Below, piece by piece: positions 1 through 64,000 of a stretch of 64,000 nucleotides of DNA. The first letter of the stretch is position 1. The number at the start of each line of letters is the position of its first letter. Both the position numbers and the translations under genes were made by a program. The DNA is from Chthoniobacteraceae bacterium. Its GTDB lineage: Bacteria; Verrucomicrobiota; Verrucomicrobiia; Chthoniobacterales; Chthoniobacteraceae. The stretch covers positions 1 to 64,000 of the forward strand of contig CANIWM010000011.1 in assembly GCA_947471505.1 (NCBI GenBank), in the 5' to 3' direction. Under the pieces are notes generated by a model. It had not been told where the DNA came from. It saw only the letters and a list, made by a program, of their open reading frames with translations, and did not search any database.

Positions 1-164
1 CCCTCCCCACCCAAACAAAACGCGCTGATTTTCTAAAACAGCGACCGCGCAACCACCGCGCGCAGCATCATCGACCTGCCGCCACCGTGAAATCCAACCC
101 GCGCCGCTCCCCCTCGCCCTCAACCCTCAACTGCCGTTTTTAGGTTAAATCGGAAACCAGATTT

Positions 165-252
165 TGATACCGCTAATCTGCGCTCATCTTCGCTAATCTT
201 TGCTGCTTCCTGCCTGAAAATTAGCGGAGATTAGCGGAGATTAGCGGTTTCC
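165..252. repeat. Inverted repeat of AATCTGCG/TTAGCGGA type
   Basis: The 381 bases before the first gene hold no convincing coding frame. At about 169-204 the motif CGCTAATCT recurs, and at 220-250 AGATTAGCGG recurs three times in the opposite sense, so the two arms can pair into a long imperfect hairpin. A related but distinct inverted repeat built from AATCTGCG lies at 13615-13755. The rest of 1-381 shows no clear signal except an AT-rich TATGATAAT at 332-340, which could be a -10 region for the sigma factor gene but lacks a good -35 partner. Confidence 0.6.
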
Positions 253-381
253 TTTTCTGTCCTGAATTTAATTAGCGGATCCCTAGTTGCGAGGGGCAAT
301 GGCAGATAAACCGATGGCACCGGCGGAAAAATATGATAATTCTCCAAGAGTCGCGCCTTTGCGTGCGATTGCACTTCAGAC

Positions 382-936
382 ATGTCATCTCCATCGCTGC
401 CAGATTTCCAGGCTTTGCTCGGTCGTTACGAGCGCCCGCTGATCCAGTACGCGCATAGTTTTGTGAATGACCTCGATGCTTCGCGGGACATCGTGCAGGA
501 GACTTTCATCACCTACGTTCGTGCGCTGACGAAAGAGCGAGCGCCAGGCGCAGAGGCTCCTCCGACGGAGAAAGAGCACCTCGAAGGCTGGCTATTCACC
601 GTCACGCGTTACCGCTCGCTCGACTACGTGCGCAAGCAGCAGCGCATCGTGCCCATGCCCTTTGCAGCCAGCGAGGAGCGCTGTCCGGCACCGGGGCCAG
701 CGGAGTCTGCCGAGGCGCGGGATGAGGCCGTGTGGCTGCTCAAACTCGTGGATCAACTTCCACCGAATCAGCGCGAGGTCATTCGCTTGAAGTTCCAGAG
801 CGACATGAGCTACGAGGAGATTGCAGTCGTCACGGGCCTCTCATCGGGGAACGTCGGGTTTCTCCTCCATCACGGACTGAAGCGGCTCCGCGTCCTCGCA
901 GAGCGCGGGGGGAAAGAAAGGAGCGGACTCGGATGA
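382..936 (+). CDS. ECF-type RNA polymerase sigma factor
   Basis: This 184-residue protein has the layout and length of an extracytoplasmic-function sigma-70 factor. Region 2 lies at about residues 8-75, with an FVNDLDASRDIVQETF segment typical of region 2.1-2.2 and the core-binding and -10-recognition helices following. Region 4 lies at about 118-172, with LPPNQREVIRLKF and a helix-turn-helix (SYEEIAVVTGLSSGNVGFLL). It would direct core RNA polymerase to a small regulon. Its TGA overlaps the ATG of the next gene in an ATGA arrangement, so the two are translationally coupled, as expected for a sigma/anti-sigma pair. The target regulon cannot be read from this window. Confidence 0.9.
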   Translation: MSSPSLPDFQALLGRYERPLIQYAHSFVNDLDASRDIVQETFITYVRALTKERAPGAEAPPTEKEHLEGWLFTVTRYRSLDYVRKQQRIVPMPFAASEERCPAPGPAESAEARDEAVWLLKLVDQLPPNQREVIRLKFQSDMSYEEIAVVTGLSSGNVGFLLHHGLKRLRVLAERGGKERSGLG

Positions 937-2105
937 GCATCGACGATCCCAAGTTCACCGCTTACGCGCTTGATGCCCTACCTGCGGCGGAAAAAGAGGC
1001 CATCGAGCCGGTTGTTCTCGCTGATGAAGAGCTTTGGCGCGAAGCCGAGACGACGGCGGCTTTCGCTGAAAAGTTAAAGTTTGCCATGACGGCGGAAACG
1101 AACGCCCGACTATCGTCAGCCCATTGGCGCGAGATTTTCGCCGAAGTTGGCGTGGAGGAAACGCCCGGCGTCATCCCGTTCGAGCCTGCTCGTCGGAAGC
1201 CCTTGCCCGTATGGGCGCTCTCGGCGGCGGCTGGCGTCACAGCGGGAGCAATCATCGCATCCGTCGCGATTACGTGGAGTGACCGACCGCTCCCGCTCGC
1301 GGAAGTTGCGGCAAAATCTCCCGGCATCACACGAGGTTCGACTTCGCCGTCTGCCGTGCTGGAGCAACCGGGCAACCACCAGCCAGAAAAGGCTCCCGCA
1401 TTGCCGAAACAATCTGCGATTTCCAAATCGGCACCAGCACTGGCCGTCGCGAATGTGTTGCCGACAAACTCGATAGGCATCCGTGTGGAGGCGAACGTGG
1501 TGAAAGATTTCCCGAGCCGCGAAGATGAAACGGAACTAGTGGAGCCGCTCCCTTTGCCAGAGTTGCTTTCGCTTCCGGGCACCGCTGTTGAATCCCTCCC
1601 AGAGAACGTCGCGACGCCCCCGCGCCCCGTTCCGTTCCTGCCTGTCAGGACCGTTGCAGCACAGTCGCCTCGGCCTGCTTTGCCGAAATCGACCGCTGCT
1701 CCGGTGACGCTGGTGGCGAATAAAAAAGACGCGCCTGCCAAGCTCCCTTCCGCACCCGCTTTAGCCAGCAATATCTCGGTTCCCAAGCCCTCGAAGCGTG
1801 CACCGCAAAAGCAGCCATCCGTTGTTGCCATCACCGCGACAAACGTCGCCAGCAGCGGGCGCTCAATGGCAGAGTTTTCAACCCTCGGCGACCTGAACGC
1901 TGTTATGGTCCACGAAGGTGTGATGACCCTCATGCAGCCCGATTCCATTTTCGGCACCTTTGCTGGGATGCCGAATGTCTTTTCCTGCCGCGTGGCCCCG
2001 GAGGTCAAAGTGAACGTCATCCTCGATAATGGCGGCGTGCCTGTCTCCGTCACTTCGCCCAATACCAGCGTCCTCTTCATCTCCGAGCCCTACGTCGCGC
2101 CCTAG
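933..2105 (+). CDS. Membrane-anchored putative anti-sigma factor
   Basis: The start is the ATG overlapping the sigma factor stop, giving 390 residues. The first 65 residues (DPKFTAYALDALPAAEKEAIE) resemble the helical N-terminus seen in PVC anti-sigma or regulatory membrane proteins. No HxxxCxxC zinc motif is present. One transmembrane helix lies at about residues 90-112, followed by a long Pro/Ala/Ser/Lys-rich low-complexity region. A short ordered C-terminus is rich in beta-type sequence. The role as anti-sigma factor is inferred mainly from coupling to the sigma gene and from the topology. The stop codon TAG shares the palindrome CTAG with the stop of the convergent gene. Confidence 0.6.
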   Translation: MSIDDPKFTAYALDALPAAEKEAIEPVVLADEELWREAETTAAFAEKLKFAMTAETNARLSSAHWREIFAEVGVEETPGVIPFEPARRKPLPVWALSAAAGVTAGAIIASVAITWSDRPLPLAEVAAKSPGITRGSTSPSAVLEQPGNHQPEKAPALPKQSAISKSAPALAVANVLPTNSIGIRVEANVVKDFPSREDETELVEPLPLPELLSLPGTAVESLPENVATPPRPVPFLPVRTVAAQSPRPALPKSTAAPVTLVANKKDAPAKLPSAPALASNISVPKPSKRAPQKQPSVVAITATNVASSGRSMAEFSTLGDLNAVMVHEGVMTLMQPDSIFGTFAGMPNVFSCRVAPEVKVNVILDNGGVPVSVTSPNTSVLFISEPYVAP

Positions 2106-2929
2106 GGAGCGAGGCGTTTCATCTCGGCGACAAGTTCTGCGGGCTGCCATTGGTTGCCGGTGAAGATTTTGGCGACGGTGCCGTCGGGGGCGATGATGAG
2201 AGTGCGGAGATTGTGATCGAGTTGGGCGTCTGCCTTACGGATTTGAAGCCCGGCGAAAGTGGCGAGCCGGGTGACTTCGGGGAGTTCGCCGGTGAGGAAG
2301 CGCCATTGGGCGGGGCGGGGCTGGAATTGTTTGGCGTAGTCGGCGAGGATTTGCGGGGTGTCGTTGGCGGGATCGATGGTGAGGGAAAGCAAGCGGAAGT
2401 TGTCGCCGGGAAGTTCGCGGGCGGCGGTGGCGAAGTGAGAGTTCATGCGCGGGCAGTAGTCGGGGAGGGGGCAGCGGGTATAGATGAATGTAAGGGCGAG
2501 AGTTTTGCCACGAAGGTCCGAGATGCGGAGGAGTTTTCCAGTGTCGTCGAGGAGCGTGGCGTCTGGGAGAAGGGAGCCGGGGGAGGGTGCGCCGACTTGG
2601 GCAGGTGGGGGCGGGGGGGCGGTGTGGCCGACTTTCTGGATCGCGAGGAGGGTGGTGTGGGTCTCGGTGACTTCGAGCTTTCCGGTGATGATATCGCCGG
2701 GGAGAAGCGCGGCGATTTCTGCGGAAGTGGCGACGTCGAACTCCATGGTCATCGCTTCCATGAATCCGGGGATGTCTTCGTGGGCGAGGCGGAGGAGTTT
2801 GCGCTCCGGTGCGACGCTGACGACGGTGCCGCGAACGGGGTAGATCTGCGAGGCGGGCGCGACTTTCGGTGCAGGGCGCGAGCACGCGGCGAGGAGGAGC
2901 GATACGAGGATAGAAAGGAGCCGTGGCAC
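2102..2929 (-). CDS. SCO1/SenC-family copper lipoprotein with N-terminal CusF-like domain
   Basis: 275 residues. The N-terminus (LLSILVSLLLAAC) is a lipoprotein signal with the lipobox LAAC at Cys16. Residues about 28-95 (YPVRGTVVSVAPERKLLRL, then PGFMEAMTMEF) match the CusF/copper-binding beta-barrel pattern. Residues about 115-270 form a thioredoxin-like SCO domain with FIYTRCPLPDYCPRM as the copper/thiol site and a distal HN near residue 240. The site is C-x5-C rather than the classical C-x3-C. The likely role is copper delivery to cytochrome oxidase CuA or redox protection at the outer face of the inner membrane. No oxidase genes are adjacent. It lies 43 bp downstream of a co-directional hypothetical gene. 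Confidence 0.85.
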   Translation of the reverse strand: MPRLLSILVSLLLAACSRPAPKVAPASQIYPVRGTVVSVAPERKLLRLAHEDIPGFMEAMTMEFDVATSAEIAALLPGDIITGKLEVTETHTTLLAIQKVGHTAPPPPPAQVGAPSPGSLLPDATLLDDTGKLLRISDLRGKTLALTFIYTRCPLPDYCPRMNSHFATAARELPGDNFRLLSLTIDPANDTPQILADYAKQFQPRPAQWRFLTGELPEVTRLATFAGLQIRKADAQLDHNLRTLIIAPDGTVAKIFTGNQWQPAELVAEMKRLAP

Positions 2930-2972
2930 GTTTGGAAACTTGGCAGTGGTGAGGGAAAGAGGCGAGGGGATT

Positions 2973-3512
2973 CTAGTCTCCGACGGCCTGGCGCCAGCAG
3001 TACGCGAAGAGGCCGTCGAATTCGACGCGCTGGAGCTTGATGCACTCGCCGACGAGTTCTTGCGCGCCGAATTTTGCCTGCTCGCAGAGGCCGGTGAGAA
3101 GGTAGGCGTCCCATGTTTCTTGCCGGGCCATGTTGGGGGAGTATTCGCACGCGGCGCTGTGGAGTTTGTGGGCGACGGGGAGTCGCCCGGCGCGGCGGAA
3201 CCAATAGCGGGCGTTATCGAAGTCGCCCTCGCGGCGGTGCATCATGCCGTGCCAGTAGCTGCCGAGGTCGCTCGTGTCGTCTTGGAAAATGGTGTGCGCC
3301 TCGTGGATGGCGTCCACGGCGTAAAGCAGCCCGCCGCGAATCCGGGCGAGCGCGCTCGCGTCGAGGAGGGGCTTGCCGTCGAAAAGTGTGGAGTCGTCGG
3401 CTTTGGCGATTTCGCCGGGGAGATTCCATGTGAGGGGGCTGGACGGGATGAGTTTCGTGAGCAGATCGGACGTGCGCAGGACGCGGTCTATGAATTCGGA
3501 GTATCGGGCCAT
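2973..3512 (-). CDS. Hypothetical protein with HEAHTIFQD/YWHGMMHRREGD motifs
   Basis: I chose the internal ATG at 3512 (MARYSEFIDRVL, 179 residues) because a GGAG ribosome-binding site stands just before it. The longer frame starting at 3632 would overlap the start of the divergent kinase gene. The protein has a central block with HEAHTIFQD, SYWHGMMHRREGDF and ARYWFRRAG, reminiscent of TPR-type helical proteins. I recognise it only as the kind of conserved hypothetical seen in PVC genomes and cannot assign a reaction. It precedes the SCO-type gene on the same strand and may be co-transcribed with it. Confidence 0.6.
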   Translation of the reverse strand: MARYSEFIDRVLRTSDLLTKLIPSSPLTWNLPGEIAKADDSTLFDGKPLLDASALARIRGGLLYAVDAIHEAHTIFQDDTSDLGSYWHGMMHRREGDFDNARYWFRRAGRLPVAHKLHSAACEYSPNMARQETWDAYLLTGLCEQAKFGAQELVGECIKLQRVEFDGLFAYCWRQAVGD

Positions 3513-3621
3513 GTTCTCCGTGAAAGCGAACGGGGCGGGGGAGTTCAAGCTCAACTCGCGGCGTCTCTGATAACGAGAGCGATCTGGCGTGGAATCTGCA
3601 CTAGGCGGGGCCGAACTCTCA

Positions 3622-5784
3622 ATGTCTGTCACTCAGAAATTAGCTCTAGAACCGCAACCTGGAACCGCCCCCGAGGTGCCTCGTCCGGTCGATTCTGCAC
3701 CGGTAAAGGGCGGGGTTGTAGCGAGATTGGAGTGCAGGCTGAAGGCATGGCTCGCCGAGCAGCCTCTCCAAAGGAAGTTTGTATGGGTGGTGGCGCTAGT
3801 GAGCAACGCGGTCCTTTTCACCGCAGTGGCGATCTTTTTTGCGTGCGATTTGTTGAGCGAAGTGGCGAGGCTCCGCGCCTCTGGGGCTGCGCTAGGGCGT
3901 GTCATCGCGGCGAACTGCCGGACATCGCTCACTTATGGCTATCGGCAGTCGGCGGCAGCGATGTTCGAGTCTTTTGCGAACCATCCAACGGTCGTAGGCG
4001 CGGCTCTTTATCAGGCGGATGGTGCGATTTTTGCGCAGTCGGCTCGATTGAAGAAGGTGCTAGCGATCAAGATTCCTGCGGATATGGCCGGTGGGGCGAG
4101 TATGTCGCTCGGCAGTATCCGGTATGTCGAGCCGGTCATGGAAAATGGGAAGCGCCTGGGGACTTTGATCATCGAGTCAGACATGGGGTCGATTTACCGG
4201 CGCATGGAGTTTTACGGCATCGCGAGCATCGTGGTGTTGATCGCGGCATCGCTCTTTGGCCACAGGCTGACGTCGCGGCTCAGCGGTATTATCGTCAAGC
4301 CCGTGATGGAGCTGTCGTCTGTGGCGGGCGCCGTGGCCGAAACGGGAGACTACGGGCTGCGGGCTGCGAAGTTTGGCGATGATGAAGTCGGGCAACTCGT
4401 GGATCGGTTCAATACGATGTTGGGCGAGATTCAGAAGCGCGATGAGGCGATCAGCGAGGCGCAACTCGACCTAGAGACGAAAGTGATGGAGCGGACGAGC
4501 GAACTGCACCACCGCATGGTGGAGGGGAAACGAAACGAGGAGCTAATTCGGGAGAACGAGAACCGCTACCGCAATCTGTTTGAGAACAACCCGATGCCGA
4601 TGTTCGTCATGGATTTGGAGTCGCTCAATTTCGTCGCGGTAAATAACGCGGCAATCAAGCACTATGGCTATTCGCAGGAAGAGTTTCTTCGGCTTTCATT
4701 GCCGTCTATTACGACTGGCGCGGACTACTCAGCGGTGATTCGCGCATTCCGCAGCAACGCAAAGTCGTTCAACGCGGGGGAGTGGAAGCATATACCGAAG
4801 CAGGGCGGTAACATCGAGGTGGAGTTGACGGCACACGCGATCATGTTCTCGGGCAAAGTGGCAAAGATTGTCCTCGCGAACGATGTCACCGCGCGCAACG
4901 CCGCCCAGCGGCAACTGGTGGAGCTGCACCGAAAGCTCATGGAGACTTCCCGGCAGGCCGGCATGGCGGAAGTCGCCACGGGCGTGCTGCACAATGTCGG
5001 CAACGTGCTCAATAGCGTAAACGTCTCGGCGACCGTTCTCGCCGACAGCGTGAAGAAGACCAAGGCAGGGAGCCTGAAGCGGGTCGTCGATCTTCTTGAG
5101 GCAAATCGAGCGGACCTTTCGTTGTTTTTCGCCCCTGGCGGAAAAGGCCAGATGCTCCCAGGCTACCTCGCGACACTCAACGATCAGATCGCCGTCGAAC
5201 AAGAGGCCCGGCTCTCGGAGCTTGCTCAGCTCACCAAGAACATCGCTCACATCAAAGACATCGTCGCGATGCAGCAAAGCTACGCAAAGGTCACGGGAGT
5301 GCTGGAGAATCACTCGCCGCACGTGCTTCTGGACGAGGCGATCCAACTCTCGGCAGCAGAGAATGGGCGGGCTCGCGTGGAGGTGGAGTGGACCTGCCCA
5401 TCCGACATGGCAGAGGTGATGATCGATCGCCACAAAGTCATGCAAATCCTTGTGAACCTGATCACGAACGCCCGTCAGGCGACGACCGAACAACCGGACG
5501 GCAAGCGGCTCATTTCCATCTCTGCCAAGGACACTGGCGGGATGGTGCGCATCTCCGTGCGGGATAACGGATGCGGAATCCCCAGCGAGAATCTGACGCG
5601 AATCTTCAACCATGGCTTCACCACAAAAAAGGACGGACACGGCTTCGGCCTTCACAGCGCCGCAAATGCCGCCAAGGAAATGGGCGGCGGGCTCTTTGCA
5701 GAAAGTGCTGGCGCGGGGTGCGGTGCGGCGTTCCATTTAGACATGCCAATCCGTTCCGTCACTTCTACGACGCCAAGCGAGTAA
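3622..5784 (+). CDS. Membrane PAS-domain sensor histidine kinase
   Basis: About 720 residues from the ATG at 3622; a GTG at 3589 is an in-frame alternative. Two transmembrane helices (about residues 50-80 and 195-215) enclose a periplasmic sensor loop. A HAMP-like linker, a coiled coil and a PAS domain (about 315-425) follow. The phosphoacceptor region reads ATGVLHNVGNVLNSVN, with His near residue 457. This is the LHNVGN variant of the H-box rather than HELRNPL. The ATPase domain (about 595-715) carries NLITNARQA, DNGCGIP and HGFGLH. A response-regulator gene follows 15 bp later, making a two-component pair. The signal sensed is unknown. Confidence 0.88.
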   Translation: MSVTQKLALEPQPGTAPEVPRPVDSAPVKGGVVARLECRLKAWLAEQPLQRKFVWVVALVSNAVLFTAVAIFFACDLLSEVARLRASGAALGRVIAANCRTSLTYGYRQSAAAMFESFANHPTVVGAALYQADGAIFAQSARLKKVLAIKIPADMAGGASMSLGSIRYVEPVMENGKRLGTLIIESDMGSIYRRMEFYGIASIVVLIAASLFGHRLTSRLSGIIVKPVMELSSVAGAVAETGDYGLRAAKFGDDEVGQLVDRFNTMLGEIQKRDEAISEAQLDLETKVMERTSELHHRMVEGKRNEELIRENENRYRNLFENNPMPMFVMDLESLNFVAVNNAAIKHYGYSQEEFLRLSLPSITTGADYSAVIRAFRSNAKSFNAGEWKHIPKQGGNIEVELTAHAIMFSGKVAKIVLANDVTARNAAQRQLVELHRKLMETSRQAGMAEVATGVLHNVGNVLNSVNVSATVLADSVKKTKAGSLKRVVDLLEANRADLSLFFAPGGKGQMLPGYLATLNDQIAVEQEARLSELAQLTKNIAHIKDIVAMQQSYAKVTGVLENHSPHVLLDEAIQLSAAENGRARVEVEWTCPSDMAEVMIDRHKVMQILVNLITNARQATTEQPDGKRLISISAKDTGGMVRISVRDNGCGIPSENLTRIFNHGFTTKKDGHGFGLHSAANAAKEMGGGLFAESAGAGCGAAFHLDMPIRSVTSTTPSE

Positions 5785-5799
5785 CCTTTTCCGAAACCC

Positions 5800-6303
5800 A
5801 TGAGCACCACAAACCGAAAAATACTGATTATCGACGACAATCGAGCGATTCACGACGACTACCGCAAAATCCTCGCGCCGTGTCTCCGGACCAACTCGGC
5901 CCTCGAAGCGATGGAAGATCAACTCTTCGGAGAAACCGTATCTGCTGAGACATCGGACGATTTTGAGATCAGTTCCGCGTACCAAGGAAGCGAGGCGTTC
6001 GAGATCGTAAAAGACGCCGAGGACAAGGGCTGCCCATACGCGATGGCGTTTGTCGATGTGAGGATGCCGCCTGGCTGGGACGGCGTGGAGACGATCAGCC
6101 GCATATGGGAGAAAGCGCCGAATTTACAGGTGGTGATTTGTAGCGCCTACTCGGACTACTCGTGGGAGGAAATTGTAGCGAAGCTCGGAAAATCAGACCG
6201 ACTGCTCATTTTGCGCAAGCCGTTTGATCCCATCGAAGTCCTCCAAATTGTATCGAATCTCACAGAGAAATGGTCGCAACTCAGCGAACCTAAAATCGCG
6301 TGA
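5800..6303 (+). CDS. Single-domain response regulator
   Basis: 167 residues made of a receiver domain only. The acidic pocket is D12/D13 (LIIDDNRAIHDD), the phosphoacceptor is Asp86 in FVDVRMPPGWDG, and the conserved lysine is in LRKPFDP near the C-terminus. A loop of about 35 residues between helix 1 and strand 2 makes it longer than a minimal CheY-type receiver. There is no output domain, so it probably acts by protein contact or as a phosphorelay intermediate for the kinase just upstream. Its 3' end overlaps the 3' end of the convergent cytochrome-type gene by 14 bp. Confidence 0.88.
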   Translation: MSTTNRKILIIDDNRAIHDDYRKILAPCLRTNSALEAMEDQLFGETVSAETSDDFEISSAYQGSEAFEIVKDAEDKGCPYAMAFVDVRMPPGWDGVETISRIWEKAPNLQVVICSAYSDYSWEEIVAKLGKSDRLLILRKPFDPIEVLQIVSNLTEKWSQLSEPKIA

Positions 6304-9300
6304 TCGTCTCGTGCAAATTGAGGATCACACGGGCGACGGAGGTGTAGGCTGCGAGTTCGTTGCTCGGTTCCGCTTTTGATAGCCCCACGGCCAGCAGCGC
6401 CGCTGCGGACTTTGTGTCATTTTGAAAAGCGGCGAGGTGTTTTTGCAGGAGGCCGGCCAGAAGCGTCACCTCGTCCTCACGTGCCGCGCGACCCGTTGCT
6501 TGCCGCCACGCCCATCCAATACGGGCTTCCGGCGTGGAACCGCCATCGGCCAACATTCTCAGCGCGAGGGCACGTGCGGACTCTACAAACTCTGGGTCGT
6601 TGAGAAGCACGAGCGCTTGCTGAGGGATGTTGGAACGGAGCCTGTCGGCGCTGCATTCCTCACGGGTCGGTGCGTCGAACGCCAGCATCGCCGGGTGCGC
6701 GTAGCTGCGCTGCCACCACGTATAAAGGCCGCGCCGCCATTGGTTTTCACCGTGGTCATCCTGCCACTCGCGTGTCGGGAAGTTGAGGTTCTCCCAATAT
6801 CCGCCGGGTTGGTAGGGCTTCACGCTCGGGCCACCGACTTTGAGCGTGAGGAGGCCTGAGATGCTCAGCGCATTATCCCGCACAAACTCCGCATCCAGCC
6901 GCCAGCGGCTCTGTCGCGCAATCTCGCGATTCTGCGGGTCGCGTGCGGCGATCTCTTTCGGCGCAAAGGAAGACTGCCGGTAGGCATTGCTCATCACGAT
7001 TAGGCGCACCATCGCCTTCACATCCCAGCCGCGATCCATGAAATCCACCGCCAGCCAATCGAGCAGCGCGGCGTTTACGGGCAGCTCGGATTGCGTGCCC
7101 ATATCTTCCAGCGTCTTGCTCAGTCCGATGCCGTAAAACTGCTTCCACAGCCGGTTCATAAAGACGCGCGCCGTCAGCGGGTTCTCGCGGCTCACGAGCC
7201 ATTGCGCGAGATCCAGCCGCGTGAGGCGTTTGTCTGCCTTGCTCTCCACCGCGCCGGGTAAAAAGCGCGGCGTCGCGGGCAGCACGACTTCCCCGGTTTC
7301 GTTTTGCCAATCGCCACGCGGGAGGATGCGCACCGTGCGCGGCGCACCGCTATCGCTCACGATCACGCGGGGGAATGTCTTCTCGAAGTCCACGCGCTCT
7401 TTGTCTGTCTTCGCGATGCGCTCGCGGAGTTCCTTCAGCAGCGGAGTCGTGTTGCGGAAATGAGCGGCGAGTTGCTTCACCTGCTCCGGCTTGCGGTCGG
7501 CGGGCACAGTTTTGAGCGCAGCGAGAATCTCCGGCGGCGTGTCGGCATTCGGCGCGCGAATCGGGCGCGGAGCCACGGTGGCAGAAAGGCGGAATTTCCC
7601 TAGCGTGTGATTCGTCCCGTAGGTCTGGCGCATGAGCACCACTACCTCGGCGGGCTGCTCCAGCGTTTGCTCGAACTCAAAATACGCCGATGCCTCGCGG
7701 CCTGCATTTCCCTGCACGGCCCAGCCATTTTTTCCGTCGTTCTTGGAATCAATGGCATTCTTGGCGGGGAATCCCTTTTGCTCAAAAGTTGCCGTTGCTT
7801 GGGAGAGCTTCAGCTTCTTTTTGCCGTGCTCCACGGAGAATTCGTTGAGGACGAAATTGCCCGCGTTTCCGCGACCGGGGCCGCTGGCGGGCAACGAAGC
7901 GCTCGGCAGCGCGTCGAGCTTGATGCCCGTCGTCCCAGCGGGCAACGAGAGCGTGAGTTTATACGTGTCGGATGCCGGGTTGTCCGCGACTTCCACTTTC
8001 ACCGTATTGTCTTCGCGGAGCACGAGCTTGCTCGCGCCATCCACAGCGGATGGACGCAGCACGGTCCACGCTACATCGGGCGCTCCATCGGCGTTCGCCG
8101 CTTCCCATTCGGTCTGCGCGGCGTCGAGAGCGGCGTCTGGTGCGACCAGTTTCGCCCGCAGCTCGCCGAGCGTTGTGGAGAGTTCGGCCAGCTTGGCATC
8201 CTGCTCTTTCGATGCGACTGCCATGCCTTCCTCCCGGCGACCGATGATGGGCTCTTTGATATCCGCGAAGAACGCGCCCATCGAATAAAAATCCCGCGCC
8301 GTCACCGGGTCGAACTTATGGTCGTGGCACTCGGAACACATGAACGTCTGCGCCAGCCAAGTCGTGCCGATGCTCTTCACGCGGTCCACGACATACTTCG
8401 CCTCGTATTGCTTCGCCTGCGCGCCGCCTTCCTCCGTGGAGAGAATCAGTCGATTGTAGCCGCTCGCCACTCGGGTATCGCGGCTGGCATCCGGCAGCAA
8501 ATCCCCCGCGACTTGCTCCACGGTGAATCGGTCGAACGGCTTGTTTTCGTTAAAGGAACGGATCACGTAATCGCGATATGGCCACACGTTCCGGCCATTG
8601 TCGGAGTGATAGCCCGCCGTGTCCGCAAAGCGCACGAGGTCCAGCCACCACACCGCCATACGCTCGCCGAATTGTTCCGAGGCCAGCAGTCGCTCCACGA
8701 GCTTCCCGTAAGCATCCGGCGCGGTGTCATTGATAAAAGCGTCCACGTCAGCGGGCTTCGGCGGCAGGCCCAGGAGGTCGAAAGAAAGACGGCGTGCGAG
8801 CGTCGCCCGGTCTGCCTCCGGCGCAGGCGCGAGGCCGAGTTCCGCGTGGCGTGCCCGAACAAACGCATCCACTGGAGTCCCCGTCGTCCATTTCCCCATG
8901 TCCGGCTGCGGCACAGCGGGCTTTGTCGGCGGGATGTAGGCCCAGTGCGCCTGATACTCCGCACCTTGCTCGATCCATTTTTTCAGCACCGCTTTATCGC
9001 GGGCCGAGAGCTGCCGGTTCGCCTTGCCCGGTGGCATCACTTCGTCCTCGTCCGTAGAGTGAATGCGCTTCCATAGGTCGCTCTCATCGGGCTTCCCCGG
9101 CACCACGGCGCGCACGCCATCGCGCTCGGCGACGGCCACATCCCGCACATCCAGCCGCAAGTCCGCCTTCCGCGTCGCCTTATCGAACCCATGACAGCGA
9201 AAGCACGTATCCGCGAGGATTGGCCGCACATCGCGGTTAAACTCCACCCGCGCCGGGAGCGGCGCATCGGCGGCGAACGCGGGTGTCATGAGGATAGGAA

Positions 9301-9319
9301 AAAGCAGCAGTCGTTTCAC
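6290..9319 (-). CDS. Secreted c-type cytochrome protein (PSCyt1-DUF1549-DUF1553)
   Basis: I prefer the GTG start at about 9319, which gives VKRLLLFPILMTPAFAADA, a clean Sec signal peptide, and about 1009 residues. The reading frame is open further upstream but would then overlap the preceding gene. A heme-binding CFRCH lies at about residues 39-43 within a planctomycete-type cytochrome C domain. DUF1549 follows (about 115-320), then a central beta-rich region of about 250 residues, then DUF1553 in the C-terminal third. Such proteins are typical of PVC secretomes and are thought to act in periplasmic oxidation, often of carbohydrates. The reaction is not established. It lies downstream of an oxidoreductase/UxaE-like pair. 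Confidence 0.88.
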   Translation of the reverse strand: MKRLLLFPILMTPAFAADAPLPARVEFNRDVRPILADTCFRCHGFDKATRKADLRLDVRDVAVAERDGVRAVVPGKPDESDLWKRIHSTDEDEVMPPGKANRQLSARDKAVLKKWIEQGAEYQAHWAYIPPTKPAVPQPDMGKWTTGTPVDAFVRARHAELGLAPAPEADRATLARRLSFDLLGLPPKPADVDAFINDTAPDAYGKLVERLLASEQFGERMAVWWLDLVRFADTAGYHSDNGRNVWPYRDYVIRSFNENKPFDRFTVEQVAGDLLPDASRDTRVASGYNRLILSTEEGGAQAKQYEAKYVVDRVKSIGTTWLAQTFMCSECHDHKFDPVTARDFYSMGAFFADIKEPIIGRREEGMAVASKEQDAKLAELSTTLGELRAKLVAPDAALDAAQTEWEAANADGAPDVAWTVLRPSAVDGASKLVLREDNTVKVEVADNPASDTYKLTLSLPAGTTGIKLDALPSASLPASGPGRGNAGNFVLNEFSVEHGKKKLKLSQATATFEQKGFPAKNAIDSKNDGKNGWAVQGNAGREASAYFEFEQTLEQPAEVVVLMRQTYGTNHTLGKFRLSATVAPRPIRAPNADTPPEILAALKTVPADRKPEQVKQLAAHFRNTTPLLKELRERIAKTDKERVDFEKTFPRVIVSDSGAPRTVRILPRGDWQNETGEVVLPATPRFLPGAVESKADKRLTRLDLAQWLVSRENPLTARVFMNRLWKQFYGIGLSKTLEDMGTQSELPVNAALLDWLAVDFMDRGWDVKAMVRLIVMSNAYRQSSFAPKEIAARDPQNREIARQSRWRLDAEFVRDNALSISGLLTLKVGGPSVKPYQPGGYWENLNFPTREWQDDHGENQWRRGLYTWWQRSYAHPAMLAFDAPTREECSADRLRSNIPQQALVLLNDPEFVESARALALRMLADGGSTPEARIGWAWRQATGRAAREDEVTLLAGLLQKHLAAFQNDTKSAAALLAVGLSKAEPSNELAAYTSVARVILNLHETITRF

Positions 9320-9321
9320 AG

Positions 9322-9393
9322 TTAAGATGCTTCGCTTGCCACGTTGAAGATGGCAAGCCCACTGTCGCCAACGAAGGGTCGAGAAAGTCCCCA
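9322..9393 (-). other. Intergenic stem-loop
   Basis: Between the UxaE-like gene and the cytochrome-type gene, the minus strand reads GCTTGCCA, a 9-base loop, then TGGCAAGC. There is no T-run after it, so it is a poor intrinsic terminator. It could be an mRNA processing or stabilising hairpin within an operon. Confidence 0.3.
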
Positions 9394-10425
9394 TTAGGGA
9401 AGTGGTGCACATGCGCGAATGCGCTCCCCGAGCGGCTCGCATACGGCTTCCCAAGTGCTCAGGAGAAGCTGACGGCCATGTGGGTGGTCGAGGAATGTCG
9501 CGGCCAGCGCGTCGTCGTCGGGTTGCGGCATGGTTTGAACATCCTCGTCGCTCACCGAGAGGTGCCAGCCCGTGCAGATGAGCGGGAAGGCGTTGCGCGC
9601 GGCGAGGAGGATTTCGCGGAAGAGCGAAGGATCGTTCTCGGCGATGCGGCGGAGTGTTGCGAAGAGTGCGGCGTCGGTTTGGTCGAGATGCGAGGCACCG
9701 GGCGCCGCGAGGCGGATGGGGCTGAGAATCTCGGCGAAGCCCGCGACATCGGGCAGCTCATCGGTGATGAGCCCTGGCTGGAAATCCGGCCCGAGGCACG
9801 GCGCGAGCACGCTCGCCCAGACGCCGCGTCGGTTTAACTCGCGGGCCAAAAAGCGAAGCTCTAGCGCGGTCGTGCGGCGCAGTGCGCGGGCGATGTTGAT
9901 CTCGATGTCTGGCAGTTCTCCGCGCCCGCTCCACATGGTGCGCATCGCTTGCTGCATCTGCTCGGCGTGCGCGAGCGCGGGTCCAAATTTCACCGCTGCG
10001 CGAGCGAGCGCTTCCTCGTCGAAGCCCTCGCCGAGATACGCTTCGTGCCAGCCGAGCTTGTAGCAGCCGGAGTCTTCGAGCGCCACGATGCGGGCGTCGA
10101 GCGCGTCGAGCGAGGCCTCGTCGGCGAACGCATCGAGACGCGGCGCGAGATCAAACGTGAACCACGAGTAGCCCGCGATGGCGAAATTCGCGGCGTCATC
10201 CATCTCCACGCACACGCCGCCGAGCCCCCAGTGTTCGGGCCAGCCCGCCTTTTCAAACGCAGCGCAAGTCGCCTCGCGCAGTTCGCGTGGGCCGCAGCGT
10301 TCGCGGTCTTTTTCGCCGCCAAGTCGGTGGAGGATCACGGGCGCGCGCTCGGTGTAAAGTGTGGGTTCAATCGGCAGGCCGAGCGCCACGGAAGAGCGAT
10401 GGCCGAGAGGCGTGGGCGCTATCAT
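9394..10425 (-). CDS. UxaE-like (tagaturonate epimerase-related) protein
   Basis: The ATG at 10425 overlaps the stop of the upstream oxidoreductase gene (ATGA), which fixes the start and gives 343 residues. The pattern EINIARALRRTTALELRFLA followed by ELNRRGV and LAPCLGPDFQPG resembles the core of the UxaE family (tagaturonate/fructuronate epimerase; E....TTPLEH.FIA.EL.R.GV...LAP.F...F..G). An ICTGWHLS segment lies where UxaE has its next barrel strand. The protein is shorter than classical UxaE and the metal ligands cannot be confirmed by eye. I read it as a hexuronate- or sugar-processing TIM-barrel relative, translationally coupled to a sugar-type oxidoreductase. An alternative is an uncharacterised TIM-barrel family. 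Confidence 0.4.
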   Translation of the reverse strand: MIAPTPLGHRSSVALGLPIEPTLYTERAPVILHRLGGEKDRERCGPRELREATCAAFEKAGWPEHWGLGGVCVEMDDAANFAIAGYSWFTFDLAPRLDAFADEASLDALDARIVALEDSGCYKLGWHEAYLGEGFDEEALARAAVKFGPALAHAEQMQQAMRTMWSGRGELPDIEINIARALRRTTALELRFLARELNRRGVWASVLAPCLGPDFQPGLITDELPDVAGFAEILSPIRLAAPGASHLDQTDAALFATLRRIAENDPSLFREILLAARNAFPLICTGWHLSVSDEDVQTMPQPDDDALAATFLDHPHGRQLLLSTWEAVCEPLGERIRACAPLP

Positions 10426-11639
10426 ACTACGGGCTCCCAGCCGGGGCGGTATTCGCGCTTCCAGAGCTTCTTCGCGTCGCCAGTGCGCCATGCGGAATTG
10501 CCGAGATGGCAGAGCAGCGCGCTCTTGTGTCCTTCCTCGATTTCGGCGTTCAATTTTGCGTCGCCTCGGATGGCGTCGATGAAGTTCTGGAAGTGCGCCT
10601 CGTCGCCGCCTGAGCCTTTGCCCTCGCTGAGTTTCGCGCCTTTCGGGTCGTGGATGGTGTAGGTGCTGCCATTGATGAGCAGCGTTCCCTTTTCGCAGAA
10701 AAAGGCGACGTCGTGTTGCGGGTCGAGCGGCGTCTTATTCATCCAGCTCCGGCATTCCCACGAGATCGTTGTCGGCCCGCGCGGCGTGGTGAAATCGAAC
10801 GTCACCGTGTTCGTGTCCGGCGTCTCCTGGTCATCATCGGGGAACGCTGTCTTCCCTCCTGCGCTGACCGTGCGCTCCGGCATTTCCACGCCCGCGCCCC
10901 AGCGGCAGAGGTCGAGCATGTGGACGCCGTTGTTGCCCAACTCGCCGTTGCCCCAGTGCCAGAACCAGTGCCAATGGTAGTGGACGAAGTTCGTGCGGAA
11001 CTCCCGCTCCGGCGCGGGCCCTTGCCACAGCGCCCAATCGAGCCCCTCGGGCAACGGTCCCGGCGCTCCCTTTCCGATCGTCGGGCGGCTGTTGAAATAA
11101 TACGCGCGGCTGGATCGCACATGTCCCAGTTCGCCGGACCGTAACCGCTCCATCGCCTCGCGGATGCCGCTCCACGAGCGGCGCTGCGTGCCGTGCTGGA
11201 CGATGCGCTTGTGCTTGCGCGCCGCCGCCACGAGTAGCTCGCCCTCGTGCGGATTATGCGAGCACGGCTTTTCCAAATAGACGTGTTTCCCCGCGCTCAT
11301 CGCGAGGATCGCGGCGGGTGCGTGCCAGTGGTTTGGCGTGGCGATGGACACCGCATCCACGCTGGCGTCGCCCAGGATCTTGCGGAAGTCGCGCACGGTC
11401 GCCGGGCTTCCACCGCCCGCTTTCGCCACCGCCGCCGCAGCGGCAGTCGCCCGCTTTCCATCCGGGTCGCAGACGTGTGAAACCTCCACGCCCGGCAGTT
11501 TCGCGAGCGTGACGGCGTGCGAAGTTCCGCGCCCGCCCATGCCGATGACGGCGATGCGAACTTTGCGAGCAGGCGACTGCGCGGAAAGGATGGCAGGGAA
11601 TGCGAGCGTGGTGAGTCCGAGGAAAGTGCGTCGTTTCAT
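10422..11639 (-). CDS. Tat-exported Gfo/Idh/MocA family oxidoreductase
   Basis: The start at 11639 gives MKRRTFLGLTTLAFPAILSA, a twin-arginine signal peptide, and 405 residues. The Rossmann fold begins at VRIAVIGMGGRGTSH, and the family motif EKPCSHNP contains the catalytic-type EKP lysine at about residue 120. The C-terminal half is the GFO_IDH_MocA_C-type sheet with HMLDLCRWG. Members use NAD(P) to oxidise or reduce sugars and inositols; Tat export suggests folding with bound cofactor before secretion. The gene heads a minus-strand run with the UxaE-like and cytochrome-type genes, which suggests a shared role in sugar or uronate oxidation. Confidence 0.88.
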   Translation of the reverse strand: MKRRTFLGLTTLAFPAILSAQSPARKVRIAVIGMGGRGTSHAVTLAKLPGVEVSHVCDPDGKRATAAAAAVAKAGGGSPATVRDFRKILGDASVDAVSIATPNHWHAPAAILAMSAGKHVYLEKPCSHNPHEGELLVAAARKHKRIVQHGTQRRSWSGIREAMERLRSGELGHVRSSRAYYFNSRPTIGKGAPGPLPEGLDWALWQGPAPEREFRTNFVHYHWHWFWHWGNGELGNNGVHMLDLCRWGAGVEMPERTVSAGGKTAFPDDDQETPDTNTVTFDFTTPRGPTTISWECRSWMNKTPLDPQHDVAFFCEKGTLLINGSTYTIHDPKGAKLSEGKGSGGDEAHFQNFIDAIRGDAKLNAEIEEGHKSALLCHLGNSAWRTGDAKKLWKREYRPGWEPVV

Positions 11640-12226
11640 GGTGAATCTGCGCGACATTGCGATGAAACCGCCTTCCCTCGCAACCGCCATTCGCTCGCAA
11701 CGCGTTGAAATCGGCCATTGCAAGCGGCGCAACGCGTTTTCAAAAGACCGAGCAGAAGGTAAAACCCGCACGTTTCCTACACTCCTTTGTCACCAATCTG
11801 CCGCAAACCGCTCAACTCCAAGCAACGGTACCGTGGGCAAGGTTTTTTTCACGAAAAAGTTTCACCGAAGTTCGCGAAATGACTTGGCACTTTGTCGTGC
11901 GAAACGAAACACTGACGCCACTCCGGCGGGCAACCTCCGACGGGGTGTGAATAACTTGTGAATAGAAACGAAACCATCAACGAACGTGAATTTTTTTCAG
12001 CCTGCCCGGCTGGAGAAATGATTGCGTTTTGTTACGGGCTCGTAAATATCAGCGTTCCACAACGACGCGCCCTGCAACCCTGTGAGATACAGTGCTTTGT
12101 ATCTCGTGGGGATGGGCTTGCGCCTCCGATTGTGGAACGATAGCCGCTACCGAGTGGCCTGACGGACGTGCATTTCCGGCTGGCTACTTACCACTACCAA
12201 CCATTAAAACACAGCTCATCGCCCCT
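11640..12226. other. dnaA upstream region with DnaA boxes; candidate oriC or dnaA promoter
   Basis: This stretch between a divergent oxidoreductase and dnaA has no supported gene. Two boxes in the same orientation lie one helical turn apart. TGTGAATAA at 11946-11954 is a perfect match to TGTGNATAA, the complement of TTATNCACA. TGTGAATAG at 11957-11965 has one mismatch. A third perfect box, TGTGGATAA, lies at 12226-12234 and includes the proposed GTG start codon. AT-rich tracts lie at about 11840-11870 and 11985-12000. Tandem boxes next to an AT-rich tract upstream of dnaA are compatible with a replication origin, or with DnaA autoregulation only. Confidence 0.5.
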
Positions 12227-13597
12227 GTGGATAACAACGTAATAACAGACCAACTTGGCCCTGTATGGGTCAGCATTGCTGAAGAGCTTCGCTCTACAGT
12301 GACGCCCGACATTTTCGACCGCTGGTTCAAGGAAACCAGCCTCGTCGAACTTGCCCCTGAACACCTCACACTCCGCGTCCCCAACGACATCTATCGTTAT
12401 TGGATCGAGGATAACCACATGGCACCGCTCCGTGCGGCAGCGCTCATGGTCCTCAAAGGTGCCCGCGAAGTCCGCTTCATCTGCGGCTCTGCTGCGGACG
12501 CGCCGAAGCCAGCCACCGAGAAGGCTCCGCAAGTCGAAGTCGTCTCCGAGGAAGCCGCCGAAGAGCGCGCCCTCGCCAACGGCTTCAACCCACGCAACAC
12601 CTTCGATAATTTCGTCGTCGGCCCCACCAACGAATTTGTTGCCGCCGCCTGCCGCGCCGTCTCGGACAACCCCGGCAAAGCCTACAACCCGCTCTTTTTC
12701 TACGGCGGCACCGGGCTGGGGAAAACGCACCTCATGTTCGCCATCGGCCAGCATCTCCAGGCCACGCGCAAGGGCATCAAGATCGCCTACCTCACCAGCG
12801 AAAAATTCACCAACGAATACATAGACGCCTTGCAGACGAACACCATCGTCCGCTTTCGCAAACGCTACCGGCAGCTCGACGTGCTGCTCATTGACGACAT
12901 CCAGTTCTTCGCTGGCAAGGAACGTTCGCAAGAAGAGTTCTTCCACACTTTCAACACCCTTTTCGACGGGCATAAACAGATCGTCCTCACGTCCGACCGA
13001 CCGCCTTCGGAGATCGGCAGCCTAGAGCCTCGGCTCGTCTCCCGCTTTGAGTGGGGGCTCACCGCCGAGCTTCAACCGCCGGACATCGAGACGCGCATGG
13101 CCATCTTGCAAAAGAAAGCCCTAGCTTTCGGCGTCAAAGTCCCGCGCGACATTCTCACCTACCTCTCCGAGCGCATCCGCACCAACGTCCGCCGCCTCGA
13201 AGGCGGGCTCATGCGTGTCGCCAGTTACATCTCCCTCAGCGGCACCAACCCCTCGCCCGACCGCATCGAGATGCTCCTCAAAGACATCTTCCAAGAAGAA
13301 GCCCGCCGCGCCGTCAATGTGGAGCAAATCCAAAAGCGCGTCGCCGAGCACTTCGACATCCGCAACGCCGACATGACCAGCAAACGTCGGCCCAAGAACA
13401 TCGCCTTCCCCCGCCAAGTCGCCATGTATCTTACCCGCGAGCTTACCAAAATGTCCCTCGTCGAAATCGGCGGCGCATTTGGCGGACGCGACCACGGCAC
13501 CGTCCTCCACGCCCATCGCCTCATTAAAGAGCGCATGACCGAAGACGACAAAATCCGCTCCGTCGTCAAATTCCTCGGCGACCAGCTCACACGCTGA
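12227..13597 (+). CDS. dnaA: Chromosomal replication initiator DnaA
   Basis: Starting at the GTG at 12227 the protein has 456 residues, normal for DnaA; the frame is open back to an ATG at 12092, but that extension looks non-coding. Domain I (GPVWVSIAEELRSTVTPDIF) is at the N-terminus. The AAA+ domain has Walker A GGTGLGKTH near residue 161 and Walker B LLIDDIQFF near 221. The C-terminal DnaA-box-binding signature GGRDHGTVLHAHRLI lies near residues 415-430. DnaA opens oriC and loads the replicative helicase. The DciA-like helicase-loading protein at 57.4 kb is a plausible partner. The start codon sits inside a DnaA box, and no clear Shine-Dalgarno precedes it. Confidence 0.95.
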   Translation: MDNNVITDQLGPVWVSIAEELRSTVTPDIFDRWFKETSLVELAPEHLTLRVPNDIYRYWIEDNHMAPLRAAALMVLKGAREVRFICGSAADAPKPATEKAPQVEVVSEEAAEERALANGFNPRNTFDNFVVGPTNEFVAAACRAVSDNPGKAYNPLFFYGGTGLGKTHLMFAIGQHLQATRKGIKIAYLTSEKFTNEYIDALQTNTIVRFRKRYRQLDVLLIDDIQFFAGKERSQEEFFHTFNTLFDGHKQIVLTSDRPPSEIGSLEPRLVSRFEWGLTAELQPPDIETRMAILQKKALAFGVKVPRDILTYLSERIRTNVRRLEGGLMRVASYISLSGTNPSPDRIEMLLKDIFQEEARRAVNVEQIQKRVAEHFDIRNADMTSKRRPKNIAFPRQVAMYLTRELTKMSLVEIGGAFGGRDHGTVLHAHRLIKERMTEDDKIRSVVKFLGDQLTR

Positions 13598-13614
13598 CCC
13601 GGCGGGATGACAAT

Positions 13615-13755
13615 GGAAAAGGCAGTTTGGTCCGCAGATTGCGCAGATTTACGCAGATGGAGTTACCACGATTCGCTGGGATAAAACCGTGCAGACCGAT
13701 CCCCCTGCCTTATCTGCGAAAATCTGCGCAATCTGCGGACACCAACTGCCTTTTC
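13615..13755. repeat. Long inverted repeat with AATCTGCG motifs
   Basis: Arms at about 13615-13657 and 13711-13755 are near-perfect inverted complements. Each contains AAAAGGCAGTT, GTCCGCAGATT and GCGCAGATTT. It fills the gap between dnaA and the DUF1501 gene and could form a stem of about 43 bp. It resembles, but is not identical to, the repeat at 165-252. It may end dnaA transcription, but there is no terminal T-run. Confidence 0.75.
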
Positions 13756-13759
13756 TAAA

Positions 13760-15181
13760 ATGAACCTTCACCAGCTTCGTTCTCAATTCATCAGCCGACG
13801 CCACTTCCTCACCGACTGCGGCGTCGGCCTTGGCAAAATCGCCCTCGCCAGCCTCCTCGCGGGCACCGCCAAAGCCGCACCCGGCCCGCTCGCCCCCCGG
13901 CAGCCGCACTTCCCCGGCAAGGCAAAGCGCGTCATCCACCTCTTCATGGCCGGGGCACCCTCCCAGCTAGAGCTGTTCGACAACAAACCCGAACTCACCA
14001 AACTCGCCGGAAAGCCCCTTCCCCCATCCGTCATCGGCGGACAACGCTACGCATTCATCCGGCCCGACGCCGCCGTTCTCGGCCCCGTCTTCAAATTCGC
14101 CAAGCACGGACAATCCGGCGCCGAACTCAGCGAAATGCTCCCCCACCTCGCCAAAGTCGCAGACGAGATCGCCATCGTCCGCTCCATGAAAACGGACCAG
14201 TTCAACCACGCCCCCGCCCAACTCTTCTTCAACACAGGCTTCGCCGTCCCCGGACGCCCCTCCCTCGGCTCCTGGGTCCTCTACGGCCTCGGCTCCGAAG
14301 CCCAAGACCTCCCCGCCTTCATCGTCATGAGCACCGGCGGCGGCCTCAGCGCAGGATCCTCCCTCTGGTCCAGCGGCTTCCTCCCCACACTCTACACCGG
14401 CACCCGCCTCCGCTCCCAAGGCGACCCCATCCTCAACCTCCGCAACCCCGACGGCGTCGATCCCCGCCTCCAGCGCGACAGCCTCGACCTCATCCGCGCC
14501 CTCAACGAACGCCGCCTCGGCCAAGTCGGCGACCCCGAAATCTCCACCCGCATCGCCAACTACGAACTCGCCTTCCGCCTCCAGACCAGCGCACCCGACC
14601 TCATCGACCTCAAAACCGAACCCCCCGCCACCCTCGCCCTCTACGGCTGCGACCCAGACAAACCCTCCTTCGCCCGCGCCTGCCTCCTCGCCCGCCGCAT
14701 GATCGAGCGCGGCGTCCGCTTCATCAACATCTACCACGAAGGCTGGGACGCCCACAGCGACGTCGCCGGCAACGTCCGGGGAAACTGCGCCCAGATCGAC
14801 CAAGCCAGCGCCGCCCTCCTCACCGACCTCAAACAACGCGGCCTCCTCGACGAAACCCTCCTCATCTGGGGCGGCGAATTTGGCCGCACCCCCATGGTCG
14901 AGAGCAACCCCTCCCTAGGCCGCGCCCTAGGCCGCGACCACCACCCCCAAGCCTACACCATGTGGCTCGCAGGCGGCGGCATCCGCAAAGGCATCACCCA
15001 CGGAGCCACCGACGACCTCGGCTTCCACGTCGTAGAAAACCCCGTCCACATCCACGACATGCAAGCCACCATCCTCCACACCCTCGGCTTCGACCACGAA
15101 AAACTCACCTACCACCACGCAGGCCGCGACTTCCGCCTCACCGACGTCCACGGCCACCCCGTCAAAGCCCTCCTTTCATAA
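13760..15181 (+). CDS. Secreted DUF1501 protein
   Basis: 473 residues with a twin-arginine leader (SRRHFLTDCGVGLGKIALAS), as usual for DUF1501. The family has an alkaline-phosphatase/sulfatase-like fold. Visible marks are VIHLFMAGAPSQLELFDNKP at the start of the mature domain, IYHEGWDAHSDV, LIWGGEFGRTP and GRDHHP, matching the conserved metal-site-like blocks. The enzymatic activity of DUF1501 is not established. In PVC genomes these genes usually sit beside a PSCyt1/DUF1553 gene; here none is immediately adjacent. The codon choice is strongly biased to C at third positions. Confidence 0.9.
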   Translation: MNLHQLRSQFISRRHFLTDCGVGLGKIALASLLAGTAKAAPGPLAPRQPHFPGKAKRVIHLFMAGAPSQLELFDNKPELTKLAGKPLPPSVIGGQRYAFIRPDAAVLGPVFKFAKHGQSGAELSEMLPHLAKVADEIAIVRSMKTDQFNHAPAQLFFNTGFAVPGRPSLGSWVLYGLGSEAQDLPAFIVMSTGGGLSAGSSLWSSGFLPTLYTGTRLRSQGDPILNLRNPDGVDPRLQRDSLDLIRALNERRLGQVGDPEISTRIANYELAFRLQTSAPDLIDLKTEPPATLALYGCDPDKPSFARACLLARRMIERGVRFINIYHEGWDAHSDVAGNVRGNCAQIDQASAALLTDLKQRGLLDETLLIWGGEFGRTPMVESNPSLGRALGRDHHPQAYTMWLAGGGIRKGITHGATDDLGFHVVENPVHIHDMQATILHTLGFDHEKLTYHHAGRDFRLTDVHGHPVKALLS

Positions 15182-15195
15182 AGCGAACGCGCCCC

Positions 15196-15828
15196 ATGAA
15201 AAGCCAGCCGCAGCCCACACCACGCCGCAAATGGCACCCCCAACGCTGGCTCCTCCTCCTCGCCGCCTCGTTATTAGCATACGCCGGGTGGAGCCAATAC
15301 GCCTACCGCTCCGCGCTAAAGGAGGCAAAGGCGCTGGGGTGGGAGATGGACTACACCGACCCGGTCCAAGAGATTCGGCAGAACTGGAAGAACACATTCA
15401 GGAAAGGCACTTGGTTGGATAGGGTGGCGTACATCGGCATCTTTGGTGGCGAAGAGTTCGAGCGGCACCTCGCCATCGTGCAACGGCTGAATCCAAAGGA
15501 ACTAGCAATCCTCGGCACCACAGCCTTGCGCGACCTCTCCGCGCTCAAAGGTCTCACCCGCTTGGAAATCCTCACTATCACTGGCGGCTCCAAGCTGACC
15601 AACGTGGACATGCTCAAGAACCTTCCGGCGCTGAAATGGGTCGAGCTCAACAACTGCACCGCTCTCACGAATGTGGACGCCCTCAAGACCCTCACGGCAC
15701 TGCCAACACTCCGCTTCACCGGAAGTCATGGGCTCACGAAGGAGAGCATCGAGGCGCTAAAAGCCGCCCTCCCGAATACAGAAATCCGCATCGATATCAC
15801 ACCCGTCCCCAAGCCCCCGAGCTTCTGA
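15196..15828 (+). CDS. Membrane-anchored leucine-rich-repeat-like protein, copy 1
   Basis: 210 residues from the ATG at 15196. A basic N-terminus (PRRKWHPQRW) precedes one transmembrane helix (LLLLAASLLAYAGW). After a linker (ALGWEMDYTDPVQEIRQNWK) come leucine-rich repeats of about 23 residues, for example LSALKGLTRLEILTITGG and NLPALKWVELNNC. The repeats read as TNVDxLKxLxxL, as in bacterial LRR proteins. The product is probably anchored in the inner membrane with the LRR domain outside, acting as a binding surface. It is a tandem duplicate of the next gene. Confidence 0.65.
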   Translation: MKSQPQPTPRRKWHPQRWLLLLAASLLAYAGWSQYAYRSALKEAKALGWEMDYTDPVQEIRQNWKNTFRKGTWLDRVAYIGIFGGEEFERHLAIVQRLNPKELAILGTTALRDLSALKGLTRLEILTITGGSKLTNVDMLKNLPALKWVELNNCTALTNVDALKTLTALPTLRFTGSHGLTKESIEALKAALPNTEIRIDITPVPKPPSF

Positions 15829-15843
15829 GCCACGCCCCGCGCA

Positions 15844-16479
15844 ATGAACACCGAGCCAGCCACACCACCGCCCCGCCGCAAATGGCACCTCCAACGCTGG
15901 CTCCTCCTCCTCGCCGCCTCGCTATTAGCATACGCCGGGTGGACTCAAAACACCTTCCGCTCCGCGCTAAAGGAGGCAAAGGCGCTCGGGTGGGAGGTGG
16001 ATTACACCGACCCGGCCAAATTGATTCGGCAGAACTGGAAGAACGCATTCAGGAAAGAGACATGGCTGGATGGAGTGACCGCCATCGACATTGGGACGGG
16101 TGAAGAGCTTGAGCAGCACCGCGCCATCGTGCAACGGCTGAATCCAAAGCAACTAATCATCAGCAACGCCTCAAACTTGCGCGACCTCACCGCGCTCAAA
16201 GGGCTCACCCGGTTAGAGTCCCTCCTCATCTATGGCGGCCACAACCTCACCAACGTGGACATGCTCAAGAACCTCCCGGCGCTGAAACAGGTCGCCTTCA
16301 ACGACTGCACCGCACTCACGAATGTGGACGCCCTCGAGACCCTCACCACGCTGCAACTACTCTTGTTCGGGGGAAGTCGCGGGCTCACGCGGGAGAGCAT
16401 GGAGGCGCTAAGCGCAGCCCTCCCAAACGTAGAAATCGCAATCCCTGCCCCATCGGCCCCCAAGCCCCCGAGCCCCTGA
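15844..16479 (+). CDS. Membrane-anchored leucine-rich-repeat-like protein, copy 2
   Basis: 211 residues, clearly paralogous to the gene 16 bp upstream: the same PRRKWH.QRW basic segment, LLLLAASLLAYAGW transmembrane helix, SALKEAKALGWE and LRR blocks. Differences cluster in the LRR part (FGGSRGLTRESMEAL against FTGSHGLTKESIEAL), suggesting divergence of a binding face after duplication. The start of a third copy follows at 16492 but is cut off. Confidence 0.65.
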   Translation: MNTEPATPPPRRKWHLQRWLLLLAASLLAYAGWTQNTFRSALKEAKALGWEVDYTDPAKLIRQNWKNAFRKETWLDGVTAIDIGTGEELEQHRAIVQRLNPKQLIISNASNLRDLTALKGLTRLESLLIYGGHNLTNVDMLKNLPALKQVAFNDCTALTNVDALETLTTLQLLLFGGSRGLTRESMEALSAALPNVEIAIPAPSAPKPPSP

Positions 16480-16491
16480 GCCAAGCCCCGC

Positions 16492-16538
16492 GCAATGAAC
16501 ACCGAGCCAGCCACACCACCGCCCCGCCTGCGCGCAGC
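16492..16538 (+). pseudogene. Truncated third LRR paralogue
   Basis: Bases 16492-16528 repeat the ribosome-site and start region of copy 2 (15841-15877) without a visible mismatch, including the ATG and the codons for MNTEPATPPPR. The similarity then stops abruptly and a palindromic REP-type element begins. The frame ends a few codons into that element. The third gene copy was therefore lost or interrupted at this point. Confidence 0.8.
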
Positions 16539-16647
16539 GCTTTGGAGTGCGTGAACAAGCCTAAGCGCAGTTCCGCCTTGAGCGACGGACCGGGTGGCTG
16601 AAGGTGAAAAGCGCAACTGCGCTTACGCTTGTTGCGCACTCCAAAGC
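16539..16647 (-). repeat. 109-bp REP-doublet element, copy A
   Basis: The ends are GCTTTGGAGTGCG and its inverse CGCACTCCAAAGC, exactly 109 bp apart end to end. The same element lies in opposite orientation at 42242-42350, also 109 bp. Each arm contains a GGAG tetranucleotide next to a GC-rich hairpin (GCGCAAC pairing with GTTGCGC). Short translated frames across it are not genes. Confidence 0.8.
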
Positions 16648-16721
16648 TTCGCGTCTGCCAATGGCGCCCGCACTTTCCTTCACTGCTTATCCGGTTAGTT
16701 GATAACGAGGGAAAACGGATA

Positions 16722-16862
16722 GGAGCGGCGGCATTCCTGCCGCCGACAGCGACGCCAAACCGAAAAGCGCGATGGAGTGAAAATGCGAGAGTAGAAGGGG
16801 CGCAAGTGGAGAACCTCTACCTGGACCATGCAACCTGTCGGCGACAAGAATGTCTCCGCTCC
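16722..16862. repeat. REP-doublet element with GGAG-headed hairpins
   Basis: The left arm at 16722-16749 is GGAG followed by the hairpin CGGCGGCA-TTCC-TGCCGCCG. The right arm at 16835-16862 is the inverted equivalent, ending in CTCC, with four differences. A central segment with a small hairpin (GTGGAG and CTCTAC) separates them. This is the same architecture as the elements at 27478 and in the 50-kb region but with a different sequence. No gene is visible between 16648 and 16876. Confidence 0.65.
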
Positions 16863-16876
16863 CATCCCAAAAACGC

Positions 16877-16910
16877 AAAAAACGCGCGGAGTTGCCTCCG
16901 CGCGTTTTTG
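16877..16910 (-). terminator. Intrinsic terminator of the rplA-rplJ-rplL operon
   Basis: Read on the minus strand after the rplL stop, the stem ACGCGCGGAG pairs with CTCCGCGCGT across a short loop and is followed by a run of T. It stands about 30 bp past rplL and marks the end of the operon, with no rpoB following. Confidence 0.85.
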
Positions 16911-16939
16911 ATGAATTCGAGTAACTCGAACGAGTCTCG

Positions 16940-17326
<387 letters not shown>

Positions 17327-17498
17327 AATGTTATGTTTGTTTTTGTCGGTATCGTCGCCACCCGAGGCTTCGGGCGAATTAAGGACGGCTGCCACCATCC
17401 CGACGAGGAACCATATGTTGTTTTGTTTTTGTTTTGGTTGCGCAGCGTTCCTCTATCGAGGTGCCGCGTTCCGCTGAATGGCAGCAGCGAAAATTGGT

Positions 17499-18050
17499 TT
17501 AAGCAGCGACTTCCTCCGTAGCGGCTGGCGCTGCGGCGACTGCATCGCCCTTGTCGGCCTTGGCCTGAAGGACGCGTGCGAGCTGGCTGGCTGGTTCGTT
17601 GAGCAGGCGGACGAGCGTGCTGGCTGGTGCTTGGAGCACGCCGAGCAAGGTCGCGAGCAAAACGTCGCGGCTTGGAAGGTCTGCGATGCTTTGAATTTGT
17701 TCCTTCGTCACCGACAGGCGATCCACGACGCCGCCCTTGAGGGCGAGCTTCTTGGTCTCGGCTGCGAAAGTTTTGAGGACTTTCGCGGCGGCGGCGACAT
17801 CCTTGTCGCCGACGACGACTGCTGTCTGGCCTGTGAGTTCGCCGAGGTCTGGCAAACCGGCTTCTTTCGCAGCGAGGCGTAGGAAGCTGTTTTTGACGAC
17901 GATGCAGCGCGCGCCAGCGTTATGAAGGCGTGTGCGAAGGTCGCTGAATTGGATGACGTTGAGACCGGCGTAGTCGGCTACGAAGACGAATGGTGATTCG
18001 TTGAGCTTCTGGTTGAGGTCTTGGACGAGAGTTGCTTTTGCAGGATGCAT
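17499..18050 (-). CDS. rplJ: 50S ribosomal protein L10
   Basis: 183 residues. The L10 domain includes FVFVADYAGLNVIQFSDLR, IVVKNSFLRLAAKEAG and GQTAVVVGDKD, and the C-terminal helix that binds L7/L12 dimers ends in an Ala-rich tail. It anchors the stalk to 23S rRNA. It lies 21 bp after rplA and 172 bp before rplL; the latter gap may hold a leader or processing site, but I see no defined motif. Confidence 0.97.
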   Translation of the reverse strand: MHPAKATLVQDLNQKLNESPFVFVADYAGLNVIQFSDLRTRLHNAGARCIVVKNSFLRLAAKEAGLPDLGELTGQTAVVVGDKDVAAAAKVLKTFAAETKKLALKGGVVDRLSVTKEQIQSIADLPSRDVLLATLLGVLQAPASTLVRLLNEPASQLARVLQAKADKGDAVAAAPAATEEVAA

Positions 18051-18071
18051 GGTTGCGTTTCCTTTCTGGAA

Positions 18072-18776
18072 TTAAGCGATTTTGAGGAATTGCGATGCGT
18101 CCACGGTGACGCCGGGCGTCATGGTCGCTGCAATCGTGATGTTATCCACGAAGCGGCCCTTTGCGGTGGCCGGACGGGCTTTGACGACGGCTTCGATTAC
18201 GGTCTTGCCGTTTTCGATGAGTTGCTCGGCGGTGAAGCTGAACTTGCCGACGGGGACGGCGATGTTCGCGTTCTTATCGAGCTTGAACTCGACGCGGCCC
18301 GCTTTGACTTCCTTCACGGCTTTCGCAGTGTCGTCGGTGACGGTGCCGGTCTTTGGGTTGGGCATCAGACCGCGAGGTCCGAGCACTTTACCGAGTTTGC
18401 GGACTTCGGCCATTGCGCCGGGAGTCGCTACTGCGATGTCGAAATCTTGGAAACCACCGACGCATTTTTCGATCATGTCCTTGTAGCCGACGAACTCTGC
18501 ACCAGCGGCGCGAGCGGCTTCTGCGGCAGCGCCTTCTGCGAAGACGAGGACGCGGACTTGTTTGCCGGAGCCATGTGGGAGAGGCGTGGTGCCACGGACC
18601 ATCTGGTCGGATTGCTTCGGGTCCACACCGAGGCGGAACGCGAGCGTCACCGTCTGGTCGAACTTGGTTTGCGGCATCGCCTTGAGGAGAGCGACAGCTT
18701 CCGCGAGTGGATACACCTTTGCACCGTCGCGCTTTTCAGCGGCAGAACGATAGCGTTTTGAACGTTTAAGAGACAT
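18072..18776 (-). CDS. rplA: 50S ribosomal protein L1
   Basis: 234 residues, the usual length. Recognised by [12 protein letters not shown] at the N-terminus, [31 protein letters not shown] and [15 protein letters not shown] near the C-terminus. L1 forms the mobile stalk at the E site and often represses its own operon by binding the leader mRNA. Here rplA is the first gene: neither rplK nor nusG lies upstream, where a divergent GMC oxidoreductase is found instead. Confidence 0.97.
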
Positions 18777-18892
18777 GTTATGTTTGCAGTGCTGGCGGAC
18801 GTTTCTCGATTACGAAAAGAGAACCGCCCTCCTGCGGTTGTTTGTTTGAGTCCTTCCCCCGGTGTCAATTCGACCCCAGAAAAAGGGCGGGC

Positions 18893-18920
18893 AAACTAGC
18901 GACCAACCCCGGGCTGTCAA
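18893..18920 (-). promoter_or_regulatory. Candidate promoter of rplA-rplJ-rplL
   Basis: On the minus strand TTGACA (18920-18915) is followed, after 16 bases, by TAGTTT (18898-18893). The -35 is perfect and the -10 weak. The predicted start lies roughly 110 bases before rplA, leaving room for a leader in which L1 could act. A second TTGACA with no obvious -10 lies at about 18862-18867. Confidence 0.35.
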
Positions 18921-19016
18921 ATATGAAATGCAGATTTTTTGCGAGCGGTTCTGCTCGTGTGTGCTTTTTCGTTTTCCCTTGTTTGCCGGACGGAGCGTGG
19001 GCATTCCATTTCGCTC

Positions 19017-20816
19017 ATGGCGATTATTACTTCATCCAAAACGCAGCCGGAATATGACGTGGTCATTGTGGGCTCGGGGGCAGGCGGGGGGCAGATGGCT
19101 TACACGCTGGCGCTTGCGGGGCTGCGGTGTGTGATGCTGGAAGCGGGGCGCAATTATGATCCGGTGCGTGAGACGCCGATGTTTCAGCGGCCCGACCAAG
19201 CGCCGCTCGGGGGCTCGCCGACGCCGGACAAGCAGTTCTTTGGGTTTTACGATGGGACGATTGATGGCGGCTGGGAGGTGCCCGGCGAGCCTTACACGCA
19301 GGCGAGTGATAAGGCGGAGGAGAAGTTCTGGTGGTGGCGCACGCGGATGCTGGGCGGGCGGACGAACCACTGGGGGCGCATCTCGCTGCGCAATGGGCCG
19401 TATGATTTCAAGCCGAAGAGCCGCGATGGACTGGGCTTCGACTGGCCCATCGGCTACGAGGATGTGGAGCCGTATTATACAAAGGTGGAGATGCTCATCG
19501 GCGTGTATGGCGCGAATGTGGGGATGGAGAATACGCCGGACTCGCCGGAGGGCGTGCTGCTCCCGCCGCCGAAGGGCCGCGTGGGCGATCTGATGGCGCA
19601 GAAGCACGGGAAAAAGCTCGGCATTCCCGTCGTCCCGATCCGCCGCGCGGTGCTCACGAGGCCGCTCGATGCGGAGACGATCCCCGCGAAGCTGCATCCC
19701 GGAAATGAGAAGGCGCAGCGCCTCGTCGCGGCCTCGATGAAAGAGCGGGCGGCGTGCTTTTGGGCGACGTCGTGTGTGCGCGGGTGCAGCATCAAGGCGA
19801 ACTACCAAAGCACGACCGTGCATCTTCCTCCGGCGCTGGCTTCGGGGAACTTGGACATCATCCCGAACGCCCACGCACGGGAAGTGATCGTCGGCGAAGA
19901 CGGTCGCGCGACGGGCGTGCTCTACATTGATAAAGTGACGGGGAAAGAGGAGCGCGTGCGGGCGAAGGTGGTGGTGCTGGCGGCGAGCAGTGGGGAGACC
20001 GTCCGCATTTTACTGAACTCGAAGAGCGCACGGCATCCGCAGGGCTTGGCGAATGGGAGCGGGCTCGTGGGGAAATACGTGATGGACAGCGTGGGCACTT
20101 CGCTCGGCGGGCAGATTCCCGCGATGGAGAACCTGCCGCCGCATCACGACGAGGGCGCGGGCGGCGACCACTTTTATACTCCGTGGTGGCTCTACCAAGA
20201 GCAGAAGGCGGGGAAGCTCGATTTCGCGCGTGGCTACCACATCGAGATCGGCGGGACGCGTGGGATGCCCGGCGGGCGCAGCCCGTTCTCGGATGCGCTG
20301 GTTCGCGGGGCTTACGGCACGAAGCTCAAACAAGAGGCGCGGCGCTACTACGGCTCTTTCGTCCACTACGCAGCGCGCGGCGAGATGATCCCGAACGAGC
20401 ATTCGTTCGCCGACCTCGACCCGACGGTGCGCGACAAGTTTGGCATCCCCGTGCTCCGCTGGCACTGGCGCTGGAGCGACCACGAGCTGGTGCAAGCCGT
20501 CCACGCGCAGAAGACGTTCGCCGCGCTCATCACGGAAATGGGCGGCACGCCCAACCCCATCGCGAAATCAGGACGGGAAGCCATCTCTCCCGGCGGAAAA
20601 ATCATCCACGAAGTCGGCGGCGCGCTCATGGGCGCGGATGCCAAGACGAGCGTGTGCAACCAATGGAACCAGACGTGGGAGGTAAAGAATCTCTTCCTCT
20701 GCGACGCCGCGCCATTCCCCTCCAACGCCGACAAAAACCCCACGCTCACCATCATGGCGCTCGCGTGGCGCACCGGCGATTACATCATCGAGCAATCACG
20801 GAAAGGAAACCTGTAA
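19017..20816 (+). CDS. GMC-family FAD oxidoreductase (large subunit)
   Basis: 599 residues from the ATG at 19017; the upstream part of the frame is not protein-like. The FAD-binding Rossmann motif VVIVGSGAGGGQMAYTLALA lies at about residues 14-33, and the second FAD-contacting stretch is MLGGRTNHWGR. The C-terminal domain ends with AAPFPSNADKNPTLTIMALA, typical of gluconate or fructose dehydrogenase-type GMC enzymes. It would oxidise a sugar or polyol and pass electrons on. The next gene, 6 bp away, encodes the matching Tat-exported small subunit, so the pair is likely a periplasmic dehydrogenase complex with the large subunit carried along by the small one. Confidence 0.9.
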   Translation: MAIITSSKTQPEYDVVIVGSGAGGGQMAYTLALAGLRCVMLEAGRNYDPVRETPMFQRPDQAPLGGSPTPDKQFFGFYDGTIDGGWEVPGEPYTQASDKAEEKFWWWRTRMLGGRTNHWGRISLRNGPYDFKPKSRDGLGFDWPIGYEDVEPYYTKVEMLIGVYGANVGMENTPDSPEGVLLPPPKGRVGDLMAQKHGKKLGIPVVPIRRAVLTRPLDAETIPAKLHPGNEKAQRLVAASMKERAACFWATSCVRGCSIKANYQSTTVHLPPALASGNLDIIPNAHAREVIVGEDGRATGVLYIDKVTGKEERVRAKVVVLAASSGETVRILLNSKSARHPQGLANGSGLVGKYVMDSVGTSLGGQIPAMENLPPHHDEGAGGDHFYTPWWLYQEQKAGKLDFARGYHIEIGGTRGMPGGRSPFSDALVRGAYGTKLKQEARRYYGSFVHYAARGEMIPNEHSFADLDPTVRDKFGIPVLRWHWRWSDHELVQAVHAQKTFAALITEMGGTPNPIAKSGREAISPGGKIIHEVGGALMGADAKTSVCNQWNQTWEVKNLFLCDAAPFPSNADKNPTLTIMALAWRTGDYIIEQSRKGNL

Positions 20817-20822
20817 CACACT

Positions 20823-21431
20823 ATGGAAACGACCCGACTCACCCGCCGCGAAGTGCTCAGCTTCTTCGCCGCCGCACTCGCCGCAAGCCAGCTCCCCGCC
20901 TTTGCCCAAGCCGCACGCGGCTACGGCAGCGACCCGGACCTCACGAAGATATACAAGCCCGGCGACGTGTGGCCGCTCACCTTTTCCGCTGCGGAAAAGA
21001 AAGCCGCCATCGCGCTGGCCGATGTCATTTTCCCCGCAGACGATCTCGGCCCCGCCGCGAGCACGCTGCGTGTGGCGGACTACGTGGACGAATGGATCAG
21101 CGCGCCCTACCCCGACCAGCAAGCGAGTCGCGCCCCAATCATCGAGGGCCTCGCGTGGCTTGACGCGGAAGCGCACCGGCGCTTCAAGAGCGACTTCGCC
21201 GCGCTCACTGCCGAGCAGCACCGGGCCATCTGCGACGACATCTGCTGGCCGCCCGACCGCAAGGAATCCGCGTTCTTCGTCCAGTTCCGCGCGCTCTGCG
21301 CCGGAGCCTACTACGGCACGCAGGACGGGTGGAAAGCCCTCGGCTTCGTTGGAAATATGCCCCTCCCGACGTTCGATGGCCCGCCGCCCGAAGTGCTCGC
21401 GAAGCTCGGATTGGAGCAAACGGTGAAGTAG
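20823..21431 (+). CDS. Gluconate 2-dehydrogenase subunit 3 family protein
   Basis: 202 residues with a twin-arginine leader ([20 protein letters not shown]). The mature part carries [19 protein letters not shown] and the helical pattern of the gluconate 2-dehydrogenase subunit 3 family, ending with the [13 protein letters not shown] block. These small subunits are needed for export and stability of the flavoprotein. It is spaced 6 bp from the GMC gene, which supports one transcript and one complex. No cytochrome subunit is adjacent. Confidence 0.88.
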
Positions 21432-21490
21432 CTTTTGACGCCCGCGCTCAAAATCTCTCAACTCTCACCCCTCAACTCTCAACTAACTTC

Positions 21491-22738
21491 ATGGCATTTC
21501 TCAACGACCACTATCTCAAGCTCAAAGCAGGCTACCTTTTCCCGGAAATCGGGCGGCGCGTCACCGCGTTCACCACAGCAAATCCAGACGCCGCAAAGCG
21601 TCTCATCCGCTGTGGCATCGGCGACGTGACGGAGCCGCTCCCCGATGCGGTGCGCGCTGCGATGCACAAGGCTGTGGACGACATGGGCGACCGCGCCACT
21701 TTCAAAGGATACGGCCCCGAGCAAGGCTACGACTGGCTCCGCAAGGCGATTGCCGAGAATGACTACCGCGCCCACGGCCTCGACATCGCCGACGACGAGA
21801 TCGTCGTGAGCGATGGATCGAAGTGCGACACCGGCAGCATCCTCGACATCCTCGGCGCGAAGAACGTCATCGCCGTCACCGACCCCGTTTATCCCGTCTA
21901 TGTGGATACCAACGTCATGTGCGGCAACACCGGCGACGCCAATGAGCACGGCGCCTACGCGGGGCTCGTCTATCTGAAAGGCGACGAGACCAACGGCTTC
22001 ATCCCAGCCCCTCCCTCGCAGCATGTGGACGTCGTCTATCTCTGCTCGCCGAACAACCCCACCGGCGCAGCCGCCACGCGCGAGCAGCTCGAAGCATGGG
22101 TCGCATTCGCCAAGGCCCACAACGCCATCATCCTCTTCGATGCCGCCTACGAATCCTACATCACGCAGCCCGGCATCCCGCACTCCATCTACGAGATTCC
22201 CGGTGCGCGGGAGTGCGCGATTGAGTTCCGCTCCTTCTCGAAAAACGGCGGCTTTACCGGCGTGCGCTGCGCATTTGTCGTCATGCCCAAGACGCTCATG
22301 GCCACCACCGCCTCCGGCGAAAAGAAACCGCTGCACCCGCTCTGGCTGCGCCGCCAGACGACGAAGTTCAACGGCGTCTCCTACATCGTCCAGCGCGGCG
22401 CAGAGGCGCTCTATTCCAGCGAAGGCAAGGCGCAGGTGCGTGCGCTCATCGAGCACTATCTCGGCAACGCAGCCGTCCTCCTCGCAGCCGCCAACAAAGC
22501 CGGCTGGCCCACTTGGGGCGGCGTCAACGCGCCTTACATCTGGGTCAAATGTCCCGGCGGCCTGTCCTCCTGGGAGATGTTCGACAAGATGCTCCACGAG
22601 GCCAACGTCGTCATCACACCCGGCGCAGGTTTCGGCGCGGGCGGCGAAGGTTACTTCCGCATCAGCGCGTTCAATTCCCGTGCAAACGTCGAGGAAGTCG
22701 CCCGCCGTATCCTCGCGCTGAATGTCTCCGTTGGATGA
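21491..22738 (+). CDS. dapL: LL-diaminopimelate aminotransferase
   Basis: 415 residues from the ATG at 21491. Family hallmarks are [13 protein letters not shown] at the N-terminus, [38 protein letters not shown] and the PLP lysine Lys251 in [14 protein letters not shown]. The enzyme converts tetrahydrodipicolinate directly to LL-diaminopimelate in lysine and peptidoglycan synthesis, bypassing the succinylase and dehydrogenase routes. It is known from plants, Chlamydia and Verrucomicrobia, which fits the proposed lineage. Its 3' end overlaps the next gene by 17 bp. Confidence 0.95.
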
Positions 22739-23753
22739 GCTAGGCGCACTCCTCGCCGGCCCTGCGCCGGTGCTGGCGCTTGCGCCCATGCAGGATGTCA
22801 CCGACCTGCCGTTCTGGCGACTCATCGCCCAGTACGGCGGCGCGGACCTTTACTACACCGAATACTTTCGCGTGTACCCCGACTCGCGTCTCGATAAGCA
22901 CATCCTCCGCTCCATCACCGAAAATCCCACGGGCCGCCCCGCCATCGCGCAGATGATCGGCAACGACATCCCCGCCCTCGTCCGCAGTGCAAAGGAGCTG
23001 CTCCAACACAAAGTCGCCGCCATTGATCTAAACCTCGGCTGCCCCGCACCCGTCGTCTATCGCAAGTGCGCGGGCGGCGGCCTCCTCCGCGACATCCCCC
23101 GCGTGGACAGCATCCTCGGCGCACTCCGCGACGCCATCCCCGGCCGCTTCACCGTCAAGACCCGCCTCGGCTTCGACACCGACGCGACCATAGACGCACT
23201 GCTCCCGCTCTTCGCCAAACACCGCGTGGACCTCGTCACCATCCACGGGCGCACCGTCCTGCAAATGTATCGCGGCGAAGTCCACTACCCCCGCATCGCC
23301 GCCGCCGTCCGCGCGCTCCCGTGTCCTGTCTTGGCAAATGGAAACATCTCCTCGCCAGCCGTCGCTGCCAGCGTCCTCGCCGAGACAAACTGCCGTGGAC
23401 TGATGCTCGGACGCGGCATGATCCGCAACCCCTGGCTCTTCACCCAAATCCGCACCCACCTCGCAGGCGAAAAACCCACGCTCCCCACCGGGCGCGACGT
23501 CCTCGCCTACATCGAAGCCCTCTACGCCGCCGTCTGCTCCGACGACGTCCCCGAGCACTCCCAGGTGCAAAAAATGAAGAAGTATCTGAACTTCATCGCC
23601 GCTGGCATCGCCGCCCCCGAGTTCCACCACGACATCCGCCGCGTCTCCACCCGCCACGACTTCTTTGCCATCTGCCAGCGCACCCTCGACCACGACCAGC
23701 CCATGCCCCTCGAACCCCTCGGCCCCGCCAACTCCAGCGAAGAAGAACGCTAA
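22722..23753 (+). CDS. dus: tRNA-dihydrouridine synthase
   Basis: 343 residues. The FMN-binding TIM barrel shows [26 protein letters not shown], the catalytic cysteine Cys116 in [31 protein letters not shown] and ANGNISSP. It reduces specific uridines in tRNA using NADPH. The subclass (DusA, B or C) cannot be decided by eye. Translation is probably coupled to dapL through the 17-bp overlap. Confidence 0.93.
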
Positions 23754-23810
23754 CTCCACACTTCGGGCTTCTCGTTTCGCGGGGCAGGGGATTACCCTCC
23801 GCAACCACTC

Positions 23811-25106
23811 ATGAAACTTCGCATCGCCTTTGCCATCGTCTCCTGCGCCCTCAGCATCGTCCTCGGGCTCGTCATCTCCAAACAACAAACCAAGCCTCTC
23901 ACCGACAAAGTCGCGCAAGTCGAGAAAGAGCGCGACCTGCTCGCCGCTACACAAGACAGAACGGCTGCTGATCTCAAGGCGGCAAAGGGAATGTTGGTAA
24001 GCCAAACCGAAGCCATTTCCGGTGGAAAACTGTTCGACGCGATGATGGCGGACGTAAAGGCGAAACAAAAAGAAGCCGCGGCCGTCGCAGACACGAAGCT
24101 CTTCATTAAGATGAAGCCCGCCCCCGCCCCCGAGTCCAAAGCCAAACCCCGCATCGGCCTCTCCCTCGACACCCTCAAAGAAGAACGCTGGCAGCGCGAC
24201 CGCGACACCTTCGTCGCCAAAGCCCAAGCCCTCGGCGCAGAAGTCATCGTCCTCTCCGCCAACAGCGACGACGTCCAACAAATCAAAGACTGCAACTCCC
24301 TCCTCGCCCAAAACATCGACGTCCTCGTCATCGCCCCCCACAACGGCGAAGCCATGTCCCGCGCCGTCGAAGAAGCCCACTCCACCGGCGTCCCCGTCTG
24401 CGCCTACGACCGCCTCATCCGCGACTGCGCCCTCGACTACTACTTCACCTTCGACAACGTCAAAGTCGGCGAACTCCAAGGCCGCTTCCTCATGCAGCGC
24501 CTCTTCCCCGGCGGCGTCCAGCAAGGCGGCGAAAAAAAGCGCATCGCCCGCATCTACGGCGCACCCACCGACAACAACGCCAAACTCTTCCGCCAAGGAC
24601 AGAACAACGCCATCCAACCCTACGCCGACAGCGGCCAACTCGAAATCGTCCACGAAGACTGGGCCGAAGACTGGAAGCCCGAAAACGGAAAAAAGATCAC
24701 CCAAGCCGCCATCACCCGCGCCGGAGCCACCCCCCTCGACGCCATCCTCGCCAGCAACGACGGCACCGCCGGCGGCGCCATCCAAGCCCTCCTCGAAGAG
24801 CAACTCACCGGCAAAGTCCTCGTCACCGGCCAAGACGCCGACCTCGAAGCCTGCCGCCGCATCCTCCGCGGCGAACAAACCATGAGCATCTACAAACCCC
24901 TCAAACTCCTCGCCGAACAAACCGCCGACGCCGCCGTAGCCCTCGCCAAGAAACAACCCATCAAAACCACCGGCGTCACCCCCAACGGCAAGCGCGACGT
25001 CCCCACCCTCCAAGTGGACATCATCGCCGTCCACAAAGACAACCTCCGCGACACCGTCGTAAAAGACGGCTTCCACAAAGAAGAAGACCTCTTCGGCGCG
25101 AAATAG
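23811..25106 (+). CDS. Xylose-binding-type periplasmic sugar-binding protein, membrane-anchored
   Basis: 431 residues. A hydrophobic N-terminal segment (IAFAIVSCALSIVLGLVI) has no obvious cleavage site and is followed by a coiled-coil stretch (about 25-75), so it looks like a signal anchor. The rest is a periplasmic-binding-protein type 1 sugar domain like XylF: RIGLSLDTLKEERWQRDRDT, IDVLVIAPHNGEA, VCAYDRLIRDC, ASNDGTAGGAIQAL and VTGQDADLEACRRIL. No ABC permease or ATPase genes are nearby. It may pair with a distant transporter or serve as a sugar sensor. Confidence 0.85.
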   Translation: MKLRIAFAIVSCALSIVLGLVISKQQTKPLTDKVAQVEKERDLLAATQDRTAADLKAAKGMLVSQTEAISGGKLFDAMMADVKAKQKEAAAVADTKLFIKMKPAPAPESKAKPRIGLSLDTLKEERWQRDRDTFVAKAQALGAEVIVLSANSDDVQQIKDCNSLLAQNIDVLVIAPHNGEAMSRAVEEAHSTGVPVCAYDRLIRDCALDYYFTFDNVKVGELQGRFLMQRLFPGGVQQGGEKKRIARIYGAPTDNNAKLFRQGQNNAIQPYADSGQLEIVHEDWAEDWKPENGKKITQAAITRAGATPLDAILASNDGTAGGAIQALLEEQLTGKVLVTGQDADLEACRRILRGEQTMSIYKPLKLLAEQTADAAVALAKKQPIKTTGVTPNGKRDVPTLQVDIIAVHKDNLRDTVVKDGFHKEEDLFGAK

Positions 25107-25145
25107 CCCGCCATCATCGCTCCCCGCCGCCACGGTTTCCGGAAA

Positions 25146-26177
25146 ATGAGCGCTCCCATCCCCAAACAGAACAGCCCGAACTCCGCGCAAAAGCGCATCG
25201 GCTTTCTCCGCCGCCATCGCGGGAAACTCATCCTCCTCGCCTCCCTACTCATCCACGCCCGCCTCCTCGTCTGGTGCATCCAGTTCGGTGAAAGCCGGAC
25301 TATCCACCGCGAAGCCCAAGCCCGCGACCGGTTCCGCTACGCTACGGGCCTCGCCCGCGACATCTCCATCGTCGCCTATCTCCGTGCGCTCCCCGGCAAA
25401 GACTATGATTTCCCCGCCGAAATTCGCCGCGCTTCGGCTCAAATCGCCAAGTCCAACCACATGAGCGTCACCCAGCTCAGCGGACTGCTCGCCGACGCCC
25501 GCAAGGACGCCGAATCGTTCGACGCCGAACACATCGATCGCGCACGCTTCGCACTCCTTGCGGGCGACCATCTTGCAGCCAACAGCGCCGCCGACGATGC
25601 CAGAGACTCCCCAAACGACGGCCTCGTCCAACGTTCCATGCTCAAAGGCGACGCCCAAATTTCTGCACGCCAGTATGAATACGCGGAGATCGACTACCGC
25701 GCCGCCTTCCAAGCCGCAAAAGACAGCCCGCCCCAACTCCGCGACGAAGTCATCTCCAAGCTCGCCCGCGTCCTCGCTCGCAATCGAAAGTTCCGCGAAA
25801 GCGCCGAACTCTGGAGGCAAGCCCTCGACATCCGAAAAAAGCTTGATGGACCCTCCAGCCAGACCGCAACCGCCGCGCAACAATGGGCCACCCTCCAGAC
25901 GCGAAACCAAGTCGAATTCAGCATCGAGCACATCATGTTTCGCCAAAACCTCACAGACCTCGCGGAAAAACACGGACCCTATTCTCACGAATTATATTAC
26001 GAAGTGCGTAGGATCGCCCATTTGCTCATCGACAGCGGACATCGGGAAGAATCGGAGCAGTACATTCTCCTCGCAATCGAGATGTCTAAACGGCGCCCCG
26101 ACGAGCTGATCATCGACTTAAAACTTCAGCCGCGGCCCGCCTCCATCCCCCTCCACCCCAAGCTTGATGAAAAGTAG
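25146..26177 (+). CDS. Hypothetical membrane-anchored TPR-like protein
   Basis: 343 residues. A basic N-terminus is followed by one transmembrane helix (LILLASLLIHARLLVWCI). The remainder is helical with TPR-like pairs, for example QYEYAEIDYRAAFQAAKD and RKFRESAELWRQALDIRKKL. No catalytic motif is seen. It starts 39 bp after the sugar-binding protein and may be co-transcribed. I do not recognise a named family. Confidence 0.6.
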   Translation: MSAPIPKQNSPNSAQKRIGFLRRHRGKLILLASLLIHARLLVWCIQFGESRTIHREAQARDRFRYATGLARDISIVAYLRALPGKDYDFPAEIRRASAQIAKSNHMSVTQLSGLLADARKDAESFDAEHIDRARFALLAGDHLAANSAADDARDSPNDGLVQRSMLKGDAQISARQYEYAEIDYRAAFQAAKDSPPQLRDEVISKLARVLARNRKFRESAELWRQALDIRKKLDGPSSQTATAAQQWATLQTRNQVEFSIEHIMFRQNLTDLAEKHGPYSHELYYEVRRIAHLLIDSGHREESEQYILLAIEMSKRRPDELIIDLKLQPRPASIPLHPKLDEK

Positions 26178-26226
26178 GTGCATGAAAACGACGCTGCTGC
26201 GCTCGGGAGTAAGACGAGTTATATAC

Positions 26227-26655
26227 TCAAAGACGGCGAACGGTCCTGGCAGTAGTGTTTGCTTCGCTGGGCACGGTGCCGCTTCCGAGTAACGAGCGGA
26301 CCAAGCTCAGCTTGCAGCCCATTTCCTTTTTCAGCCATTGGCGGGCGTCTTCGCCGCGCCGCAATTGACCTTCGTCGAGCTTGGCCTTGAGTCGCTCTTC
26401 GGTCTTCTTGGTCAGCCAGCTTTCCGGTCCTTTGCCTTTGGGTTGACGCTCTAAAAGCGCCTTCCACCCTTGTGCTCTGGCCACCCGCAACCATTCGGTG
26501 AGCGTAATGCGGTGGGTTCCCACCTCAGCAGCGACCTCAGGCAGCGTTCGCGCTGGATCACACGCAAGTAGCACCGCCTGTAGCCGCTGGCGTTGCCACC
26601 CTTCAAGGCTCCGGTTCTTGAGTCGTTCGCGGATGGCCTTTTTATCCGCTTGCAC
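26227..26655 (-). pseudogene. IS630-type transposase remnant (N-terminal helix-turn-helix part)
   Basis: The 142-residue frame has the helix-turn-helix start of IS630-family transposases: RSLEGWQRQRLQAVLLA, LPEVAAEVGTHRITLTEWLR and GWKALLERQPKGK, then a second winged helix. The DDE catalytic domain that should follow is missing; the frame ends in GTVPSEANTTARTVRRL and no DDE-encoding sequence is visible downstream. I therefore call it a truncated insertion-sequence remnant. A domesticated DNA-binding protein is the alternative. Confidence 0.65.
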
Positions 26656-26679
26656 TCCTATTTGCTCCGCAGTGTCGGC

Positions 26680-27420
26680 TTATTCTGCGGGGATGTTGTC
26701 ACTCGCCACTCCAAGCCCCAGTCCCTCCTGCTTCGCCTTCGCCGAATCCGAAAACGCCTGCTCCCCTCCGATCCAGCGATTTAGCGCCTCCGGGTCGCTC
26801 AGGGCTTCGTAGAGCGCACTGCTCAGATCATAAGTCGTCCGGTCCATCCCCGCCTCGATAAATGCAAAGGTCGAACCATCCGCCGCCGCAGTCATCGACG
26901 CCTTCACGTCCGGGTCATGGCCGCCACGTGCCTTTAGATCGTTCGGGTTTTCAAAAGCCCGCTCGCAGATGCTCACATCCGTCGAATGCCCGATCCGGCA
27001 CACACTAGGCCTCCCCGGATGCACGCTGCACTTTGCATCCTGCAACATCGGGCACGCCCGCACCGTGCGGAGATGCTCGGCAAGCGAAAGCCCCGCCACA
27101 GCCTCCGCGTGCGCCTTCGCCCGAGCGATAAGCGCCACGCGATTCTCCTCGGAAAAGTGCTCCGTGATCCACGCCGCCAGCGCGAAAATCTCATGCGCCC
27201 GCGCATCGATCTTCGCCAGATGGCAGCAAGCAGAACAGCCCGCTCGGCAATCCACCTTCACCTCCAGCCCGGTAAAAAGCTGCTGCTCCAAAGAATCCAG
27301 CCGCTCCTGTGCGCGAAACGTCGCCCAGTGGATGTCACTGAGCTGCTGGGCCTGCGCAAGGTCATCCGCCGCCGCATCCCGGAACGTTGTGGCCAAATGG
27401 AGCAAATCTTCGCGTGTCAT
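26680..27420 (-). CDS. YkgJ-type cysteine-cluster protein
   Basis: About 246 residues from the ATG at 27420 (MTREDLLHLATTF); an ATG nine codons upstream is an alternative. The metal-binding pattern is CRAGCSACC, then CPMLQDAKCSVHPGRPSVCRIG, the CxxxCxxCC...C...C arrangement of the zinc- or iron-chelating YkgJ/UPF0153 family. The function of the family is not settled. The C-terminal part (about residues 150-246) is unassigned. It stands alone between an IS remnant and a palindromic repeat. Confidence 0.8.
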   Translation of the reverse strand: MTREDLLHLATTFRDAAADDLAQAQQLSDIHWATFRAQERLDSLEQQLFTGLEVKVDCRAGCSACCHLAKIDARAHEIFALAAWITEHFSEENRVALIARAKAHAEAVAGLSLAEHLRTVRACPMLQDAKCSVHPGRPSVCRIGHSTDVSICERAFENPNDLKARGGHDPDVKASMTAAADGSTFAFIEAGMDRTTYDLSSALYEALSDPEALNRWIGGEQAFSDSAKAKQEGLGLGVASDNIPAE

Positions 27421-27477
27421 CGGTCCACAATGTTGCGCATCGCGCATCCCGTCAATTCACCAGCCATTTCATCAGTG

Positions 27478-27574
27478 GGAGCGGGGCTTTCCTAAGCCCC
27501 GTGCGTGTCCCGATCCATCGGGACAACGGCGTATGCCACTGACGTGGCAACGGGGCTTAGGAAAGCCCCGCTCC
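27478..27574. repeat. REP-doublet element with 25-nt perfect inverted arms
   Basis: Arms at 27478-27502 and 27550-27574 are perfect inverted complements. Each begins with GGAG (inverse CTCC) and then folds on itself, as CGGGGCTT-TCCT-AAGCCCCG. Between them lie two further hairpins, TGTCCCGAT/ATCGGGACA and TGCCAC/GTGGCA. The whole can form either one long stem with two inner hairpins or four separate hairpins. Confidence 0.85.
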
Positions 27575-27622
27575 TTGTCCCTCTCTCAACTTCGAGCTTA
27601 TTCCCAGATGCGGGCGCAAAAA

Positions 27623-27720
27623 CGTAGCTCGACATTCCAATGTCGAGTGGCGGCTACGGAAAAGCAGGACATTCTCTCGGATGGAAACGTCCAAACTCGA
27701 CTTTGGAATGTCGAGCTGCT
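27623..27720 (+). repeat. 88-bp REP-doublet element, copy 1
   Basis: GTAG is followed by the hairpin CTCGACATTCCAATGTCGAG (27628-27647). The inverted partner CTCGACTTTGGAATGTCGAG lies at 27696-27715, and a central hairpin (GGACATTC with GGAAACGTCC) lies between. From the first hairpin base to the last is 88 bp, identical in length to the two copies in the 50-kb region. No gene is visible in 27448-27762. Confidence 0.85.
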
Positions 27721-27762
27721 CCGCGCCTTCACACCCCACCCACTTCGCAACGGTGCGATTTG

Positions 27763-29031
27763 CTACGCTCCAAAGCCCATCCGCCCCGACGGCGGCTCCA
27801 TGGTGGAGAGGCGGTCGGGGGTTTTCATTTTGGCGATGTGTTCGCGGAGTTGCTCGATTTGCTGGAGGACGGACGCGGCGAATTCGCTGTCGAGGTCGGC
27901 TTTGCCGGATTGGGCGCGGAGGAGGGCGGCGGAGAGGAACGCTTCTTTCAAATACGCGGGGGTAAATCCTGCGCTGCGATGGGCGACATCGGCGGCGAGC
28001 TTGGGTGCATCGAGGCTCGGGGTGATGTGCGGGGCGAGGGCTCCACGACTGAGGAGCGTCTCGCAGTAGCGGCGGCGCTCGGGTTCTTCGGGGAGGCCGA
28101 GGTGGAAGACGCGGTCGAACCGGCTGGGGCGCTTGAGGAGGGCTTCGTCAATGCGTCCGGGGTGGTTTGAGGAGGCGATGATGAAGAGCCCCTCGTTGTC
28201 GCCGAAGCCGTCGAGTTCGTTGAGGAACGCGGTGCGGTTGTAGTCGGTGACAAATCCATCCACGTCCTCAAATACGAGGATGCACGGTGCGAGGCGTCGG
28301 GCGCGGCTGAAGATGGCTCCGAGGGCGTCTTGGTGCGCCATGTCGCGCACATCGCGGACGTAGAGAAAGGGGAAGTTTGGCAGCGCGGTGGCGACGGCTT
28401 TGCACACCATCGTCTTGCCTGTTCCGGGCGGGCCGATGAGGAGGACGCCGCGCCGCCACGGGAAGCCGAGACGGATAAATGCGTCGCGCTGTTCGGCGAA
28501 CGAGAGCGCCGTTTGCTGGATGTTGGCGAGGAGGTCGGGCGGAAGGATGAGGTCGCCCCAGGAGACTTGGCCCAGCTCGGCGTCGAGGTCGGGCGCATTG
28601 TCCCAGCCGCCGCTGTAGCGCAGCGAGCGACCGATGGGGCGCGTGGTGTAATCGCTGAGCGCGGATGCGAAGCTGGCGACGACGTTTTCATCCACAGCGA
28701 TACAGACGACTTCGCCGCTGCTGCCAAAGCCGGGTGGCACGACAAGCTCAATGGTATCGCCCTGCCAAGTGACGGACCACCAGCCGAGATACGGGTGGAT
28801 GCTCTCGCCTTCGCCTTGCAGAAATTTACCCGCGAGCTGGCTCTTGAAGCCGGTCGCGCGCTCTTCCATGAAGCGCAGCGTCTGCGGGCGATTGGCGTGG
28901 ATGATAGTGACGGAGCACTTCGGCAGCGCCTTGCGAACTTGGGCGATGAGGGTGCTGGCGGAGTTCCCGTAGTTTGCCTCGGATTGCAGGGCTGCCTGCA
29001 TCGCCGCTTCGCGCCAATGTGGTTCGGACAT
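27763..29031 (-). CDS. AAA-family ATPase
   Basis: 422 residues from the ATG at 29031 (MSEPHWREAAMQ). Residues about 1-170 form an N-terminal domain of unknown role. The AAA module begins near residue 185, with Walker A LIGPPGTGKTMVCKA, Walker B CILVFEDVDGF, sensor-1 FIIASSNHPGRID and the arginine-containing RPSRFDRVFHL, as in the FtsH/CDC48/BCS1 clade. It would act as a hexameric unfoldase or remodeller. No protease domain is present, and the substrate is unknown. The neighbouring Gfo/Idh/MocA gene ends 6 bp before its start. Confidence 0.85.
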   Translation of the reverse strand: MSEPHWREAAMQAALQSEANYGNSASTLIAQVRKALPKCSVTIIHANRPQTLRFMEERATGFKSQLAGKFLQGEGESIHPYLGWWSVTWQGDTIELVVPPGFGSSGEVVCIAVDENVVASFASALSDYTTRPIGRSLRYSGGWDNAPDLDAELGQVSWGDLILPPDLLANIQQTALSFAEQRDAFIRLGFPWRRGVLLIGPPGTGKTMVCKAVATALPNFPFLYVRDVRDMAHQDALGAIFSRARRLAPCILVFEDVDGFVTDYNRTAFLNELDGFGDNEGLFIIASSNHPGRIDEALLKRPSRFDRVFHLGLPEEPERRRYCETLLSRGALAPHITPSLDAPKLAADVAHRSAGFTPAYLKEAFLSAALLRAQSGKADLDSEFAASVLQQIEQLREHIAKMKTPDRLSTMEPPSGRMGFGA

Positions 29032-29036
29032 GGGGC

Positions 29037-30365
29037 TTAGAGACCGGCGACTTCGTGGCCTTTGCGGTAGGTACGTTTCACGAATTCGTTGGCTTTGGCG
29101 ACGTTGGTAAAGTTCAGCGCGGGTCCGTCCCATTGCAGCAACTCGTCGGGGAAACGGGAGGCGACGCTGCCGAGCAGAACGGCCTCCGTCATGGGGCCTG
29201 CGTAGTCGAAGTTTGCGTCGCCGTTTTTGCGGTTGCCGAGTGCGGCTTCGATGAACTGGTGCCAGTGGTTATCGCCCGCGACTTTCTCGTAGGATGCGCC
29301 TTTGTTCTTCTCGCCGAGGAGCTTGGGCATTGCGATGTGGGGGAGGATCATGATGCCCTCGGTGCCGAGGAAAATGCTCCCTTGGTCGGGCAGCTTGCCA
29401 TTTTCCGCCACAAGGTCTTGCACGTCTTTGGGCGGGCGTTGGTCGCCGTCGTACCACGTCACGCGGACGGTCTTATCGGCGGTGTAGGCGGTGCCGGGGA
29501 AGACGTATTCCACGATGGCGTCGGTGGCCCACGAGTGGTCGTTCGGGGCGGCTCCACGGCTCTTCACGCTGACGGCGGAGGTGAGGGCGAGGGCTTTGAA
29601 AACGGGGTCGTAAATGTGGCAGCCCATATCGCCGAAAGTGCCCGTGCCGAAGTCGAGCCGCTTGCGCCAGTTGCCGGGGTGGTAGAAGCCGTTGCCGATG
29701 AACGGGCGCTCGGTGGCGACGCCGAGCCATTTATCCCAATCGAGTTCGGCGGGCGGGGTGTCCGTGGTGGTGGGCATCTTGCCGTTGTCGCCCCACTTTT
29801 TGCTGCTCCATGTGTGGACTTCTTTGATTTTCCCGATGGCCCCGGTCTGCACGAGCATGACGGCGGTGCGGTATTCCGTGGAGCTGTGGATCTGGATGCC
29901 CATCTGGGTGACGAGTTTCTTCTCGCGGGCGACTTCGGTGAGGCGGCGGCACTCGTAGAGGTCGTGGGTGAGGGGCTTTTGCCCATAGACGTTCACGCCG
30001 CGCTGGAGGGCCGTCATGCCGATGGCGGCGTGCATGTGGTCCGGCGTGGAGACGTTGACCGTCTGAAGGTCTTTCTCCTTCTCCAGCAGCTCGCGGAAGT
30101 CGGTGTAGATTTTTGCGTTGGGGAATTTTTTGAGGAACTCGGCAGCCTTCTTCGCATCCACATCGCACGCGGCGACGATGTCCACGGACTTGTGGCCAGC
30201 GATAGAGGAGACATCTGCCATCGCCATGCCCGAGCAGCCGAAAGAGGCGTGGCGGATGCGGGCACTCGGCGCTTGTGCGCGGAGGCCAGTAGTCACCCAC
30301 GGCGCGACGATGAGCCCTGTGGCGAGTTGTTGTAGGAAGGAGCGACGAGTGCGTTGAGTTTTCAT
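29037..30365 (-). CDS. Tat-exported Gfo/Idh/MocA family oxidoreductase
   Basis: 442 residues with the twin-arginine leader TRRSFLQQLATGLIVAPWVT. The NAD-binding fold lies at RHASFGCSGMAMADVSSI, and the EKP-equivalent reads GQKPLTHDLYECR. The C-terminal domain carries FGTGTFGDMGCHIYDP. The PVC subfamily with this long C-terminal domain is usually of unknown substrate. It lies directly upstream of the AAA gene on the same strand. Confidence 0.88.
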   Translation of the reverse strand: MKTQRTRRSFLQQLATGLIVAPWVTTGLRAQAPSARIRHASFGCSGMAMADVSSIAGHKSVDIVAACDVDAKKAAEFLKKFPNAKIYTDFRELLEKEKDLQTVNVSTPDHMHAAIGMTALQRGVNVYGQKPLTHDLYECRRLTEVAREKKLVTQMGIQIHSSTEYRTAVMLVQTGAIGKIKEVHTWSSKKWGDNGKMPTTTDTPPAELDWDKWLGVATERPFIGNGFYHPGNWRKRLDFGTGTFGDMGCHIYDPVFKALALTSAVSVKSRGAAPNDHSWATDAIVEYVFPGTAYTADKTVRVTWYDGDQRPPKDVQDLVAENGKLPDQGSIFLGTEGIMILPHIAMPKLLGEKNKGASYEKVAGDNHWHQFIEAALGNRKNGDANFDYAGPMTEAVLLGSVASRFPDELLQWDGPALNFTNVAKANEFVKRTYRKGHEVAGL

Positions 30366-30421
30366 GCGCGGGCGGTTTATGCAGCCGCCGCACGTTGTGC
30401 AAATGCAGAATCGCGCGGCAC

Positions 30422-30988
30422 CTACACGTCGCCCGACATGGGGAGCATTTTCAGGTGTTTTTCAAAGCAGTCTGGGCAGATGCCGTGGCTGAAATTGCTG
30501 CCGGTCTGCTGGGATATGTAGATTTCGACGCCCTGCCAAAAGTTCCCATCGTCGCGGATCTTTTTGCAGTACATGCAGATCGGGATGAGGTCTTTGAGAA
30601 CCTTGATTTGCATGGTGAAGTCAACGATCCGCTCGGCGACACGGAGCCGCATCATGATGCCTTCGCGGTCGAGCGGCTTGGTAAGGAAGTCGTCCACGCC
30701 AGCTTCCATGGCCTTGCGGAGATTCTCGCGCCCGGTGTGGATGGCGGTGAGGAGGATAAAGTAGGTGTAGTCGGTCTTGGGGCGGGCGCGCACTTTGTTG
30801 CAAAGCTCCAGCCCATCGAGCTCGGGCATCATCCAATCGCTGACGATGACGCGGACCGGCGATGCGTTGAATAGCTCCCAAGCGATAGTGCCATTCGCCG
30901 CGACGACGACATCATGCCCCGCGTTTTCTAGCGTGAACTGGAGGATTTTTGCCGACACGGGGTCGTCTTCAGCGATCAGAATTTTCAT
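30422..30988 (-). CDS. Response regulator with C-terminal cysteine motif
   Basis: 188 residues. The receiver domain has E7/D8/D9 and the phosphoacceptor Asp51 in VSDWMMPELDG, with the conserved lysine in FLTKPLD. A short C-terminal extension (about 130-185) reads IPICMYCKKIRDDGNFW and then SHGICPDCFEKH, two CxxC pairs that probably bind zinc. This extension is a recurring tail on receiver proteins, with unknown output. The gene overlaps the end of the hybrid kinase by 4 bp, so it is likely its cognate regulator. Confidence 0.88.
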   Translation of the reverse strand: MKILIAEDDPVSAKILQFTLENAGHDVVVAANGTIAWELFNASPVRVIVSDWMMPELDGLELCNKVRARPKTDYTYFILLTAIHTGRENLRKAMEAGVDDFLTKPLDREGIMMRLRVAERIVDFTMQIKVLKDLIPICMYCKKIRDDGNFWQGVEIYISQQTGSNFSHGICPDCFEKHLKMLPMSGDV

Positions 30989-33900
30989 ACGGGGGTATCA
31001 CACAGTTCGTGTTCCAAAGCAATGCGGACAAAGTGAAATTCGCGTTCCAGTTCCGCAAGCATGAGCTTCGCTGCGTCGATGTCGCTAGCGATTGCGGCGG
31101 ACTCCAGGCGCTCGCAGGCCTCGAACATTCGGGTTGCGCCGAAGTTGGCGCAGCTTCCTTTTAGCATGTGGGCTCCGCGGCTGAGGTAGCCGACGTTGCC
31201 TGTGCCGATCGCGGAGTGAGCGCCGTCGATGACTGGTTGTGTGTTGTCCAAAAATATGCGGATGAGCCCGGATAAAACGCCATTTCCGTTTTCGTCTTTC
31301 ATGGTGCGGAGTTCGTCGAGCGCTTCGCAATCGACGGCTGTTCTCCAGTTCAGTGCGCCGGTTTCACTATCCCGTAAGGCGATAAAGCGATCCAAGGCGG
31401 CTGCGAGTTCTTCGGCCCGTATGGGCTTGGACAGGTAGTCGTCCATTCCAGCATTGATACAGCGTTCCCGGTCGCCGGCCATTGCGTTTGCGGTCATCGC
31501 GATAATCCATGCGCGGTGCGCGGTTCCTGCCTCCAGTCTTCGGATTTCGCGGGTGGCATCGTATCCATCCAGTCGGGGCATTTGGCAATCCATCAGGATT
31601 ACCTCGTATGCAGTCGTACGGGTAGCAGCAAGGACAGCCCCGCCGTCGAACTCGATATCCACAGTGTGTCCGAGGCGCTGCAATTGAAGGCTCATCACTT
31701 TTTGATTCAGCTTGCTGTCTTCGCCGACTAAAATGCGGAGGCCCTGCCCGAGCGCCTTCGTTTCCGCTGTTGCTGGGACCACCCGTGGGGGTTGCACCAT
31801 TTTTTCACTCAAGCGCGATAGGCGGATTGCGGCGCGGAGTGCTGCGCGCTTGGCGGGCTTGGTGACGTGGGCCTTGATTCCCGCCGCCCTCAGTGCTGAG
31901 AGGTCTTCGGTTTCGTCGAGCAGCGTCAGCGCGATCAGATTCACCTTCGCAAACCGCGGATCGCCGTGAATCGCTCGGGTTAGCGCAAGGCCATCGATAT
32001 CGCTGGGGTGGAGATCGAGAATCGCCAGATCGAACGCGGGGCCACCTTTCCCTGTTGCACTGAGAGCGTCCATCGCTGCCGCTCCTGTGAGAACCGGGGT
32101 AGTCTCCACGCCCCAGCCGTGGAGTAGATGACAGATCGATTTACGCACGGCTTCGCATTTATCCAGCACTAGCGCCCGAGTTCCCGCGAACATGCCATGC
32201 GAATCGGCCTGTGCCGCCCATGCCGACGAGCGGCGGAAGCGTGCCGAAAACCAAAAAGTCGAGCCCTGCCCAGGCTCGCTCCGGACGCCGATTTCGCCGC
32301 CCATTTGGGCTACCAATCGCTTGCAGATCGCAAGTCCAAGGCCGGTGCCGCCGTAGCGCCGCGTCGTCGACCCGTCGGCCTGCACGAATGCCTGAAACAG
32401 TTTGGTAGCTTGCTCGTCTGAAACGCCAATACCGGTATCGGTGATGTTGAAGCGGAGGAGGATTTCGTCGCCCGCTTCCTCGACGGTCTCGACCTGCACA
32501 AAGACGTATCCTTTCCCTGTGAACTTCACGGCATTACCGACGAGATTTGCCAGCACTTGCCGCAGGCGGCCAGGGTCGCCAGAGAGGCCGCCCGACAGCC
32601 CGTGAGGGACGACGGAAGCAATATCGAGCTTCTTCTCTACGGCGTGTCCTGCGAATAAATCGAGTACGCCCTCGACGACATCCTGCGGATCGAAATCAAT
32701 CTCCTCAAAGCTCATCATTCCTGCCTCGATCTTCGAAAAATCAAGGATGTCGTTGATGATCTTTAACAGCGCCTCTGCGCTATCCGCAATCGTCTGCGTG
32801 AAATCGCGCTGACGCTGCGGCATGTCCATGTCGAGCAGTAGTCCCGTCATCCCGATGATACCGTTCATCGGCGTACGGATTTCGTGGCTCATGTTCGCGA
32901 GGAACTCGCTCTTGAGTCGGGCTGATTCGATAGCGGCAGCGTGCGCCTTGGCCATCGCTTGCTCCGCCTCTTTGCGGGCGGTGATGTCTTCGATGGCCCC
33001 TTCGTAATAGATGATCTTTCCTTGCTCGTCGCGCACGCATCGCGCGTGCTCGGAGACCCAGATGATGTTTCCACTCTTCCGGTACATCTGCGACTCAAAC
33101 TCCGAAACGGAGCCGTTCTTTTCCATCAACTCGCAGAACTCGCGCCGCCGTTCCGGGATCACGTAAACTTGCCGGGCGATGTCGTCCACTGAGTTGATGA
33201 GCGCTTCCGGTGAAGCATAGCCGTGAATCTCTGCGAGGGCCGGGTTCGCGTTCAAGTAGCGACCATCGGGCGTCGTCTGGAAAATGCCCTCGATCGCGTT
33301 CTCGAAAATCTTCCGGTATTTCTCCTCAGCGGCTCGGATTTCGTGCCCTGCTTGCTGTAGCGCGCTGATGTCCTGCATCGTGCAGCGCAGTCCGCTGATG
33401 GCTCCGGAGGCATTGGTCATCAGGCGCTCCGTCACGAGCGCGGGTACAAGCGAGCCGTCTTTTTTGCGGAACGTGCATTGGTATCCCTCGTCCAGTTTCG
33501 CCCGCCCGGCGAGCTTGGCGACGAGGGAGTCGTGGACCACTCGCTCTACAACAAACTCCCACACGGGCCGCCGCTCCATCTCGCCTTTTTCATAGCCGAG
33601 AAGCGCCAGTTCCGTGGCGTTCACGCGACTTATGCGGCCTTCGATATCGAGCTCGTGGTAGGCCACCGGTGCATCGTCGAAGAGATCGCGAAACTGTGAT
33701 TCGCTCAGCTTCAATGCGCGTTCGGCTCGGCGTTGCTCCCGGATGTCCACGCCGATTCCTCCAAGGAGCGTGCGCTCGGGCGTCACGATCGGGAACTTCA
33801 CCACCAGCCACTCGTACTCCTTTCCTGCTCCTGTTGTGACGACTTCGATCTGCTGCGCAGCTTTGTTCGTTTCGAGGATATTGCGGTCATATTCCACGAC

Positions 33901-35052
33901 CCTGCGCGCCGAGTCGATTGGTAGCCAATCGAAGTCGCTCTTCCCGATCATCTCCTCTTGCGACGTATCGAAGGCGTCCGCCATCACCTCATTGATAAAC
34001 AGCATCCGCCCTTGGTCGTCCTTGATGAAGCACAGCGTTGGGCTGTGGTTCATAAATGCCAAGAAACGCTCTTCGGAGTCCTGTAGCGCCCGCTCCGCAT
34101 AGCGTCGCTCTGAGAGGTCGAGCCATGAAGCGATGAGTATGGAGCGCCCGTTGAGGGGCATCGGCGTCAGCGCCACCTCTACGGGAAATTCTTCGCCATC
34201 CGCGCATCTCGCGATCCATTCGTATCGGAGATGTCCCGCTTGATTCGCCAAATCCCACAGCTCTTCGCGCTTCACGCTCGAAAGCGAGCCATCGCTCTGC
34301 ACGGCAGGTGCTAATTCGTCCACCGACATCGCTAGCAACTCGAGCTTTGTCCCAAAGCGCAGCATCTCTACCGCAGCGCGGTTGCAATCGGCGATTCGCG
34401 TTCCGTCAAAAATGAAATACCCAGCCGCCGAATTATCAAATAGCGCACGGAACTTTTCCTCCGAAGCCAGCAGAGCCGACACGTCGCGTGCAGTCGCGAA
34501 AAAGTTTGGATGCCTTTCCGATTCACTGCCCAAGCGTGTCAGCGTCACGTCGAAAGTCACGACTCGCCCATCGGACATCTGGCTGGTGGCTTGGAATACA
34601 CCGACCCCGCCCGAGCGAGCCGCGGTCAAAGCCCCGCTTGCAGCATGGCGATGCTCAGCGGACCAAAGGTCGCGCCAAAGAATCCTCGTATTCGGCACCA
34701 GTCCGGCAGCCTGAATCAACAGCAAGCCTTGAGAATTCACGGCGGCGATAGAGCCCGACTCCTTCAGGGTAAAAAGCGCATCGCAACTGCTTTCGAACGA
34801 CTGTCTGCGAGACTCCTCGGAGCGAGCTAAATCCTCCGTCAACTCTGCCAGAGCTGCGGCACTCTCCATCGCACCCTTTTTCACGAGGCGGAGAGAAGCA
34901 CCCATAGCGCTAGCGACCAGCGCTCCGCCCCCGAGCATTACCCATTTTAGCGACGTCTCTGGCGCGAAGAAGCCCGCCGCCATCATGGCGACAATCACTG
35001 CGATACCGGCGATGCCGACGCTGATGAGACTACGTTCTGTTTTCTGGTTCAT
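30985..35052 (-). CDS. Multi-PAS hybrid sensor histidine kinase with two receivers and HPt
   Basis: About 1355 residues from the ATG at 35052. Two N-terminal transmembrane helices (about 10-50) are followed by about five PAS/PAC modules (about 85-720). The HisKA site is [19 protein letters not shown], and the HATPase domain holds [23 protein letters not shown] and [14 protein letters not shown] first receiver has lost part of its acidic pocket ([10 protein letters not shown]) but keeps the phosphoacceptor-type [12 protein letters not shown] second, complete receiver reads [14 protein letters not shown] and [13 protein letters not shown]. The C-terminal HPt histidine is in [13 protein letters not shown]. 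This is a full phosphorelay ending in the overlapping response regulator gene. Confidence 0.9.
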
Positions 35053-35230
35053 CCGGGGCTGATTTCGGAAGCCAGTTCCAAAAGCAGGAAATAGACCGGT
35101 TGGGAACCTCCATTCTTCATCGCGAGGGCAAACAGGTGTGGACGGCCGTGACACCGGAAAGCCCATAATCTGGTTGCGTTCTAAAGTTCGCACTTGAACA
35201 GGATCTCGCCGTTCTCTACCTGCGCTCGCT

Positions 35231-38131
35231 ATGAATCCGACCCTGTTCCGTTCCGCGCTCTGTTTTTTCCTGCTCACGCTCGCTGGCTTTGCCGAGCCGT
35301 TGGGGACGCTTGTGCGGGAGTTCGACTACGATGTCGTCCGCTTCGTTCGCGACCCGGTGCGGGCGCGCATTTATGCCACGACGAAGGCGAACACGGTCAT
35401 CGTCATTAATACGCAGACGGTGCAGGTCACGAACGAGTTTGCCATCGGCTCGAACCCGAGCGGGCTGGATGTAAATGCGGACGGTTCCCGGCTTTTCGTT
35501 GCGTGTGGTGGCTCGACGACTGCGGGCATCGGCGTCATTGATTTGGTCACGCTGCAAAAGCTGCCGAGCCTGCCCACGCCCTACGCGCCAGCCGACGTTG
35601 CGGCGGGGCTTGAGGACCGACTTTATATTTCTCCCGTAGGCGGCGGGAGCTACGACAACTTGCGGCAAATCAGCGCAGTGGACGGCGCGGTGCAGGCAAC
35701 TCTTGGAGGCGGTGTGTTCGTGTACTACGGTGCGCAACTCGTGCTCACACCGGACCGGAAGAAGCTCTTCATGGGCAATGTGGGGCTCTCGCCGGGAACA
35801 CTGGCGCGGTTCGACGTTGCTACGGCGACGCCTGTGTTTGAGCAGGCCGGTTCAAATCTCGGCGGCAACGGGCAGAGCGTGATCATGTCGCACACGGGCG
35901 ACGCTGTATGCTACGCGGTGGGCGGGGGCAATTCGGGCTACGACATCCGGCTCATCCCCATTGATAATGTGGACGGTGCAATCGGCACGTTTGAATGTGG
36001 TGCATACCCCACAAATGGCGCATTCAGCCCGGACGACGCATTCTTTTACACCGCCCCGAACACTCAGGATAAAGTCCTCGTTTTCAGCAGGAGCACCTTT
36101 GTGCAGACGGGCTCGTTCACCATTCCGCAGGATGCCAAAGATTTGATCACCGACTCGCGTGGGCGGCATATTTACACGTCGGGTTCGGTTTACACGGAGG
36201 TCGGTAAACTGCGCGTCTATGGCACCGGGCGCGATTCGGGCGGGTTCACCATCACCCATCCCGCGACGGCCACTGTGCGTCGCGGAGACTCGCTCTCGGT
36301 CGCCGTCACGAGCGACCGAAATGGCGTCACATTTTCCGCCACGGGACTGCCTGCTGGCGTGAGCATTAATCCGGCAAGCGGGCTCATATCCGGCATTCCA
36401 ACTGTTGCGGGAAATTACACCGTGGAACTGCTCGTGACGGATACAGCAAGCATCGAGGCGACGGGCACCATTACGCTCAACGTGCTTACCCCATTCACGG
36501 TGACTGCGGGCGCGGGCGGCAGCGTCACGGCCAGCTACGCCGGGACGACTTGGCGGCAGATTGGTGCCGCGTATTCGTTCACTGCGACGGCGAATTCCGG
36601 CTCCGTTTTCAGCGGATGGACCGGCTCCCGCACCTCGACCTCGGCCACGCTCAGTGGAACGGTCGCGTCGGATATGGCGTTCACTGCGAATTTCTCGAAT
36701 GTGGTGGATTTCACCGTCGCCGTCAGCGGCCACGGCACGATCACGCCTGCAAATTTGCTTGGCACCACACACCCGCTCCCCGGACAGCAAATCGGACTTA
36801 CTGCCGTTCCCGCAGATGGGAGTCGCTTCGTCGGCTGGACGGGCTCGGTGACGAGCAGCCTGAGCGTCATTGTCGTGACGGTCACGGGCGACGCGAGCAT
36901 CACCGCGAACTTCGAGTCAACCTCGAGCGCGCCGCTCACCCTATCGGCAAGCGGCCTCGGCTCCGTGCACGGAGCACCTAGCGGCACGACGACGCACTTT
37001 TTCGGCGAGTCGCTATCTCTCACGCCGGTACCCGGGCCGGGCGCGAGATTCACCGGCTGGACTGGTGCGGCGACGACCACGCAGAACCCGCTCACTTTTC
37101 AGTTCCAAGGGCAGATGGCACTCGTCGCGAACTTCGATATGCTCCGCAGCTACGCGGGCACGTACCGCGCCGTGCTCGCCCCTAGCGAGGATGTCATCGT
37201 GGATGGGATGATGGACGTGACCATCGGGGTGAACGGCGCATTTAGCGCAAAGCTCCGCTACGCTGGCGCGGTGTTCGCTTTCACGGGAAATGCCGCCGCC
37301 CTCAGCGGTGTCACGGTGCGACTCCCCCGTGTGGGCAATGCGCTCCCACTCACCGTCGGCCTGCGCCTCGCGAGGCAAGACGGCGTGCCGAGTCTCCTGC
37401 TCCAAGTGGACGATGGGGCGCTCCGCTTCACCTCCGTATCCCGTGCTCGCCCGCTCTTCCCGCCGAGCGGAATCAGCGCGCTCATCGGGCAATACACCTT
37501 CCAGATACCCCCGCCAGACGCGGGCGGATTTGGCTACGGCTACGGCACCGCGCGCATCACACGCACGGGTGCGCTCCGGCTTGAAGGCGTGCTCGGCGAC
37601 GGCGCACCGTTTTCCAGCGGCACCTACATCACCGAGGGCCACGACACCGTGCTCCATATCCCGCTCTATGAAGACAAGGGATTCATCGGCGGGACGGTGC
37701 ATTTCGATGAAAGCGAAAGCGGCAGCGACTTCTCCGGCGCGCTCAGTTGGTCGCGCCCCGTGCGGCCCACGGCGCAGCGATACATCAGCGGATTTTCCCG
37801 CCCGGTCACGCTGCTCGGCTCGCGCTTCATCGTCCCCGCAGCGGGGGCAAATCTCCTATCCGTGACCGACGCGCGACTCGTGTTTGAAGGCGGCGACTTG
37901 CCCACCCTCGCCAGCATCAACGTACGACTCGGCGTGAGGAATACCATCGCGCCGGTTCTCCCCGTGGGTGGCGGGTTCAAAACCCGACTGGTAACAGCGA
38001 CCGGCAACTTTCGAGGCAGTTTTAACGGAGGCCAGACCTTCAGCGGCATCGTATTTCAAAAAGCCAGCATCGCCATCGGACAATTCCCCAGCCCCGACCG
38101 CGTAGGCTCTGTGAGGCTGGAGCCGAGATAG
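35231..38131 (+). CDS. Secreted propeller protein with Ig-like and InlB-type repeats
   Basis: 966 residues with a Sec signal peptide (LFRSALCFFLLTLAGFAEP). Residues about 25-330 look like a YVTN-type beta-propeller (IYATTKANTVIVINTQ, GSNPSGLDVNADGSRLFV). A putative-Ig segment with GLPAGVSINPASGLISG follows. Three divergent InlB B-repeats (FTVTAGAGGSVTASYAGTTW; FTVAVSGHGTITPA; LTLSASGLGSVHGA) each end with FxGWTG...ANF. The C-terminal 330 residues are beta-rich and unassigned. It is probably a cell-surface adhesion or binding protein. No sorting signal is visible at the C-terminus. Confidence 0.8.
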   Translation: MNPTLFRSALCFFLLTLAGFAEPLGTLVREFDYDVVRFVRDPVRARIYATTKANTVIVINTQTVQVTNEFAIGSNPSGLDVNADGSRLFVACGGSTTAGIGVIDLVTLQKLPSLPTPYAPADVAAGLEDRLYISPVGGGSYDNLRQISAVDGAVQATLGGGVFVYYGAQLVLTPDRKKLFMGNVGLSPGTLARFDVATATPVFEQAGSNLGGNGQSVIMSHTGDAVCYAVGGGNSGYDIRLIPIDNVDGAIGTFECGAYPTNGAFSPDDAFFYTAPNTQDKVLVFSRSTFVQTGSFTIPQDAKDLITDSRGRHIYTSGSVYTEVGKLRVYGTGRDSGGFTITHPATATVRRGDSLSVAVTSDRNGVTFSATGLPAGVSINPASGLISGIPTVAGNYTVELLVTDTASIEATGTITLNVLTPFTVTAGAGGSVTASYAGTTWRQIGAAYSFTATANSGSVFSGWTGSRTSTSATLSGTVASDMAFTANFSNVVDFTVAVSGHGTITPANLLGTTHPLPGQQIGLTAVPADGSRFVGWTGSVTSSLSVIVVTVTGDASITANFESTSSAPLTLSASGLGSVHGAPSGTTTHFFGESLSLTPVPGPGARFTGWTGAATTTQNPLTFQFQGQMALVANFDMLRSYAGTYRAVLAPSEDVIVDGMMDVTIGVNGAFSAKLRYAGAVFAFTGNAAALSGVTVRLPRVGNALPLTVGLRLARQDGVPSLLLQVDDGALRFTSVSRARPLFPPSGISALIGQYTFQIPPPDAGGFGYGYGTARITRTGALRLEGVLGDGAPFSSGTYITEGHDTVLHIPLYEDKGFIGGTVHFDESESGSDFSGALSWSRPVRPTAQRYISGFSRPVTLLGSRFIVPAAGANLLSVTDARLVFEGGDLPTLASINVRLGVRNTIAPVLPVGGGFKTRLVTATGNFRGSFNGGQTFSGIVFQKASIAIGQFPSPDRVGSVRLEPR

Positions 38132-38135
38132 GCTT

Positions 38136-38984
38136 TCAGTTCAGCACCCCGCCGAAGTGCAGCGCGAGCAGCAACGCAGCAAGCGCGACCCGGTACCAGC
38201 CAAACCCCGTGAATGTATGGGAGCGCACGTAGCCCAGCAGCCAACGCACCGCGAAGACCGACGATACCGCCGCGACTACCGAGGAAATCAACAGCGGTCC
38301 CCACTGCATCGGCAGGACTTGCTTCACCATGTCCGCGCCGTGTCCCACTTCCAGCACTGCGCCGTGAGCTTTGATGGATTCGAGGATTTTCAGCGCCCCA
38401 GCCGCGCAGAGCGTCGGGATGCCGAGCAGGAACGAAAACTCCGTCGCGGGACCACGCCCGAGGCCCATCATCAGCGCCACGAGGATCGTGACGCCCGAGC
38501 GCGATGTGCCGGGGAAAGCGACTGCCGCCAATTGTGCGGTGCCTATAGCGAGAGCGATAGGCCACGTCACCCCCAGCACGCTGCCACGCCCGCGTAGCCA
38601 CCGCTCGACGACTATGAAAAGAACCCCGCCCACGGCCAACGCCAACGCGATAGGCAGCAGAGTCTCCGGTAGTCGCAGGTTTGCTTTTTTCAAGATCAGT
38701 CCGCCCACGCCTGTGATGAAAAAGGCGGCGAGCAACTTCACGAAATAATCCCGATACACCGGCTCCCGCCAGCGCCCGAGCGTCACCAATCGATCCTTGA
38801 AAAGCGGCAGCGCCGCCAACACCGCGCCGCATTGGATCGCGACGTTATACACCTCCGTGCGAAAGAACGGACCCGCTTTCAGGAAGTGCTCCGCAATGAG
38901 CAGATGCCCTGTGGATGAGACGGGGATAAATTCCGTGAGCCCCTCGACGAGGCCGAGGATGAGTGCGACGAGCCAATCAGACAT
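38136..38984 (-). CDS. uppP: Undecaprenyl-diphosphatase UppP
   Basis: 282 residues, a polytopic membrane protein. The family motifs EGLTEFIPVSSTGHL near the N-terminus and FPGTSRSGVTI around residue 160 are both present. It dephosphorylates undecaprenyl pyrophosphate to regenerate the lipid carrier for peptidoglycan and other envelope polymers, and confers bacitracin resistance. It stops 4 bp from the convergent propeller gene and begins just after the PII gene. Confidence 0.95.
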   Translation of the reverse strand: MSDWLVALILGLVEGLTEFIPVSSTGHLLIAEHFLKAGPFFRTEVYNVAIQCGAVLAALPLFKDRLVTLGRWREPVYRDYFVKLLAAFFITGVGGLILKKANLRLPETLLPIALALAVGGVLFIVVERWLRGRGSVLGVTWPIALAIGTAQLAAVAFPGTSRSGVTILVALMMGLGRGPATEFSFLLGIPTLCAAGALKILESIKAHGAVLEVGHGADMVKQVLPMQWGPLLISSVVAAVSSVFAVRWLLGYVRSHTFTGFGWYRVALAALLLALHFGGVLN

Positions 38985-38996
38985 CGAGCGTGCGTG

Positions 38997-39853
<857 letters not shown>

Positions 39854-40054
39854 ATGCCTCCGAAAGCGAAGCACACAAAAGACACCAGCGCCGCCAAGCT
39901 TCCCGATGTCATCATCCACCCCAAAGCCAAGAACCGGCTCTTCCTCATCGAAGCCGTGATCAAAGCCAGCCCGATGGATGAAAAGCGCCGCCGGAGTGAG
40001 GCGGAAACGTGTATCAAGGAGCACTCGGACACGAGCAAGGCTGCGCAGAAATGA
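39854..40054 (+). CDS. Possible small basic hypothetical protein
   Basis: A 66-residue frame from the ATG at 39854. It is rich in Lys, Ala and Arg, with a plausible amphipathic helix (NRLFLIEAVIKASPMDEKRR). There is no clear ribosome-binding site and no recognisable family. Composition and position directly before the beta-helix gene make it possibly real, but it could be a chance frame. Confidence 0.35.
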   Translation: MPPKAKHTKDTSAAKLPDVIIHPKAKNRLFLIEAVIKASPMDEKRRRSEAETCIKEHSDTSKAAQK

Positions 40055-40102
40055 CCTCAATCGAATTCAGCCCATGAAACGCACGCTCCGAGACCAAGAC
40101 CA

Positions 40103-41908
40103 ATGAACAATATGAACAGCCACACACTCCGGCCTTTTGCTTTTTCATCCCTCGCGATGGTGGCGCTTGCGCTGTTGTCTATTGCCTCCTTCCCGGTGTC
40201 GGCAGCCGAGCTGAAACCGATCAACGTCAAAGACTTTGGTGCCAAAGGCGACAGCGTGACCGACGATACGGCAGCTATTAACGCAGCCATTGTTGCGGCA
40301 CAGAAGCAGGGTGCGGGCGGCGTCGTATCGCTGCCCTCGGGCCGCTACAAAACGGCGCTGGGTGCGGAAAAGTCCATTCGCATCACGGGTGCTGACGGGC
40401 TGACGTTTCAAGGCGAAGGCGACACGACCATCGTGTCGGGTGATCTGGATGAGCCGGTGTTCCGCCTCGTTGACAGCAAGAGCGTAACTGTCCGCAAAAT
40501 CTCCATTGACCACGACCCTCTGGGCTACACGCAGGGCACGATTACGGGCGTGGACATCCCGAACATGACTTGCGAAGTCTCGATTGATTCCGGCTATCCC
40601 GCACCAAACGATCCGACATTCAAAGGCTCGCAGGTGCATCCGTTCGTGTTCCCGGAGAAGAATTACTATCAACTTGACCGCTATTGGCCCAACCCGTCTG
40701 AAATGGTAAAAACCGGTGAGCACACGTGGCGCTGGAAGCTGCAAGGGCCGCCTAATATCGAGAACTGGCCCGGCAAGAGGTTCTTCATCTACACTGAGAG
40801 TCGCAGCCACGCTTTCATCCTCATCAACCTACGCGACACCACTTTGGAAGACATTCATTACTGGGGCGGCGGGGCCAACGCGGGCTTTTACGTCCTCGGG
40901 CTGGAAGGCACCACGACGTTCCGGCGCTTCGTGATCGGCGTGCCTCCCGGCTCAAATCGACTTTATTCCTGCGCAGGCGGCGGTCAGATAAGCGGCCTTC
41001 GCGGCAAGCTTCTGCTCGATCAGTGCGACTTTTCCAAAATCGACGACGACGGCATTGATGTGTTGTCCAATTACACGCGCATCATCGAGCAAAGAAACCC
41101 GCGGACGCTGATCGTGCAGGCCAAAAACAGCGATTACCGCGCGGGCGACCGGGTGGAACTCTGGGATTGGCAGCACAAAAGAATGCGGTCGGACGCCATC
41201 ATCGCAACAGCCACGCGCAACCCCGACGGAACGTTCGTTATTGCTCTGGATCGCGATGTCGTGACCGAGCGCGTCGGCGTGGGCCTCGGCATCAAGTTCA
41301 GCCGCGAGTCCATGACCGACGGCATCGACCGGCTCATCAACGTGGCGACGGTGGGACAGGAAACCATCATCCGTGACAGCAAGTTTCAGGTCTTTCGCGC
41401 GAAGTGCCTCAACTTGAAAGCCGCCAATTGCACCATTGAACGCTGCACTTTCAGCAATAGCTTCCAGCCCGCGATTTCCGCCGCGCCCGAGTGGTATTTC
41501 GAGGAAGGATCGTCGATTCGCAACCTCACGGTGCGCGACTGCACTTTCACCGATAACAATCACCCCAACATTGTCATCGGCGCGTCTCCGCTTTCGGGAG
41601 TTCCCGGCACCAAACCCATCGTTAGCGATGCGCCGGAAAACATCTCGCTCGATAGCACGAAGATCCTGATTGAAGGCAATTCGTTTGCCGGTTTCGGCAC
41701 CACTCCGAGTGTCTTTGGGTGGAACTGGCCCGTCGGCCCGGCAATTACCATTACCAACGCGGCCGATGTCATGATTCGCGGGAACACGTTCGGCCCGCTC
41801 GCTGAGAGTGCGCCCAAAGGCACGCCAAAAGTCCTCGTTGAGAAAACCAATGACGTGCAGATCACGAACAACAAAGGTATTTCCGCCGAGGAAACCATAG
41901 TCCGCTAG
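40103..41908 (+). CDS. Secreted right-handed beta-helix protein (pectate-lyase-like)
   Basis: 601 residues; an ATG three codons later is an alternative start. The signal peptide (FSSLAMVALALLSIASFPVSAAE) is followed by INVKDFGAKGDSVTDDTAAI, the hallmark start of pectate_lyase_3/glycoside-hydrolase-28-like folds. The remainder shows parallel-beta-helix rungs such as LTVRDCTFTDNNHPNIVIG and VMIRGNTFGP. It probably binds or cleaves polysaccharide outside the cytoplasm; catalytic residues cannot be assigned by eye. An hsdR gene fragment begins a few bases after its stop codon, indicating recombination at this edge. Confidence 0.8.
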   Translation: MNNMNSHTLRPFAFSSLAMVALALLSIASFPVSAAELKPINVKDFGAKGDSVTDDTAAINAAIVAAQKQGAGGVVSLPSGRYKTALGAEKSIRITGADGLTFQGEGDTTIVSGDLDEPVFRLVDSKSVTVRKISIDHDPLGYTQGTITGVDIPNMTCEVSIDSGYPAPNDPTFKGSQVHPFVFPEKNYYQLDRYWPNPSEMVKTGEHTWRWKLQGPPNIENWPGKRFFIYTESRSHAFILINLRDTTLEDIHYWGGGANAGFYVLGLEGTTTFRRFVIGVPPGSNRLYSCAGGGQISGLRGKLLLDQCDFSKIDDDGIDVLSNYTRIIEQRNPRTLIVQAKNSDYRAGDRVELWDWQHKRMRSDAIIATATRNPDGTFVIALDRDVVTERVGVGLGIKFSRESMTDGIDRLINVATVGQETIIRDSKFQVFRAKCLNLKAANCTIERCTFSNSFQPAISAAPEWYFEEGSSIRNLTVRDCTFTDNNHPNIVIGASPLSGVPGTKPIVSDAPENISLDSTKILIEGNSFAGFGTTPSVFGWNWPVGPAITITNAADVMIRGNTFGPLAESAPKGTPKVLVEKTNDVQITNNKGISAEETIVR

Positions 41909-41915
41909 TTGACCC

Positions 41916-42139
41916 GCGGATGAAGCGCACCGCAGCCAGTATGGATTCGGCGGCAAGGTGAATGAAAAGACCGGCGAGATGTCCTCCGGCTTCGCGAGCA
42001 ACCTGCGCGATGCCTTGCGGAATGCGTCGTTCATCGGCTTCACCGGCACGCCTATCGAGAAGACGGACGCGAACACTGGGTGAAGGAGCTGATGACCGGC
42101 AGCGCGGGCGATGGCCCCGATTGGCAGTCGCACATTTGA
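41916..42139 (+). pseudogene. hsdR: Remnant of type I restriction enzyme subunit HsdR
   Basis: Two fragments in different frames match the helicase part of HsdR. The first, 41916-42080, encodes [11 protein letters not shown] (the DEAH box), then [19 protein letters not shown] and [19 protein letters not shown]. The second, 42080-42139, encodes [19 protein letters not shown], matching the MTGSA...W..HI block that in intact HsdR lies well downstream of the first. The intervening codons are deleted and both ends are missing. No hsdM or hsdS is nearby. It is a fossil of a restriction-modification locus. Confidence 0.8.
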
Positions 42140-42241
42140 CTGCTTCGGCCCCGGTTCATCCCATCTCTATGTTCCGGTGAAGGGATGATACCAACTCCAG
42201 GAAACAAGAAAGAAAGTGTAGGCGCGATTGCCGGAGGCGAA

Positions 42242-42350
42242 GCTTTGGAGTGCGCAACAAGCGTAAGCGCAGTTGCGCTTTTTACCGTCAGCCACGCGGC
42301 ACGTCGCTCAAGGCGGAACTGCGCCTTCGGGTTGTTCCGCACTCCAAAGC
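42242..42350 (+). repeat. 109-bp REP-doublet element, copy B
   Basis: The ends GCTTTGGAGTGCG and CGCACTCCAAAGC, and most internal bases, match copy A at 16539-16647 in reverse orientation; the length is the same 109 bp. Each arm has GGAG beside a GC-rich hairpin. It lies in the gap between the hsdR remnant and thrB. The rest of that gap (42140-42632) shows no gene. Confidence 0.85.
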
Positions 42351-42632
42351 GCTTCGCGCAGGCGGGGCACGTCGCTTCCGGCGCATCCCGTCTCTTTCTT
42401 TGCTTCGGTGGAGGGAAAATAGGGGAGCTACAGAGAAAAGTTTGTGTTTTCAGCTCCATCGAAGGGTTTTCATCCGTGGCACGCCTTTAGTGGATCTCCA
42501 TCGCGGTTTCTCGGTTTAACGATGCGCTCGTCTCTTGCTCATGCGGACGAATCGCCCGTATTTGCCCGAGAGTATCGCAGCGAATGAAACGCCAGCATTG
42601 ACGCATCGCCGTAGAAACGAATCCTGCGCGAT

Positions 42633-43475
42633 ATGCAGCAAACGGTAACAACACGCGTCCCCGGCACGACCTCGAATCTCGGCCCCGGCTTTGACAGCCT
42701 CGGCATCGCGCTCGGGCTGGCGAACGAGGTCACGATTTCGCGCAGCGAGCGCACGGAGCACCCGACGGTGTTTGCGGATGCGGCGCGCTCGTTTTTCGCG
42801 GCAGCGAAAGTGGTGCCGTTTGGTTTCGACTGGCGCATCGCGGGCGAAGTCCCGCAGTCGCGCGGCCTCGGCAGCAGCGTGACCGTGCGGCTGGGGCTGA
42901 TGCACGGGCTGAATGCGCTATCCGGTTCTCCGCTGGAAAGGACGGCACTTTTCGAGCTATGCGCGGACCTTGAGGGGCACCCGGATAATGCCGCGCCCGC
43001 AGCGTTTGGCGGCTTCACCGTATCCCGCGCTGGCGTGGAGACGATCCGCTGCGAAGTCGCCCCGGCGCTGAAGTTCGTCCTGCTCATCCCGGACTTCGAG
43101 GTGAGCACGCCGATGGCGCGCAGCATCCTGCCCGACACGATCCCGCGCCGCGACGCAGTGATGAGCGCGTCGAACGCTTGCCGCATCACGGCGGCCTTCC
43201 TCACGCAGAGGTATGAGCTTCTGCGCGGGAGCTTTGGCGATGGGCTGCACCAGCCGTATCGCGAGCGGCTCATCCCATTCCTCGGCAGCGTCATTGCCGC
43301 CGCAGAGGGCGCAGGCGCGATAGGCGGATTCCTCAGCGGAAGTGGCTCCACCATCTGCTGCATCACTTTGGAAAATGCGGACGCTGTCGCCGCCGCAATG
43401 CTCGCCGCCAGCGGGAATGCGGGCGCATTCACCCTCATCCGCTCCGCCGATAATTCCGGCGCGACCATCCTCTAG
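42633..43475 (+). CDS. thrB: Homoserine kinase
   Basis: 280 residues of the GHMP kinase superfamily. Motif 1 is VPGTTSNLGPGFDSLGIALG, the ATP-binding loop is PQSRGLGSSVTVRLGL, and GHPDNAAPAAFGGF follows. It phosphorylates homoserine on the route to threonine. A C-terminal GGFLSGSGSTICCI matches motif 3. It is followed 3 bp later by lpxK, an unusual partner, which suggests simple read-through rather than a shared pathway. Confidence 0.92.
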   Translation: MQQTVTTRVPGTTSNLGPGFDSLGIALGLANEVTISRSERTEHPTVFADAARSFFAAAKVVPFGFDWRIAGEVPQSRGLGSSVTVRLGLMHGLNALSGSPLERTALFELCADLEGHPDNAAPAAFGGFTVSRAGVETIRCEVAPALKFVLLIPDFEVSTPMARSILPDTIPRRDAVMSASNACRITAAFLTQRYELLRGSFGDGLHQPYRERLIPFLGSVIAAAEGAGAIGGFLSGSGSTICCITLENADAVAAAMLAASGNAGAFTLIRSADNSGATIL

Positions 43476-43478
43476 CGC

Positions 43479-44684
43479 ATGGCACTTCGCGACAGCCTCG
43501 ACCGGTTTGAGCAATTCGCCACGGACGTGATCCTAGAGCGGCGCTTTGGGAAGCGTGCGCTCTTTCTGCGGTGGTTCCTTTACCTGCTCTCGTGGGTCTT
43601 CCGCTTCATCGCGCAGACGCGCCTCTGGCTCTACCGCAAGCGCCTGCGCAAAGGGCGGCAGCTCGGCGTCATGGTCCTCAGCGTCGGCAATCTCACCGTC
43701 GGCGGCACGGGGAAAACGCCCGTCGTAGAAATGCTGGCCCGCCAACTCAGCGACCGCGGGCGCAAGATCGCGATCCTCTCCCGTGGTTATAAAAGTAAGA
43801 CGCTCCCATTTTACCGCCGCTTCCGCCGTCGCTTCCTCGGCAAGTTCAAGCCCCGCGTCGTGCATGATGGGCGGAAGATGATTCTCGATTCCGAGTGGGC
43901 GGGCGATGAGCCCTTCATGCTCGCGCGTTCGCTCGGCAACGTCATCGTGCTCGTGGACCGCGACCGCGCCCGCACCGGGCGGCACGCCGTGCGCGAGTAT
44001 GATGTGGACTTGCTCATCCTCGACGATGGGATGCAGTACCAGAACATCGAGCACCGCATCGACATCTGCCTTGTGGACCGCCAAGCACCCTTCGGGAACG
44101 AGTTCCTCCTACCACGCGGCACTCTCCGCGAGCCACCGGCGAACATTCGCCGCGCGCAATACATCCTCATCACGAAGTCCGTCGCGGGCGAAAATCAGGA
44201 ACTCATCGACCGCATCCAGAGCTACAACCCCACCGCCGAAATCATCGAGTGCGCGCACAAGCCGCAATACATCCAGAATCTGTATGACCCGGACGACCGG
44301 CTTCCGCTGGAGTTTCTCAACGGGCGCTATATCGGCGTCCTCAGCGGCATTGCGCGGCCCGAGAGCTTCGAGGGCTCGCTGGAGAAGCTCGGCGCGCACC
44401 GCGTCATCACCTCCCGCTTTGCCGACCACCACCGCTTCAACGACGAGGAGCTGCGCGATTTCATCCTCCGCGCCGGAGCCCGCGACCTTGATTGTATCGT
44501 GACGACGGAAAAGGACGCTGTCCGCTTTCCGGCGAAAATCCCCGGCATCGAGAAGCTGGAAGTCCCCATCTACTACCTGCGCATCGAAGTCGAAATCATC
44601 CGAGGCCAAGAGAGCTGGGATCGGCTCATCAAGCGCCTTACCGAAAAGCGCGAGGTGCTCGTGCCCGAGCGCTTCTTGGTTTAA
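43479..44684 (+). CDS. lpxK: Tetraacyldisaccharide 4'-kinase
   Basis: 401 residues. An N-terminal hydrophobic helix (LRWFLYLLSWVFRFIAQ) anchors the protein to the inner membrane. The P-loop is VGNLTVGGTGKTP, followed by ILSRGYKSK and the conserved VDLLILDDGMQYQNI. The enzyme phosphorylates the lipid A disaccharide at the 4' position, a late step of lipid A synthesis, so the organism makes LPS. The protein is somewhat longer than enterobacterial LpxK (about 330 residues). Confidence 0.93.
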   Translation: MALRDSLDRFEQFATDVILERRFGKRALFLRWFLYLLSWVFRFIAQTRLWLYRKRLRKGRQLGVMVLSVGNLTVGGTGKTPVVEMLARQLSDRGRKIAILSRGYKSKTLPFYRRFRRRFLGKFKPRVVHDGRKMILDSEWAGDEPFMLARSLGNVIVLVDRDRARTGRHAVREYDVDLLILDDGMQYQNIEHRIDICLVDRQAPFGNEFLLPRGTLREPPANIRRAQYILITKSVAGENQELIDRIQSYNPTAEIIECAHKPQYIQNLYDPDDRLPLEFLNGRYIGVLSGIARPESFEGSLEKLGAHRVITSRFADHHRFNDEELRDFILRAGARDLDCIVTTEKDAVRFPAKIPGIEKLEVPIYYLRIEVEIIRGQESWDRLIKRLTEKREVLVPERFLV

Positions 44685-44694
44685 TCTCTCCCGC

Positions 44695-45918
44695 TCATTT
44701 AATAGAGAGCCGCACGAGATCCAGCGCGGTCTGGGTGACGAGGTGCTTGAACGTCTCGCGGTCTGTGGGGAAGTGGTATTGATAAACGGCCGTCTCCTTG
44801 CCCTGCTGGGCGAGGGCGATGAAGACGGTGCCGACGGGCTTTTCCGCCGAGCCGCCGCCGGGACCGGCGATGCCTGTGGAGGAAATGGCGATGTGGGCAC
44901 CGGACGCAGCGCGGGCACCTTCTGCCATCGCCTGCGCTACGGGCGCGCTGACTGCACCGTGCTGGGCGATGAGTTCGGCGGGCACTCCGAGGGTGCGGAT
45001 TTTCGCTTCGTTCGCGTAGGTGACGTAGCCGGCGATGAACACATCCGACGCGCCGGGGATGTTGGTGATCTTATTTGAAATCCACCCGCCCGTGCAGCTC
45101 TCGGCGATGGCTAAAGTCGTTGAGTTTGCGGTGAGCGCGGCGACGACGACTTGCTCCAGCGAGATGTCGTCGCGGGTAAACACGGACACGCCAAGCGTAT
45201 CGCGGATGATGGCCTCCGCTTGCTCCAGCAAAGCGCGCGGGCCGATGACGCGGATGTCCACTTCGCCGGGGCGGGCGCAGTAGCCGACCTCGATGCCAAG
45301 CGCCAAGAGCTGCGCGCCGACCATGTCTTCCACGCGGCTCTCGCCGAGGCCGGTGGTGCGGAACGTCCGCAGTTCGTGGAGGCTCTGCGGCGGGACGAGT
45401 TCCGCGAGGATGGGCAGCACTTGGTCGCGCACCATCGGGTGTAGCTCACGCGGCGGGCCGGGCAGGAGAAAGAGGTGAGGGGACTTCCGCTCGGCGATGG
45501 GTGGGAAGTAGAGGCCGGGGGCGGTGCCGTTGGCGTTATGCAGCACGCGGGCTTCTGGCGGACGCATGGCTTGGAGTTTCACGCGCTCATTCCACGGGAT
45601 GCCGCGACGGTTGAAGCGGGCGGTGATCGCCTGCCAGATTTCCTCATCGTGCTGCATGGTGAGGCCGAGAAGTTCGCAGACGATCTCGCGGGTGATGTCG
45701 TCCGTCGTCGGCCCGAGCCCGCCGGTGACGAAGACGATGTCGGCCCTGCCGAAAGTCTCTGCCAGTGCATCGCGGATCGCGTCGCCATCGGGCACGGTGG
45801 CCTGTCTTCCTACGCGGAGGCCGAGGGGGAAGATGGCCATGGAGAGATGGCCGAGGTGAGAGTTGAGCACATTGCCGAGCATGATCTCGGTGCCGGTATT
45901 GATGACTTCGATTCGCAT
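44695..45918 (-). CDS. cinA: CinA family protein (NMN amidohydrolase/competence-damage type)
   Basis: 407 residues from the ATG at 45918 (MRIEVINTGTEIMLGN). The N-terminal MoCF/COG1058 domain has VTGGLGPTTDDITRE, with LFLLPGPPRELHPM. The C-terminal CinA/PncC domain has AESCTGGWISNKITN and SSTGIAGPGGG with a conserved serine. Two-domain CinA hydrolyses ADP-ribose and deamidates NMN in pyridine nucleotide salvage. It faces lpxK convergently with an 10-bp gap. Confidence 0.93.
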   Translation of the reverse strand: MRIEVINTGTEIMLGNVLNSHLGHLSMAIFPLGLRVGRQATVPDGDAIRDALAETFGRADIVFVTGGLGPTTDDITREIVCELLGLTMQHDEEIWQAITARFNRRGIPWNERVKLQAMRPPEARVLHNANGTAPGLYFPPIAERKSPHLFLLPGPPRELHPMVRDQVLPILAELVPPQSLHELRTFRTTGLGESRVEDMVGAQLLALGIEVGYCARPGEVDIRVIGPRALLEQAEAIIRDTLGVSVFTRDDISLEQVVVAALTANSTTLAIAESCTGGWISNKITNIPGASDVFIAGYVTYANEAKIRTLGVPAELIAQHGAVSAPVAQAMAEGARAASGAHIAISSTGIAGPGGGSAEKPVGTVFIALAQQGKETAVYQYHFPTDRETFKHLVTQTALDLVRLSIK

Positions 45919-46041
45919 AGGGGAGTGATTGCGGGAATGCACGGGAAAGCGAAGCGGGAAGTGCGGCGCAGCCCAAAGCGGTTTCGGAGGAAGGTGGTTT
46001 TGCGGCTTGCGCGAGGCCCGACAGGGAGGTAGCTCCAGTGA

Positions 46042-46287
46042 ATGATGACGATAACGCTTGAAGATAATGGCAGGCTGGTCCTGCCGGAGGTGCTTCGCAA
46101 TGGGCTACACATCGGCAAGGGGGCAAAACTCGCAGCGGCGGTGGTCGGTGATCATATCGAGTTAAAGCCGTGCGGTGAATCGGGGGCGACTGGCTGGCCT
46201 GTGGGGTTCTTTGATCGCATCGCGATTGATGATCCGGCTTTCACCCGCCCGGAACAGGGCGCGATGCCGGAAGGCGTGGTGTTTTAA
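46042..46287 (+). CDS. VapB-type (AbrB-fold) antitoxin
   Basis: 81 residues with an AbrB/MazE-like swapped-hairpin N-terminus (MTITLEDNGRLVLPEVLRNG) and an acidic C-terminal tail that would wrap the toxin. ATG codons at 46042 and 46045 are both possible starts. The toxin gene begins 3 bp after its stop. By analogy the protein binds its own promoter and neutralises the PIN toxin. Confidence 0.8.
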   Translation: MMTITLEDNGRLVLPEVLRNGLHIGKGAKLAAAVVGDHIELKPCGESGATGWPVGFFDRIAIDDPAFTRPEQGAMPEGVVF

Positions 46288-46290
46288 GGC

Positions 46291-46692
46291 GTGGACTTCT
46301 TGCTCGATACAAATGTCTGCATCGCGCTAATGCGTCGGAACGTGAGTGTGCGCGCGCGGATGGAGGGTCTGCTGCCGGGGGATTGTGCAATTTCGAGCGT
46401 CACGGCTTTTGAGTTATTTCATGGGCTGGAGCGGTGCTCGCAGCCGGAGCGCGAGCTGGAGAAGATCGCGGAGTTGTTCGCGGTGGTGGTGGTGCTCTCT
46501 TTTGATGATGCGGCGGCGAAGAGTGCGGCAAAAGTGCGGCACGCGCTGGAGAAGTCAGGGAGCGTCATTGGGCCATTTGATGTGCTGATCGCCGGGCACG
46601 CGCTTGCGTCGGGGCTGGTGCTGGTAACGAACAATACAGGAGAGTTTTCGCGTGTGGATGGGCTGACGCTGGAGGACTGGCAGCGAACGTAG
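46291..46692 (+). CDS. vapC: VapC-type PIN-domain toxin ribonuclease
   Basis: 133 residues from a GTG start. The PIN active site is visible: FLLDTNVCIALMRR with the first Asp, TAFELFHGL with the Glu, and GPFDVLIAGHALASG with the third acid. TNNTGEFSRVDGL ends the domain, with Asn where the fourth acid often sits. It would cleave tRNA or rRNA when freed from the antitoxin. The pair sits between cinA and a large secreted cytochrome gene, a typical isolated toxin-antitoxin insertion. Confidence 0.87.
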   Translation: MDFLLDTNVCIALMRRNVSVRARMEGLLPGDCAISSVTAFELFHGLERCSQPERELEKIAELFAVVVVLSFDDAAAKSAAKVRHALEKSGSVIGPFDVLIAGHALASGLVLVTNNTGEFSRVDGLTLEDWQRT

Positions 46693-46807
46693 TCTTTGGC
46701 GCTTAACTTCATCGGATTGCCCGTTTCGACTTTTAATCACACCCGCGCAGGCGGCGATTGTGAAAAAACGCGCTTCTTCCGCCGGGGATAATGGGTTGTA
46801 TGGGGCC

Positions 46808-49800
46808 ATGGATTCCTTTTTGAAAACTACACTGCTCTTGGTCGCTGCTGCTCCGCTGTGGGCGTCGGCTGCGGAGGACCGCGTTCTTTTTAACCGCGAT
46901 GTGCGGCCCTTGCTGGCGGAGTATTGCTACCACTGCCACGGCCCGGACCCCGGCTCGCGCAAGGAGGGGCTTCGCTTCGACCGCGAGGAGGGGTTCTTTG
47001 GCAAGCGCGAGGATGCGGGGCCGACGGTGGTGAAGGGGCAGCCGGAAAAGAGCCCGCTGTTCACGCGCATCACGTCCACCGATGCGGACGAGATCATGCC
47101 GCCGCCGAAGGAGCACAAGACGATGAAGCCTGCGGAAATCGCGGTGCTGAAACGCTGGATCGCCCAAGGCGCGGAGTGGCAGCCGCACTGGGCGTTCCTC
47201 GCTCCGGTAAAGCCCACGGTGCCAGCGGGCGGGGGGAATCCCGTGGATGCGTTCGTCCGCGAGCGGCTGTCAGCGAGTGGGCTGAAGCCTTCTGCGCAGG
47301 CCGATAAGCGGACGCTGGCGCGGCGTGTTTCGCTCGACCTTACGGGGCTGCCGCCTTCGCCGGAGCAAGTGGAGGCTTTTGTAAATGACGCGACGCCGGG
47401 CGCGTACGAGAAGCTCGTGGATGCCCTGCTGGCCTCGCCGCGCTACGGGGAGCATCGCGCGCGCTATTGGCTGGATGCGGCGCGGTATGGCGACACTCAC
47501 GGGCTGCACATTGATAATTATCGGGAGATTTGGCCCTACCGCGAATGGGTGATCAATGCGTTCAATCGGAACCAGCATTTCGACGAATTTACGGTGGAGC
47601 AGCTCGCGGGAGATTTGCTGCCGACGCCCACGCGCGAGCAGCTCGTGGCGACGGGCTTTCACCGCTGCAACATCACGACGGCGGAGGGCGGGACGATCCC
47701 CGAGGAAAATCTGGCAAACTACGCGAAGGACCGCGTGGAGACGACTTCGTGGGTGTGGCTCGGCCTCACCTCGAATTGCGCGGTGTGCCACGACCACAAG
47801 TTCGACCCGATCACGCAGAAGGATTTTTACGCAATGACGGCGTTCTTTCGCAACACGGTGCAGGATCACAGCGATAAGAACGTGCGCGATACTGCGCCGG
47901 TGCTGGTCATCCCGACGGGCGCCGACGCGAAGCGCCTCGAAGCCATCCCGGCGGAGATCGTAGCGACAAATGCGAAGCTCGCGGCGCGGCAGGCCACCAT
48001 CGGCGCGGACTTTGAAAAATGGCAGGCGACGGCGAAAGTGGAGTCCATCGAAGCGGCGACGAACACGAAGACGCTCGTCGCCCACATCCCGCTGAACGAC
48101 GGCGGTGGCGCGGTCGTAAAAGCGACCATTGCCGGGAAGCCACAGACTTTCCCCATCCTTCCGACGGTGCTGTGGAAGCCCGACGGCATTAGCGGCCCAG
48201 CCGCGCAAGTCGCGGATGGCGCGAGCATCGAGATCGGCGGGGTAGGGGACTTTGAGAAGAGCGACGCCTTTAGCGCCAGCGCGTGGTTTTTCCGCCCGGC
48301 GGCGACGACGGCGTCCGGCAGCATCATCTCGCGCATGGATAAAGGCGGCGGCTATCGCGGGTGGGACATTTATTACGTGGGCAACGAACTCACCGTTCAC
48401 ATCGTGAGCAAATGGACGGACGACGCGCTGAAGGTGAGCACCACGGATGAAGCCGGGAAGCCGGACCTGTGGCGGCACGTCGCCGTGAGCTACGACGGCT
48501 CTGGCAAAGCGGCGGGCGTGAAAATCTACGTGAGCGGCAAGCTGCGCAAGACGAAGGTCGAGGTGGACAAACTCAAAGGCAGCATCCGCACGAAAGTGCC
48601 GTTCTACATCGGGCGGCGTGCGGGTGGCCCCGGCGAGACATTTACCGGTGCAGTGCAGGACGTGCGGCTCTACACGGGCGCGCTGAATGCGAAGCAAGTG
48701 CTGGCGATTTACGAACTGCCCGACTTGCGCACCATCCTCGCGAAGCCCGTGCCCACGCGCACGCCGGAGGAGAAGCAGCGGTTGCTCGCGTTCTTCTCCA
48801 CAGGCGACCCGCAGGGTAATGACCTGACGCTGAAAGTGGCGGCGCTGGAGACGGAGAAAGTGGAGATTCAAAAGCGCAGCCCCGTCACCCATATCCAGAA
48901 AGAAAAAGAGGGCTCGATGCCGATGGCGCGCTTGCTCAGTCGCGGCCAATACGACCAGCCGAAGGAGGAGCTGAAACCCGCCGTCATCGCCGCGCTGCAC
49001 CCGATGCCCGCTGGCGCTCCGGGCAATCGTCTCGGCCTCGCGCAGTGGCTCGTAGCGAAAGATAACCCGCTCACCGCGCGCGTGACGGTGAACCGCTTTT
49101 GGCAGGAGATATTCGGCACCGGGCTGGTGAAAACGTCGGACGATTTCGGCATCATGAGCGACCCGCCTTCGCACGCGGCGCTGCTCGATTGGCTGGCCGT
49201 GGACTTCCAGCAGAACGGCTGGGACGTGAAGCGCTTCATCCGCCAACTCGTGACGAGCGAGACTTACAAACAGACCGGTGCTTTGACCAAAGAACTCATC
49301 GAACGCGATCCCGATAACCGCCTGCTTTCACGCGGCCCGCGCTTCCGCATGGATGCCGAGATGCTGCGCGACTACGCGCTCGCTGCCAGCGGCCTCCTCT
49401 CCCCAAAGATTGGTGGCCCAAGCGTTCGCCCCTACCAGCCCGACGGCGTGTGGGAAGCCGTGGCGATGCCCGGCAGCGACACGGGGAAATACAAGCGCGA
49501 CACCGGCGAGTCGCTCTACCGCCGGAGCCTATACACCTTTTGGAAAAGGAGCGCGCCGCCCGCGTCGCTGGAGCTGTTCAACGCACCGAGCCGCGAGACT
49601 TGCACCATCCGCCGCGAGCGCACAAATACGCCGCTTCAAGCCCTCGTGATGCTGAACGACCCGCAATACGTGGAGGCCGCCCGCAACCTCGCGCAGACCG
49701 CGCTCAAAACAGCGCCCAGTAATGCAAAGGCGACGCTCGACTTCATGGCTCGCCGCGTCCTCTGCCGCCCGCTCCGCACTGCGGAAGTCCCCGTCCTCGA

Positions 49801-49972
49801 AGCCAGCCTCGCCGCCCTCACCGCGCACTACACGCAAACGCCCGCCGACGCCACCGCCCTCCTCACCGTGGGCGACAGCAAAGCCGACCCCGCACTCCCC
49901 CCGCCACAACTCGCCGCATGGACGATGCTCGCCAGCCAACTTCTGAATCTCGACGAAGTGCTGAGCAAGTAA
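46808..49972 (+). CDS. Secreted c-type cytochrome protein with LamG domain (PSCyt1-DUF1549-LamG-DUF1553)
   Basis: The ATG at 46808 yields a Sec signal peptide ([18 protein letters not shown]); the frame is open further upstream but without protein-like sequence. 1054 residues. A heme motif CYHCH lies at residues 40-44 in a PSCyt1 domain. DUF1549 follows (about 110-330), then a LamG/concanavalin-like domain (about 430-620; [14 protein letters not shown] and [20 protein letters not shown]). The DUF1553 domain at the C-terminus carries [20 protein letters not shown]. The LamG insert suggests carbohydrate binding. It is paralogous in plan to the protein at 6290-9319, which lacks a clear LamG. Confidence 0.9.
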   Translation: [1054 protein letters not shown]

Positions 49973-50013
49973 CGTAAAGCACGGAGGAGGCGGGATTGCC
50001 TTTTGGAGCGCGA

Positions 50014-50112
50014 CGTAGCTCGACTTTCCAAAGTCGAGTCTGGGCGTTCTCGACCGGGAGAACTTTCCCCATTGAGGGCGTCAAAACTCGACATTGGAAT
50101 GTCGAGCTACGG
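50014..50112 (-). repeat. 88-bp REP-doublet element, copy 2 (inverted)
   Basis: Hairpins CTCGACTTTCCAAAGTCGAG (50019-50038) and CTCGACATTGGAATGTCGAG (50087-50106) are flanked by GTAG and CTAC. The end-to-end hairpin span is 88 bp. Orientation is opposite to copies 1 and 3, so copies 2 and 3 form an inverted pair around the repeat array at 50264-50539. Confidence 0.85.
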
Positions 50113-50263
50113 TTTTGCGTCCGCGCTTTACGAGACGCGCGGACCTCCGAGCCTCGTGCCAAACTGCCCGCCATCACCTGCAACGCTCTGATGGGCGATA
50201 CCACCCGACCTGCTGAACGTTTTTCCTTCCGAATGACCGCGTTACAGAGACGAGCACCGAATA

Positions 50264-50539
50264 TACAAGAATCTGCATTCATATAAATGGCGCGAATGTG
50301 CGAATTACAAGCGTCTGCGTTCATATAAAACGCCTCCGGATGGAGAAAAATCGGCTTTTACCTCGATTTACAAGCGTCTGTATTCATATAACTCAACCCA
50401 GAGACCGACGCGCACCAACCCAGAGGTCGATTTACAAGCGTCTGGGTTCATATAACAGCGGTCCGGCACTCATTTACACGCGTATGGATTCATATAACAT
50501 GGGGGAATTCGACGATTACAAGCGTCTGCGTTCAGGTAA
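50264..50539. repeat. Array of six helically phased 23-nt repeats
   Basis: Repeats begin at 50264, 50306, 50369, 50433, 50475 and 50517. The core is TACAAGCGTCTG, two or three variable bases, then TTCATATAA. The first and fifth copies are the most divergent; the sixth ends in TTCAGGTAA. Start-to-start distances are 42, 63, 64, 42 and 42 bp, near multiples of 21 (two helical turns). Intervening sequences are unrelated to each other and 19, 40, 41, 19 and 19 nt long, which is unlike CRISPR spacing, and no cas gene is nearby. A TCGAT-like lead precedes several copies. No gene is supported between 49973 and 50789. Confidence 0.85.
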
Positions 50540-50566
50540 TTCGTGCCATATTGCGAACCTTAAAAA

Positions 50567-50664
50567 CGTAGCTCGACATTCCAATGTCGAGTGAGCGTCG
50601 GGGAAAAGCAGGGCGTTCGTTCTGACGAAGATGTCCAAACTCGACTTTGGAAAGTCGAGCTACG
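50567..50664 (+). repeat. 88-bp REP-doublet element, copy 3
   Basis: Hairpins CTCGACATTCCAATGTCGAG (50572-50591) and CTCGACTTTGGAAAGTCGAG (50640-50659) are headed by GTAG and closed by CTAC, with an 88-bp span. The central part (GGGCGTTC and GAAGATGTCC) can form a third hairpin. A long reading frame enters the next gene from here, but this part is repeat, not protein. Confidence 0.85.
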
Positions 50665-50789
50665 CCGCGCGTCCGACTTGCCGGGCCTACGGTGCAAGCG
50701 TGCTCTCTTTGTCATGTCCTCTTTTATTCACACCCTTGCGCGTGTTTTGGGAGCTTGCGTGGTTTGCGATTGGAAGGCACGACATCGCA

Positions 50790-53700
50790 ATGTTGTCTTT
50801 AGTCGCCTATTTGTTTCGCTCCGCCGTCGTCGTAATTCTTTTCGTGCAGATTGCACGTGCGGAGGTGGCTCTTCCGCAGGATGCCCACGTTCTGTTTTAT
50901 GGGAACGCTTTAGTGGAGCGGTTGCTGGAGCATGGTGAACTGGAGGCCCGGGTGCAGATCGCGACTCGCGGGAAAAATGTTCATTTTCGCAGCCTCGCTT
51001 GGACGGGCGATGAAGTGGCGAATCGCCTTCGCGCGGAGGGCTACGCGGCGCACATGAAAGACTTGCTCGCTGCGTGGCCGGCGAATGTTGTGGTGCTGGG
51101 CTACGGGGGGAACGAGTCGTTTGCCGGCGGGGCGGGACTGCCAGCGTTTCGCTCGGCCCTGTCGGGGTATTTGGATCAATTGTCGCGGCTGCATCCGGGC
51201 GCGGCGTTTGTGATCCTGTCTCCCATCGCGACGGAGGGCGATGCGACTCGCACGGCTGTGGTGAAACTTTATGCGGATGCGCTGGCGGACGCGGCGAAGC
51301 AGCGTGGGGCGCTGTTTGTGGATTTGTTCGCGGCGAGTGCGTCGGCCTATGCGAAGAGCAAGACGCCGCTGACGACGAATGGGATTCATCTGAACGACGC
51401 GGGTAATCACGAGATGGCCGTCGTCATCGCGTCTGCACTCGCGGGGAAAGCGGCAGAGCAAGCGAATGCGGCGCACGTGAAGGAGGTCGCGGCGGCGGCT
51501 TCGCAACTCGCATATTACACGGCGGAGGTCGTGCGTCCGAAGAACGGCATTCTTTACTACGGCCAGCGGAAGCGCGCGAATGAGCGCGCGGCGGAGTTGC
51601 CGCTTTATCTTGAGCGCATTTCCAAAGCGGATGCGATCGTGCACGAAGTCGCGGCGAGCGAGGGCGCGAGGTTCGCGGACTTTCCGTTTATCGCGCTGGC
51701 ACCGTTGCCGCCGGTGACGAAGGGCGGCTCGAACAGCGGCGTGGGCACGGTGAAGTCGCCTGCGGAGATGCAAGCAGAGCTGAAAGTTGCACCGGGATAT
51801 TCGCTGAATCTGTTCGCTTCGGAAGAGCAGTTTCCCGAGCTTCGTGCGCCGGTGCAGATTGCGTTCGACGCGCGCGGACGGCTGTGGGTCGTGACGATGC
51901 CGAGCTTCCCGCACACCGTTCCAGGACAACCGCAGGAGGATAAAATCATCGTCCTCGAAGATACGGACCACGACGGCACGGCCGATAAATGCACGACTTT
52001 CGCAGGCGGGTTCGACGCGCTGGACGGCATCGCATTTACCGAAGATGGCGCGCTCATCGGCGAGCAATCGCGCCACTGGCTGATGCGCGACACCGACGGC
52101 GACGGACGCGCGGATACCAAGACGGAGGCGCTGCGCGGGCTCGATGTCACCGACTCGCACCACGGCGGAATGGTGGCGACAGATCCAACCGGCGGCGTGT
52201 GGTTTTCCGACGGCGTATTTCATCGTTCGCAATTTGAAACGCCGTTCGGGGTGCATAGGGGATTTGATTCTTCGACGTATCGGCAAGACATGCGCACGGG
52301 GCGCATCGAGACGGAGTGGCAGAGCCTCACTCCGAATCCGTGGCGTGTGACTTTTGACCGCACGGGCAACGTCTTCCAGATGTATGGAGGTGGCGACGTG
52401 CTCGACGGATTGCAACTGACATGGACCCCGCTCGGCATTTATCAGCCGTACGCCTTCGGCAAGTTGCTCGATTACGGCAAAGGCAGCGGAGCCACGAGCA
52501 TCTCAAGTCCGAACTTCCCCGACGAATACCAGCAGGGCATCGCCAACGGCGTGCTGCTCGGGCCCTATGTGGTGGCACTGACAAAATGCGACTTCAGCCA
52601 AGGCGCAGTGCGCGGCAGTGACCGACTCGACTTGCTGTCGTCGGCAAACCCCGCGTTCCGCCCCGTGGATATGAACTTCGGTTTCGACGGCGCGCTTTAC
52701 GTGTCGGATTTCTCCAGCGCGATCATCGGTCACGCGCAAAACCCGATGCGCGACGCGCGCTGGAATCACACCAAAGGCCGCATCTGGCGCGTCGTGTATG
52801 ATGGCAAGCCGGTGGTCAAGGACTGGCCCGCAATCGAAGGCCGCCCTGCACCGGAGCTGTGCGCTTTGCTCACGCATTCGCAGGACATCGTGCGGCATCA
52901 CGCACGCATCGAACTGCGCAAACTCGGCAAGCCCGCACTCACCGCTGTGGATGCGTGGATTGCTGGAAAAATGAGCGATGATCAAGCCGTGCTCGAAGCG
53001 CTCTTCGTATGCGAGGGGCGCGGCGAAACACGCCCGGCGTTGCTCGGTGCTTTGCTGAAATCGCAATCACCGATGCACCGTGCTGCCGCTGTGCACCTCG
53101 TCCGATTGCAGGCAGCGCGGCTGCCGGATTTTGTCGCACTGCTTGAAAGCGTCGCAGCCGATCCGCATCCCCGAGTGCGCATGGAAGTCGTGGACGCCGT
53201 CGCTCATCTGCGCCCGGCATTCCCAGTGGTCGAGAAACTCGTACACGCCTTCCACGGCGAGCAAAATGGGAGCGTGAAACAAATGCTCGCGGACCTTTCT
53301 TTCGGAACCGCCGCTCGGCTTGGCAGCAGTGTGCCGGTGCTCGAAGTTCCGAAGGACGCTCTACTCGCGAAATGGAATAGTCTCGGCGAAGGAGTCTATC
53401 AGACGTTCATCCGCAGCGATGCCGCGCAACCGGCAGTGCTCGCGTTGCGATACAGCTTTCTCGACGTATCGCTCAACGGAGTCCAAGTGCTGTCATTTGA
53501 CTCGCAATGGAGCAGCGATCAACAGGCCCGTCTAGAGTTGCAGCCTGGACTGAACACGCTGGAGATTACATATCGGAAGCTGCGCAACGCACCACCGGCA
53601 GTGCATCTCTTTAGCCCGATCGGCGAGAAACTCTCCGGCGCACAGTTGCCTTCCGACGACACGCAACTCGCCGCTTTTACCGCCGAGTATGAGAAAGCGA

Positions 53701-54626
53701 ACGCCAAGCTCGGCAAGGCGCTGCGAGTGCAAGCGGTGCTGAATCAAATGATTTTCGCACCACGCGAATTGCGTGTGAAGCCCGGCGCGAAAGTGCGGCT
53801 CATTTTCGATAACCCGGACCTCATGATGCACAACTTTGTGTTGCTTGCGCGCGGCGCTGAAGAGGAAGTTGGCGCGCTCGCAGACAAACTCGCCGCCGAC
53901 CCAAATGGCATGGCGAAGAACTACGTCCCTTTGTCGCCGAAAGTCCTATTCGCGACTCCGCTGGTCGCGCCAAACACGAAGGCCGAACTGACCTTCGACG
54001 CGCCGAAAGAGCCGGGCGAGTATCCTTACATTTGCACATTTCCCGGCCACTGGCGCGTGATGAAGGGCGTGCTCATCATTGATGCTCCGTCGCAACTCGA
54101 TCCGCGAACGAATGCCGCACTCGACGGCTTCGAAGCTCGCATCCCAAAACTCCGAATCGCCGTCGCAAAGACCGAAGACAAAGCGAGCAATCCCGGCGGC
54201 GGTTCGGATGCCAGCGCGCTGTTTAACGGCACCACGCGAAACGGCTCCGCACAAGCCGCCACGCTCGACGACGGTAAGACTTTCCGTGGCTACGGAAAGG
54301 GCGACATGCTGACCGTCATGCTCGATACGGCCAAAGCCCACGGAGGATACGACCTTTCAGAAATCCGCACATTTGCCGGCCACGGCGACGGACGCGCATC
54401 GCAGGCATTCAAGCTTTTAGCAGCCACTGCGCACGAGCCTACGAAGTTCAATCTAGTCGAGACCGTGAAGCTCCCGACGCAATCGGGAGCTACGGAAGTC
54501 AGCATTGCCGCCAGTTCGAAGCTGCGGGGGATCGTGGCTCTGCGCTTCGAGTTTTCGGATGGGCCGCTTGGCTACAACTTGTACCGCGAAATTGCCATTC
54601 AGGGCACTCCGAGCGCAGGGCATTGA
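50790..54626 (+). CDS. Giant secreted protein: SGNH-like, dehydrogenase-type propeller, HEAT-like and azurin-like domains
   Basis: The start at 50790 gives a signal peptide (LFRSAVVVILFVQIARAE) and 1278 residues. Residues about 25-225 resemble an SGNH hydrolase (VVVLGYGGNESFAG, NGIHLNDAGNHEMA). From about 325 there is a PVC membrane-bound dehydrogenase-type propeller (GYSLNLFASEEQFPELRAPV; DTDHDGTADK; DTDGDGRADTKTE). HEAT-like helices lie at about 720-880. An azurin-like cupredoxin (about 980-1110) has MMHNFV and CTFPGHWRVMKG, giving the His-Cys-His-Met type 1 copper set. A C-terminal beta domain completes it. The protein probably oxidises a sugar-type substrate and passes electrons to its own copper centre; the catalytic cofactor is uncertain. 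Confidence 0.82.
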   Translation: MLSLVAYLFRSAVVVILFVQIARAEVALPQDAHVLFYGNALVERLLEHGELEARVQIATRGKNVHFRSLAWTGDEVANRLRAEGYAAHMKDLLAAWPANVVVLGYGGNESFAGGAGLPAFRSALSGYLDQLSRLHPGAAFVILSPIATEGDATRTAVVKLYADALADAAKQRGALFVDLFAASASAYAKSKTPLTTNGIHLNDAGNHEMAVVIASALAGKAAEQANAAHVKEVAAAASQLAYYTAEVVRPKNGILYYGQRKRANERAAELPLYLERISKADAIVHEVAASEGARFADFPFIALAPLPPVTKGGSNSGVGTVKSPAEMQAELKVAPGYSLNLFASEEQFPELRAPVQIAFDARGRLWVVTMPSFPHTVPGQPQEDKIIVLEDTDHDGTADKCTTFAGGFDALDGIAFTEDGALIGEQSRHWLMRDTDGDGRADTKTEALRGLDVTDSHHGGMVATDPTGGVWFSDGVFHRSQFETPFGVHRGFDSSTYRQDMRTGRIETEWQSLTPNPWRVTFDRTGNVFQMYGGGDVLDGLQLTWTPLGIYQPYAFGKLLDYGKGSGATSISSPNFPDEYQQGIANGVLLGPYVVALTKCDFSQGAVRGSDRLDLLSSANPAFRPVDMNFGFDGALYVSDFSSAIIGHAQNPMRDARWNHTKGRIWRVVYDGKPVVKDWPAIEGRPAPELCALLTHSQDIVRHHARIELRKLGKPALTAVDAWIAGKMSDDQAVLEALFVCEGRGETRPALLGALLKSQSPMHRAAAVHLVRLQAARLPDFVALLESVAADPHPRVRMEVVDAVAHLRPAFPVVEKLVHAFHGEQNGSVKQMLADLSFGTAARLGSSVPVLEVPKDALLAKWNSLGEGVYQTFIRSDAAQPAVLALRYSFLDVSLNGVQVLSFDSQWSSDQQARLELQPGLNTLEITYRKLRNAPPAVHLFSPIGEKLSGAQLPSDDTQLAAFTAEYEKANAKLGKALRVQAVLNQMIFAPRELRVKPGAKVRLIFDNPDLMMHNFVLLARGAEEEVGALADKLAADPNGMAKNYVPLSPKVLFATPLVAPNTKAELTFDAPKEPGEYPYICTFPGHWRVMKGVLIIDAPSQLDPRTNAALDGFEARIPKLRIAVAKTEDKASNPGGGSDASALFNGTTRNGSAQAATLDDGKTFRGYGKGDMLTVMLDTAKAHGGYDLSEIRTFAGHGDGRASQAFKLLAATAHEPTKFNLVETVKLPTQSGATEVSIAASSKLRGIVALRFEFSDGPLGYNLYREIAIQGTPSAGH

Positions 54627-54707
54627 TCCGGCTCCGGCGACGCTTCGCATCGTTCCGAAAAATCCTCCGTTGACCCCGCCCCCTCGGATACCGTTCCCTC
54701 TGCGCCG

Positions 54708-55169
54708 ATGGTTTACGAATTTACACAGACCCGCCGCATTGAGTTTGCGGAGACGGATATGGCGGGGATTGTGCATTTCGCGAACTTCTACCGGATGATG
54801 GAGTCCACGGAGCACGCGTTCTTTCGCTCGCTGGGCTTCTCGGTGCATCAGGAGATTGGCGGCGTCCGCATCGGCTGGCCGCGTGTTTTTACGTCGTGCG
54901 AGTTTTTTAAGCCGCTGCGATTTGAAGACATGGTGGACGTCCAGCTTCTCATCACGGAAATCCGCAACCGCTCCATCGGCTATGGGTTCCGCTTTTGGAA
55001 ACACGACGGTGCGGAGCGGGTGGAAGTCGCTCGCGGGGCCGTCACCACCGTCTGCACTGCGATGGGCGAGAAGCTCTCCGCTGTGCCGATCCCCGAGGCG
55101 CTGCGCGCGGCAATCAGCATCGCGCCTGCGGAGTTGCTCGCTATTTTCTCACCCACCGCGGCCAAGTAA
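54708..55169 (+). CDS. Hotdog-fold acyl-CoA thioesterase (YbgC/4HBT type)
   Basis: 153 residues. The 4HBT signature is IEFAETDMAGIVHFANFYRMM with the catalytic-type Asp17, followed by the strand-rich remainder. It would hydrolyse acyl-CoA thioesters. Two genes downstream is a phenylacetate-CoA-ligase-like enzyme, so the cluster may form and hydrolyse an aromatic or short acyl-CoA. The start is the ATG at 54708. Confidence 0.88.
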   Translation: MVYEFTQTRRIEFAETDMAGIVHFANFYRMMESTEHAFFRSLGFSVHQEIGGVRIGWPRVFTSCEFFKPLRFEDMVDVQLLITEIRNRSIGYGFRFWKHDGAERVEVARGAVTTVCTAMGEKLSAVPIPEALRAAISIAPAELLAIFSPTAAK

Positions 55170-55201
55170 ACACGCGGCTTGCGGTTCTCACTCAACGTTC
55201 A

Positions 55202-55777
55202 ATGTCCAATCAACCAACCAAACAAAAATCAATGACCTGGCTACTCTTCGCATTTCTCACCGTCGTAACTTGGGGCGTCTATGGCGTCCTCCTGCACAAG
55301 GGGAGCATGGGGATGGAGGACAAAATTAATGGCCGCTACAAAGCGTTCCTGTTCGTCGGCTTTGCCTACTTTCTCGTCGCCGTGCTGGCCCCTCTCGTGA
55401 TGCTGCGACTGAGCGGGAAAGCGGGCTCGACGAACTTCCTCGCGTATCCCACGACGGGCTGGGTGTGGTCGCTCATCGCGGGCGTGGTGGGCGCGGTCGG
55501 GGCGTTCGGGGTGCTGCTGGCCTTTGGCGCAGCGCCGGACCCGAAGCCGGTTTACGTGCCGGTCGTCATGTCCATCATCTTTTGCGGAGCGCCCATCGTG
55601 AACGCCTTTGTCTCAATGATGGAGCATCCGCCGACGCACGGGCTGGCCTCGGTAAAATGGCAGTTCTGGGCGGGAATCCTCATCGCAGCCATCGGCGGCA
55701 GTATGGTGGCGCTGTATAAACCGGACGCGCCTGCGCCTGTGGCAAAGCCAACGCCGACGCTCGAGGCTGCGAAGTAA
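55202..55777 (+). CDS. Small EamA/DMT-like membrane protein
   Basis: 191 residues from the ATG at 55202; an ATG at 55232 is also possible. About five hydrophobic helices are visible: WLLFAFLTVVTWGVYGVLL, FLFVGFAYFLVAVLAPLVML, WSLIAGVVGAVGAFGVLLAF, VPVVMSIIFCGAPIVNAFV and FWAGILIAAIGGSMVALY. This is half the size of a typical ten-helix DMT transporter and resembles a single EamA unit. The substrate is unknown. It lies between thioesterase and CoA-ligase genes on one strand. Confidence 0.65.
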   Translation: MSNQPTKQKSMTWLLFAFLTVVTWGVYGVLLHKGSMGMEDKINGRYKAFLFVGFAYFLVAVLAPLVMLRLSGKAGSTNFLAYPTTGWVWSLIAGVVGAVGAFGVLLAFGAAPDPKPVYVPVVMSIIFCGAPIVNAFVSMMEHPPTHGLASVKWQFWAGILIAAIGGSMVALYKPDAPAPVAKPTPTLEAAK

Positions 55778-55788
55778 TAGGCGGGCTG

Positions 55789-56922
55789 ATGGCGGATATT
55801 GAGGAACTCCTCCGCGATCTCGCGGGCAACGCCTTCCAGCGCACGCGCATCGCGGATGGCTGGGCTGGCGTGCCTTTTACCACGAAGGCCGAACTCGTCG
55901 CCGACTACGCTGCGCATCCGCCTTATGGGAGCAACCTGACTTTCCCGCGAGCCAGCTACACGCACTTCTGCCAGACGAGCGGGACGACGGGCACGCCGCT
56001 GGCGATTCTCGATACGCCGGAGTCTTGGGACTGGATGCTCGGCAACTGGCAGCGCATCTACCGCGAGTCGGGTGTGCGGCCCGGCGACGCCATCTATTTT
56101 GCGTTTTCGTTTGGGCCGTTCCTTGGCTTTTGGACGGCGTTTGAGGCGGCGGCGAAATACGGGGCGCTGTGCATCCCTGGCGGCGGGCTCTCCAGCATCG
56201 CCAGACTGCGCGCGATGAGCACCCATCGGCCTCGCGTCCTCTGCTGCACGCCCACGTATGCGTTGCATCTCGCAGAAGTCGCGCGCAAGGAGGGCATCGA
56301 GGCGCGGGTGGAGAAAATCATCGTCGCTGGCGAGCCCGGCGGCAGCATCCCGAGCGTGCGCGAGCGGATCAGCGCCGCGTGGAGCGGGGCGGAAGTGCTG
56401 GACCACTACGGCATGACGGAGGTGGGCCCGGTGGCATTCCAAAAGGACGGCGCGCTTCACATCATCGAGGAGAGCTACTTCGCCGAAGTGATAGACCCCG
56501 TGACGCTCGCGCCGCTGCCCGATGGCGAGCTGGGCGAACTCGTCCTCACCCCGCTAGGCCGCACCGCATGGCCGCTCCTGCGCTACCGGACGGGCGACCT
56601 CGTCCGCCGACGAGGCAGCGCGCTGGAAGGCGGCATCCTCGGGCGGGTGGACGATATGATCGTCGTGCGCGGAGTGAACATTTACCCCAGCGCCGTGGAT
56701 GCCGTGGTTTCCACCGTGCCGGAGATTGCCGAGTATCGCGTCACCGTCTGGAAGCGGAGCGAGCTGACCGAACTCTCCGTAGAAATCGAAAGCGCGGATG
56801 CCGCCGCCGCCGCGCACTTAGAGCGTGCGCTCACGGAAGCGTTCTCATTGCGCATCCCCGTGACGCTGGTGGAGGAGCTTCCCCGGTTTGAGCTGAAAGC
56901 GCGGCGCTGGCGGCAGGGATAG
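55789..56922 (+). CDS. Phenylacetate-CoA-ligase-like AMP-forming enzyme
   Basis: 377 residues, shorter than PaaK (about 430). The adenylate-forming motifs are HFCQTSGTTGTPLAI (P-loop), LDHYGMTEVGPVAF, RTGDLVRRRG and GRVDDMIVVRGVNIYPSAVD, the last typical of the PaaK C-terminal hinge. It would activate an aromatic or other carboxylic acid to its CoA thioester. No paa catabolic genes are present, so the substrate is open. It starts 11 bp after the membrane protein gene. Confidence 0.87.
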   Translation: MADIEELLRDLAGNAFQRTRIADGWAGVPFTTKAELVADYAAHPPYGSNLTFPRASYTHFCQTSGTTGTPLAILDTPESWDWMLGNWQRIYRESGVRPGDAIYFAFSFGPFLGFWTAFEAAAKYGALCIPGGGLSSIARLRAMSTHRPRVLCCTPTYALHLAEVARKEGIEARVEKIIVAGEPGGSIPSVRERISAAWSGAEVLDHYGMTEVGPVAFQKDGALHIIEESYFAEVIDPVTLAPLPDGELGELVLTPLGRTAWPLLRYRTGDLVRRRGSALEGGILGRVDDMIVVRGVNIYPSAVDAVVSTVPEIAEYRVTVWKRSELTELSVEIESADAAAAAHLERALTEAFSLRIPVTLVEELPRFELKARRWRQG

Positions 56923-56935
56923 CCGCATCATAAAG

Positions 56936-56972
56936 GCAAAAAACAAGGCCGTGTTCCGAAGAACACGGCCTT
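56936..56972 (-). terminator. Intrinsic terminator with UUCG tetraloop
   Basis: On the minus strand the perfect 12-bp stem AAGGCCGTGTTC, loop TTCG, GAACACGGCCTT is followed by GTTTTTTG. It lies 24 bp past the stop of the charged-repeat gene and would end its transcript. On the plus strand there is no T-run, so it serves mainly the minus-strand gene. Its strength suggests a well-expressed small gene. Confidence 0.9.
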
Positions 56973-56996
56973 GAGTGAATACTATCCGGGATGGAT

Positions 56997-57317
56997 TTAG
57001 CGGCGTTTGAATTCCTGCTCTTCCGAGCGGCGGCGCTTCATCTCCTGTTCGTCGGAGCGACGGCGTTTCATTTCTTGGTCGTCGGAACGGCGACGTTTGA
57101 ACTCCTGCTCGTCAGAACGACGGCGCTTCATCTCCTGCTCTTCCGAGCGGCGGCGCTTCATCTCTTGCTCCTGAATCTGTGATTCACTGACGACCATCGC
57201 TTGGAGAGCGGGGCCGGCAATGAAGGCAAAGGTCAGTGCGATAAGGACTTTTTCACTGTTGTTGTGTTGTGTTGTTTTGCCCCTGCCACACCTTCCGGCT
57301 TTTTTGCTTTTGTGCAC
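56997..57317 (-). CDS. Small exported protein with six charged decapeptide repeats
   Basis: 106 residues from a GTG start. A hydrophobic segment (VLIALTFAFIAGPALQA) with a basic lead and an Ala-x-Ala end looks like a Sec signal peptide. The mature part is almost entirely six units of EEQEMKRRRS type (variants DEQEFKRRRS, DDQEMKRRRS), the last truncated at EEQEFKRR. Acidic and basic blocks alternate every ten residues. The 30-nt DNA units differ mostly at third codon positions (for example CGGCGGCGC against CGACGGCGT), which suggests selection on the protein. A strong terminator follows. I know no family for it; it may bind nucleic acid or polyanions, or self-assemble. Confidence 0.65.
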   Translation of the reverse strand: MHKSKKAGRCGRGKTTQHNNSEKVLIALTFAFIAGPALQAMVVSESQIQEQEMKRRRSEEQEMKRRRSDEQEFKRRRSDDQEMKRRRSDEQEMKRRRSEEQEFKRR

Positions 57318-57443
57318 GGCAGCGACGCAAGCGACTGAAGCAAAATTCTCATTTGTGACAAGATTTTATTTCAAAAATCATGCCGAGCAACCGCCCCTCT
57401 TTCCCTCGTTCCTAGTTGAACATCCCAAGCCAGACTCGGCCGC

Positions 57444-57800
57444 TCACCCCATTTTGAAGCGAATATCTCTGACGGACTTGCCGAAACGCTTCTTCACCTT
57501 CGTCAAAATCTCCCGCTTCCAAGTCGTTTCGAGCTCAAATTTCATCGAAGCCTGAAGCACTCGGACGTAAAGAATCCCCTCAAAAAGGCGACTCGGCGTT
57601 GAGTGATTTGAGAGAAACTCGCCAACAATTTCATGCCACGCGGCGATGATTTCTTCTTCCGTCACCCTACTCCCTAGCCCGAGTTCCTTCATGAGCGCGT
57701 CCACGAGCGGCCCCATTGCCTTTGCCGTATCCTTTGGAAACGGCGTCTCCGGCATACCTCGCCATTCGGCGATGACTTGGGCTCTCAGTCGATTGTTCAC
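57444..57800 (-). CDS. DUF721/DciA-like replication protein
   Basis: I prefer the GTG at 57800 (VNNRLRAQVIAEWRG), giving about 118 residues; the longer frame would run into the divergent gene. The segment RAQVIAEWRGMPETPFP is typical of the N-terminus in PVC members. The KH-like DUF721 domain follows (EEIIAAWHEIVGEFLSNHS; GILYVRVLQASMKFELE). DciA is the ancestral loader or operator of the replicative helicase DnaB in bacteria lacking DnaC or DnaI. dnaA is in the same window, 44 kb away. Confidence 0.75.
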   Translation of the reverse strand: MNNRLRAQVIAEWRGMPETPFPKDTAKAMGPLVDALMKELGLGSRVTEEEIIAAWHEIVGEFLSNHSTPSRLFEGILYVRVLQASMKFELETTWKREILTKVKKRFGKSVRDIRFKMG

Positions 57801-57878
57801 GTTCAGAGAATGCGCGGTGTGGCGAATCGATCCAATCCTAATTTGCCGAACGCCGGCTTGCCCGTTACCGTGAGTCAC

Positions 57879-59006
57879 ATGAACCAACGTCCGCAACTTT
57901 CCACCGCCGATCAGCGGCGCCTTGATGGTCTCGCTGCGAGCTTCGGCGACTTGCGGAAAAGGAACATCGGTTATCCCTGTAATCAGGATTTTGACTATTC
58001 GGAACTCGCCCCGTTTCTCGCATGGTCTGCGAATAATATCGGCGACCCGTTTGGGCCGTCGAACTATCGGCTGAATACGCTGGAGTTTGAGCGCGAGGTG
58101 CTCGGCGAGTTTGCGCGACTTGCGCAGGCGGAGGACGGGCAGTGGTGGGGCTACGTCACGAGCGGGGGCACGGAGGGCAATATGTATGGCCTCTACGTGG
58201 CGAGAGAGTTATTCCCAGATGGTATCTGCTATTTTAGCGAAGATACACACTACTCCGTGGCGAAAGTTCTGCGCCTCCAGCACACGCGGAGCATCATGCT
58301 GAAATCGCAGCCGAACGGCGAACTGGACTACACCGATTTGCGCGAGACGCTGCGCATCCATCGTGATGCGCCACCGATCATCTTCGCGAATATCGGTACG
58401 ACGATGAAGGGAGCAGTGGATAACCTCGCGACCATCCGCAGTATCCTCGGGGAGCTGGCGATCCCGGCTTCCTACATCCACGCCGACGCTGCGCTGAGTG
58501 GGATGATTCTGCCATTTGTCGCCGAGCCGCAGCCATGGAATTTCGCTGCGGGGGCTGATAGTATCAGCATCAGCGGGCACAAGCTGCTCGGGTCGCCCCT
58601 GCCGTGCGGCATCGTTCTCGCGAAGAAAAAGAACGTGGATCGCATCGCTCGCAGCATCGAGTACATCGGTGCGCTCGATACCACCATCGCGGGGTCGCGT
58701 AGCGCATTCGGGCCATTATTTCTTTGGTATCGGCTGCGTACGCTCGGCACTTCTGGTATCGCGGAAATCGTCCGCCGGAGCCTTGATCTCGCCGCTTTTG
58801 CCGAAGAGCGGATGAATGCTGCGGGCATCCCTGCTTGGCGGCACAAGAACTCCGTGACCGTCGTCTTTCCCCGCCCGCCCGCCGCACTCATGGAGAAATG
58901 GATCGTCGCTCCGAAAGGCGACATCGGTCACATCATCACGCTGCCGCACGTCACGGAAGACATCATCACGGAGTTCATCACTGACTTTGTCAATGCACGC
59001 ACATGA
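57879..59006 (+). CDS. hdc: PLP-dependent histidine decarboxylase family enzyme
   Basis: 375 residues, the size of bacterial PLP histidine decarboxylases. The sequence follows the family: NIGYPCNQDFDYSELAPFL, WWGYVTSGGTEGNMYGLYVA, FSEDTHYSVAKVLRL, FANIGTTMKGAVDN, IHADAALSGM, and the PLP lysine Lys235 in ISGHKLLGSPLPCG. It would convert histidine to histamine. A serine decarboxylase activity is possible, since the two enzymes are close relatives. No histidine/histamine antiporter gene is adjacent, unlike the common hdcA-hdcP arrangement. Confidence 0.87.
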   Translation: MNQRPQLSTADQRRLDGLAASFGDLRKRNIGYPCNQDFDYSELAPFLAWSANNIGDPFGPSNYRLNTLEFEREVLGEFARLAQAEDGQWWGYVTSGGTEGNMYGLYVARELFPDGICYFSEDTHYSVAKVLRLQHTRSIMLKSQPNGELDYTDLRETLRIHRDAPPIIFANIGTTMKGAVDNLATIRSILGELAIPASYIHADAALSGMILPFVAEPQPWNFAAGADSISISGHKLLGSPLPCGIVLAKKKNVDRIARSIEYIGALDTTIAGSRSAFGPLFLWYRLRTLGTSGIAEIVRRSLDLAAFAEERMNAAGIPAWRHKNSVTVVFPRPPAALMEKWIVAPKGDIGHIITLPHVTEDIITEFITDFVNART

Positions 59007-59050
59007 AACGGGATGCCTCCCGCATTCGATGAAATCGCAGGAGTCCCGTC

Positions 59051-60733
59051 CTATGAGCACTCACAGACGATTCGGAAGCCGACGTCGTTGCTCTGATAAG
59101 TCGGGAGGTTTGAGTTCCGGGCGCAACAGCGGAGGCTGGAGATGCGTGATTTCCACGAGCCTCCACGATATACGCGCTTGGTGGTGATTTTGGTGGCTTT
59201 GGGGTTCACAGTCTCGCGACCTTTGTAGGGCTCGAATGCATCGAGGCACCACTCGAAGACGTTGCCAGCGAGATCTTCAATTCCGAACGGACTTGCCCCT
59301 CGGGGAAAGCTGCCGACGGGGGCTGTCTCGGCGAAGCCATCGTCCACGTTTGAGTCACGCCATGCGAATTGCGTGCGTACGTCGGCGAAATTTGCCAGAT
59401 GTCCGGTGACGGTGCGGTCGCCCCACGGGAAAAGTCGAGTCTCGCCGCCTCGTGCAGCATATTCCCACTCTGCTTCGCTCGGTAGGCGATATTTGCGGTT
59501 CTCGCGTTGACTGAGCCACTTGCAAAACTCCTCAGCTTCCACGGAACTGACGTAGATGACGGGGTGCGTATCGTCGGCCCACGCGCCACGTTTGTTGCGG
59601 TGGGCGGGGTCGTATTTCTCATACATCCCGTTGGTGATGGGCACGCGGCTCATGTGGAAAGCGGAGAGGATGACAGGGGTGACGGGTTGCTCGTTTTGTT
59701 GCCCATCTGGCGTTTCGCAGCCCATGCGGAATTGGCCGGTGGGGATGAGATACATGTCCAGCCCAAGCGTATTGATGAAGTTTGGATAACGGAGTTTCTC
59801 TTCAACTCGGGCGATGGGGGACATGTTAATCTCCTGTTTGGGCGCCGGGACCGGACGCACTGTGGAGGGGGAATGGCGCACCGGGGCGACAACGGGGCGT
59901 GGCGGAGCAATGGTTGCGGCCGCCCCCGCGCGCGGTGGTGGTCCGCTGGCTGGCATTGGCTTGGAGGCCATTTCTTCGAGGTATTCGTCAATCAGATCCT
60001 CCGCTTGCCCACCCGTGAGGCCAAGACCTTCTCCGAGGTTGCACATGGCGTCGCGCTGATCATCGGTCATCTCTTCGCCATCAAGGCACAGGCGCGACAT
60101 GCCTAGGATTTTGCGAAACTCGGCGAATGGTTCCCGCTCCTGCGGAACTGGTGACGCGATAGGGAGAATGTGGTGGGCGACCGGCAGTTGCTCAATAACC
60201 GGCACCTCCACGACTGGCGGTGGTGGAGGTATCGCGCCGATTCGTGCGCTCCCGGTGCGTTCGAGTTCGGCGTCGATGACGGGAATCATGTCGTCGTGTT
60301 TGAGCCCCATCGCTTCGCCGGCGGTGAAAAGACGAGCCTGACTCTCCTCCGTTAGCTTTTTCTCCGCGAGGGTGAAGGTGATGAGCTTCCGAAACTCCAC
60401 GACGGCCTTAGCGACCAATTGGAGGTGCAGTTCCGCGTCGTGTTTCGAGCGTTTCTCGGGATCGAGCAGGCGAGTGCGAGCTTCGGCGAGGAAGTGGGGC
60501 GCTTCATCGAGCCCTTGGCGCAACAGTTGCGCCATCGGGTTGCTCGGCTGGTTTTTGAGCGGGAGTTTTTTCTGCCACCAGACGTGGAGAAGCCGCGTAT
60601 TTTCCTCAATGAGATCGGCGCTAACGTTGCCTGTGTGATCGAGGCACAGGCGCTCGTAAAGGTTTGGCGAATTGTAACTCCGCCATCCTTCCCATCGGAG
60701 TGGATTGTCTGGTATCGGATTTGGAAGAGCCAA
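59051..60733 (-). CDS. J-like and SUMF1-domain fusion protein, non-catalytic
   Basis: 560 residues, third gene of an apparent operon. Residues about 20-100 look like a degenerate J-type domain (SPNLYERLCLDHTG, then EARTRLLDPEKRSKHDAEL) lacking the HPD motif. Two related helical segments follow (EESQARLFTAGEAMGLKHDD; DDQRDAMCNLGEGLGLTGGQ), then a Pro-rich linker. Residues about 325-560 are a SUMF1/formylglycine-generating-enzyme fold: PTGQFRMGCETPDG, YRLPSEAEWEYAARGG, GNVFEWCLDAFEPY and YRGGSWKSRISSLRCCARN. The CxxxxC pair of active FGE that should follow GGS is absent, so it is probably a binding module. It lies 29 bp after the Hsp70 gene. Confidence 0.82.
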   Translation of the reverse strand: MALPNPIPDNPLRWEGWRSYNSPNLYERLCLDHTGNVSADLIEENTRLLHVWWQKKLPLKNQPSNPMAQLLRQGLDEAPHFLAEARTRLLDPEKRSKHDAELHLQLVAKAVVEFRKLITFTLAEKKLTEESQARLFTAGEAMGLKHDDMIPVIDAELERTGSARIGAIPPPPPVVEVPVIEQLPVAHHILPIASPVPQEREPFAEFRKILGMSRLCLDGEEMTDDQRDAMCNLGEGLGLTGGQAEDLIDEYLEEMASKPMPASGPPPRAGAAATIAPPRPVVAPVRHSPSTVRPVPAPKQEINMSPIARVEEKLRYPNFINTLGLDMYLIPTGQFRMGCETPDGQQNEQPVTPVILSAFHMSRVPITNGMYEKYDPAHRNKRGAWADDTHPVIYVSSVEAEEFCKWLSQRENRKYRLPSEAEWEYAARGGETRLFPWGDRTVTGHLANFADVRTQFAWRDSNVDDGFAETAPVGSFPRGASPFGIEDLAGNVFEWCLDAFEPYKGRETVNPKATKITTKRVYRGGSWKSRISSLRCCARNSNLPTYQSNDVGFRIVCECS

Positions 60734-60762
60734 GTGCGTGGGCTAATGCGCGCCTTTGCCCG

Positions 60763-62337
60763 CTACGAAATCTGAAGCTGGGCGAGGTCTGCGGTTGCGA
60801 GTTCGAGTTCGTTTTCTGAAAGGCCCGTGTTCCTTGCGATGGAGACGCGGCTTGTGCGTCCGTATGCCTCCACTACCACTTCAAGCACCTGATTTTCGTT
60901 GTAGTGGTAAGTCAACTCGACCGGGGAGCCTTTCGGCAGGAAGGGCGGTAGCTCGATGTCGCAAATCCCCAGTGGCGTACACTCGCCGGGGACGGTGCTC
61001 TCGCCTTCGACGACCCGCACGATTGCGTTCTTCATATTGGCCTTTGCGGTGCCGAAGCTGTTTTTGATCTCGTTCGGGATGGTCGTCATTTTCGGAATCA
61101 TGGTGAATACGTATTCTTCCATCTTGCCGTCGTCCCAGAGTACTACGCCGAGGGTGTGGGTGGTGATGTTGGTGACCTTGATCAGGGAACCATCCGCAGC
61201 GGAGAAGACGTCCCGCACTTCGGACGCGATGCTGCGCTCGCCGATGTCATCTTCCTGCTGAAGCATGGAGAGCATCCCCTGTATCGCCGCACCAAGCGCC
61301 ACGGCTTCATCGGGGCTCACATCTTCGGCGACTGGACGGTTCGACGATTCCGTAATCATGGTCCGCACAGAAGGCACGCGGGTCATACCTCCTGTGAGCA
61401 AAACGCGGTCGATATCCTCCCAGCCGAGTTGCGCTTCCTGCATGACGATTTCGCAGATGGATTTGCACTTTTCGATGAGGTGTTGCGTCTTGGCCTCGAA
61501 GTCTTCGCGAGTGAGTTCGATTTTCACGCTCCTGCCGTTGTAGCTGTGGACGAGCGTCGTCCGCTGGCGCGTGGAGAGTTGCACTTTAGCGGTGAGGGCG
61601 CGGTTATAAAGGTCTTGGTAGCTCTGGAGATCGAGCAGGGGATTCTCGCCGTGCTGCTTATCAAACTCGTCGGCCACCCAATTCACGATCACGTCGTCCC
61701 AGTCTTTACCCCCGAGGCGGTGGTCACCATTGCTCGCGACCATCCGAATGTGGTGCCCTTCGATGCGCATGATCGTGACGTCGAACGTCCCGCCACCGAG
61801 ATCGAACACGAAGACCGTCTGGTCTTGGTCCAGCTTATCAAGGCCGTATGCGAGAGCCGCCGAGGTGGGTTCGTTGATGATTTGCAAAACGTTCAATCCT
61901 GCAAGCTGCCCAGCGTGGAGAGTCGCGGTCCGTTCTGCGTCGTTGAAATACGCGGGCACCGTGATGACGGCGTCGGTCACCTGCTCGCCGAGATACTTTT
62001 CCGCATCGCTCTTCAGCTTGCGGAGGATGACGGCCGAGAGCTCCTCCGCCGAATACACTTTGCCGCCAAACGCCCGAGAAAATTGGGATTTCGATTTCCC
62101 CATTTCGCGTTTGATGAAATCGACAATCTTGTCGGGCTCCGCGACGGCGTTCTGCTTCGCGACCGTTCCTACGACGGCATTAGCTCCGTCGAACAAGATC
62201 ACGGAGGGTGTGATACGTTCGCTTTCCGCATTGGGAATGATCTGAGGTTTTCCGTAGGCGTCGATATGGGCGACCGCACAGAATGTGGTTCCGAGGTCGA
62301 TACCGATTGATTTACGATTTGTAGGATTCTCTGACAT
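60763..62337 (-). CDS. Hsp70 family protein without C-terminal lid
   Basis: 524 residues from the ATG at 62337. The ATPase domain has the phosphate loops IGIDLGTTFCAVAHID and VFVFDLGGGTFDVTIM, and VLLTGGMTRVPSVRTMI. A substrate-binding beta-domain follows (LGICDIELPPFLPKGSPVEL; ENQVLEVVVEAYGR). The sequence ends at LQIS, where DnaK would continue with the helical lid and a tail (DnaK is about 640 residues). It is therefore a lidless, specialised Hsp70. Its ATP cycle probably depends on the GrpE-like protein encoded just upstream and the J-like domain of the gene downstream. Confidence 0.9.
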   Translation of the reverse strand: MSENPTNRKSIGIDLGTTFCAVAHIDAYGKPQIIPNAESERITPSVILFDGANAVVGTVAKQNAVAEPDKIVDFIKREMGKSKSQFSRAFGGKVYSAEELSAVILRKLKSDAEKYLGEQVTDAVITVPAYFNDAERTATLHAGQLAGLNVLQIINEPTSAALAYGLDKLDQDQTVFVFDLGGGTFDVTIMRIEGHHIRMVASNGDHRLGGKDWDDVIVNWVADEFDKQHGENPLLDLQSYQDLYNRALTAKVQLSTRQRTTLVHSYNGRSVKIELTREDFEAKTQHLIEKCKSICEIVMQEAQLGWEDIDRVLLTGGMTRVPSVRTMITESSNRPVAEDVSPDEAVALGAAIQGMLSMLQQEDDIGERSIASEVRDVFSAADGSLIKVTNITTHTLGVVLWDDGKMEEYVFTMIPKMTTIPNEIKNSFGTAKANMKNAIVRVVEGESTVPGECTPLGICDIELPPFLPKGSPVELTYHYNENQVLEVVVEAYGRTSRVSIARNTGLSENELELATADLAQLQIS

Positions 62338-62394
62338 GGCTAGGGCTGTTTGGTATGGCTTACGTCGCAATAAATGTGCCGAGAAGCGTTTGAT

Positions 62395-63207
62395 TTACAC
62401 ATTGGATTCGAGTGTTTCTGAATTGCCGGCGGGGGATTCCTTCCATTTTTTAATGACGACTTCTTCGGGGCGAATTGGGCGATCTTTCCAGACGAAGCCC
62501 CGTTTGAGGACTTTCACAATCTCCTGATCCCTCGCAGGATCATCCGTCGTTTCCACCGACATGGCTTTCTGGGTTCGCTTGTCGAGTTTTTCAGACGTCA
62601 ACGGCACTAGCGTGACATCGAGGCGCTCGAGGACCTCAAGGATGAAATGGGTGTTGTGGTCGAGGTTCATCACCGCCTGTCGCATGTTTTCTAGCAGACT
62701 GAAGGTGCTGCCTCCGGCCTCCCGTTCGTCGAACGATGTAATTGTCAGCGTAAGCTGCCTGTGGATGTCCGCCATGTCGTCATATACGGAAATGAGGTCG
62801 CGAATCACGGGGCGAAGGACCGATTCAAGGATGAAGGCATCCTTGTAAGTCTTGAGCTCGGTGTGCAGTGCCTCAAACATTGCTTTGCTCACCGTATTCC
62901 GAGACTCCAGCGACTGCTTTGTTTCGGCGAGCGTCTGCGGCACGGACTCGCTGGCTGCTGCTAGTCTGTCCAATCGATCGAGCGTCGCGAGTTGCTCGTT
63001 TTGGGAGCGGTGCAGCGATTCCATACTGTCCAAGACTCGTCGGACGAGTGATTGCACGTCTGGTGCTGCCGTCGGCCTTGGCGCGTGGACGTGAGCGCTC
63101 AGTTCAGCGTCGCGCGATTGCTCAGCTTCGATGACGAGAGCCTGCAATTGAGCGCTGAATTCACTGTCCATGTTCGGAATGGGATCGACCATATTCGGCG
63201 GATGCAA
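62395..63207 (-). CDS. GrpE-like nucleotide exchange factor
   Basis: 270 residues; the first methionine could also be MVDPIPN or MDSEFS a few codons later. A long coiled-coil (about 45-160) precedes a GrpE-like region: KDAFILESVLRPVIRDLIS (helix with the DNL/LRP-type pattern), ILEVLERLDVTLVPL and the C-terminal beta strand VKVLKRGFVWKDRPIRPEEV, which parallels GrpE's V..GY...dRvlRPA. It would release ADP from the neighbouring Hsp70. It is longer and more divergent than housekeeping GrpE and is the first gene of the operon, 57 bp before Hsp70. Confidence 0.75.
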   Translation of the reverse strand: MHPPNMVDPIPNMDSEFSAQLQALVIEAEQSRDAELSAHVHAPRPTAAPDVQSLVRRVLDSMESLHRSQNEQLATLDRLDRLAAASESVPQTLAETKQSLESRNTVSKAMFEALHTELKTYKDAFILESVLRPVIRDLISVYDDMADIHRQLTLTITSFDEREAGGSTFSLLENMRQAVMNLDHNTHFILEVLERLDVTLVPLTSEKLDKRTQKAMSVETTDDPARDQEIVKVLKRGFVWKDRPIRPEEVVIKKWKESPAGNSETLESNV

Positions 63208-63254
63208 AAGCGGGATTCACGCCACTCCGATGCGGAATTATCCGCGCAGCGAAA

Positions 63255-64000
63255 CTATTGCGGCACGATCCGAATGTCGGCTTCCCCTCGCAGTTCGATC
63301 TCCGGCGTCTCTTTATAAAGGACGAGTTCTCCGCGCACTTCCACGGTCTTGCCTTCCAAGCTCTCGATCTTTCCGCCCGCTACCCCTGCTACCTTTGCGA
63401 GATGATCCTTCTTCACGATTGCTACAAACTTTCCACGTGGGCTCCCTTCAAAGTTGATGAAGGTCATCGTCTCCGTTTTCGTCGCACCGACCCCCGTGAC
63501 CTTTCCTCGGATGGTCACCTGCTTTCCTATGGCGGCGCGGATCGCGGCATCATCGCTCGCGGCGAGCACGCCTGGTAGCTCCACCGGCACGCTTGGCGCG
63601 GGGATACTTGCCAGTGCATTGAGGCCCGCTGCACCGTCGATGACGGGGAGAAAGTCTGCCTTGGAAAGATCGATGTCCACTACCACGGGATTGTGATCAC
63701 TCAGTCCCGGATACGGCTTCACAAATGCCACCGGACGCCCGAGCCCCGCAGTGAGAATGTGGTCGAAGCAATTGTCCGGGTAGTTCCCCTCTCCGGGAAT
63801 CGTCGTCCGGTTTGCAAACGGCACGCCTTTGTGCGTCCACCACAGCCCAGCCTCAATGAAGCCCGCAATCGTCGGGTCTTTTGCAAATTTCGGGTCGTCG
63901 ATCGACGTATTCATATCGCCCGCCACCACCACGGCGCACGGTCCGCGCTTGCCGTAAAGTGCAAGCATCTCTTGGATGTGCGCGATGAGTTGCCGCGCCG
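63255..64000 (-). CDS. Endonuclease/exonuclease/phosphatase protein with OB-fold domain, 5' truncated by window
   Basis: The frame runs off the window end, so only the C-terminal 248 or so residues are seen. The first part has the exonuclease III-like VVAGDMNTSIDDP, NCFDHILTAGLG and YPGLSDHNPVVVDID, with catalytic Asp/Asn/His. After a linker an OB-fold-like region follows (IGKQVTIRGKVTGVGATKT, ESLEGKTVEVRGEL, EIELRGEADIRI). This domain pair is typical of secreted nucleases of the ExeM/nuclease-lamin group. It is followed by the chaperone operon on the same strand after 47 bp. Confidence 0.82.
   Translation of the reverse strand, partial: ARQLIAHIQEMLALYGKRGPCAVVVAGDMNTSIDDPKFAKDPTIAGFIEAGLWWTHKGVPFANRTTIPGEGNYPDNCFDHILTAGLGRPVAFVKPYPGLSDHNPVVVDIDLSKADFLPVIDGAAGLNALASIPAPSVPVELPGVLAASDDAAIRAAIGKQVTIRGKVTGVGATKTETMTFINFEGSPRGKFVAIVKKDHLAKVAGVAGGKIESLEGKTVEVRGELVLYKETPEIELRGEADIRIVPQ

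Follow-up and report, generated by a model that had tools for sequence, protein, structure and literature searches.

The repeat array and its surroundings

The 64,000-nt stretch of a Chthoniobacteraceae bacterium contig analyzed here ("the window") carries an array of short phased repeats between two genes on the same strand. A PSCyt-type gene lies upstream and a GDSL-DUF7133-HEAT-cupredoxin gene downstream, with a pair of REP palindromes on either side of the array:

46760–49972, + strand: upstream gene, encoding a PSCyt1/PSCyt2/PSD1 (DUF1549/DUF1553) protein, orthologous in congeners
50008–50111, no strand assigned: GTAG-type doublet of REP palindromes next to the array; a separate repeat class (PMC3733652)
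50243–50545, + strand: whole phased array, about fourteen 21–22-bp units, with homology to C54:14471–14801 (77%) and G034:C113 (Prosthecobacter debontii), starting from about 50242 in all three
50264–50286, + strand: repeat 1, a variant (TACAAGAATCTG) shared with the first repeat of the C54 array
50306–50328, + strand: repeat 2
50369–50391, + strand: repeat 3
50394–50430, no strand assigned: within spacer 3, a pair of degenerate units (CAACCCAGAG...) that keep to the 21-bp phase
50433–50455, + strand: repeat 4
50475–50497, + strand: repeat 5
50517–50539, + strand: repeat 6
50565–50670, no strand assigned: REP palindrome doublet between the array and the downstream gene
50790–54626, + strand: downstream gene, GDSL-DUF7133-HEAT-cupredoxin, with a likely ATG at 50790 and an open frame from 50631; candidate controlled gene

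The six 23-nt repeats of the preliminary description were recovered at exactly the same starts, with spacings of 42, 63, 64, 42, and 42 bp; allowing up to three mismatches, the sequence TTACAAGCGTCTGNNTTCATATAA matches six times in the window, against 0.00 expected from shuffles. The DNA between the repeats had been called unrelated, which is wrong: the spacers are conserved across homologous arrays (below) and contain further boxes in 21-bp phase, with [AT]T[AT]ACA about every 21 bp and CCAACCCAGAGGTCGATT within the third spacer. For this reason the start of the array is placed near 50243 rather than at 50264; homology with the two other known arrays extends over about 300 bp and begins in common 21 bp before the first listed repeat. 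The whole can be described as about fourteen contiguous units of 21–22 bp, most of them with an [AT]T[AT]ACA-like box at the start, among which the six listed repeats are the best-conserved sites, with weaker units between them in the same phase. The two central positions of the repeat vary freely, and the degenerate units of spacer 3 carry a partly inverted repeat core (TCTGGGTT / AACCCAGA).

Between the end of the array and the next start codon there are 250 bp, including the second REP doublet. REP doublets of this GTAG type (CGTAGCTCGACATTCCAATGTCGAG / CTCGACTTTGGAAAGTCGAGCTACG) have dozens of partial copies in the genome, and one is also found upstream of the homologous array on contig C54. 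In the congeners examined, synteny breaks after the PSCyt gene, and in three congeners the homologues of the 50790 gene have no array. Two other repeat signals were seen in the window: a weaker 21-bp signal at 24.8 kb, inside a long open coding frame, and a tandem repeat of 30/60/90 bp at 57001–57170, possibly coding.

Homologous arrays and an ArsR-type gene

A search for the core motif throughout the genome (6.07 Mb) found 12 copies, in just two arrays, with all spacings multiples of about 21. No copies spaced off the helical multiples were found; both arrays are phased at about 21 bp, as anticipated from the six repeats. The second array is on the minus strand of contig C54 (14502–14778), with spacings of 42, 64, 64, 42, and 42 bp. 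When about 85,000 species genomes were scanned with the exact pattern, one further array came up, in a Prosthecobacter debontii MAG (L013), with the same series of spacings; this strain has only the C54-type array. C54 and P. debontii are 93% identical in repeats and 79% in spacers, and C54 and the window array 89 and 63%; spacer identity between the window array and either of the others is 62–63%. In every pair the spacers are less conserved than the repeats. Changes private to the window array are found at 6 of 125 positions in the repeat core and 39 of 162 in the spacers, so this copy still looks constrained, a pattern that could however be mimicked by homogenization within or between arrays.

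Since the spacers are conserved between species, the earlier judgment that this is not a CRISPR locus is borne out. Interspersed repeats are a feature shared with CRISPR and TIGR arrays, but spacers 79% identical between species and 62–63% between paralogous arrays are not variable in the manner of guides; the period is fixed to helix turns, and the flanking genes tested are not of Cas type.

No arsR gene or remnant of one was found in the window. The C54 array, in contrast, is directly upstream of an ArsR-type gene (C54:14111–14467, minus strand), and about 40 bp separate the end of the last repeat from the start codon of this gene, at C54 as well as in P. debontii. These two arsR genes encode PF12840 proteins of 119–126 aa and are convergent to a 2-oxoacid dehydrogenase E2 gene; beside the E2 gene in the congeners examined, neither this arsR nor this array was seen. 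The C54 protein matches PF12840 above the cut-off (E 1.7e-10), which identifies it as an ArsR-type winged-helix HTH protein, and a profile of the wider family matches SmtB (PDB 1r1t, E 3e-11) and other ArsR structures. By profile (PF12840/PF01022), the fold is thus that of the ArsR/SmtB regulators such as SmtB, CzrA, NmtR, and the autorepressor SdpR. Unlike the classical metalloregulators, the C54 protein has no cysteine, and therefore no cysteine metal-binding site, and its score of 42 against the NCBIfam HTH_metalloreg model NF033788 is below the cut-off of 55. An AlphaFold model of the P. debontii protein, made with no alignment, was poor (pLDDT 49).

A family of ArsR-type regulators with phased arrays

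Non-orthologous relatives of the C54 arsR also have repeats phased at 21/42 bp upstream, with a different sequence each time. Searching the phylum and the class by profile (388 and 384 genomes), all within the Verrucomicrobiota, gave a family of 65 members. An array rule requiring matches at multiples of 21 bp was passed by 57 of these, from several Verrucomicrobiota families, as against one of 42 control ArsR genes, and the sole passing control (G000:C1) is a borderline family member. The arrays have periods of 21/42 bp and mostly private sequences. Over lags of 15–90 bp, the mean self-match shares were 37, 30, 13, and 7.5% at 42, 84, 21, and 63 bp, respectively (88% together). Such shares among the passing members are not independent evidence, because the rule itself demands multiples of 21; free lag scans upstream of the relatives do not depend on it, and they too ranked 42, 84, 21, and 63 bp at the top. 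The arrays span a median of 291 bp and stop a median of 78 bp short of the start codon, start codons in the family set having been assigned by rule. Several of the genes that failed the rule (G442:C46a and b, G027:C161, and G000:C109) do have arrays, recognizable by eye, whose units are 22 bp long or whose repeats are weak; no array was seen at G734:C9, G766:C118, or G766:C126. On a protein tree, in which many forks are weak, the array label changes 10 times, compared to 36 with shuffled labels, and ordinary SQYN-type and other ArsR genes form separate groups. ArsR-type regulators of this kind, most of which have an array of their own, form a family that extends across the Verrucomicrobiota.

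Six other arrays were tested in the genome considered here, and each was found only beside its own arsR. One chromosome can hold at least seven different arrays; among congeners their presence is patchy. A search of plasmid DNA with the array gave no match, and a search of plasmid proteins gave only distant ArsR matches. In viral contigs there was neither an array nor a relative of the FDGVSKHL subfamily.

Some individual loci have features of their own. L183 (G599:C8, 514274–514954) and L199 (G591:C3, 206321–206998) each encode two array-ArsR domains in a single 227-aa protein, downstream of a 42/84-bp array. At L228 (G000:C100, 3922–5276) the array-ArsR gene overlaps the start of mraW (16S rRNA methyltransferase) by 4 bp, which suggests an operon. 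At L226 (G000:C32) a DUF7133-HEAT-cytochrome c gene follows directly on an array-arsR module; a DUF7133 gene also follows the window array.

Array sequence was compared with the recognition helix of the adjacent protein. Helix identity correlates with shared array 6-mers (Mantel r 0.268, 0 of 2000 permutations), and also among pairs less than 50% identical (r 0.097, 20 of 2000). FDGVSK[HQ]L helices, from several families, go with CCGCC[AT][AT] in six of eight cases, against one of 57 others (P 2e-6); one of the arrays with this motif is that of G757:C327, which was looked at only after the motif had been recognized. In the TLKHL group, GCTTG[TC] is found in 10 of 14 arrays, and in three of 51 elsewhere (P 1e-6). 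The core of the window motif, the 8-mer ACAAGCGT, recurs at C54 and at one other array only, G599:C1, where the loop and helix (GRGPDGISKH) resemble those of C54 (GRWPDSISKH). By these sequence comparisons, the same recognition helix tends to go with the same repeat core even across families, although a gene and its array may in part simply have descended together, which would account for some of the correlation.

Possible roles of the arrays

A protein-binding array on one face of the helix, of the kind used by multi-site regulators, had been proposed from the six repeats, and this gains support from the arrays, both homologous and different in sequence, that precede ArsR-type genes. The window array is probably an operator for the small ArsR-fold regulator encoded at C54:14111–14467 in the same genome. 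ArsR-family dimers span about two helix turns. A unit of 21 bp, equal to two turns of B-DNA, would then accommodate one dimer, and since there would be one dimer of this size per unit, neighboring dimers would lie on one face of the helix and in contact. Touching dimers could build a nucleoprotein filament, cooperative and some 300 bp long. Where the array directly precedes arsR, as at C54, such a filament would cover the arsR promoter and give steep autoregulation, that is, highly cooperative control by the regulator of its own synthesis. Autoregulation is typical of the ArsR/SmtB family, but its known operators are one or a few short sites, not phased arrays of 200–500 bp. Although no arsR adjoins the window array, its repeats appear constrained, and it probably serves as another target of the regulator, in trans (or else is a remnant); most likely it would put the GDSL-DUF7133-cupredoxin gene at 50790 under the same control. 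Points against this are the missing arsR, the 250 bp with REP palindromes before the 50790 start codon, and the three congener homologues of that gene that have no array. Binding, filament formation, the direction of regulation, the identity of the controlled gene, and the role in trans are all predicted from sequence comparison.

Cooperative winged-helix filaments on DNA have been described for BldC and RdfS; along smeA-sffA, BldC is bound at every helix turn (PMC11963761). The arrays considered here have a strong unit sequence at intervals of two turns, whereas no clear consensus exists for RdfS. BldC and RdfS also belong to protein families other than ArsR.

Of the other readings, the one that fares best, though it is still rather doubtful, is that an array-arsR module was duplicated and its arsR copy then lost, perhaps through REP insertion, leaving a window copy that regulates nothing. 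The REP doublets on either side would fit this, as would the lack of an array at the congener homologues of the downstream gene and the occurrence of the C54-type array alone in P. debontii; that the window has no trace of arsR can be counted on the same side. Avoidance of the repeat core by the window-only substitutions, however, would not be expected in a dead copy, barring gene conversion.

Considerably less probable is a centromere-like or chromosome-organizing site, coated by the ArsR-like protein much as TubR coats tubC or ParR coats parC, that anchors or partitions DNA instead of controlling transcription. parC lies before its own operon, just as the arrays precede the gene of their presumed binder, and the genes next to the arrays are unrelated to each other. 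In type III plasmid partition, winged-helix TubR assembles on its own centromere, tubC, as a superhelical nucleoprotein complex (PMC9178275). The arrays differ in having no TubZ or other motor nearby: the neighbors tested (helicase, MraW, aminotransferase, chorismate-binding, and similar proteins) include no motor NTPase, whether tubulin, actin, or ParA. Nor is there a plasmid-like locus here, and neither the number of different arrays per chromosome nor their patchiness in congeners is what a centromere would lead one to expect. The partition locus suggested in the preliminary description is accordingly unsupported.

It is very improbable that the array acts as RNA, transcribed as a guide-like sequence or structured leader. 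It does lie upstream of a gene, and some hairpins can be drawn in single sequences, but folding is no better than in shuffles (z 0.03 and −0.94), there is no Rfam match, neither homologue preserves the strongest hairpin (AACCCAGA/TCTGGGTT), and the motifs track the recognition helix of a protein. A repeat-coding sequence of seven-codon heptads, decayed (as first suggested) or intact, can practically be dismissed: 21 bp is indeed seven codons, and 30 of 55 arrays have an open frame, against 10.6 in simple shuffles, as would any repeat with a 3n period, but the other 25 have none, the homologous C54 array among them, the open frames are inconsistent, and some periods are 41, 44, or 64 bp.

That arrays lie next to unrelated genes suggests a module whose inheritance or movement is not tied to any single pathway. 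A further and more tentative possibility is that array and arsR together form a self-contained, mobile-like chromosomal module. It would spread through genomes of the Verrucomicrobiota, settle next to housekeeping genes that have nothing in common, and go on diversifying the specificity with which its protein reads DNA; transcription factor and private filament site, phased at 21 bp, would then make up a selfish or epigenetic-switch element. Full-text literature searches turned up such arrays in no paper, which is weak evidence, several of the searches having come back empty. Within the literature searched, a dozen or more phased sites before a tiny ArsR regulator appear to be an undescribed type of operator. 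Dozens of regulator-array pairs with visible changes in specificity would provide a natural data set on how winged helices read DNA and on the co-evolution of proteins and their sites. In a phylum whose regulation is poorly known, filament-type regulation and hysteresis, and possibly chromosome architecture, could also be tested on these arrays.

Follow-up and report, generated by a model that had tools for sequence, protein, structure and literature searches.

A conserved gene triad of Verrucomicrobiota encodes a variant Hsp70 machine with altered HPD and R167 positions

Findings

We describe a conserved and unusual triad of genes, here termed G, H and J, which encodes an Hsp70 machine of a new variant form, consisting of a GrpE-like protein, an Hsp70 with hardly any lid and a protein in which a J-like region is fused to a SUMF1 domain. 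The HPD motif is regarded as the trigger that defines Hsp70 machines, and the switch that it forms with R167 of DnaK is called universal. To judge from the alignments, the central HPD-R167 ion pair is gone from both proteins of this nearly always adjacent gene pair, and J and H would now form a new contact with each other. The initial annotation of this DNA had the outline right; what it missed were the loss of R167, the remodelled linker of H and the haem-synthesis genes that adjoin the triad in relatives.

In the window, by which we mean the whole stretch of 64,000 nucleotides that was analysed, the ORF coordinates place G, H and J as three co-directional genes on the minus strand, separated by 57 bp (G/H) and 29 bp (H/J), an arrangement already recorded in the initial annotation. 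The features discussed below are:

62395..63207, minus strand: G, GrpE-like protein of 270 aa (Pfam GrpE, structure model, Foldseek)
60763..62337, minus strand: H, Hsp70 with nucleotide-binding domain (NBD) and SBD-beta, 524 aa, ATG at 62337 (PF00012)
61882..61884, minus strand: codon of H Gln152, the DnaK R167 position (alignment of 59 H proteins)
61179..61245 (approximate), minus strand: extra residues of H between NBD and SBD-beta, with VLLLD replaced (alignment blocks, limits set by eye)
59051..60733, minus strand: J, fusion of J-like, helical, Pro-rich and SUMF1 regions, 560 aa, TTG start
60410..60673, minus strand: putative J-like domain, J residues 21-108 (structural comparison of the model; hhalign)
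60554..60574, minus strand: QKKLPLK, J residues 54-60, at the expected place of HPD (J alignments)
60236..60409, minus strand: predicted helical segment 1, J residues 109-166 (AlphaFold2 model)
59948..60139, minus strand: predicted helical segment 2, J residues 199-262 (AlphaFold2 model)
59066..59758, minus strand: SUMF1 / FGE-sulfatase domain, J residues 326-556 (PF03781, E 1.4e-48)
59108..59164, minus strand: the stretch GGSWKSRISSLRCCAR, which lacks the CxxxxC pair of FGE (alignment of J frames)

Elsewhere in the same genome, apart from the triad, a canonical grpE lies beside dnaJ on one contig, and there are two other, longer DnaK-type genes, one short and weak Hsp70 hit and the HPD-bearing J proteins L159-L161. 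G-H-J is thus an additional set. The existence of the separate grpE-dnaJ pair and of the two other DnaK-type genes makes the original view of the triad as a self-contained chaperone system plausible, the mutual binding of its three proteins being putative.

An Hsp70 with changed J-contact, linker and lid

The contact between J domain and Hsp70 has been described residue by residue. In the excerpted text of PMC8215388, D35 of the HPD motif hydrogen-bonds R167 and Q378, H33 touches L391 of the linker and P34 touches P419; within Hsp70, D393 pairs with R167 according to a section of PMC7289447. A passage of PMC13012618 describes a nonfunctional DnaK R167A that is rescued by DnaJ D35N, and states that upon the triple change of HPD to AAA activation is not fully lost in some systems, with other residues of the J domain contributing.

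H matches the Pfam HSP70 family (PF00012) with E 4e-121, and when 59 H proteins are aligned with DnaK of E. coli, all of them keep D8, T11, K70, E171, D194, T199 and D201 as ATPase residues. The R167 position of the same proteins is occupied by Gln in 55, Ser in two, Lys in one and Asn in one, so that Arg is found in none of them, and it is equally missing from 37/37 members of a second, overlapping set; DnaK, HscA, HscC and the two other DnaKs of the genome all have Arg at 167. The K155 position is hydrophobic throughout (59/59). The VLLLD linker has been replaced, L390 by Gln, Lys, Glu or Arg and L392 by residues other than Leu in every one of the 59, the D393 position has Asn in 49 proteins and Asp in the other 10, and the linker as a whole is longer than that of DnaK owing to an insertion that precedes the replaced VLLLD.

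As regards the lid, the initial statement that H stops before it holds only in part: H is nearly lidless, yet some 20 residues align with the start of the DnaK lid. The sequence ends at about DnaK residue 525, so that no more than the beginning of the lid is left, and DnaK positions 536 and 540 are missing in 59/59 family members. Other elements of the interface have been kept. Q378 and P419, which in DnaK are touched by HPD, are retained in the H proteins compared, and the J/Hsp70 interface is therefore not wholly altered. D477 is altered in H, yet DnaK L002 of the same genome, HscA and HscC also differ there. We dropped D481, another partner of R167, as a marker of change in H because the genome's own DnaKs also carry Asn at this position.

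Further departures concern GrpE-related features of the NBD. The H sequences shown have substitutions at R56, E264 and E267, which make the cleft salt bridges of DnaK, and a deletion of six residues near the GrpE-signature loop, where DnaK L002 of the same genome has a shorter deletion. Similar losses in cleft and loop accompany non-use of GrpE in HscA and HscC, as described in an excerpt of PMC8215388. Those of H speak against G acting exactly as GrpE does.

The GrpE-like protein

G scores 48.8 bits against Pfam GrpE, for which the cut-off is 25.8. Its structure model (pLDDT 86.4, pTM 0.60) retrieves exclusively GrpE chains among the Foldseek PDB matches with E<=0.001 (11 of 11), and the top five rows of a structural comparison are likewise all GrpE, with Z from 12.6 to 11.4 and rmsd of 7 to 10. 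The assignment of the first protein as GrpE-like is borne out by a score above the cut-off of the family profile and by a predicted GrpE fold.

A J-like domain without HPD, fused to a SUMF1 domain

The AlphaFold2 model of J residues 1-290, built on 62 sequences (pLDDT 87.1, pTM 0.58), predicts that residues ~21-108 fold like a J domain, the best match having Z 8.8 and rmsd 2.0 over 71 residues, a value to be read with the caveat that helical models with Z below ~13 may show just a common arrangement. Of the best 41 rows in this comparison, 31 are titled as J-domain, Hsp40 or HscB-type proteins and the remaining 10 are chains without a J domain in the title (mitoribosome, complex I, radial spoke, RAC, xRbj); the highest plainly unrelated row has Z 4.8. 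Foldseek alone also ranks J domains first, at E ~1. By sequence, a single hhalign comparison with canonical J domains gave E 3e-4 at a probability of 41%, the N-terminus of the window J has no Pfam match, its relatives have scattered weak ones (best E 0.006), and a profile of the J-like domain recovered nothing related from PDB. The link to J domains is hence weak at the level of sequence and predicted at the level of the fold, in line with the J-like domain without HPD that had been proposed from the letters.

At the place where HPD is expected, all 38 J proteins found by a protein search that made no use of the motif have WWQKK, and none has HPD. Among the 74 J frames found by pattern, QKKLPL is present in 72 and occurs with single variants in two, and HPD is seen in none over the part examined; these loci were selected partly on this stretch itself. 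The counterpart of HPD would be either Q54-K55-K56, if helix II is read without gaps, or L57-P58-L59, as aligned by hhalign, and neither is HPD. As the aligned proteins stand, the motif at this site is invariant and not eroded.

The two helical segments that follow are related to each other, as had been suspected (hhalign probability 88%, E 3e-6, in one comparison). They have no convincing Pfam match, and a TerB-like identity that we considered for them found no support in the Pfam comparison.

The presence of a SUMF1 domain lacking CxxxxC was likewise recognized at the outset, and the match to the FGE-sulfatase family agrees with it. A phmmer search of PDB with this domain recovers FGE/SUMF1 chains at E 2e-31, and its relatives in fold include FGE, EgtB, PvdO and CalU17. 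In the 68 J frames longer than 450 aa in which the GGS stretch could be located, CxxxxC occurs in none within 16 residues after GGS. What is conserved in J is GGSW(K/R)SR, with a C-terminus that is mostly CEC. The window J stays below every listed NCBIfam cut-off, and with the FGE cysteine pair also missing the activities of FGE, EgtB and PvdO are unsupported; the domain may carry out chemistry of another kind or bind a ligand. The original suggestion of a catalytically dead SUMF1 domain that selects clients thus divides into the absence of the FGE cysteines, as read from the sequence, and a role in selection that the domain may have.

Phyletic distribution and selection

Within the order, a profile search found J in 74 of 213 genomes. 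In a sample of 387 genomes over the phylum, own genome included, J residues 1-290 were found in five, four of them inside the order, with at most six candidates scored per genome, so that copies of J may have been missed. Among 97 near relatives, again counting the own genome, the N-terminal part of J is present in 41 and G in 38, three of the latter (G052, G076 and G082) being weak matches with E 9e-5 to 6e-4 that are perhaps ordinary GrpE.

A pattern-based scan, which is also the only way in which other phyla were covered, and this for close relatives, yielded 74 loci in named genomes. Their titles name groups or genera of Verrucomicrobiota, Chthoniobacter flavus included, with a single exception that reads just 'PVC group bacterium'. 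G, H and J occur in this order in 54 of the 74, in a few of them as split frames (L095, L100 and L125), and of the other 20, 11 are cut at a contig end, six have H-J with no match to G despite available sequence and three are a lone J. Detectable G is absent from all five genomes of one genus-level group. The expectation of a triplet conserved in related genomes is upheld, with conservation seen in one order and one further genome of the class and not across PVC bacteria. A distant form of the triad may exist in other phyla.

The genes are under purifying selection: four pairs of loci gave 10 comparisons, in which dN/dS ranges from ~0.01 to 0.2. For J of the window against L085, dN is 0.035 and dS 0.402. 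J residues 1-290 had no match in 72,556 plasmid records, and a pattern scan of viral contigs found no close relative of this region. Vertical inheritance of the triad is the best reading.

Linkage to haem-synthesis genes

Neighborhoods were compared over 55 loci in which G or H is present and the upstream sequence runs to 1500 bases or more. In 49 of them the gene immediately before the triad, on the same strand, is a cobA/hemD-type fusion, and in 41 of these 49 it is no more than 60 bases away or overlapping, by longest-frame coordinates. Further upstream genes include hemC (41 loci), hemA (40) and a CcsB-like gene (37). At L131, hemA, hemC and the methyltransferase score above NCBIfam cut-offs, and the CcsB-like gene and the uroporphyrinogen-III synthase part score below them. 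A secDF cluster is present in 25 loci, in 24 of which it is downstream of J on the opposite strand. The loci are mutually related and these counts do not represent independent events; the linkage is probably ancestral, since it is present in families f1, f4 and f8, and may reflect an inherited neighborhood alone.

The linkage is absent from six of the 55 loci and from the genome of the window, whose lineage has lost it and whose hemC is on contig C15. There the genes adjoining the triad are a PLP decarboxylase, a DciA-like gene and an exo/endo/phosphatase-like gene. None of these adjacent window genes is a GTPase; the neighbors in relatives were clustered and not scanned for GTPases. In the sole triad genome outside the order, which belongs to the same class, the triad stands behind DUF58/BatA genes. 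We also considered the triad as a compensation for a shortened glutamyl-tRNA reductase and dropped the idea, because the dimer domain PF00745 is found in none of the 97 relatives, with or without J (9 of 14 control genomes were positive).

Proposed mechanism and alternatives

There is, in our estimate, an even chance that G-H-J is a dedicated second Hsp70 system with a re-coded contact between J and Hsp70, in which the SUMF1 domain selects the clients. On this proposal the J-like helices and the WWQKKLPLK segment of J would dock on ATP-bound H. The SUMF1 domain, held on its Pro-rich tether, would recognize a small set of clients and pass them to the open peptide groove of H. H would then hydrolyze ATP and, being nearly lidless, would bind and let go of clients fast, after which G would reset it as an exchange factor. 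The trigger formed by the HPD aspartate and R167 would have been replaced in J by WWQKKLPLK and in H by Gln together with a linker that is remodelled and longer; the changed contact would render H and J orthogonal to the normal DnaK/DnaJ of the cell. The binding of G, H and J to each other, the triggering of the ATPase and the function of the SUMF1 domain as client binder are all steps that we infer. As the triad ends a row of haem-synthesis genes in most relatives, its clients would most likely be enzymes or cytochromes of tetrapyrrole supply, and the system possibly has a role in tetrapyrrole or cytochrome c supply. A more specific version, which we put forward tentatively, is that J and H have each exchanged their side of the HPD-R167 switch for a new, self-consistent interface and so form a naturally orthogonal pair in the service of haem and cytochrome supply.

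Three other explanations deserve comparison with the dedicated system. J might be an inactive, Pam16-like tether or regulator, with H triggered by an ordinary HPD-bearing DnaJ; the genome does have such proteins in L159-L161, and the compared H proteins do retain the DnaJ-contact residues Q378 and P419. We nonetheless consider this unlikely, because R167 is missing from all 59 H, the R167A mutant of DnaK is described in PMC13012618 as nonfunctional unless DnaJ carries D35N, and the motif of J is invariant and shows no erosion. Still somewhat less probable is that the SUMF1 domain is an active enzyme, an oxidase or a ligand-modifying one, for which the Hsp70 parts just fold or load the substrate: the company of FGE, EgtB, PvdO and CalU17 in its fold, the conserved GGSW(K/R)SR and the prevalent CEC terminus point that way, against which stand the 0/68 count for CxxxxC and the failure of the window J to reach any NCBIfam cut-off. 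That the triad is a conflict (defence) module akin to the GTPase-centred systems of Kaur et al. 2020 appears quite improbable. It would account for a similar part list (excerpts of PMC7159879) and for the DUF58/BatA vWA genes beside the relative outside the order, but the adjacent genes of the window include no GTPase, the plasmid records and viral contigs gave no match or close relative for J residues 1-290, and a steady place in the haem gene row and strong purifying selection argue in the opposite direction.

The family amounts to a natural double mutant, in which both sides of the HPD-R167 pair are gone and the ATPase residues and gene order have been kept, and with it one can test if a J domain is able to drive an Hsp70 in the absence of HPD, and which residues substitute for the motif. 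If truly orthogonal, the pair would be useful as a tool, and the linkage to haem genes offers a concrete starting place in the search for clients.

Relationship to known systems

Like DnaK-DnaJ-GrpE, the triad has the full set of ATPase residues in the NBD, an SBD-beta and genes for partners with predicted J and GrpE folds; unlike it, it lacks R167, VLLLD, HPD and nearly all of the lid, and its J carries a SUMF1 domain. With the FGE/SUMF1 family it shares the FGE-sulfatase domain but not the active-site CxxxxC. Lid, R167, VLLLD, HPD and CxxxxC being absent or reduced, the triad cannot be classed as a canonical DnaK system, nor its J as a J-domain protein or an FGE.

Pam16 is not known to have HPD. 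The J-like fold of Pam16/Tim16, to which that predicted for J is comparable, is described as not capable of stimulating Hsp70; the Hsp70 on which Pam16 forms a pair with Pam18 is an ordinary mitochondrial one, whereas in the triad the Hsp70 is altered too. The best-ranked matches in open-licence literature included no description of the triad. In the composition of its parts the triad comes nearest, among published systems, to the conflict systems described by Kaur et al. 2020, for which the excerpts of PMC7159879 list HSP70, GrpE and a J-fused protein (DnaJ-fused FNIII) in the GAP1-N2 systems, and FGS effectors in some planctomycete systems. The triad differs from these in having no adjacent GTPase in the window, a fixed chromosomal place in relatives and a J without HPD.

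By analogy, the closest functional parallel to the triad is probably a dedicated Hsp70/J pair of the HscA/HscB kind, supplemented by a GrpE-like factor. HscA-HscB and HscC-DjlC are likewise specialized Hsp70s with a J partner of their own that have lost GrpE-related features of the NBD. Unlike the triad they keep R167 and HPD, the latter being present in both HscB and DjlC of E. coli, and a passage of PMC8215388 describes HscA and HscC as not using GrpE, whereas a GrpE-like gene lies beside H in most loci.

Gene neighborhoods of the triad

In the window, the slot upstream of the GrpE-like gene (G) is occupied by an exo/endonuclease/phosphatase-like gene (63255-63998), whose match lies slightly below the Pfam cut-off and whose product also shows a weak match to the OB-fold, whereas in relatives the same slot holds haem genes. 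In the sole triad-bearing relative from outside the order (L172:346-8168) the triad is preceded by DUF58, BatA/vWA, DUF4175 and amidotransferase-like genes.

The HemA C-terminal dimer domain (PF00745) was detected in none of the 97 near-relative genomes, irrespective of the presence or absence of the triad, and in the two HemA proteins that were read the model coverage stops at about position 335 of 416.

HemA examples from the set of 97 near-relative genomes
L131:3967-5043, HemA
L092:3323-4966, HemA

A siroheme decarboxylase NirDL-like HTH model weakly matches 11 of the 62 members of the alignment of relatives of residues 1-290 of the window's J (best E 0.012), J being the J-like/SUMF1 fusion. 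This match is probably due to chance, yet it is notable given the adjoining tetrapyrrole genes.

Variations in the composition of the triad

One genus-level group (L098, L105, L106, L110 and L112) has no detectable G and retains the genes for the Hsp70 with almost no lid (H) and for J after cobA/hemD. J proteins of the same make-up are also encoded at L153, L154, L158 and L084 with no G or H match adjoining; in the genome G085 the J without adjoining G and H is a second copy, with a full triad located elsewhere. In the draft genome of Chthoniobacter flavus Ellin428 (L095:8388-11696) H and J are each broken into pieces in differing frames, which may reflect sequencing error or decay. Close to the H-J pair of a further relative, on the opposite strand, lies a 590-residue Hsp70-like gene distinct from H (L132:2904-4676).
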